29,561 nt of DNA from a virus. Location: positions 1 through 29,561 of IMG/VR virus record IMGVR_UViG_3300027712_000105; one strand, 5' to 3'. Positions 1 to 29,561 of the stretch are shown piece after piece. The position numbers and the translations under genes were made by a program. Positions within the stretch are counted from its first letter, which is position 1. The number at the start of each line of letters is the position of its first letter. The notes under the pieces were generated by a model. That model was not told where the DNA came from. It was given only the letters and a program-made list of their open reading frames with translations, and ran no database searches.

Positions 1-493
1 TTTGAAAAACAATAATACCAATAAAAGCATTAATGATACTGGCAATGACAATAGCAATAAGACCAATAAACATAAACTTACCCATGCTATCAAGATTGCT
101 TTTAGTAAAGTATCCATAAAAACTCATTACTCCAAATAATACCGCTGCACCCATAAAAGCAGTAATAATACTACCCATTTGAAATACAGCAAAAATCGTA
201 GCAAAACTTAGACCCATTATGGCAGCGAATCCATGCAGCATAAACATTGCCATTTCTTTGGATGGTCTGCGAGATAGTGCATATGTAATAGCAAAAATAG
301 CAAGTAATGGTGCAAACATTACTATCCATTTCATTACGCCGGTAAAGAAAAATGCTAGCAACTGTGGTGATGTACCGACAAAATAACTAACAAGCATACT
401 CACCAAAACTGCAAGACTCATGTTTTTATAAACACCAGCCATTGCTGTATTAATTGCAGTTGCATCTGGGTAAACTCTAGCTGTATAATACAT
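1..493 (-). CDS. Bax inhibitor-1 (BI-1/YccA-like) membrane protein, partial
   Basis: The first 164 residues are visible; the C-terminus lies beyond the window. BI-1/YccA/TMBIM proteins are multi-pass inner-membrane proteins, described as ion channels or modulators of membrane proteases such as FtsH. The visible part has about five or six hydrophobic segments, and the family-like stretches GFAAIMGLSFATIF and MSFYGYFTKSNL, followed by GKFMFIGLIAIVIASIINAFI. Family members are usually about 220-235 residues, so about 60 are missing. The ATG follows a strong TAAGGAGTT ribosome binding site that overlaps the end of the upstream gene, which implies co-transcription with the GroES-like gene region. 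Its role in a phage is unknown; control of host membrane proteolysis or lysis timing is only inference. The family call is fairly secure. Confidence 0.82.
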   Translation of the reverse strand, partial: MYYTARVYPDATAINTAMAGVYKNMSLAVLVSMLVSYFVGTSPQLLAFFFTGVMKWIVMFAPLLAIFAITYALSRRPSKEMAMFMLHGFAAIMGLSFATIFAVFQMGSIITAFMGAAVLFGVMSFYGYFTKSNLDSMGKFMFIGLIAIVIASIINAFIGIIVFQ

Positions 494-495
494 AA

Positions 496-786
496 TTAAC
501 TCCTTAATGTTTCAAAACTAATAATTTTTCCCAACTCTTCGCCGAGGTCTTTATCCTCAGTAACAATGTGTAATTTATGTTCACCGCGGTCACGGTGTCT
601 ATCGTATTGGTGATATTCAACGATGAATCCACCATTTGCTTTGTACACCGTGAAGTTCATACCAAATGAATTTAGGTTAGAGGTCTTGGGTGAGCCACCA
701 ATAGTCGGGGTTGCATAAACTGCAACATCAGCATCTTTCAAAGAACGATTAAATTTTTTGTTAAGCCAACGAATAATAAATTGCAT
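496..786 (-). CDS. Hypothetical protein, 96 aa
   Basis: I do not recognise this protein. It is 96 residues, soluble and rich in charged residues, with a basic N-terminus (MQFIIRWLNKKFNRSLKDA) and a central YATPTIGGSPKTSNLNSFG stretch that looks like a conserved loop. It has no membrane segment and no cysteine pairs. Its stop codon lies two bases before the BI-1-like start, and its start directly abuts the stop of the co-chaperonin gene, so it is part of one tightly packed transcript. Its coding status rests on this packing, on the shared strand and on base composition like that of its neighbours. Confidence 0.65.
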   Translation of the reverse strand: MQFIIRWLNKKFNRSLKDADVAVYATPTIGGSPKTSNLNSFGMNFTVYKANGGFIVEYHQYDRHRDRGEHKLHIVTEDKDLGEELGKIISFETLRS

Positions 787-1140
787 TTAGATTACCTTAT
801 CACCCATAGTATGGTCTAGCACAGGCTCGTCACTGACCATTAAAATGTCATTATTATCTATTTTGCGTATAGTATGCTCACCTGTACTATCTTCTATTGT
901 AATACCACGAGTCCACCGACCGTGACTAATTAGAATATATTGACCAACTTTAACATCTTTTTGTTCAGGCCCAATTGCATATACACGCCCCCAACGAGGT
1001 CTAATACCTGAGTTTTTCATATCATCATTGAGAATTATGATTCCTCCTGCACTAATACGCTCATCAAATGCCATGTCTGACACTATAACACTGTCATGCA
1101 ATGCCCGTAAATTATTGATCTTGTGTGCTTGTATTGTCAT
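787..1140 (-). CDS. GroES-like co-chaperonin (T4 gp31 functional type)
   Basis: A Cpn10/GroES-fold co-chaperonin that would cap the host GroEL ring, in T4-type phages classically to fold the major capsid protein. The protein shows the GroES beta-barrel opening (LRALHDSVIV), a mobile loop with SAGGIIIL that closely matches the bacterial GroES SAGGIVL motif which binds GroEL, and a later GRVYAIGP...VKVGQYILIS segment typical of Cpn10. T4 gp31 itself is far more divergent, so this looks closer to bacterial GroES. The start is taken as the ATG at 1140, which has AAGGAG 13 bases upstream; the longer frame back to 1176 opens only with TTG and has no good ribosome binding site. The N-terminus overlaps the 3' end of the preceding gene. 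No GroEL gene is visible. Confidence 0.85.
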   Translation of the reverse strand: MTIQAHKINNLRALHDSVIVSDMAFDERISAGGIIILNDDMKNSGIRPRWGRVYAIGPEQKDVKVGQYILISHGRWTRGITIEDSTGEHTIRKIDNNDILMVSDEPVLDHTMGDKVI

Positions 1141-1492
1141 TTGTATTATTAATCTCCTTAGCTTTAATTTGTTCAACTTCTAAATCATCTTCGAACTCAG
1201 CGTCAAGTTCTTTTTCAAGTTCCGTTAATTCTTCTTTAACTATATCAGGTTTAACTTTGTTTCTTTCAATGGGCTCAGGAGGTCTCCTAACTATATTAGC
1301 TGAACGGTTACCTACAGTTTTTGAATAGTTGTCATTAACTCTATTAGTGACGGGTTTAATTACTTTTCCTGTAGAATCAATCGTGTCGCCACGAGCATTA
1401 ACTTTCATGTTACCAACGGCTCTTGCTTTTTCGTTTTTAGCAGCTAATACTCCCATATCTACCACTTTTCCCATTGCTGTTTTATATTTCAT
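1112..1492 (-). CDS. Hypothetical T4-like phage protein, 126 aa, acidic C-terminus
   Basis: Function not recognised. The N-terminal third (MKYKTAMGKVVDMGVLAAKN, then AVGNMKVNARGDTIDSTG) looks strongly conserved and recalls small proteins of T4-like aquatic phages. The C-terminal half is low complexity: an acidic helical stretch (ELTELEKELDAEFEDDLEVEQ) and then an Asn/Asp/Gln/Thr-rich tail. This suggests a small structured head with a flexible acidic tail. It has a strong AAGGAG ribosome binding site and a late-promoter-like AATAAATA just upstream, so late expression and a virion or assembly role are plausible but unproven. It overlaps the co-chaperonin start by 29 bases. Confidence 0.7.
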   Translation of the reverse strand: MKYKTAMGKVVDMGVLAAKNEKARAVGNMKVNARGDTIDSTGKVIKPVTNRVNDNYSKTVGNRSANIVRRPPEPIERNKVKPDIVKEELTELEKELDAEFEDDLEVEQIKAKEINNTNDNTSTQDQ

Positions 1493-1513
1493 AATGAAAC
1501 TCCTTATATAGAA

Positions 1514-1521
1514 TATTTATT
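1514..1521 (-). promoter_or_regulatory. Candidate T4-type late promoter (AATAAATA)
   Basis: Read on the minus strand the sequence is AATAAATA followed by TTCTA, seven of eight matches to TATAAATA. It overlaps the stop codon of the DnaE-like gene and leaves room for an AAGGAG site before the ATG at 1492. Predicted from sequence only. Confidence 0.5.
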
Positions 1522-2023
1522 TTAAGAATTCGTCGATTGATAAATCGTAATATAATGAATTAATTCTATGGACACCTATCAAAAATAACACGAAACTGGC
1601 TACACTGCTTCCCCTGCCCACTCCCCATACTATATTATTTGCTCTCATAGTATCTACCAAATACTTAAGATAACGTAATAAATCAAACATTTCACGCTCT
1701 TGGAACAGTATTAATTCTTCACCAACTCGTTGTAATTCTGTGTTATTTTGACATAAATCTAGTACATATTTAGCAATATCAAAATTCTTATATTCTTCAG
1801 GCATTAACCAATTATTTTGCAAATTGCTATCAAATTCTTTTACGGTTAATTTAGGATCAGAATACAGTATAGTATTTGGTATATCAAATAATTCTAAGTT
1901 GTCTGAAAATTTTATAGGAGTTTCTACCCAAACTTCTTTTAATTTTCGTAAAGGATCTTTCAAATATAATCCACAGAGATCATCTTCTGTGTAAATTTGT
2001 TGCCCATACAAATCTGTTTTCAT
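1517..2023 (-). CDS. DNA polymerase III alpha (DnaE)-like fragment protein, 168 aa
   Basis: The C-terminal half resembles the start of the DnaE polymerase domain. A helix (RVGEELILFQEREMFDLLRY) is followed by NNIVWGVGRGSSVASFV and then SLYYDLSIDEFLK. Bacterial DnaE has the same order: a helix, VGPGRGSGAGS, then DPLxFDLLFERFLNPER. In DnaE the next element is the catalytic PDFDVDF motif with two metal-binding aspartates; this protein stops just before it. The N-terminal 90 residues are not recognised and no PHP domain is seen. ATG at 2023 is chosen; a GTG at 2041 is possible, and neither has a clear ribosome binding site. It cannot be a complete polymerase. It may bind a nucleotide, a DNA end or the host replisome, or be a remnant, although the frame is open and well placed between neighbours. 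Confidence 0.68.
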   Translation of the reverse strand: MKTDLYGQQIYTEDDLCGLYLKDPLRKLKEVWVETPIKFSDNLELFDIPNTILYSDPKLTVKEFDSNLQNNWLMPEEYKNFDIAKYVLDLCQNNTELQRVGEELILFQEREMFDLLRYLKYLVDTMRANNIVWGVGRGSSVASFVLFLIGVHRINSLYYDLSIDEFLK

Positions 2024-2060
2024 AACTGATTGTAACACCACTTAAGGTAAACATCAAGAG

Positions 2061-2660
2061 TTATTTGTCCAAATTTAAAAAAACAATCTCATTGTCTGTA
2101 GAAGAATCTTTTTGTTTCCAAGCTAATCCCAAATCAATCCAATCATTGGTTTCTTTTTTTAGCTCGACTATTTTATCTTTTTTATTTAGTTTCTTTGCCC
2201 AATCTGTAATACAAGGTCCAGAATTATTCCACCAAGAAACATTTCTATTCCAAAAGTCAACATGTTCATCATGGGTAACATAAAATTCCACATCATCAGA
2301 AATCAATGATGAAATTTTTATTTGTGTAACATACAATTTACTATCGGTAATAGTATTAATCTTTTTTAATAATACTAATGCTACAATTTGATCGTATGGT
2401 TCTTCAGGCAATGTGCAAACTTTTAATCCTGCCTTAATATAATTTTCAATTACATTCTTATTAGTTTCGTGTACAAAAACACAATTATCCACACCATTAA
2501 TAAACAAATGTTTAATGCGATCTAATGCAATGTTTTGTATTGATATATCTTCAACGGTTACTTCCATGTAAAGCCTAATATTATAGGTATTAATTAGGAA
2601 TTTATTTTCATAATATAAGCCTGCTTGAAAAGCAAAATCTTTTGATACTCTAGCGCTCAT
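2061..2660 (-). CDS. Hypothetical protein, 199 aa
   Basis: Not recognised. It is a soluble protein with mixed alpha/beta character, with no signal peptide and no membrane segment. The C-terminal third is rich in Trp, Asp and Lys (FWNRNVSWWNNSGPCITDW, then TNDWIDLGLAWKQK). Two Cys-Val/Cys-Thr segments near the middle (NCVFVHE, VCTLPEEPYDQIVAL) could be buried strands. The gene begins inside the end of its upstream neighbour (11-base overlap) and ends 37 bases before the DnaE-like start, so all three are probably co-expressed. No catalytic motif is visible. Confidence 0.68.
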   Translation of the reverse strand: MSARVSKDFAFQAGLYYENKFLINTYNIRLYMEVTVEDISIQNIALDRIKHLFINGVDNCVFVHETNKNVIENYIKAGLKVCTLPEEPYDQIVALVLLKKINTITDSKLYVTQIKISSLISDDVEFYVTHDEHVDFWNRNVSWWNNSGPCITDWAKKLNKKDKIVELKKETNDWIDLGLAWKQKDSSTDNEIVFLNLDK

Positions 2661-2886
2661 TTTGTTTCTTTATGTCAATCTTTGAACTAATATTTTGCTT
2701 TTTTATCATTTCATCCATTTTCTTTTGATATTCGGCTTTATAGCTGTCAATTACCATTTGTATTTGATGAATTAGCGGACCATTTCCAGTCTTATAAGCA
2801 AAATTTAACTTTCCAGTAAGATCGGATATCGTAGTTTGTAACTCTTCTAATTTTTTATCAGATAAATTATTTATAAATGGATGCAT
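2650..2886 (-). CDS. Small helical hypothetical protein, 78 aa
   Basis: A short, highly charged protein predicted to be almost entirely alpha-helical, probably a coiled coil: LSDKKLEELQTTISDLTGKL is followed by HQIQMVIDSYKAEYQKKMDE and a basic tail. Similar small helical proteins with an 'IQMVxDxYxxE' core are remembered from T4-like cyanophages, where they have no assigned function. It starts four bases from the stop of the 422-residue virion protein gene and overlaps the next gene by 11 bases, consistent with translational coupling in one transcript. Confidence 0.65.
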   Translation of the reverse strand: MHPFINNLSDKKLEELQTTISDLTGKLNFAYKTGNGPLIHQIQMVIDSYKAEYQKKMDEMIKKQNISSKIDIKKQNER

Positions 2887-2890
2887 TTAT

Positions 2891-4159
2891 TTACCATGAA
2901 TTTAAAGGAATTCTTCTCCAAATATCGGATCCTACATATATATTAGCAGTTGTTGCGGTACTATTAGAACTTAATGTTATTGCTGTATCCGCTACACCAT
3001 TTGTTCTAGATTGACTAATTGTTATGTTGGGGCTAGAAACAGTTTTAATATAGTAAACAGTATTAGCAACTATTTCTGCAATATTTGCTGTAAAAATTAT
3101 AGGAGCATTAACTACTAAATTAGTAGTATTATTTAATGTAATGTTATTAGTTGTTACTGTGGTTGATATAACATTTTTTGTGTATACTGTAGCATCATAA
3201 TTATCAGTAGAAATATACAAATATCTTACAGGATTAGCATACATTGTGCCAGATGAACCTGATAAGTTTGCATTAGCGCCACCTAAAGTAGATGATACGG
3301 TAAATGTATTACTTGATACCACATTTCTAACATAGTATGTATTTCCAGATACGATGTTAGCTTCGAAACTTGTGCCCGTAAATACTATAGGTTGATCTTT
3401 ATACAACTGTAGAGTATTTCCAGTAGTAGTAAAATAATCCGCTGCATTGCTACTAGTAATTACCAGTTGATTAATACTAGGATCAACTGATACTGTTCCT
3501 GCTACATCACCTTGAAATCCAGTGGGAGCAGGACTTCTTTGTTGAATTTGTGTAGATTGAGGTGATCTATTATATGGTTCAATCGTAATTGTATTACCGC
3601 AATCTAATGTACTTAGTCTATAATCTAATTGAGATATATTATAAGGAACAGAAATATTTGAAGTACCGGTAATATAATTTTCTAACCCAGTTAGTCCAAA
3701 ATTATTATTTGATGCTATTACCTGACTAGGCCAAGTGATTACTGCATTTGCATTACTAATTGCTAGCTGTAACTGAACATTACTCTGCGTTCCGGTAGGA
3801 GCCCAACTACCAAATTGAAATGTGGTATTAGCTGCTATTGTTCCGTATTGTACATCACCCAATGAAACATCAACTAATACGGTGCCTGATAAACTATTAC
3901 CTAAATTAAAAGTAGTTGCTCTAAAACTTCTTGTACTAGCATTACTAATCAATGTATTAGCCATATCATTGTTTACAGTACTATTGGTTAACGCAGACTT
4001 TACAACAACTTTGTTTTGTAGATCACTTATCTCCGTTCCGGCAGTATCAATATTAGTTTTTATAGCATTAAAATTATTTCTAAATCCTTGGCTACTATTA
4101 TTTTGCCCAGGTATAGGATAATTAACATCTATTCCATTTGTATTAATTGCGCTGCTCAT
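2891..4159 (-). CDS. Virion structural / fibre-associated protein, 422 aa
   Basis: The N-terminus (NGIDVNYPIPGQNNSSQGFR, then NNFNAIKTNIDTAGTEISDL) is a type found at the start of many T4-like aquatic phage tail-fibre and structural proteins, and probably anchors to the virion. The body is Asn/Thr/Ser-rich beta structure. Two copies of a short module occur at about residues 253-310 and 350-410: P-I-x-F-T, a glycine or alanine-rich turn, T/V-Y-Y-V/I-R/K, a strand ending T-F/I-T-V/I-S, and a Gly/Ser-rich end. A related copy is in the 839-residue neighbour. The C-terminus ends DIWRRIPLNSW. A late-promoter-like sequence precedes it. The specific role (fibre, adsorption accessory or hinge) is not determined. 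Confidence 0.75.
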   Translation of the reverse strand: MSSAINTNGIDVNYPIPGQNNSSQGFRNNFNAIKTNIDTAGTEISDLQNKVVVKSALTNSTVNNDMANTLISNASTRSFRATTFNLGNSLSGTVLVDVSLGDVQYGTIAANTTFQFGSWAPTGTQSNVQLQLAISNANAVITWPSQVIASNNNFGLTGLENYITGTSNISVPYNISQLDYRLSTLDCGNTITIEPYNRSPQSTQIQQRSPAPTGFQGDVAGTVSVDPSINQLVITSSNAADYFTTTGNTLQLYKDQPIVFTGTSFEANIVSGNTYYVRNVVSSNTFTVSSTLGGANANLSGSSGTMYANPVRYLYISTDNYDATVYTKNVISTTVTTNNITLNNTTNLVVNAPIIFTANIAEIVANTVYYIKTVSSPNITISQSRTNGVADTAITLSSNSTATTANIYVGSDIWRRIPLNSW

Positions 4160-4177
4160 AATTCATTTCCAATATAG

Positions 4178-4185
4178 TATTTAGT
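4178..4185 (-). promoter_or_regulatory. Candidate T4-type late promoter (ACTAAATA)
   Basis: The minus strand reads ACTAAATACTATA, six of eight to TATAAATA with a good match to the extended consensus CTATT. It overlaps the stop codon of the 839-residue protein gene and lies 18 bases before the ATG at 4159, with GGAAA in between as a weak ribosome binding site. Confidence 0.5.
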
Positions 4186-6700
4186 ACTGTGATTCATCAG
4201 GCAAAATTGTTTGGCGAGGGAATAATACATAAAAATCTTTACTATCTAGTGGACTAGGTGTCGGTGTTGCACTGGGTAATCCAGTCCATGCAGGGGGAAC
4301 CAAACTATTGTCATAATCATATGTCATACTCTTGTTTACACTAAATCTATCAATTTTAAAATTAATCATATTCAATGTATACGGCATTCCATCTTCTTGT
4401 TTCCAATTATTATTGATATTATTTTTTATAATTTCAGCACATCCGGGTTTAGTATAACATATTACCCATGCTTGAGTATATCCCAATGTACTACCGTTTT
4501 GTTGCTGACTAGTCATCCATAACGGCAATAATTTACTATTATTTTCTTGTCCTAATACTTGTCCTACTCGTTTACGCATATTAAATAAACTATTTGGATA
4601 TAAAGTGCGAACATATCCCGGACTTAAACTAGTGTAGTAATCAACTCCTAGAACAGTTTCATAGCTAGTAAATATATTTGTTACACTAGTATACCATGGA
4701 CCTTGATTTAAATTAATTAATTCCGGCCAATATATAGAACTCTCTACACTGATTCCCTGTGAATTAACTAAATTGTCAATAACTTGACTATAAACTACTT
4801 CATATATTATATTACCATTTTCATCTTTTGCTACAGCGGTTTTTAATTCACCTAATGTAATATTTCTCCAATAATGATTTCTAGTTACTGCTGCAATATA
4901 TTCATTTATATCACTAGCAAATATTCCATATGCATGTTCGTAAATAACACTGCTTGCTTTTCCAAAATATATATCATTGGGACGGAACAATAATTCAGGC
5001 GGGATTAATAAATCGTCATTTAATAAAGAAGCAATGATTTCTCTATCTTGCACACTAGGAGCAGCTTTAATGTATAAAATATCTGTGGGCTGATTAAATT
5101 CCTGTACTACGGTTAGTGTAAATGTCTTATTAGAAGCTACTATAGGATAGATAGGAGAATATGCTTGGATTGTAAAGGTAAATAAGGTTTCGGCGCCTAG
5201 TTCTAGTATATTAGTAGTAGGCTGATCTGCCGTATAACCAGTTATTTCTCCATTGCTTAGTAATGTTAGATTTGGTGGAAGTTCCCCGTCTACTATTCTA
5301 TATTCTAAATCTACATCTGATGTTGCTAATACACTTTTTGTACTTAGTTCCCCGTTATAAATATTTCCTAAATTACTTAGAGTAACCCAAGTAATTACAC
5401 CGGTTACCATATTTGATAAATTAAATGAGAAGTTAAATACAGGGCTTTGTATTGTTGGGTTGGCAGTTTTACAAACAGCAACACCAAAATTAAATTGATC
5501 AATTCCTGTGCTTGATAATGTAGGAGTTCCCGTTATCCAACCCGTACTACTATTTCCAGTAAGTGATGGGGGCAAATCTGAAAACAAATAAGTAAATTGA
5601 TTGCCGTCAAAATCATATCCAATGATTTTAAATGCAAAATAATTATTACTTTCCACTGTTCCTATAAAGGCATATTTGGTTGGAGGGTAAGTATCATATA
5701 TACTATCTGCCGGTGGTAGCACATAATAGCCATAATATTGTTCAGAATCTGTTATAATAAATGATTGCGGTCTAGTATTAAATATAGCAGGTTTTCTACT
5801 ATTTGCTGGAAATCCCGGACCTCCTTGACTTTTGGGGGTATTTTGATTTATTATAGTTATACCGTATGATCCTGAATTACCTCCTAAAGAACTAATTATT
5901 TTTAATGTAAAATTATATGTCCTAATAGCTGGTTGCCCTGTTGATATAGAAGGTAAGGTAACACTCATTATTCCGCTACCAGCAGAAAGCACAGTAGTAG
6001 GACCATTTTGGGTAGCGCTTATTGTAAAAGTAGTGTTATCTATTATACTTTTAATATAATATGTGACATTATTTTCTACTCCCCCAAATAGAGAACTTCC
6101 TGAAAATGTAACCGGTCTACCTTCAATAAATTGGTTTGTAGTTAAGCAGGTGAACACATTAGTATTGTTGGCTGTTGCAACTGCAACGGTGACAACTTGG
6201 GGTGCATATATAAATTCAACAGGAGGTTGTGCATAACCTCTTATCAACCCTGTTTCGTTTATTTCTAATCCCGGCGGTAGCTCACCTCCTGTTAGTAAAA
6301 CATTTACTTGATTATTTGGATCAGGATTTAAATATCCAATTTGAAGTTCTACCCAAGTACTATCATTTGATGTTAAAATAATACCATTTGGGGTGGTAAA
6401 TTTAGGTATGGCAGAACCAATAATAGATATAGAAAAACTTCTATCTTTGATATTTCCCAAATTATCAGTGGCTCTAATTGTGAAAGTAGATATGGTTTCT
6501 TTCGTTACCAATGAGGGAGTTCCAAAAATAAGTCCTGAATTATTAATTGATAATCCTTCAGGTAAACTTGCACTTAATAATTGATAAGTTACACTAATAG
6601 CAGGTAATACAGGTATTGCTAAAACTTGTGTACTAAGATAAATTCTTGAAGGGAAAGATCCTAATGTACCTGCAGGTGTAGTCCAAATTGGTTGGGCCAT
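4181..6700 (-). CDS. Virion structural protein with Ig-like (He_PIG-type) domains, 839 aa
   Basis: This large protein carries repeated putative Ig/cadherin-like domains of the He_PIG type, recognised by the recurring 'LPxGLxIxxxGxIxGxP' pattern. Examples are SLPEGLSINNSGLIFGTP (about residues 46-63), ELPPGLEINETGLIRGY (about 140-156), a degenerate DLPPSLTGNSSTGWITGTP, and ELPPNLTLLSNGEITGY. Between them, at about residues 188-245, is a 'TYYIKSI..TTFTISA' module shared with the 422-residue protein. The last 250 residues form a different, non-repetitive region with KLLPLWMTSQQ and YTQAWVICYTKPG, which suggests a structured attachment or assembly domain. Such proteins usually sit on the tail or fibres and bind carbohydrate surfaces. 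A weak AAGGA site precedes the ATG, and the gene starts one base after the GH19 gene stop. Confidence 0.78.
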   Translation of the reverse strand: MAQPIWTTPAGTLGSFPSRIYLSTQVLAIPVLPAISVTYQLLSASLPEGLSINNSGLIFGTPSLVTKETISTFTIRATDNLGNIKDRSFSISIIGSAIPKFTTPNGIILTSNDSTWVELQIGYLNPDPNNQVNVLLTGGELPPGLEINETGLIRGYAQPPVEFIYAPQVVTVAVATANNTNVFTCLTTNQFIEGRPVTFSGSSLFGGVENNVTYYIKSIIDNTTFTISATQNGPTTVLSAGSGIMSVTLPSISTGQPAIRTYNFTLKIISSLGGNSGSYGITIINQNTPKSQGGPGFPANSRKPAIFNTRPQSFIITDSEQYYGYYVLPPADSIYDTYPPTKYAFIGTVESNNYFAFKIIGYDFDGNQFTYLFSDLPPSLTGNSSTGWITGTPTLSSTGIDQFNFGVAVCKTANPTIQSPVFNFSFNLSNMVTGVITWVTLSNLGNIYNGELSTKSVLATSDVDLEYRIVDGELPPNLTLLSNGEITGYTADQPTTNILELGAETLFTFTIQAYSPIYPIVASNKTFTLTVVQEFNQPTDILYIKAAPSVQDREIIASLLNDDLLIPPELLFRPNDIYFGKASSVIYEHAYGIFASDINEYIAAVTRNHYWRNITLGELKTAVAKDENGNIIYEVVYSQVIDNLVNSQGISVESSIYWPELINLNQGPWYTSVTNIFTSYETVLGVDYYTSLSPGYVRTLYPNSLFNMRKRVGQVLGQENNSKLLPLWMTSQQQNGSTLGYTQAWVICYTKPGCAEIIKNNINNNWKQEDGMPYTLNMINFKIDRFSVNKSMTYDYDNSLVPPAWTGLPSATPTPSPLDSKDFYVLFPRQTILPDESQY

Positions 6701-6701
6701 T

Positions 6702-7322
6702 TTATCCTTGAAGCATGTTCAATGCAATTTGATAATGATGCTTTCTGTCTTCTAAACCAATGGTTCCGCCATTAATTCTCTTAGTCAATGTAACAAAATC
6801 ATCACGGTCACAATATTGATTTAATTTATTATTATCCCAAAACCATGCTGCACTAACCAGTGCTCCATTTGGAGTTTCTAAGTATGCAATGGTGTCTTCT
6901 ATACTCATGTTTAATGCCTGTGCAAACTTAGTATAGTTGTCTCTTCCTGTTAATTGTATTAACCCACGACCACAAAAACGATAACCATCACCAGACGCTT
7001 CATCACCGTTTTTCATTCTATTAGCATAGACACGGTTAGCTATCTTTTCTGGTTTTTTCTCGTATTGTTTTGCGGTAGCTTCATCAGGAAAATACTTTTT
7101 AAAAGTAGTCATTAATCCCTTAGCACTATAATTCAAATTTTCTTTTATAGCAGTAAATCCACCTGATTCATGTGCTACCTGTGCTAAAAATCCTGCTATT
7201 CTTTTTGGATTTTCAAACATCTCATAATACTCGCCCACAGTATTAATTGGTTCTACATATTTTTCTAAAATTGTAGGTTTTGTTTTTGGACAAATTGTTT
7301 TTAGTATATTTAAAGTTATCAT
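6702..7322 (-). CDS. Glycoside hydrolase family 19 lysozyme/chitinase-like enzyme
   Basis: A GH19 enzyme, which in phages cleaves peptidoglycan (lysozyme-like) and acts either as endolysin or as a virion-borne wall-opening enzyme. Visible motifs are [12 protein letters not shown], where the Glu of HES/TGG is the usual catalytic acid; [17 protein letters not shown]; the central [20 protein letters not shown], a hallmark of the family; and late [13 protein letters not shown] and RINGG. The start is set at ATG 7322, which overlaps the stop of the collagen-like fibre gene as ATGA and has a GGAG nine bases upstream; an ATG at 7340 is less likely. There is no signal peptide, so it would need a holin or delivery in the virion. 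Its place between fibre genes favours a tail-linked or late role. Confidence 0.88.
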
Positions 7323-10300
7323 ATTGTTCCACTCCACCATTGTAATGTGTTACTACACCAAAGTTGCCTAGAAGTATTAGCCGCAGCCGTTACTGATGCA
7401 TTAGCTGATAGCGTATTAATTTTGCCGGTAGCTGGCGGAAATATTGACAAAGTACTATTACCGATATTAGTAACATAAAATACTGCCCCCACAGGTCCCT
7501 GTGGTAATATTACAGCGTTAGAACCACTAACGGATGTTACCATATTAATATCATAAGTTCCTAAAGTAGTAGTAGTATTAGCTATAGTAGTACCGGATGC
7601 TGTTACATTTCCTACTTTTCTTATAATATTTCTACCAGATGTAATACTATTGGCACTAATATTTCCAGTAGTAGTGTTATTTCCTGTTGTACTTAAATCC
7701 CCAAATATGTTTACACCAGTGCCAGTAATTGCTGTAGTAAGATTTCCAACTGCTGTTAAGTTAATATTACTATTGGTACTAATAGTAATATTACTATTAC
7801 CATTACTAAGATTCCCTATTAAAGTAGTCGCACTTATAACATTACAACCAGTAATATTACCACTTGAACCACCACCAATAGTAAGTACATTGGCGCTAGC
7901 GTTGAAAACTAATCCTGTAGTACTTACTTTTCCTGCTTGTCCGGCGCCAGCTGCACCTACCATAACTGGATACAATGGAGAAGTAGAAGTATCATTAGAT
8001 GTTGTCAATGTAGATCCACCCGGGGCACCGCTATAACCTGAATATCCACTGGTCCCAGTATAACCACTTATACCTGAAACACCTGAATAGCCACTAGTAC
8101 CTGTATATCCGCTAAGTCCAGAAAAACCACTTACACCAGTATATCCACTTGTACCTGAAGTACCCGAAAAACCACTAATACCTGAAAAACCACTAATACC
8201 TGAAAAACCACTAGTACCTGAAAAACCACTAGTACCTGAAAAACCACTAGTACCAGTATATCCTGAAGTACCTGAAAAACCACTAGTACCAGAATATCCT
8301 GAAGTACCTGATGTACCACTAGTACCTGAAAATCCACTAGTACCTGAAGTACCACTAGTACCTGAAGTACCTGAAAAACCACTAGTACCAGTGTATCCTG
8401 AAGTACCTGAAAAACCACTAGTACCAGTGTATCCTGAAGTACCTGAAAAACCACTAGTACCAGTATATCCTGAAGTACCTGAAAATCCACTAGTACCAGA
8501 ATATCCTGAAGTACCTGAAAAACCACTAGTACCAGTATATCCTGAAGTACCTGAAAAACCACTAGTACCAGAATATCCTGAAGTACCTGAAAAACCACTT
8601 CTACCTGATGTACCTGAGTAGCCACTTACACCTGATGTACCTGAAGTACCGCTAGTACCAGAATATCCTGAAGTACCTGAAGTACCACTAGTCCCTGAAG
8701 TACCTGAAAAACCACTTACACCAGTATAACCACTAATACCCGAAATACCGGAAAACCCTGAAGGACCTCTAACGGGCCCAATATTAGAATATGTGTTATC
8801 CCCATTACTTAATGCACCATCTCCTGCATTATAACCGCCACCGGCATTTAATACAATGTACAGGTATCCTGCAGGTTGCCCAGTTGGTAGAAAAGTATAG
8901 TTGGTTACAGATCCTTGAATAGCGACTGATTCACCTGAGTATCCACTTATGCCTGAAGTGCCACTAGTGCCTGAAGTTCCACTTATGCCTGAAGTACCAG
9001 TATAGCCCGATATGCCACTAGTTCCTGAAGTACCGGTATATCCCGATATACCACTTGTACCTGAAATACCCGAAGTACCAGTATAGCCCGATATGCCACT
9101 AGTACCTGAAATACCCGAAGTACCAGTATAGCCCGATATGCCACTAGTACCTGAAAATCCACTTGTGCCTGATGTACCACTCGTGCCTGATGTACCTGTA
9201 TATCCACTTACACCGGTATATCCTGATATACCGCTTGTTCCTGAAGTACCAGTATATCCCGATATACCACTTGTACCTGAAATACCCGAAGTACCAGTAT
9301 AGCCCGATATGCCACTCGTACCTGAAGTACCTGTATAGCCCGATGTGCCACTAGTACCTGAAGTACCTGTATAGCCCGATGTGCCACTAGTACCTGAAGT
9401 ACCTGTATAGCCCGATGTACCACTTGTTCCTGAAAATCCACTAGTACCTGAAGTGCCGCTAGTACCTGAAAATCCACTAGTACCTGAAAATCCACTAATA
9501 CCCGATGTGCCACTCGTACCTGAAGTACCTGTATAGCCCGATGTGCCACTAGTACCTGAAGTACCTGTATAGCCCGATGTACCACTTGTTCCTGAAAATC
9601 CACTAGTACCTGAAGTGCCGCTAGTACCTGAAAATCCACTAATACCCGAAGTACCACTTATACCTGATGTACCACTAATACCTGAAAATCCACTAGTACC
9701 CGAAGTACCACTAGTACCCGAAGTACCACTCGTACCTGAAAATCCACTCGTACCTGATGTACCACTAGTACCTGATGTACCACTAGTACCTGAAAATCCA
9801 CTAGTACCTGAAAATCCACTAGTACCTGAAAATCCACTAGTACCTGAAAATCCACTAATACCCGAAGTACCACTTATACCTGATGTACCACTAGTACCAG
9901 TATAGCCCGATATGCCACTAGTACCTGATGTACCACTAGTACCTGAAAATCCACTAGTACCTGAAAATCCACTAGTACCTAAAAATCCACTAGTACCTGA
10001 AAATCCACTAGTACCTGAAAATCCACTAATACCCGAAGTACCACTTATACCTGATGTACCACTAGTACCAGTATAGCCCGATATGCCACTAGTACCTGAA
10101 AATCCACTCGTACCTGATGTACCACTAGTACCTGAAAATCCACTAGTACCTGAAAATCCACTAGTACCTGAAAATCCACTAGTACCTGAAAATCCACTAG
10201 TACCTGAAAATCCTGAAGTACCAGTATAACCACTTCTACCTGAAGTACCACTAGTACCTGAAAATCCACTAGTACCTGAAGTACCACTAGTACCTGAAAA

Positions 10301-11170
10301 TCCACTAGTACCTGATGTGCCGCTTGTTCCTGAAACACCAGTATACCCCGATATTCCACTTGTACCTGTATATCCACTTACACCAGTGTAGCCCGATATG
10401 CCACTTACACCAGTATACCCTGATTTTCCACTTGTACCTGAGTATCCTGAAAAACCCGAAACTGTAATAGAACTAGGTGACGCCCAAAATACTCCTGAAC
10501 CGGTCGCGGTCAACACATATCCACTAGTTCCGCCAGATATAAGAATATTAGATGTATTTCCTAAATTAATAGTGCTAACATTAGCAAAATTAGCGCTGCT
10601 AGATACATTCAATGTTCCTGTAGTGATTGCTCCGTTAGCTGTAATATTTGCTCCGATAATATTAGCAGTAGTAACAATATTACCTGTTGCAGAAACTTTA
10701 ACTACTGATGTATTTCCTATAACATTAAGATCATTATTTAAATTAGCATAATTGGCTACTAAATTGCTTAGAGTAGAAGTTCCGTTAACTTGAAGATTAC
10801 CTGCAATATTGGCATAACCATTTAAAATAATATTATTTACATTGGAAATAGTAGTTGGTAAATCTACCCATAAAGTTTGCGAACTAGAAGTAATAGTAGC
10901 GTCTTGACTACCATTAGAATCTCTACCTATACTTAATGTACTGGTATGAACTTGTACACATGCAATATTAGCGGTAACAATAACATTACCAGTTGGTCCG
11001 TTTACAGTAATACCGGCACCAGGTAATCTATTTACTGATGATACAGCCGCACCCTCAAGACCTTTAAAAACTTGTGAAAAGTTTTCTTGTACTTTCTGAA
11101 AAGCCGTCCTTATCGCATCCGCGTTTGGATCATCAGGAAAGGTACCAAAGTCTATATTTTGCTGGCTCAT
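7319..11170 (-). CDS. Giant collagen-like tail fibre protein, 1283 aa
   Basis: The N-terminal 235 residues are non-repetitive. They contain a likely anchor ([22 protein letters not shown]) and a region rich in Asn/Ala/Thr strands. Then come two long Gly-X-Y collagen-like arms made almost only of GTS, GFS, GYT, GIS and GYS triplets, at about residues 236-746 and 803-1047. They are separated by a globular spacer, in which [14 protein letters not shown] and [11 protein letters not shown] recall the spacer domains of other phage collagen-like fibres. The last 230 residues are again non-repetitive beta-type sequence and end with [12 protein letters not shown]. Such proteins form trimeric rods, and the tip would contact the host. 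A late promoter and an AGAGGT ribosome binding site lie just upstream. Repeat number can be expected to vary between relatives. Confidence 0.88.
8029..8763 (-). repeat. Collagen-like Gly-X-Y coding repeat, C-terminal arm
   Basis: This is a tandem array of 9- and 18-base units encoding triplets such as GTSGFS and GTSGYT, about 81 triplets long. Unit changes occur in multiples of 9 bases, so the reading frame is kept. Codon choice is almost identical from copy to copy, which points to recent expansion. Confidence 0.9.
8932..10462 (-). repeat. Collagen-like Gly-X-Y coding repeat, N-terminal arm
   Basis: About 510 residues of Gly-X-Y triplets are encoded by near-identical 9-base units, with larger repeated blocks of several units visible (for example the runs around 9400-9650 and 9690-10200). 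Six-base ACTAGT and four-base GTAC motifs recur very densely. One unit near 9980 has a single base change turning Ser into Leu while the triplet frame stays intact. Confidence 0.9.
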
Positions 11171-11193
11171 CCTATCATTACCTCTTATTTTAT

Positions 11194-11201
11194 TATTTAT
11201 C
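11194..11201 (-). promoter_or_regulatory. Candidate T4-type late promoter (GATAAATA)
   Basis: The minus strand reads GATAAATA, seven of eight to the T4 late consensus. The predicted start about six bases on leaves an 18-base leader containing AGAGGT before the ATG at 11170 of the collagen-like fibre gene. It lies just past a terminator, so the fibre module probably has its own transcript. Confidence 0.65.
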
Positions 11202-11228
11202 GTTTTAAGATAAACAATTCTATAGCCA

Positions 11229-11258
11229 AAAAAATACCCAGCTAGCTGGGTATTTTTT
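11229..11258. terminator. Bidirectional rho-independent terminator
   Basis: A 30-base perfect palindrome: an A-tract, ATACCCAGC, the complementary GCTGGGTAT, then a T-tract. The GC core stem flanked by A and T runs works as an intrinsic terminator in either direction. It follows the stop of the 793-residue protein gene (minus strand) by about 11 bases and separates that unit from the fibre module. Confidence 0.85.
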
Positions 11259-11269
11259 ATTAGTTACTT

Positions 11270-13651
11270 TTATTTTATTCCTGCTAATTTTTTCCAATCA
11301 GCTACATAATTTTCATTGACCCCGGTACGCTGACCCTGATGAGCAATCACCGGAATAGTTGTCTGACCAGTTGATTTTTGTTTATTCAACCCACCTGAAA
11401 TGACTTTAGTCATAAATGCAATGTCTTGCTCAAATCCCGCATCTGTTCCTTTGCCTGAACCTCCACCAACTTGATTAGCCCATTCATTGACATTTTGGAA
11501 TTCATCGTCTGTAGCAATTGCTTGATCTTCCTCAGCCTCGGCGTTTTCATCAGCGGTTGTTTCTGCTGCACCTGAATCAGGAAGATTATCTTCCGCTACA
11601 TTATAAGTCATTTGATCTTCTGATTCAACTTCATCAACCATTTCTTTGTTGTCACATTGGCAATCGCTTTCCATGTAACCACACTCATTACACTCTTCTT
11701 CATGATCTCCGTGGTCATGATCATGCTCTTCTTCATAATCTCCATCACTGATTGATGTATCACCGCCTGTTAATTTTTTCATTAACGCCATCATACCATC
11801 ATGGTCATCAACTACTTCAATACCACCTGGTGCTGTTCTAGGAGTTTCTTCACCTGGTGCAAAACCTTTGCTTTCATCTCCACCAAACAAACCTAAGCCT
11901 GCTGATTTGATTAAGCCTAACAATTGGTCGGCTTCACCATCTTGTGCTGATACGCTTACCGAATCAGGAGAACCTTGATGACCTTTAGAGATAGAAACTG
12001 TCATACCTTCATTAACTTCTTTACCTTCTAAGATAGCAGTTAATTGCTTATCCCATGATTCAAAAGCAAATTCATCTAGTACATCACTATCTTTGAAAGT
12101 TTGACCAAACGCTTTGAATGTATCCTTAGGAGACTTAATTGCCTGTTGCTTCATGTAAGAAGTTTTATCCATTTCGTACATGTCATCTTCTTCTAAGCCA
12201 TGAGCACCGTAACTAGCCATTGTGTCAACTACATCATGTTGTGATTCTTCACCAACATAACCTAAAATAGGTTGTTGGCCATAGCACTCATCAAGACCGC
12301 ACTTGTAACCTTCATGATATTGTCTTGCTTCTTCCATATCGTCATGACGACAGTTATATGCTTGTTTGCTTAAACCATGTGCCTTACCTTCATGATACGC
12401 TGCTCTTAAATGATGGTCTCTACCTTCTTTAACAGCCTTCTTTTTCTTGTCGGCAGCTGCCTTACGCATTGACTCTTTCTTGTCACCATCTTTATCTAAA
12501 TCAATATAGTCCGGCTTAGCGGCTTCTTTTACTGACTTCTTTTTCATATCGTATTCAATGTCCTTAGCAACTTTTTTACCCGTACGTTCTGCTTTATTAT
12601 CTTCAGCACCGCGCTTTTTACCATGTATGCCATCTTTTACTTTTTCATCATACTCAATATCTTTAGCGACTTTCTTGCCTGCTTTTTCAGCCTTATCATC
12701 TTTCTTTGCTGCTGCATCAGCTTTTTTCTTTGCTTCGCTAATAGGACTCATTAAACTATCATTTGGTGGAATATCAGCCTCATCTGTTTTTTTACGAAGC
12801 TTTCCTAAAGTTTTTGCAAGATTTGCTTGCTTTTCAGTGCTAGCAGGATAATCTTCTTTATTAGATAATACTTTACTAGCAAATGAAGATGTACTCATTC
12901 CATGTGATTTTGCTTTTTTAGTGAAAGCACCTGGATGCTTGATAGCACCTTTGATCCACTTTTCATCACCTTCTTCATCTAGTGGCTCAGTTGTACCAGG
13001 CTTTGTTAATTGCACTTGTCCAGTGTTAACTAAATCACCTAATTTTTTAACTTGGTCTGCTGAACCTACTGCTATAGTTTGACCTGTTTGTGTAGTCATT
13101 GTTGCAGGAGGCTTTTGACCAGCAGGCTGACCAGGCTTTACCATTACTTTCTGTGAGGAATTAGGTGCAGTAGCAGTTGATGTTGTGGTAGCAGTATTTT
13201 CTGCTAATACGCTTTCTACTCTTTCAACCCAATCTTTTAAACTTTTCTTTTTAATAGATTCATTTGCTTCTTTATCTTGAGGAGATTTATGTACTGTACC
13301 TTTTTTACCCGGTAATGATTTAGGCATTTTACCAATCATAACATTTTGAAGGTCTTTGGCACCAGAGTATCTATCTTTAGTATCTGCCGCTCCACCTGCT
13401 TTCTTAGGACGACCACGACCACGTTTCTCTGCACTAGCAGTGGTATCATCATCAGGATCTTGATCAGGATCACCTAACTCATCTGAAGTTTTTCCATATT
13501 TACCTACCTTACCGGCAACTGGTGTGCCTCTTTTCATATTAGGCTTATCACTAAAATCACCAGTCTTACCTACACGGTATGATGGTGAATAGCTTGCTTC
13601 TTTAGCCTCATTAAGCTGAGCCATTTTTGATAATAAATCTTTCATGTCCAT
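11270..13651 (-). CDS. Large charged protein, probable internal head/prohead-associated protein, 793 aa
   Basis: Not a named T4 gene by sequence, but its type recalls large charged proteins of T4-like aquatic phages. It is very hydrophilic. The N-terminus MDMKDLLSKMAQLNEA contains LNE|A, matching the T4 gp21 prohead-protease consensus (I/L)-x-E|(A/S/G). More such sites occur further in (ISE|A near residue 300, and VKE|A, VKE|G and VNE|G). Mid-protein there are Lys/Ala/Glu-rich repeats (KAGKKVAKDIEYD, then RTGKKVAKDIEYD) and an EF-hand-like DLDKDGDKKE. A His/Cys-rich patch (HDHDHGDHEEECNECG...CQC) may bind metal. A DWKKLAGIK end closes the protein. It could be packaged and processed in the capsid. 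AAGGAA precedes the ATG and the terminator follows the stop. Confidence 0.7.
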   Translation of the reverse strand: MDMKDLLSKMAQLNEAKEASYSPSYRVGKTGDFSDKPNMKRGTPVAGKVGKYGKTSDELGDPDQDPDDDTTASAEKRGRGRPKKAGGAADTKDRYSGAKDLQNVMIGKMPKSLPGKKGTVHKSPQDKEANESIKKKSLKDWVERVESVLAENTATTTSTATAPNSSQKVMVKPGQPAGQKPPATMTTQTGQTIAVGSADQVKKLGDLVNTGQVQLTKPGTTEPLDEEGDEKWIKGAIKHPGAFTKKAKSHGMSTSSFASKVLSNKEDYPASTEKQANLAKTLGKLRKKTDEADIPPNDSLMSPISEAKKKADAAAKKDDKAEKAGKKVAKDIEYDEKVKDGIHGKKRGAEDNKAERTGKKVAKDIEYDMKKKSVKEAAKPDYIDLDKDGDKKESMRKAAADKKKKAVKEGRDHHLRAAYHEGKAHGLSKQAYNCRHDDMEEARQYHEGYKCGLDECYGQQPILGYVGEESQHDVVDTMASYGAHGLEEDDMYEMDKTSYMKQQAIKSPKDTFKAFGQTFKDSDVLDEFAFESWDKQLTAILEGKEVNEGMTVSISKGHQGSPDSVSVSAQDGEADQLLGLIKSAGLGLFGGDESKGFAPGEETPRTAPGGIEVVDDHDGMMALMKKLTGGDTSISDGDYEEEHDHDHGDHEEECNECGYMESDCQCDNKEMVDEVESEDQMTYNVAEDNLPDSGAAETTADENAEAEEDQAIATDDEFQNVNEWANQVGGGSGKGTDAGFEQDIAFMTKVISGGLNKQKSTGQTTIPVIAHQGQRTGVNENYVADWKKLAGIK

Positions 13652-13662
13652 TTTGTTGTTCC

Positions 13663-14289
13663 TTATCTATTGAACTTAGCGCCAGTCGCTGGTTTATTTG
13701 GTCTAGTAATCTTGCTCATTGGGCTATTATCACCTCTAGGATCTTGAGGTATAACTTTGAATGGATCAAATGCTGGTTGAGTTTTTTGCCCTGCATAAGT
13801 AATATCAATTTCATTATCCTTCATTTGATCTTTAACGCTTGTCAAATATGACTCACCATATGCTTTACTAGCCTCTTTACTACCCGGTGCTGAACCCATT
13901 TCATTTTTAGTAAGCAATGGGCTTTCTTTCATTTGATTAGCATACTCATCTGATTCTGTATTAATACTGTCATTAAAATTTGTACTAATTAAACGGACCA
14001 TGTTAACATTATACCCACATAATTGTGCTATTTGCTGGATCATAGGTTCTGTAGCTGGATATCTAAATTTACATTTAAGTATAGTTACAGATTCATTGCT
14101 TAAATTAGGAAAACCATATGGATCTTTTTGAATAGGCGTGGTTGTAGGAGCACTGATATCAATAGGATCAAACTTACTTAGATTGTATTTAAACAAATCT
14201 AAAAAGTTTTTATCAACATCACCTGCAATTTTAATAGTGCAGTTATATGTATGCACACTTTCGGTAATATATGTTTTAAGGCTTTTCAT
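13663..14289 (-). CDS. Probable internal head protein with capsid-targeting-like N-terminus, 208 aa
   Basis: Function not recognised by sequence alone. The N-terminus MKSLKTYITE|S resembles the capsid-targeting peptide of T4 internal proteins IPI-IPIII (MKTYQEFIAE|A). It starts MK, has an aromatic residue, and carries an (I/L)-x-E site for the prohead protease after residue 10, the same position as in T4. The body is soluble, with a possible folded N-terminal domain (TYNCTIKIAGDVDKNFLDLF) and a disordered Pro/Lys/Asn-rich tail ending TRPNKPATGAKFNR. A GATAAATA late promoter and a short leader lie directly upstream. It sits next to the 793-residue protein that has a similar site, which supports a shared head role. 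The targeting idea is inference. Confidence 0.7.
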   Translation of the reverse strand: MKSLKTYITESVHTYNCTIKIAGDVDKNFLDLFKYNLSKFDPIDISAPTTTPIQKDPYGFPNLSNESVTILKCKFRYPATEPMIQQIAQLCGYNVNMVRLISTNFNDSINTESDEYANQMKESPLLTKNEMGSAPGSKEASKAYGESYLTSVKDQMKDNEIDITYAGQKTQPAFDPFKVIPQDPRGDNSPMSKITRPNKPATGAKFNR

Positions 14290-14308
14290 TGCATGTTCCC
14301 GTATCTAG

Positions 14309-14316
14309 TATTTATC
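14309..14316 (-). promoter_or_regulatory. Candidate T4-type late promoter (GATAAATA)
   Basis: The minus strand reads GATAAATACTAGA, seven of eight in the core with CTA of the extended consensus. It overlaps the stop codon of the small terminase gene. The predicted leader contains GGGA before the ATG at 14289. Confidence 0.65.
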
Positions 14317-14797
14317 ATTCTTCGTTCTTTTTACCTGCTAGAATTTTTAATAACTCATTTCTATCTAAAGCCTTACCTTCACCCAATGGAGTATTTGATA
14401 TTTCTTCTACAGCAGGATTTAATTTATGATCTAATGTAGCTTTCTTTAATTGTAGTTCTATCATTTTAAGTTTTTTGTTAATTTTAGCCGTTTTAGCAGT
14501 AATGGCATGATTTAACATATTACTAGCAACACTAAATATTTCACTGCTAAATCTACTGTCTACTTGCATACCTAAATCCATAAGGTCTTTATAACTATTA
14601 GTAGCTAAATCAGCTAAACTATCCATCTCAATATCTGCAACTTCTAAACCCCGTACTTGAGGTAAAGCATTTTCTATTTTTTCTAAATTAGTTAATGCTT
14701 CTTTAGTAATTTCTATTGCATTTTCAGGAATAGGTTTAGATAAAGATTCTATATCTGCTTCTGGTAGTTCAAATAATTCTTCTAATTTTTTTGTCAT
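14315..14797 (-). CDS. 16: Terminase small subunit (T4 gp16-like)
   Basis: The small terminase recognises phage DNA and stimulates the gp17 packaging motor and nuclease; gp16-type proteins form ring oligomers through a central coiled coil. The 160-residue length is close to T4 gp16 (164). It has an acidic N-terminal segment (LEELFELPEADIESLS), then a long helical core (SLADLATNSYKDLMDLGMQV, SEIFSVASNMLNHAITAK) and a basic coiled-coil end (KINKKLKMIELQLKKATLD), then a short C-terminal tail. The pattern fits gp16 of T4-like aquatic phages. The large subunit gp17 is not in this window. A late-promoter-like ACTAAATA lies exactly five bases before the ATG and no Shine-Dalgarno is visible, so a leaderless transcript is possible. 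Confidence 0.72.
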   Translation of the reverse strand: MTKKLEELFELPEADIESLSKPIPENAIEITKEALTNLEKIENALPQVRGLEVADIEMDSLADLATNSYKDLMDLGMQVDSRFSSEIFSVASNMLNHAITAKTAKINKKLKMIELQLKKATLDHKLNPAVEEISNTPLGEGKALDRNELLKILAGKKNEE

Positions 14798-14802
14798 AAT
14801 AA

Positions 14803-14810
14803 TATTTAGT
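14803..14810 (-). promoter_or_regulatory. Candidate late promoter (ACTAAATA) abutting the gp16 start
   Basis: The minus strand reads ACTAAATA, TTATT, then ATG. By the T4 late-promoter geometry the predicted +1 is the A of the start codon. The core match is six of eight, so this is weaker than the other late sites. It overlaps the stop of gene 4. Confidence 0.45.
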
Positions 14811-15247
14811 TAGGGTTGGTTACCATTTCTAAATAAATCCTTTTCTGTAATTACTCTAAAAGTATATCCTTGACTTTTACAATATCCCATAGCTGCGGCC
14901 CATTTAGCATGATTTATAGCAACAATCATTCTGTCCTTTGCAGTAGCTGCTTTACTTTCAATAATACTTTGTTTTTGTGGTTTTATTTCTACTACTTCTG
15001 CTACTTTTTTGCCAAACTTGTTTTCATAAACTACAAAAAAATCAGGGACATATATGGTTGGTTTACCTGTAAAAGGATGCTTATATGGAATTCGTAATGC
15101 TTCACTGGCCCAATATAGTACATTATTGTGAGTATCACAAAATGTCATAAACGTAAGTTCCCAACCTGAACGATACTTAGGAGAATGTTTTCCTATATAT
15201 TTTTGAGGGTTTTTTGGGGTATAAAAACCTTGTGCCCATTTTCCCAT
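14810..15247 (-). CDS. 4: Head completion protein (T4 gp4-like, PD-(D/E)xK nuclease fold)
   Basis: T4 gp4 (also called gp50/65) acts late in head assembly, after packaging, and resembles TnsA-like endonucleases. This 145-residue protein is close to T4 length (about 150). It has YRSGWELTFMTFCD with a Glu near residue 30, YWASEALRIPY, then VPDFFVVYENKFG with Asp at about 69, and EVVEIKP with Glu 87 and Lys 89, which is the expected D...ExK active-site arrangement. It starts one base after the previous gene ends and has no clear ribosome binding site, so translation is probably coupled. Together with gp16 and the tail genes it forms the late morphogenesis block. Confidence 0.85.
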   Translation of the reverse strand: MGKWAQGFYTPKNPQKYIGKHSPKYRSGWELTFMTFCDTHNNVLYWASEALRIPYKHPFTGKPTIYVPDFFVVYENKFGKKVAEVVEIKPQKQSIIESKAATAKDRMIVAINHAKWAAAMGYCKSQGYTFRVITEKDLFRNGNQP

Positions 15248-15248
15248 A

Positions 15249-15620
15249 TCATTGTACTATATTTCTCGCTACAGGTATATTAGGCCTAGGAACAATGCTT
15301 ATTCCATACAAAGAAGTTTTCGACTTTAAACTATTTAAATAAAAACAAATTTTTTTATTCATTTGTAATTTACTACCGCTACCCTGTAGTTCATCTAACA
15401 AGTCTAATACATTTAATCCGGTTTCGGTAGCCGCTCTAAATAAAACTGCTGTAAAATTTTGTGCTATGCTATTAGTTGCACATACACTAGAAAAATATCC
15501 ATATACAATATCAAATTGGTCAGCACCAACTATTACATCAGTAGAATAAAAAGAATCAAAAATTCTAATAGTTCGATCTATGCTGGATCTATTATCTATT
15601 ATTCTAGCCACTAGTTGCAC
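15249..15620 (-). CDS. Conserved T4-like phage virion-associated hypothetical protein, 123 aa
   Basis: No function is known to me, although proteins with the same order of motifs are remembered in T4-like cyanophages. Visible blocks are IRIFDSFYSTDVIVGADQFD, IVYGYFSSVCATNSIAQNFT and NKKICFYLNSLKSKTSLYGI, in a mostly helical protein with no membrane segment. The first possible start is a GTG at 15620, overlapping the previous gene by 17 bases. A second GTG at 15611 has AGGTG six bases upstream and is an equally good choice. The position between a small virion-type gene and gp4 suggests an assembly or structural role. Confidence 0.68.
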   Translation of the reverse strand: MQLVARIIDNRSSIDRTIRIFDSFYSTDVIVGADQFDIVYGYFSSVCATNSIAQNFTAVLFRAATETGLNVLDLLDELQGSGSKLQMNKKICFYLNSLKSKTSLYGISIVPRPNIPVARNIVQ

Positions 15621-15876
15621 CTATATATGTTACTTGAGAACCTGCATAAGGATATAGCCCCACTCCCTTAGGATATTGAATTGCTAACATTGTGGGATAT
15701 CCAGCACCTGGATTGGGTGTGGATTGACCTACAGGATATAAAGTAGATATATTTCTATTATAATTTGGATTATTTCTTAATGTTACTGACAATGCTGCCA
15801 CAGATTGTAATGGATCTGAAGTAACTAACCCAGGTGTTTTTTGATAGTTATAAGCTACGTTTGGATTATTTAACAT
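15604..15876 (-). CDS. Hypothetical protein, 90 aa, proline/asparagine-rich
   Basis: A small protein of unknown function, rich in Asn, Pro, Gly and Tyr, with few charges and no membrane helix. Its central part (SVAALSVTLRNNPNYNRNIS) may be helical. The rest (VGQSTPNPGAGYPTMLAIQY) looks extended, as in small virion decoration or assembly proteins. It follows the tube-like gene by 14 bases with an AAAGGG ribosome binding site and overlaps the next gene, so it belongs to the tail block. Nothing in it identifies a specific T4 counterpart. Confidence 0.65.
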   Translation of the reverse strand: MLNNPNVAYNYQKTPGLVTSDPLQSVAALSVTLRNNPNYNRNISTLYPVGQSTPNPGAGYPTMLAIQYPKGVGLYPYAGSQVTYIGATSG

Positions 15877-15890
15877 GTTATACCCTTTTA

Positions 15891-16847
15891 TTATTGATTC
15901 ATATAACCACCGGCCGGTGGAATATAATTACTGTTTCCTGCAACAGGACTATTATTACCCTTCGGCGTAATAGGACTTAATATTGTGTCGTATGATTCAG
16001 TTAAACCAAATCCTTGAACAATATTTCCAGGGGTTTTGCCATCCATAGCACCTGCATTATAAACTACAGTTTCATATCCTAAATCCATTTGAATATCCAT
16101 TGTACCACCGCCTTCTGCATAGCTATATGTATCATGATTCAATGAATTAATAATTGGATTAATTAGTGTATATGCAGTAAATTTATGTTGATTAAATCCA
16201 AATATAGTAATATTTTTAAAAAAAGGAATTTTAATTAAACTAGGGTTAGGACTTTCTCCCCAATAACCCCAATTATTATTACCAACAATATTATCTGTAT
16301 TTGTGTAAATGTTTCTATAATTGTAATTAGCATCTGTTGCTGATTGCACAGACTCGTCTCCGCCCTGAGTTGGTCTAGCAATTCCGCCTCTAGCACCTTG
16401 AAAGACAGCACCAAAATTTGAACCATCTTTATAATAGTATGTATAATATGCATCCCATAAACTGGTAATCATATTATCATTATCATCATGAAAATTAATA
16501 GTAACAGGATTATATTTGATTTTAGTTTGTACGATTCTTTTTCTATTGTATTGATTAAGTTCAACCGTGTTTATTTGATAGCTAGGTAATTTAACACTTT
16601 TAACTACAAGGCCAAAATTGTCACCAGTACTTATATTTTGATCATATGCTGGTTGATTAATTTCAAAATACACATGAAATAAAAATTTAAGTTTAGGTGC
16701 CCTTTGATAAACACCAGTTCTAAATATTTTTGCTGCGTGTTGTGCATCACGCAGATTTGCACCAGCAGGAGAATAAGTTTTACCGTCATTGGAAGGACTG
16801 GGTTTACCAGTCCTTCTTTGTAAGTTCTCCCCGTTAGAATTGGCCAT
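15891..16847 (-). CDS. Tail tube-like virion protein (gp19 superfamily), 318 aa
   Basis: A second protein with tail-tube character next to gp19. After a disordered 45-residue N-terminus it has GVYQRAPKLKFLFHVYFEIN, a FGLVVKSVKLPSYQINTVEL strand pair, then NQYNRKRIVQTKIKYNPVTI and HDDNDNMITSLWDAYYTYYY. This matches the tube fold pattern of a strand, 'K-lP', a strand, and then the 'W..YY' helix. Similar proteins are remembered in T4-like cyanophages. In T4 the baseplate tube proteins gp48 and gp54 also share the tube fold, so this could fill a tube-initiation or junction role, but sequence does not decide between them. TAAGGT precedes the ATG, 11 bases after the gp19 stop. Confidence 0.72.
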   Translation of the reverse strand: MANSNGENLQRRTGKPSPSNDGKTYSPAGANLRDAQHAAKIFRTGVYQRAPKLKFLFHVYFEINQPAYDQNISTGDNFGLVVKSVKLPSYQINTVELNQYNRKRIVQTKIKYNPVTINFHDDNDNMITSLWDAYYTYYYKDGSNFGAVFQGARGGIARPTQGGDESVQSATDANYNYRNIYTNTDNIVGNNNWGYWGESPNPSLIKIPFFKNITIFGFNQHKFTAYTLINPIINSLNHDTYSYAEGGGTMDIQMDLGYETVVYNAGAMDGKTPGNIVQGFGLTESYDTILSPITPKGNNSPVAGNSNYIPPAGGYMNQ

Positions 16848-16858
16848 GCGTTACCTTA

Positions 16859-17491
16859 TTAGGCTACGCTTGTAGCTGTATCTGTTGGGTTTCTTTGTGG
16901 TTGTGCTACCTGTCCTACGCCTTCTTCGACTCCATTGTATCCTGTTTGGATAGCGTTGTCGAATTGTACTGTCAATGCTATTTTGATATCTTCGCTAGTG
17001 CCGTAGTTAACTGTGTTATAGTTAACTGCTTCTAGGTAACAGCCAACTAAATACCATGTTTCAAGTATTTGCGGTGTTGCAATTCCATTACCACCGTCTA
17101 AAATTTCTAAAGTCATTGAAAACTTATAGTCACTTGAAGAAGCAGCACTGGCTTGTTCTGCCATATCTAATTGTCTTTGCAATTGCGCACCGATCGCTCT
17201 AGATACTGCACCTGAAGCATCATCACGCACATTTATAGACATTGTTTGCCATGTATGCTTGCCTGCCATGTAAATGGTAGAGTTGTATACTGGTAGTGTA
17301 ATCTTAGCAAATGAAAGGTTTGGTCTGGAACAATCAACAACTTGGCGTGTTAATTCGAGACCATCTCCAAGACCAAAATTGAAAAAGTTTAGACGGTATC
17401 TAAACTGTAACTTTGGCATCAACAATGTCTGATTACTAGCATTGGTATCACTTGCTGACAGATTAACTAGTGTTTGTGAGGCTATCGCCAT
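16859..17491 (-). CDS. 19: Tail tube protein (T4 gp19-like)
   Basis: The major tail tube subunit, which polymerises as hexameric rings inside the sheath and carries DNA during injection. It is 210 residues (T4 gp19 is 163) and follows the gp18 gene, as in T4. Tube-fold features are MPKLQFRYRLNFFNFGLGDG, the SFAKITLPVYNSTIYMAGKH segment, the MSINVRDDASGAVSRAI helix region, and the C-terminal LETWYLVGCYLEAVNYNTV and DIKIALTVQFDNA strands. It is preceded by a GATAAATA late promoter with an AGGAG ribosome binding site, which should give it its own strong late transcript with a leader of about 18 bases. A stem-loop separates it from gene 18. Confidence 0.88.
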   Translation of the reverse strand: MAIASQTLVNLSASDTNASNQTLLMPKLQFRYRLNFFNFGLGDGLELTRQVVDCSRPNLSFAKITLPVYNSTIYMAGKHTWQTMSINVRDDASGAVSRAIGAQLQRQLDMAEQASAASSSDYKFSMTLEILDGGNGIATPQILETWYLVGCYLEAVNYNTVNYGTSEDIKIALTVQFDNAIQTGYNGVEEGVGQVAQPQRNPTDTATSVA

Positions 17492-17512
17492 TATAATTTC
17501 TCCTGTTAATAT

Positions 17513-17520
17513 TATTTATC
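17513..17520 (-). promoter_or_regulatory. T4-type late promoter of gene 19 (GATAAATA)
   Basis: The minus strand reads GATAAATAATATT with the predicted +1 at the following A, then an AGGAG ribosome binding site and ATG. Seven of eight core matches and ideal spacing make this one of the clearest late promoters in the window. Confidence 0.75.
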
Positions 17521-17524
17521 TTTT

Positions 17525-17550
17525 ATTAAGGGGCATTTCTACCCCTTAAT
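17525..17550 (-). other. Stem-loop between genes 18 and 19
   Basis: A 9-bp perfect stem (ATTAAGGGG with CCCCTTAAT) encloses an 8-base loop, four bases after the gp18 stop. The downstream side on the minus strand is A-rich, not T-rich, so it is not a canonical terminator. It may protect the gp18 mRNA 3' end or slow read-through into the gp19 promoter. Confidence 0.6.
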
Positions 17551-17554
17551 TTTC

Positions 17555-20500
17555 TTATAGAGCTGCTAACTCACCTGTATTCAAAATACGAACTGGGATG
17601 TAGATGAATTCAACAGCCTTAACCGGCTCAATCGCAACGTCTACCCAAAGCTCATTTCTATCAATTCTAGCAGGAGTGTTGTTTGACTCATCACATACAA
17701 CTAGATAATCATATATACCACGTTTTGCTTGTAAATCAAGCATTAACGATGTTACTACGTTTGCAATTTGACCTCTAGTAAATGCATCGTTAGGTTCAAA
17801 TACGAACGGCCGTGCTGCAATAGTTAGTTGACGACGAATGTACGCAATTAATCTTGCAACGTTAGTTCTATCTAATGCACTTTGTGAATCAAAGCTTGTT
17901 TTATTACCATAATTCAATAAACCATTTCCGGTAAAGAAAACCAAAGGATTTATGAAGTTAAGATATAATACATCACGAATTCCTATTCTAGTTTTAGTAG
18001 GTTCAAATTCACCTGTAGTTCTATTTACATAGCCAATGTTTGCTGCATTGTCAATAATGCCTCTTCTTGTACCTGCTGCTGCTAACCAAGGATAAGCAAT
18101 AGTATCATTGCGTAAGAAAGTACGCAACATCATGTGTGATGCAGGAACCGCTACTTCATTACCTGCTAAATCAAATGCTATTCCACTTGGATAAAACAAA
18201 CCTAAGAAAGTATTGCGTGTTACACAACCTTCTTCACCTGTACTTGTTGCACCTGCTGCATTTGTAGCCCAAGCTTGAATAGCGGTTGCACTATCAGGTA
18301 ATCCTAATGGTGTATCACCTAATATGTAAGCTGTTTCCCCGCGATCGGCATTTAACACTACCATATTAGGTTGTAATTCAGGATAATTAGGAGTAGCCAT
18401 TAAGCTAAAGTAGTTGTCTTCATCACGAATATTAGGATTAGTATCAATCGTAGATCTTAATGATTCTACTACCATTGCTCTTTGAGCCTTACGACCCATA
18501 TATGGGCTACCATTAAATTGTAATCCGCTAGCTGATACCCATGCGTCCCTTTCAGTAGGCAGTGATTCACCAGGGAAACTAGTCGAATTAAAATAATTAA
18601 CCCTATATTGTTTAACATTATAACCTGAACGGCGTGTATTAAACAATAACATTCCTACTGGATATGTGCTTGGACTTGGCGCATCCAAATCTAAATAATT
18701 ACTGAGTAACAAACTTGCTATTGATGCAATAGGATCGTCTGCTGGATTAACATTACCATTGGTTGCCCAACGAGCATCAGCAAATACTATACCGGTACTA
18801 TTAACTTGATCCGTATTGTCTATTAGTACCCACATATCTTCTCCGTCAACTTGTTGCCAACGAGAAATTACAGGATAATCTTCTAGATTAGTAGTGTCGA
18901 TCCAAAGATCACCGTAAACTAACGGTGTACCATCACTTTGTACAATTGGTTCAGTTGGGGTTACAATGGGACCAGCTGGATCAGTAGTATTACTTCCCGA
19001 TATCGGGAATCCATTAGAATCATAGTTAATATTCCTGTAGCCGCGCCATCCGTTTGTAGTATTTACCATAATGTCAACTTGATTTACTACACTATAAAAC
19101 CAATTTGTGTTATTAGCAGGTGCTGCTACTGGTGCACCTTCATTAGCTGTGTAATCAAAATCAACCCAATTACTTAATTCTATGAGATTAGCTACAGCAG
19201 GTATACCACCACTATAGGCTACTGAGATTAACCCGCCTCCGTCAACTTCAGCAACTTTTAGTAATAAGTCATTTGCAGGGGATTGACCACCGAGATTGGT
19301 TCCTAAAACCCTAATATTATCACCTACAGCATATCCAGATCCTTGGTTATTACCAATAGAAATATCTGAATAGCTCCCCCATGCTGTAACATTTAATTTA
19401 GCGTCCGCCCCTGATCCACCTGTAACAGGGACATCAACAAATCGATTAAATAAAGTAGGTCCAACTTTAACACCTATATCTCCAATATTAAATCCAGCTT
19501 CTACTACTAAGCCAGAAGATGTACCTTGGAGTTGATTTCTAATTGAACCTACTTCAAATGTAAGATCATTTGTGGTGAGTATTCCGCCTAAATTATTTCC
19601 GGCAATGGACAGCGTGTCACCGACAGCATAACCTGTACCTGAATTAACAATTGTTATTGTGGTGTTACTGCTAGTATAAGTTGTACTATTTCCTGTTTTA
19701 ACTACGATAGCAAAAGCTCCAGAACCAAGACCTGACTCTGTAATAACAGGTACATTAGCATATATTCCAGGTCCTGGAATACTAGTTCCTGCAATACTTC
19801 CAGAATTTACTGTCGCCAGCAAACCAAGCACATTAACTACATAATAATCATTCAAAATGATTACACCGCCCTCAGTATGTGTTAATTGAATCGCGCCATT
19901 ACTTGCTACACTAGCAGTAGTATACAAAATATTTGCTGCCGACCATGCAGTAACAAACTCAGTAGCGTCTGCATTATCTCCTAAATTTACAATATATGAA
20001 CTAGATAATCCAGATGCACCAGGGATAGAAACGTTTACCTGAAAGCTATAGGGTCCATTGGTAAAAAGCGGAGAAGTATTTGTACCAGTAATTACTGTAG
20101 GACCGGTAGCATATCTTTCCCAAAAATATACAGAATTAGTTGTCGCTAAACCATCACTATTATAATATTGAGAATATATTGTCCCTGCAGGAATTTTTTT
20201 ACCACCTGTGGGGTCCAATACTGCACACGCTTCCCAGTCACTGGTAAATAAAGTTGCATTTTTGTTAATCCAAGATGCGGTTACTGCGTCATATTGAGAA
20301 ATATTTGGTAGTAGTCCATTACCCGCAGATCCAACTTTTACCCATACTGAACCAGTAGGTCTAGGAAAGGCTTGTCCAGTTTGCCACAATGGTTGCTGTG
20401 CTGAAGTTCCCCACTGTAATAAAGGTGGCAAATAATTACCTTGATTAATTCCTAAATCATCAAGTACTGTACCCGTAGGTCCAGATATTTGAACAGTTTG

Positions 20501-21415
20501 AGAGTTTGGAGATCCATTATATAGTGCATTCGAATAAATAGTTAATTTTCCGTTTGGTGCGGCAGCACTCAACTGTGCCCATCCTAAACTATTAATGGCA
20601 GCCGTTATGACATTGACATTTGATTGGCCTCCGCCTGAATTAGGAACAGTAATAATAACAGAAGTTGCTGCAATACCATTGTCCACTAAGGTAATAGTGA
20701 AGGTATCTCCGGCTGTTAAAACAGGATTAGATTGAGTACCTTGAATGGTAGGCCAACTCTGTGCCCATTGGGGTGATCCAAGAGGTACCCAAGTGTTAGC
20801 AGGTGTTTTATAAAAAATTTCTTGATTAAATACTGAAGTTAGTTGGCTAGCTATTACTGCATAATCACCAATATTTCCTAGACTAGGAATTGGTACGCCT
20901 CCATTTAAATTAATCGGATTTGTAATTACGATAGGATTCTGTAAAGTAAATTGTCCAGTTGTAGCATTAAATTGATTTATACCCCATGTTGAGTTTGTAG
21001 TATCTAACCACCATGAACCATTCTCAGGTGCACCAGTTGGGCGACCTGTTTGTCCTACTAAACTAGCTAAATCAATATCTGCTCTTAATACATAACAACG
21101 GTTAGTGACACCCAATAATGAGTATGCTGCTAATAATCCATATTCATTGAGTTCGTAACCCTGAATAGGAGTACCTGCAGTTGTTGTATAGAAGAAAGGA
21201 TTACCATATAATGTAACAAGATCGCGTTGGCTTGTTACTTGATATAATTTACCTGCATTTGCTGTTGTAGTAGCAACTGCTACTCCCGTACCAGTTGGGT
21301 CAGCTTTGTTTTGTGCTGTTGCTACTAATACGAAAGGTACGGAACCGGTTGCGGCTGGAAGATATTGACTTTGATCAATGATTGTAACTTCAACGCCAGG
21401 ACTTGTTAATGCCAT
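17555..21415 (-). CDS. 18: Contractile tail sheath protein (T4 gp18-like), 1286 aa
   Basis: The sheath subunit surrounds the tube and contracts to drive DNA injection. The N-terminus (MALTSPGVEVTIIDQSQYLP, then GSVPFVLVATAQNK) is typical of T4-like sheaths, and the last 350 residues (from about TRRSGYNVKQYRVNYFN through RGIIDNAANIGYVNRTTGEF to EPVKAVEFIYIPVRIL) form the conserved C-terminal core. At 1286 residues it is nearly twice T4 gp18 (659). The extra sequence lies in the middle. It includes two related modules about 100 residues apart, near residues 590 and 690, each with 'G(T/S)GYAVGD...G(N/T)NLGG...NDL'. Extra domains in sheaths normally project outwards. A late promoter and an AAGGA site precede the ATG. 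Confidence 0.93.
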   Translation of the reverse strand: MALTSPGVEVTIIDQSQYLPAATGSVPFVLVATAQNKADPTGTGVAVATTTANAGKLYQVTSQRDLVTLYGNPFFYTTTAGTPIQGYELNEYGLLAAYSLLGVTNRCYVLRADIDLASLVGQTGRPTGAPENGSWWLDTTNSTWGINQFNATTGQFTLQNPIVITNPINLNGGVPIPSLGNIGDYAVIASQLTSVFNQEIFYKTPANTWVPLGSPQWAQSWPTIQGTQSNPVLTAGDTFTITLVDNGIAATSVIITVPNSGGGQSNVNVITAAINSLGWAQLSAAAPNGKLTIYSNALYNGSPNSQTVQISGPTGTVLDDLGINQGNYLPPLLQWGTSAQQPLWQTGQAFPRPTGSVWVKVGSAGNGLLPNISQYDAVTASWINKNATLFTSDWEACAVLDPTGGKKIPAGTIYSQYYNSDGLATTNSVYFWERYATGPTVITGTNTSPLFTNGPYSFQVNVSIPGASGLSSSYIVNLGDNADATEFVTAWSAANILYTTASVASNGAIQLTHTEGGVIILNDYYVVNVLGLLATVNSGSIAGTSIPGPGIYANVPVITESGLGSGAFAIVVKTGNSTTYTSSNTTITIVNSGTGYAVGDTLSIAGNNLGGILTTNDLTFEVGSIRNQLQGTSSGLVVEAGFNIGDIGVKVGPTLFNRFVDVPVTGGSGADAKLNVTAWGSYSDISIGNNQGSGYAVGDNIRVLGTNLGGQSPANDLLLKVAEVDGGGLISVAYSGGIPAVANLIELSNWVDFDYTANEGAPVAAPANNTNWFYSVVNQVDIMVNTTNGWRGYRNINYDSNGFPISGSNTTDPAGPIVTPTEPIVQSDGTPLVYGDLWIDTTNLEDYPVISRWQQVDGEDMWVLIDNTDQVNSTGIVFADARWATNGNVNPADDPIASIASLLLSNYLDLDAPSPSTYPVGMLLFNTRRSGYNVKQYRVNYFNSTSFPGESLPTERDAWVSASGLQFNGSPYMGRKAQRAMVVESLRSTIDTNPNIRDEDNYFSLMATPNYPELQPNMVVLNADRGETAYILGDTPLGLPDSATAIQAWATNAAGATSTGEEGCVTRNTFLGLFYPSGIAFDLAGNEVAVPASHMMLRTFLRNDTIAYPWLAAAGTRRGIIDNAANIGYVNRTTGEFEPTKTRIGIRDVLYLNFINPLVFFTGNGLLNYGNKTSFDSQSALDRTNVARLIAYIRRQLTIAARPFVFEPNDAFTRGQIANVVTSLMLDLQAKRGIYDYLVVCDESNNTPARIDRNELWVDVAIEPVKAVEFIYIPVRILNTGELAAL

Positions 21416-21469
21416 TTTATTTTTCCTTATTGTAAAATTATGAGGTTTACCACCTAGTTTGCATAATAT

Positions 21470-21477
21470 TATTTATT
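21470..21477 (-). promoter_or_regulatory. T4-type late promoter of gene 18 (AATAAATA)
   Basis: The minus strand reads AATAAATAATATT, seven of eight in the core with the same ATATT tail as the gene 19 promoter. The predicted leader is about 49 bases and ends with AAGGAAAA before the ATG at 21415. Confidence 0.7.
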
Positions 21478-21525
21478 TTATTTTTTAAAAAACAGCCATT
21501 TAGACGAACCTTCGAAGGTAAAGAT

Positions 21526-21533
21526 CATAAATA
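21526..21533 (+). promoter_or_regulatory. T4-type late promoter abutting the HNH gene start (CATAAATA)
   Basis: CATAAATA is followed by ATAAT and then ATG, so the expected +1 is the A of the start codon. No Shine-Dalgarno lies in range; the only purine-rich stretch (GAAGGT) is about 20 bases upstream and outside the predicted transcript. A 12-base palindrome, ACCTTCGAAGGT, lies seven bases further upstream. Confidence 0.6.
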
Positions 21534-21538
21534 ATAAT

Positions 21539-21892
21539 ATGATACTGAAAAGACCTATTTGTAATACTTGCAACAAAAATTATTGTGCCATAAATTACAA
21601 AAGAAATGATATTACCCATTACCGTAGTATATGTGATGGATGTGGGAAGATTAAAACTAAGAAAAGACCTAGAGTTTATAATTGGGAAAAGGCAGGATAT
21701 AAGAAAAAACCCACATGCGATTTATGTGGATTTCGTAGTATATTTTTAACACAAATTACCGTGTTTCATATCGACGGCAATTTAGAAAACACAATGCTAA
21801 GTAATCTTCGTAGTATATGTTTAAATTGTGTTGAAGTTGTAAAGAAAAAAGAAGTTACTTGGAAACGTGGCGACTTACAAGTTGATTATTGA
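21539..21892 (+). CDS. HNH-type zinc-finger nuclease-like protein, 117 aa
   Basis: The protein has four CxxC pairs at about residues 8/11, 32/35, 60/63 and 94/97, the arrangement of a treble-clef/HNH domain with structural zinc. The second half (CDLCGFRSIFLTQITVFHID, then GNLENTMLSNLRSICLNC) carries the His-Asp-x-Asn and later Asn of an HNH core. HNH enzymes nick or cut DNA. Small single-domain forms like this are remembered as a conserved gene of T4-like aquatic phages and need not be homing endonucleases. It is on the opposite strand to its neighbours, divergent from gene 18, and its 3' end overlaps the dNMP kinase gene tail by 18 bases. Nuclease activity is not certain. Confidence 0.75.
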   Translation: MILKRPICNTCNKNYCAINYKRNDITHYRSICDGCGKIKTKKRPRVYNWEKAGYKKKPTCDLCGFRSIFLTQITVFHIDGNLENTMLSNLRSICLNCVEVVKKKEVTWKRGDLQVDY

Positions 21893-22510
21893 TTCGATTT
21901 TTTTATGAAGATCGTCTATTGTTCCATCATTTGCAATAATATTATCGTACTCTAAGCCAACGCTACTATATTCGCTAGCATGAATACCCAGTTTTTCTAG
22001 ATGGTGCCTACCAACAGCCCAACTATAATTACTATTTTCACCTTTATTAAAATTTATTGCATGTGTATACCATTCAGGATTAGGTCCCCTTTCAACTCTA
22101 ATAGTGATTCCACCGGCATTTTTAATAGCAGCAACTTCATTGGCAAAACGACAATCTGTTATTACAATACTATCAGTAGAGGTTCTTAGTTTATTTTCTA
22201 CTGAAGCCACCCAAATATCCGTGTGAAATGCATCACGACAAACTTCTGTTCCCCAATATTGTAGAATCCATCTAGGGGTAAGATGAGGGATACCTAAACG
22301 TTCTGCCCACCAATGATCAACCTGTTCACGCCATTCTCTACTTGACTTAGTAGTACCCTCTAGCATTTCACGATCCCAATTAAATACCGCTGCTACAGCA
22401 TCTTTTAGAGAAGCGGCAAAACTTAATCTTTTAAAACCATGAAATGTAGTTAGATAATCTGCAATAGTGTCTTTGCCAGAATTTATTAACCCGGTAATTC
22501 CAATGATCAT
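21875..22510 (-). CDS. 1: Deoxynucleoside monophosphate kinase (T4 gene 1 type)
   Basis: The T4 gp1 family phosphorylates dNMPs, including dTMP, dGMP and hydroxymethyl-dCMP in T4, to feed phage DNA synthesis. A Walker A P-loop (GITGLINSGKDT, residues 4-15) opens the protein. It is followed by the family-type segment PRWILQYWGTEVCRDAF, then IVITDCRFANEVAAIKNAGG, which provides the typical 'D-R-F-x-N-E' motif, and RVERGPNPEWYTH. It is 211 residues against 241 in T4. The ATG has AGGAG eight bases upstream, but that site is buried in a 13-bp hairpin. Because its neighbours are gp13 and sheath, its timing of expression is of interest. Confidence 0.87.
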   Translation of the reverse strand: MIIGITGLINSGKDTIADYLTTFHGFKRLSFAASLKDAVAAVFNWDREMLEGTTKSSREWREQVDHWWAERLGIPHLTPRWILQYWGTEVCRDAFHTDIWVASVENKLRTSTDSIVITDCRFANEVAAIKNAGGITIRVERGPNPEWYTHAINFNKGENSNYSWAVGRHHLEKLGIHASEYSSVGLEYDNIIANDGTIDDLHKKIESIINL

Positions 22511-22514
22511 GTGG

Positions 22515-22552
22515 TAAGCTCCTGTAAATATATATTATATTACAGGAGCTTA
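22515..22552 (-). promoter_or_regulatory. RBS-sequestering hairpin before the dNMP kinase gene
   Basis: A 13-bp perfect stem (TAAGCTCCTGTAA with TTACAGGAGCTTA, minus strand) has a 12-base AT loop and ends four bases before the start codon. The 3' arm holds the AGGAG ribosome binding site of the kinase. The loop reads TATAATATATAT and so contains a -10-like TATAAT. No T-tract follows, so it is not an intrinsic terminator. Confidence 0.75.
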
Positions 22553-22563
22553 ACAAAATAAAG

Positions 22564-22571
22564 TATTTAGG
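22564..22571 (-). promoter_or_regulatory. Weak candidate late promoter (CCTAAATA)
   Basis: The minus strand reads CCTAAATACTTTATT, six of eight in the core with a good extended match, just past the stop of the ParB-like gene. A transcript starting here would still contain the complete kinase hairpin. Confidence 0.35.
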
Positions 22572-22572
22572 T

Positions 22573-22986
22573 TCAATAATCTTCTTCTGATTCACCACTC
22601 TCACCATAATGTTCAGATTTAACTGAACCTATATAAGCAGGTATAGTATCATAGCCTAATTTAGCATACGCATTTGCGCGGTGTGTGCCATCAATAATAG
22701 AATTCTGAATTGGGTCAAACACTATGGGAGGCATTGTGTGTTTTGACTTCATTATTTGAGCAATATGGTCTGCTACTAAATCTTCATCTATGTCCCATTC
22801 ATTCAAATTTAATTTAGATAAAGGCAAGTCAACTAATTTATATTGATCAAACCAAAAGATTCTGTCAGATAAATCCCCTTCACCAAAGTCATTATAATTT
22901 CGGTGAATTTTTTTTGCTAATGTATATATGTGGTTAGAGTCAACTATGGGTTGATTACTTTCTCTAAGTAATTCCCCGATTTTCAT
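22573..22986 (-). CDS. ParB/sulfiredoxin-fold protein, 137 aa
   Basis: A single ParB-like (ParB/sulfiredoxin superfamily) domain. VDLPLSKLNLNEWDIDEDLV is followed by the core MPPIVFDPIQNSIIDGTHRA and NAYAKLGYDTIPAYIG. The DGTHRANA box at residues 99-106 is the usual nucleotide- or phosphate-binding signature (D-G-x-H-R). Such domains act in partition proteins, as CTPases, nucleases or modification regulators; the small size and acidic tail (GESGESEEDY) give no specific role. The N-terminus MKIGELLRE|S also fits a prohead protease site after residue 9, so packaging in the capsid is possible. It lies directly after gp13 with AAGGT before its ATG. Confidence 0.75.
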   Translation of the reverse strand: MKIGELLRESNQPIVDSNHIYTLAKKIHRNYNDFGEGDLSDRIFWFDQYKLVDLPLSKLNLNEWDIDEDLVADHIAQIMKSKHTMPPIVFDPIQNSIIDGTHRANAYAKLGYDTIPAYIGSVKSEHYGESGESEEDY

Positions 22987-22987
22987 T

Positions 22988-23773
22988 TTAACCTTGAATC
23001 CAAGTCAATGGTTGAGAATAGTCTTGATACTTTCTTAAATCATCTAACAGTGCTTCTTGCAATGCTTTGGATTCAGCTTTCATCGCTGTACCATTCAAGG
23101 TAGATCCTCCTCCTGGACCTGCAATACTGCCAAATTTTTCACGGGCTTCACCAATAATGCCCTTCAATGTTGCAAGGGTAAAGTCACCTATCCAAACTCC
23201 AGCACCTGGATCTTGTAATAAAACTTCGACGGGCCGTTGTACATCAGCCCAAACTAATATGCGTTCTCCGGTGCCCTTAAAGTCTCTAACTACTCTAAGT
23301 ACTTTAGTTACTGGGTCAAATGTATAATTAACATAGCCTCCAAACATTCTTGCTGCCAATTCTACATAACCTGCATAAAAATCATATGTTGCCATACCTC
23401 CGGTATAGTTATAATTTAACAAGTAAGTATTAAGAATAGCGCTTGAAAAGGGATCAAATGATGAAGAACTAGGACCTGTTTCGAGTCCCACGGTTCTACG
23501 AAATAATGCCCTTACATTTATAAATTCTTGAGGTAATGTATAAGTATCAACATTTTGAATAACTGTCATTAATGTATACGATTCAGCAGTGGCATTTTGT
23601 GCCCGTTGACGGTATAGTTTAATAGTATAATTTAATGCGGCTTCATAATGTTGAGGATCTAATTCAATGTCTATAATACCATCACCCAATCTTAATCTTA
23701 GGTTAGTGAATAGTGCTTCTTTTAATTCATCTAAATTTAGATTAGTAGGTGTCGATAGTATATTTGCAGTCAT
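22988..23773 (-). CDS. 13: Neck / head completion protein (T4 gp13-like), 261 aa
   Basis: gp13 and gp14 form the T4 neck that joins the filled head to the tail. This protein has the arrangement remembered for gp13-type proteins of T4-like aquatic phages. It begins with LKEALFTNLRLRLGDGIIDI and DPQHYEAALNYTIKLYRQRA, followed by a YTLPQEFINVRALFRR strand-helix. The central part is GGMATYDFYAGYVELAARMF. The signature end is LKGIIGEAREKFGSIAGPGG, then LDDLRKYQDYSQPLTW. T4 gp13 is 309 residues. It lies downstream of MazG on the minus strand, while gp14 and gp15 lie together on the plus strand. A hairpin with an embedded late promoter precedes its ATG. Confidence 0.75.
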   Translation of the reverse strand: MTANILSTPTNLNLDELKEALFTNLRLRLGDGIIDIELDPQHYEAALNYTIKLYRQRAQNATAESYTLMTVIQNVDTYTLPQEFINVRALFRRTVGLETGPSSSSFDPFSSAILNTYLLNYNYTGGMATYDFYAGYVELAARMFGGYVNYTFDPVTKVLRVVRDFKGTGERILVWADVQRPVEVLLQDPGAGVWIGDFTLATLKGIIGEAREKFGSIAGPGGGSTLNGTAMKAESKALQEALLDDLRKYQDYSQPLTWIQG

Positions 23774-23775
23774 TT

Positions 23776-23812
23776 TTGTAATCCTGATATATGTTATTTA
23801 TCAGGATTACAA
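23776..23812 (-). promoter_or_regulatory. RBS-sequestering hairpin with embedded late promoter, before gp13
   Basis: A 14-bp perfect stem (TTGTAATCCTGATA with TATCAGGATTACAA on the minus strand) has a 9-base loop and ends two bases before the ATG. The 3' arm includes the AGGA ribosome binding site. The 5' arm contains the MazG stop codon and most of the late promoter. Only transcripts that start upstream can form the hairpin. Confidence 0.8.
23795..23802 (-). promoter_or_regulatory. T4-type late promoter inside the gp13 hairpin (GATAAATA)
   Basis: GATAAATA on the minus strand (seven of eight) is split between the 5' arm and loop of the hairpin. The predicted start is at about 23788-23790, at the loop/3' arm border. 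The late mRNA would lack the 5' arm and keep AGGA in a free leader of about 17 bases. Confidence 0.7.
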
Positions 23813-24247
23813 GTCATTCTCTTTTCTATTTTCACTATGAGTTACATCAAATACACCGCCGGGATACCTACTCATTAATTTGTCAACATTACCTTCAATT
23901 ACCTTGTTAGGATCAAGTCCAAGTGCTCTACATGTATTAATCCAATACCACATAATATCACCTAATTCACGCTCCATGTGAAATAGATTTTCTTTAGTTA
24001 AAGGTTTACCTTGAAAAAGCATTTTCTTTACTATTTCATTAAATTCACCGCACTCAGAACTAAGTCCTAGCGCCCCTGTAATTAGCAAAGGCATATTAAC
24101 CGTAGGACCATATTCTTCTATAGAATCATCATGATTATCTGATAACTGATCTAGTCTATTAATAAAGTCAGTCAAATAATTACTAGGTCTACTAGTGATT
24201 GCCTCTACAAAATCTTTGTATTTGTTTAAATCAATTTGTTGTGTCAT
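23807..24247 (-). CDS. mazG: MazG-like nucleotide pyrophosphohydrolase, 146 aa
   Basis: All-alpha NTP pyrophosphohydrolases hydrolyse (d)NTPs or related nucleotides to monophosphates; in aquatic phages they are thought to adjust host nucleotide or stringent-response pools. The catalytic ExxE...ExxD motif is present as ECGE (Glu 65 and 68) and ELGD (Glu 94, Asp 97), within LGLSSECGEFNEIVKKMLF and MERELGDIMWYWINTCRALG. The end VDKLMSRYPGGVFD is typical of phage MazG. AAGGAAC precedes the ATG. It is the last gene before gp13 in a transcript starting at the sigma-70 promoter near 26832, and its stop codon lies within the gp13 hairpin. Confidence 0.88.
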   Translation of the reverse strand: MTQQIDLNKYKDFVEAITSRPSNYLTDFINRLDQLSDNHDDSIEEYGPTVNMPLLITGALGLSSECGEFNEIVKKMLFQGKPLTKENLFHMERELGDIMWYWINTCRALGLDPNKVIEGNVDKLMSRYPGGVFDVTHSENRKENDL

Positions 24248-24260
24248 TTTAGTTCCTTAT

Positions 24261-25019
24261 TTATGGGAGTGTTAGCAGGTTATTTTTAGTAATATACTCA
24301 AAAAGGTGCTCTGCATAAAGTTGATGCGGTACCTCGTCATGATGAAAATATTTTGCTTTTGTGTTTTTGTATCCTAAATTAGCATACTTGAAATAAAACG
24401 ATTCAGCATTATTATCAAATTCTAAGAATCGTTTACGGTCGATCTGATCCTTATACCATTTCAACGTATCATGCTCTTGTGTAAACATTTGTAATGTATT
24501 GACAAACAAATACTTGACCTTGTGCATCTTTAAGAAATATTGAAGTTGCAACACATACGTTACACTTAGAATTTCTAGGTACAACTCGTTGTCAGCCATG
24601 AACCTATGATAGCCTTCAATAAAATCTTGTTCTTTAGATCCATTTCCTTTGTAACCCATATTGATTCTAATGTAGTCATCGTGTGTAGGGCTATACCAGT
24701 CAGCATATTTGTCCCATTCTTTATTATACCATGTCTTTTGATAGAATGGTACTTCCATTCTTATGCCGTCAGCCCAACCCACAATCACATATACATCACC
24801 ATCGGTAGTATAATTGTGATTAAACCAATCTAAAACGCTCCTAACTATTCCTCCATTTGAAGATCCTGAGATAGCGATATTCACTGGTTCATATCCTAGC
24901 TTTTGTGCCAATAGATTACCAAAACTATGTTGACGGTTATATGGGCTATCACATGAACCATCAATTTCAGATCCTGCAGGATCACTTCCACCTGCAATTA
25001 ACATTATTTTTTTACTCAT
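24261..25019 (-). CDS. SGNH-hydrolase-like protein, 252 aa
   Basis: The blocks resemble the SGNH/GDSL hydrolase fold. The N-terminal MLIAGGSDPAGSEIDG fits block I with the nucleophile-type Ser region; then NIAISGSSNGGIVRSVLDWF resembles block II; VYVIVGWADGIRMEV takes the place of block III, where Asn is usual (here Ala-Asp); and the C-terminal HHDEVPHQLYAEHLFEY corresponds to block V with the His near Asp. Such enzymes are esterases, lipases or O-acetyl/acyl hydrolases acting on sugars or lipids. Because the block residues differ from the standard, activity is unproven. It overlaps the second SGNH-like gene by 8 bases (ATGAGTAA), so the two are co-translated. Confidence 0.68.
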   Translation of the reverse strand: MSKKIMLIAGGSDPAGSEIDGSCDSPYNRQHSFGNLLAQKLGYEPVNIAISGSSNGGIVRSVLDWFNHNYTTDGDVYVIVGWADGIRMEVPFYQKTWYNKEWDKYADWYSPTHDDYIRINMGYKGNGSKEQDFIEGYHRFMADNELYLEILSVTYVLQLQYFLKMHKVKYLFVNTLQMFTQEHDTLKWYKDQIDRKRFLEFDNNAESFYFKYANLGYKNTKAKYFHHDEVPHQLYAEHLFEYITKNNLLTLP

Positions 25020-25602
25020 TAATTATCCTCAATTTTTCTAGAACAGATTCATATACGATTTTATTTCCAATATCAGTATAGTGATTTACCAAACCTCTAT
25101 GTTTTAGAAATATATCCTTAAAATTTACAAAGTTCTTAAACTTATACAGATTCTTCCAATCAATGTGCGAAATGTGCAATGTCTTTATTGTACAATATTC
25201 CTCAATTTCTTGTAGAAGTAAATTATGCATGTGTTCTGCATATTCAACATCAAAATACTTTTCAAAGTATTCTATAATCGGGTTTAATTCAGGGAAATTG
25301 GGCAAATGTTCTAAAACATCACTATATAACAAACAACTATTTTTATGTAACTTATCCTCATAATGCACGGGGTGTTCATTTACATATAAGCGAAAAGGAC
25401 TGGTGTGTGACACTAGCACTAACTCAAATTTATTTATGTCTATGGACTGTAATTGCTTTAGAATTTTGTATTCGCTACAACCTGCTTGAGAAAGATTAGT
25501 TATTTTATAATCTTTCTCAAGTAAATTGACCCAACCCCTTTCTGTATATTTAATCGTCCAATCAGCAGCAAAACTATCACCACAAATTAAAAGTTTAGTC
25601 AT
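25012..25602 (-). CDS. Second SGNH-hydrolase-like protein, 196 aa
   Basis: KLLICGDSFAADW matches block I of SGNH/GDSL hydrolases (GDS with Ser at residue 10), and SQAGCSEYKI matches block II with its Gly. VLVSHTSPF stands where GxND would be expected and lacks the Asn. NHYTDIGNKIVYESVLEKL near the C-terminus resembles the last block with Asp/His. It shares its fold with the next gene and is probably a distant paralogue or partner. The start is ATG 25602, which shares one base with the preceding stop (TGATG); the in-frame TTG just before is rejected. It sits in the early operon with MazG, so a host-directed role is more likely than a virion role. Confidence 0.68.
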   Translation of the reverse strand: MTKLLICGDSFAADWTIKYTERGWVNLLEKDYKITNLSQAGCSEYKILKQLQSIDINKFELVLVSHTSPFRLYVNEHPVHYEDKLHKNSCLLYSDVLEHLPNFPELNPIIEYFEKYFDVEYAEHMHNLLLQEIEEYCTIKTLHISHIDWKNLYKFKNFVNFKDIFLKHRGLVNHYTDIGNKIVYESVLEKLRIINE

Positions 25603-26801
25603 CAAAATGCTTTTAATATAATCATATGTTCATTAAACCTTCCTGTAGGGGTAACAGACACTGCTTTAATTTCTTTAAAATATTTACGAGCAGCTGGCTT
25701 GCTACCCATAATTTCTTTAATTTGCTCTGCTGGCTTACGCAGTGTTTTACACTCACTTTGAGTAGTATCAAACCCTAATAAAGTATTACCTTTAACAGTA
25801 AAGTATTTACTATATTCATCGGCAACATAATGATGCAGTTTACGCCTTGAAGTATCGTATACCCAAGCTTCACTTGCGCCATGTAATTTAGTTGGATGTA
25901 AACTTGTTAAATTAAGTTTAGCAGCCGCGTCTACAAATTCACGCAAATATTTTAGTTTAGATACTTGCTTTTCAACTGGAACTGCTTTATGCTTGCGAGG
26001 AGCTTTATTAACTTTTTTAACGGTAACATAACTACCGATTTCGCTAAGAACTAATTCAATAAACTTAATAATATTTTTGACTTGTTGTTTACTCAACTGC
26101 ATGTAACCTTGTACAAGTTGGTCATCTTTACCTTCTTGTACCTCGGTAAACTCAATGAGTTTTTTATTCCAAGTTTCAACCATGAAACTAACATGCTGGG
26201 GCAATACATTCTTTTTAGCCAATTCATCAATTGGACGATATGTATGCTTAGTAAGCGCACCTGCACTAATGAAATCATCTAGCAAGCCTTCCAATTCACC
26301 TGCGGCTTCGCTAGCCTTTTCCCGCATGATTTCTTGTACGTTGGGCCTATTTACAACAGGTGCTTCAGACTTGACTGGACCACCTGTACGACTAGCCTCT
26401 TTGACTTCGGGTTTGTAAATGGTATTCAACAACCTACCGATTTCATTCTCCAAGGTCTGTTTTTCATATTCTACTAATACTAGACCACGGAGAGTCATAC
26501 GAGACAACCACCCAATCGTTGGGATGATTTCATTGTCAGCAACACGCCTAATAGTTTTGGCTTCGGTAGTTTTGGTATTCAAGTCTAGGTACTGTGCCAA
26601 AAATTCTTTGGCGTCTTTCTTGTTATAAAATTTATTGTACCAATTGAATGCTCGGGCTAATGCTATCCCGCGATTCTCCTCAGTAGGCTGAATCAGGAAT
26701 GAGGGCTCTTCACCAAAATATTTGGCATCCTCATCTTTGGGGGTAAGACTACGGACCAACCCAGCTTCTTCTACAACTTTTTTGCTAGCTTTCCTAACCA
26801 T
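25602..26801 (-). CDS. Hypothetical early protein, about 399 aa
   Basis: Not recognised. It is a soluble, mostly helical, basic protein. The N-terminal half is charged and helical (ALARAFNWYNKFYNKKDAKE, then LSRMTLRGLVLVEYEKQTLE), and a Pro/Lys-rich linker occurs near residues 140-160 and again near 265-280 (VKKVNKAPRKHKAVPVEKQV). The C-terminal third (SEAWVYDTSRRKLHHYVADE, then NTLLGFDTTQSECKTLRKPA) looks like a compact beta-rich domain that could bind nucleic acid. It is the first gene after a near-consensus host-type promoter, so it is probably made early. The ATG at 26801 has AGGAG five bases upstream; a GTG at 26807 is less likely. Confidence 0.72.
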   Translation of the reverse strand: MVRKASKKVVEEAGLVRSLTPKDEDAKYFGEEPSFLIQPTEENRGIALARAFNWYNKFYNKKDAKEFLAQYLDLNTKTTEAKTIRRVADNEIIPTIGWLSRMTLRGLVLVEYEKQTLENEIGRLLNTIYKPEVKEASRTGGPVKSEAPVVNRPNVQEIMREKASEAAGELEGLLDDFISAGALTKHTYRPIDELAKKNVLPQHVSFMVETWNKKLIEFTEVQEGKDDQLVQGYMQLSKQQVKNIIKFIELVLSEIGSYVTVKKVNKAPRKHKAVPVEKQVSKLKYLREFVDAAAKLNLTSLHPTKLHGASEAWVYDTSRRKLHHYVADEYSKYFTVKGNTLLGFDTTQSECKTLRKPAEQIKEIMGSKPAARKYFKEIKAVSVTPTGRFNEHMIILKAF

Positions 26802-26831
26802 GATCACTCCTATTCAACTATCTATATATCA

Positions 26832-26860
26832 ATGATACACGATCTTCCATTTATTGTCAA
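26832..26860 (-). promoter_or_regulatory. Near-consensus host sigma-70 promoter (early)
   Basis: On the minus strand there is TTGACA (six of six) at 26860-26855, a spacer of 17 bases, and TATCAT (five of six to TATAAT) at 26837-26832. The expected start is near 26825, giving a leader of about 24 bases with AGGAG before the ATG at 26801. This is the only strong host-type promoter seen in the window and would make the operon 25602-23807, and possibly further, early. Confidence 0.85.
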
Positions 26861-26871
26861 GCCGTGTGCGT

Positions 26872-26879
26872 GATAAATA
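26872..26879 (+). promoter_or_regulatory. T4-type late promoter abutting the gp14 start (GATAAATA)
   Basis: GATAAATA is followed by CATAT and then ATG. By the T4 geometry +1 is the A of the start codon at 26885. It is divergent from the early sigma-70 promoter 12 bases away, so the two halves of the genome switch from this point. No Shine-Dalgarno precedes the ATG. Confidence 0.7.
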
Positions 26880-26884
26880 CATAT

Positions 26885-28576
26885 ATGCCAAAACTTAGCC
26901 TCTACCGTTCCAATAAACAAAATGACTATAGGTTTTTAGATAGAACTATATCGGAAATGTTAACTGTTGGTGGGACCGATTTATACATACATAAATATTT
27001 AGGTCCAACTAATCAAGGCGATAGTGTTGATTATACTCAACCTGATTATTCTACATTAAATCCCACTAATATACAAGATTTATTGTTTTTAGAAAACCGC
27101 GATAGAACATACGATACTAATATATATCGTTTGCGCGGACATTATAATGTGCAAAACTTGGATTTTGATTTAAGTCAATTTGGATTGTTTTTGAATAATG
27201 ACATTATCTTTATTACAGTACATTACAATGACATGATTGAACTTATAGGTAGAAAGTTAATGGTAGGTGATGTATTAGAATTACCGCATTTACTTGATTA
27301 TAATCCATTAAAAGAAACAATACCTGTAGCATTAAAAAGATTTTATCAGATAACTGATTCCAATTATGCTAGTGAGGGATTTTCTGTAACATGGTATCCT
27401 CATTTATGGCGTATTAAATGTGAACCGTTAGTAGATAGTCAAGAATTTAGTCAAATACTTCAAGAGCCTATTAATCAAGATAATTACTTAGGTTTGTGGG
27501 ATAAGGATAAAACTTATCCATCCGGCTATATAATTAGTTATGGCGATAAAAATTATGAATCGATCACTAATGTTCCTGCTGGAATTTATCCACCAAACCC
27601 AACATATTGGAAATTGTCGTCTGAGCAAAACCTTAAAGATATACTTGCTACATACAATAAGAATTTAGACATTAATAATGCTGCATTACAAGAAGCTGCT
27701 AGAATTGTTCCCTTAGCAGGTTATAACCGTAGTAGTTTATATATTTCACCTACATATGGGGAATACGAATCAAACGGTGTATTATCAGGGAAAAATGATC
27801 AGCCCTCTCCACCTACTAATTTGGTTACTAGTTCAAGCGGAGGACCTACTACTGGCACAGTAGCAATGATTCGTAATCCTAATTACAAAATTGCAAACCC
27901 TGTAGTCAAAATATCTAAACAAGCATTGCAAAGTATATGGGATGTAACAGTAGATGCTATAAATGTTTCTACTCAAATTAATTTAGAAGTACTACAATTA
28001 GCACCAAAAAGAATAGGTAATAATTCAGGACAGGTTGAAGGCGATATGATTCTTTCTGTAGAATCTACAGGACCAATAACCGGTCCATATGGCACTTCAG
28101 ACAATACATATGCAACCGGTGATCAAAACCCAGTAGCACCTGGATTTACTGGTACTGTTACTCAACAAATGGATTACCGTGCTGATTGTGATCCTGCATT
28201 TCAATATATTGCTAGATCAAGTCCTAGAACATTTGGTTATAGTGCGGGTTATCTAACAGGTACCGCTGTACCACCAAACGGATATCCAGTTGGAACAGGT
28301 ATATCATTCCCACAAAATCCACAAGTAGGTGATTATTTCTTAAGAATCGATTATCTACCTCAATTACTATATAGATGGAATGGTAAATTATGGATAAGAA
28401 TTTCTGAAAATGTTAGAACCGATACCGGATTTACTGCTGAAGATAGGTCTTTATTATCTGGATTCATCAATGATTCAAATGTAACAAGATTAACTAACGG
28501 TACAGTTATTCCTGAAGCACAACCGCTATCTTCAATACTGCAACCACCACTAGATCCTATTCCACCGATTACATAA
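26885..28576 (+). CDS. 14: Neck protein (T4 gp14-like), about 563 aa
   Basis: Its first 190 residues follow T4 gp14 in order. There is ISEMLTVGGTDLYIHKYL (T4 has a similar Val-Ala-Glu...Tyr segment), DFDLSQFGLFLNNDIIFITV (T4 has a phenylalanine-rich FSNFGMQVQDEVTLSI), and GRKLMVGDVLELPHLLD followed by an F-Y-Q-I...W-Y-P-H-L-W segment, matching [20 protein letters not shown] of T4. T4 gp14 is 256 residues, so the rest (about 370, Gly/Pro/Asn-rich with GYSAGYLTGTAVPPNGYPVG) is an aquatic-phage extension. Neighbouring gp15 confirms the assignment. The start is ATG 26885; an in-frame upstream GTG at 26864 is rejected because the late promoter lies between. Confidence 0.82.
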   Translation: MPKLSLYRSNKQNDYRFLDRTISEMLTVGGTDLYIHKYLGPTNQGDSVDYTQPDYSTLNPTNIQDLLFLENRDRTYDTNIYRLRGHYNVQNLDFDLSQFGLFLNNDIIFITVHYNDMIELIGRKLMVGDVLELPHLLDYNPLKETIPVALKRFYQITDSNYASEGFSVTWYPHLWRIKCEPLVDSQEFSQILQEPINQDNYLGLWDKDKTYPSGYIISYGDKNYESITNVPAGIYPPNPTYWKLSSEQNLKDILATYNKNLDINNAALQEAARIVPLAGYNRSSLYISPTYGEYESNGVLSGKNDQPSPPTNLVTSSSGGPTTGTVAMIRNPNYKIANPVVKISKQALQSIWDVTVDAINVSTQINLEVLQLAPKRIGNNSGQVEGDMILSVESTGPITGPYGTSDNTYATGDQNPVAPGFTGTVTQQMDYRADCDPAFQYIARSSPRTFGYSAGYLTGTAVPPNGYPVGTGISFPQNPQVGDYFLRIDYLPQLLYRWNGKLWIRISENVRTDTGFTAEDRSLLSGFINDSNVTRLTNGTVIPEAQPLSSILQPPLDPIPPIT

Positions 28577-28591
28577 AAAAAGGTAATTCAA

Positions 28592-29561
28592 TTGGCACAA
28601 TTTTTTTACGATAACCAAATTCGCAGATTTTTAATTCAATTTGCAAAAATATTTTCCAATTGGTATGTGACTAAAGGTAAAGATCCGGCTGGTAATACAA
28701 TATATGTAAGAGTTCCTATCATGTACGGTGATAGTAGTAGACAGGCTGCTACCATAATTGCTAATAACTCGGCTAGTAATTTGCCATCAGCACCTTTAAT
28801 AACCTATTACATAAGTGGATTAGAGTATAATCAAAGTAGAACTCAGAATCCCTCATTTGTTGAAAAAACTCAAATTCGACAACGGGCATATAATTCTGAT
28901 TCACAATCATATGAAACTACACAAGGTCAAGCATTTACTGTTGAAAGACTAATGCCAGTGCCTTATACATTAAGAGTCACTGTAGATTTTTGGACTACGA
29001 ACTATAATCAAAAACTAGAAATTATCGAACAATTAGGAACTCTTTTTAATCCCGGATTAGAAATTCAAAGTACAGATAACTTCTTAGATTGGACTTCTTT
29101 AAGTGTAGTATATCAAGACGGATTAACATTTACTAGTCGTAGTATACCGCAGGGTACAGGAAATCCAATTGATGTTATGACTTGGAAATTTTATATGCCT
29201 ATATGGTTAAGCACATCAAGTAAGCTTAAGAAAATGGGCGTTATTCAAAAAATTATCTATAGTATTTTTAAAGGAAATGCCCTACAAGATATACAAGATG
29301 ATGATTTATTATTGGGTACTAGACAAAAAGTTACTCCATATGGATATCAAGTTTTATTATTAGGTAATACATTACAACTACTACCAGCAAATCAACCGTT
29401 TCAACCTCCCAATGATTCATTTGATATTCCTGAACCTCCAAATACTTCCCTATATTGGACTGCATACTTAAATGCATATGGCGTAATTAAACCAGGAATC
29501 TCACAAATATGGTTGCAAAATCCATATATGGATACAGAGATAGTGGGAACAATTGTCCCTG
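28592..29561 (+). CDS. 15: Tail completion / sheath stabiliser (T4 gp15-like), partial
   Basis: gp15 caps the tail and joins it to the neck. The N-terminus (AQFFYDNQIRRFLIQFAKIF, then YVRVPIMYGDSSR) parallels T4 gp15 (GYFYNSSFRRYATLMGDLF, then IRVPITYASKE). Later blocks LITYYISGLEYNQ, PVPYTLRVTVDFWTTNYNQ, IIEQLGTLFNPGLEIQST and TWKFYMPIWLS also match T4 in order. The start codon is TTG at 28592, with AAAGG eight bases upstream, 15 bases after the gp14 stop. At least 323 residues are present and the gene runs past the window end, so it exceeds T4 gp15 (272). Confidence 0.85.
   Translation, partial: MAQFFYDNQIRRFLIQFAKIFSNWYVTKGKDPAGNTIYVRVPIMYGDSSRQAATIIANNSASNLPSAPLITYYISGLEYNQSRTQNPSFVEKTQIRQRAYNSDSQSYETTQGQAFTVERLMPVPYTLRVTVDFWTTNYNQKLEIIEQLGTLFNPGLEIQSTDNFLDWTSLSVVYQDGLTFTSRSIPQGTGNPIDVMTWKFYMPIWLSTSSKLKKMGVIQKIIYSIFKGNALQDIQDDDLLLGTRQKVTPYGYQVLLLGNTLQLLPANQPFQPPNDSFDIPEPPNTSLYWTAYLNAYGVIKPGISQIWLQNPYMDTEIVGTIVP

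Follow-up and report, generated by a model that had tools for sequence, protein, structure and literature searches.

In phage T4, a hairpin that locks translation is known for e, soc, 49 and I-TevI, and its effect on e is 100-fold (available part of PMC3014915). The available part of PMC2988022 lists locks at I-TevI to I-TevIII, segB and mobE and at soc, e, 39, 25 and 26, and the available parts of PMC2988021 and PMC7824862 contain nothing further on such locks. ATAAATA late promoters have been described in CBB and GAP32 (available part of PMC5259590). In a literature survey at the level of titles and abstract openings, with many subscription papers outside it, we recognised no report of such a lock in giant phages or of the RNA element of about 400 nt described below.

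In this study, we analyzed a hairpin at the ribosome-binding site (RBS) of the neck protein gene gp13 in a phage record and its relatives. It is highly probable that this hairpin is a lock set by transcript origin, in which early RNA is silent and late RNA is translated. The device itself is known from T4: the original prediction named e, soc and 49 as precedents, and PMC3014915 and PMC2988022, in their accessible parts, describe them in this way.

The gp13 hairpin and its operon

The window, that is, the whole stretch of DNA analyzed, is a 29.6-kb fragment, an IMG/VR phage record with contractile-tail genes such as those for sheath, tube, neck gp13, MazG and dNMP kinase; the gene names rest on family matches in PHROGs and Pfam. 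The gp13 gene (head-tail adaptor Ad2, phrog_211; 22988..23773) is on the minus strand, as are the MazG nucleotide pyrophosphohydrolase gene (23807..24247), two further operon genes, namely a DUF6071 gene (24261..25019) and one with no family match in PHROGs or Pfam (25012..25605), and phrog_11903 of unknown function (25602..26807), the first gene of the proposed early operon. An early promoter had been predicted at 26832, and a sigma-70-type promoter, TTGACA-17-TATCAT, is found at 26832..26860 on the minus strand (-35 box 26860-26855, -10 box 26837-26832), agreeing with the consensus at 11 of 12 positions, a measure of match and not of activity. The promoter is conserved: of 101 distinct relatives, 57 have a 12/12 match ahead of the first operon gene and 29 an 11/12 match (86/101 together), and random 200-nt segments reached at least 11/12 in 9 of 500 cases. 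By consensus match, gp13 sits downstream of a sigma-70-type promoter on the same strand. Between this promoter and gp13 there is one minus-strand terminator-like site (25711-25684, inside the phrog_11903 gene); the scanned region held three terminator-like sites, against 1.7 expected by shuffling. Elsewhere in the window, a 13-bp stem at 11229-11258, with an A-run before it and a T-run after it, looks like a two-way terminator between two genes.

The RBS-burying hairpin occupies 23776..23812 on the minus strand, with the 5' arm at 23812-23799, the loop at 23798-23790 and the 3' arm at 23789-23776. Its sequence, TTGTAATCCTGATA-AATAACATA-TATCAGGATTACAA, is 37 nt long and folds into a perfect stem of 14 bp capped by a loop of 9 nt (minimum free energy, -17.6 kcal/mol). 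Directly 3' of it follow AA and the gp13 ATG (23773-23771), and the Shine-Dalgarno (SD) sequence AGGA (23782..23785) lies within the 3' arm, 8 nt before the ATG. The perfect stem with AGGA in its 3' arm had been predicted correctly; the extent originally given, 23774-23812, needed adjustment. The T4-type late promoter motif GATAAATA was found where it had been placed, at 23802-23795, straddling the junction of the 5' arm and the loop, and the MazG stop codon (TAA, 23809-23807) is, as had also been said, inside the 5' arm. Only two perfect stems of at least 14 bp with loops of 3-15 nt exist in the window, the other one inside the ORF at 25012-25605, and the chance expectation of such stems is 0.017 per window (one in 60 simulated order-1 Markov windows). 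GATAAATA alone is not unusual in the window, in which NATAAATA occurs 14 times, 9 of them just upstream of a same-strand ORF start if a plus-strand gene is assumed to begin with the ATG at 26885. Another candidate, CATAAATA 10 nt before the MazG ATG (24265), is probably a chance occurrence and is rare there in relatives.

T4 late transcription starts 5 nt after the late motif. This spacing, together with the register across relatives, puts the predicted late start on the minus strand at 23789, where the 3' arm begins. The late motif is thus placed so that the predicted late RNA would lack the 5' arm and keep the 3' arm, as had been anticipated; in folding of this RNA the stem is gone (-0.3). 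The two predicted leaders were folded in the relatives described below, the late leader starting 5 nt after the motif and one leader without GG being dropped. In the relatives, too, the stem pairs the SD with upstream sequence. In the window type the unpaired probability of the SD rises from 0.0003 in the long RNA to 0.55 in the late RNA, and the medians for 90 hairpin-positive leaders are 0.00 and 0.44, respectively. The 27 hairpin-negative leaders gave 0.46 in the long RNA and 0.40 in the late RNA. In these predicted folds the SD is buried in the long leader and freed in the late one, in line with the original prediction.

Conservation and gp13 specificity in relatives

Four protein scans of IMG/VR, with the best 80 matches of each, gave at least 275 gp13 loci, and 276 with the window. 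Two loci without upstream DNA and two that start too near the motif were left out. The remaining 272 loci, several of which share one contig, yielded 118 distinct sequences, which were compared over the stretch that begins 25 nt ahead of the motif and ends with the ATG, identical upstream sequences being counted once. NATAAATA lies 17-25 nt before an ATG in all 118 distinct sequences listed, and GATAAATA does so in 115. The duplex between the two arms is below -8 kcal/mol in 91 of these 118; among the 27 without a strong duplex, 7 are MazG-adjacent.

The arms vary widely, with TTTCC, ATTACC, TCCA or CCCC before GATA, and the 3' arms match them. The mean duplex energy was -11.8 with each locus's own arms versus -7.7 (sd 0.25) with arms swapped between loci, and none of 200 permutations was as low, so that the compensating changes expected in the stem of relatives are present. 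Contiguous stems of at least 8 bp are formed by 74 of 118 own pairs versus 20% of permuted ones, and GG is in the 3' arm of all 74. When the structure was stated on a MAFFT alignment, 135 cells were changed on both sides versus 79.4 in shuffles (0/500), and 73.5% of cells were paired versus 65.6% (0/500); slid registers gave 25-50% paired. Two of five covariation measures were not above shuffles (double-change pairs, 223/500; further pair types, 86/500). RNAalifold predicted no structure on the plain MAFFT hairpin alignment, in which the CCGATA subfamily is out of register by one; we rely here on the arm permutation and the stated-structure counts. The gp13 hairpin is conserved and covaries across very different sequences. 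A near-identity search of GenBank phages with 23000-25500 gave no match, so the conservation rests on IMG/VR contigs and 17 named records.

Those named records were chosen from 58 tblastn hits of gp13, all less than 60% identical, and their folds were judged by eye. The named relatives are large-genome phages, for example 121Q, GAP32, CBB, Munch, PA5oct and Atu_ph07. Two records, XacN1 and RAS14, do not enter the tally, since in both the stretch resembling gp13 is inside a longer annotated gene. An SD-covering hairpin with TAAATA or TATAAATA in the 5' arm or loop was found in 10 of 11 phages with a co-directional upstream gene (Muenster, 121Q, XaC1, GAP32, CBB, Munch, Hallingskeid, XbC2, SD-2_S15 and BF); PA5oct has a co-directional upstream gene, yet no such hairpin was seen in its fold. 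With a divergent upstream gene the count was 0 of 4, none being seen in Atu_ph07, Phosso and Vibrio 2.275 and a weak one (-6.0) in SCTP-2. Since the ten positive phages are mutually related, the association with gene direction does not represent ten independent events. In 121Q, the annotated gp13 start (L282, 1462) is inside the hairpin, and an ATG just 3' of the stem fits better.

The hairpin is specific to gp13 among the late promoters compared. The same loci contain 179 further distinct sites at which NATAAATA precedes an ORF; the duplex is below -8 in 32 of these, versus 91 of 118 at gp13. With gene identities assigned by BLAST to the window's genes, the counts were 4/61 for tube, 9/60 for sheath, 0/12 for a structural gene and 14/24 for the phrog_11903 gene. 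Arm swapping made no difference for the tail tube (84/200), the phrog_11903 gene (150/200) or the structural gene (144/200), and for the sheath, own partners gave a slightly stronger pairing than swapped ones (-6.2 versus -5.7, 1/200). At the phrog_11903 sites NATAAATA overlaps the TTGACA -35 box and own arms are no better than swapped ones, so these sites are not late promoters. The late promoters of the tail-tube, sheath and structural genes are mostly without such a hairpin.

We also scanned a 249-kb relative gene by gene, a simple script having called 239 genes. Stems of at least 8 bp that contain the SD were not enriched, being found in 6 of 239 genes versus 16 of 717 shuffled (about 5 expected). 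Only two stems reached at least 11 bp, both of 13 bp, versus 0.7 expected; they belong to the dNMP kinase and to a gene beside the gp55-like gene, the latter with GATAAATA in the stem. This relative's own gp13 hairpin carries a mismatch and escaped the scan. The gene adjoining the gp55-like gene, with its 13-bp SD-burying hairpin and GATAAATA inside, encodes 253 amino acids (L354:9186-9947, that is, G002:C1:69186-69947, minus strand). Its start looked GIY-YIG-like by eye, and the assignment as a GIY-YIG endonuclease was dropped, there being no Pfam match at E 0.01.

Transcript origin and other readings of the hairpin

From this anatomy we infer a late start site, early read-through, repression and timing as follows. 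Early transcripts made by the host sigma-70 polymerase from 26832 would cross the phrog_11903 gene, two more genes and MazG and run into gp13. On this early RNA the arms would pair and bury AGGA, keeping the neck protein off. Once a late sigma factor like gp55 has taken over, RNA polymerase would start at GATAAATA in the hairpin, near 23789, and the resulting message, with the 3' arm only, would allow translation of gp13. Since the late promoter is within the hairpin, probably only late messages make the neck protein. A gene for a gp55-like sigma factor (CBB_244; phrog_12791, phrog_234) is present in 3 of 10 long relatives, records that may be fragments, and the match there is 50% identical over the C-terminal half.

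The position of the MazG stop codon within the 5' arm in the window suggests another model, also raised in the original prediction, in which ribosomes ending MazG open the hairpin and so tie gp13 synthesis to that of MazG, rather than gp13 being silent on early RNA. In 60 of the 118 distinct sequences listed, MazG and gp13 are within 60 nt of each other, which would suit such coupling. However, the hairpin (below -8) does not depend on MazG. Among sequences free of the RNA element described below, it was found in 53 of 60 whose MazG lies within 60 nt, in 13 of 13 at a distance of 60-350 nt, in 16 of 19 at a greater distance and in 8 of 10 in which no MazG was found. The stem had been expected to be kept while gp13 and MazG remain adjacent; this holds for the 53, and its loss in the other 7 distinct sequences means that the rule has exceptions. 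Where the MazG stop is at least 60 nt off, 29 of 32 sequences without the element retain the hairpin, for example L015 (268 nt, duplex -21.1) and L018 (117 nt, -8.3), although intervening genes are frequent between MazG and gp13 and could couple in MazG's place. Moreover, upstream genes differ among the named phages, the ten with the hairpin having an upstream gene not annotated as MazG, and coupling leaves the late promoter's place inside the stem unexplained. Coupling is thus unneeded, and we regard it as improbable.

The inverted repeat might act instead as a DNA operator over the late promoter rather than as an RNA structure. It is a perfect palindrome over a promoter, and I-TevI autorepresses via an operator at its late promoter (available part of PMC2988022). 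Such an operator is hard to reconcile with arms that differ widely and change on both sides, with the presence of G-U pairs, with a loop of varying length and with the GG of the SD always being in the 3' arm of the 74 contiguous stems; where the upstream gene is divergent, as in four of the named phages, the repeat is also weak or missing. We consider this reading very improbable, and equally so the view that an intrinsic terminator or a site of RNA processing separates MazG from gp13. The presence of a stable stem where an early gene meets a late one would be in keeping with that view, but the scan from the promoter to gp13 found no terminator-like site at the hairpin, and a T-rich tail follows the stem in only 1 of 91 hairpin-positive sequences. 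The lock set by transcript origin is therefore our preferred reading.

Neighbouring elements and comparison with known systems

In 37 loci (22 distinct), a stretch of 382-420 nt without a conserved reading frame lies directly before the gp13 promoter, between MazG and gp13 (for example L062:4568-4960, L033 and L157), and three further loci carry part of it. The fold of its alignment has an energy of -62.9 kcal/mol and 62 pairs, 24 of them with double changes. Rfam gave no gathering-score match to the element in three loci and, for L062, only five weak hits with E of 0.45 or more; no tRNA or tmRNA was found in five loci, and blastn detected no such element in named phages. A pattern scan retrieved 54 viral stretches and 0 genome contigs. 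Downstream of the pattern, gp13 starts in 49 of the 54 (280-331 nt after it in 48 and 605 nt in L305); the remaining five show no gp13 in the available DNA, which stops there. MazG is upstream of the pattern in 50 of 54. The pattern itself lies about 150 nt inside the element, and the 400 nt preceding it showed no NATAAATA. A protein gene ending in SPLPKN upstream of the hairpin-less gp13 was considered, and six-frame reading shows no such gene. The idea that the element is an intrinsic terminator of early RNA found no support in L062, the sole locus scanned.

The hairpin (below -8) is present in 1 of 16 distinct sequences with the element versus 90 of 102 without it, and in 5 of 28 element-bearing ones when the new stretches are included (L305 was dropped, no in-frame ATG being found near its motif). 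Between close relatives the 3' arm can be the same, the 5' arm being missing only from the one that bears the element (L217 versus L222). On the gp13 tree (127 rows, 3 short rows dropped), comparison of element and hairpin gave only three independent pairs on starred branches, mostly opposite as expected but with p = 0.25. The element and the hairpin lie side by side and recombination may carry them together, so that their opposition may reflect linkage.

A second RBS-burying hairpin, of 13 bp, lies at 22515..22552 on the minus strand before the deoxynucleoside monophosphate (dNMP) kinase gene (phrog_139, PF21448; 21875..22510, minus strand). AGGAG is in its 3' arm and TATAAT (22539-22534) in its 5' arm, and the sigma-70-like promoter TTTATT-17-TATAAT is placed so that the RNA would start past the 5' arm, which makes it a possible mirror lock. 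The hairpin is conserved and covaries: in 133 distinct relatives, own pairing was -14.4 versus -10.5 swapped (0/60 permutations). The SD pairs with upstream sequence in 78 of 79 strong cases, and a predicted sigma-70 start, at a loose limit of 8/12 or more, falls between the partner and the SD in 73 of 78 versus a mean of 16 (highest 23) in letter-shuffled controls. A T-rich tail follows 30 of the 78 hairpins, so some may also be terminators; the window-type hairpin has no such tail. Inspection by eye of 8 named relatives revealed no mirror lock: in 7 the hairpin that precedes the kinase is followed by a T-rich tail and resembles an ordinary terminator, and 121Q has no clear hairpin. In L088 and L086, TTGACA-17-TATAGT upstream of the kinase ends six bases before the ATG, which predicts a leaderless message.

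Taken together, these elements allow a tentative generalization: neighbours of opposite timing may be insulated by a promoter of their own inside an RBS hairpin, late at gp13 and sigma-70 at the dNMP kinase, and the RNA of about 400 nt may replace the gp13 lock in some lineages as a second insulation. Each gene would then be translated solely from RNA begun at its own promoter, gp13 being locked on early RNA and the kinase on late RNA. Our results extend a classic timing device of T4 to the gene of a virion protein in a wide range of giant phages, with strong covariation, and make it testable in cultured phages; they suggest that early/late borders inside operons are policed at translation. 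They also provide a sequence signature for late genes adjoining early ones, and point to a possible mirror-image lock and a structured RNA absent from Rfam.

The closest described system is the lock of T4 gene e, shared by soc and 49. As at gp13, the RBS is in the 3' arm and the late promoter over the 5' arm, and the long early RNA is locked while the late RNA is free (available part of PMC3014915); by computation, gp13 would behave alike. In that part of the paper, e-leader structures are described only in close T4 relatives, whereas the present predicted case concerns a virion neck protein in giant phages. The endonuclease locks of T-even phages (I-TevI, I-TevII, I-TevIII, segB and Aeh1 mobE) have the same layout, with late genes on long polycistronic messages (available part of PMC2988022), but gp13 is a structural gene in conserved synteny and is not mobile. 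CBB and GAP32 resemble the present phages in their putative ATAAATA promoters, a late motif of T4 type ahead of structural genes; they also have a sigma factor like gp55 (PMC5259590), the gene for which is present in some long relatives here. The main text of that paper does not use the word hairpin, and at gp13 both phages have CTAAATA inside the stem. As far as its sequence indicates, gp13 fits the read-through lock of e, soc and I-TevI.
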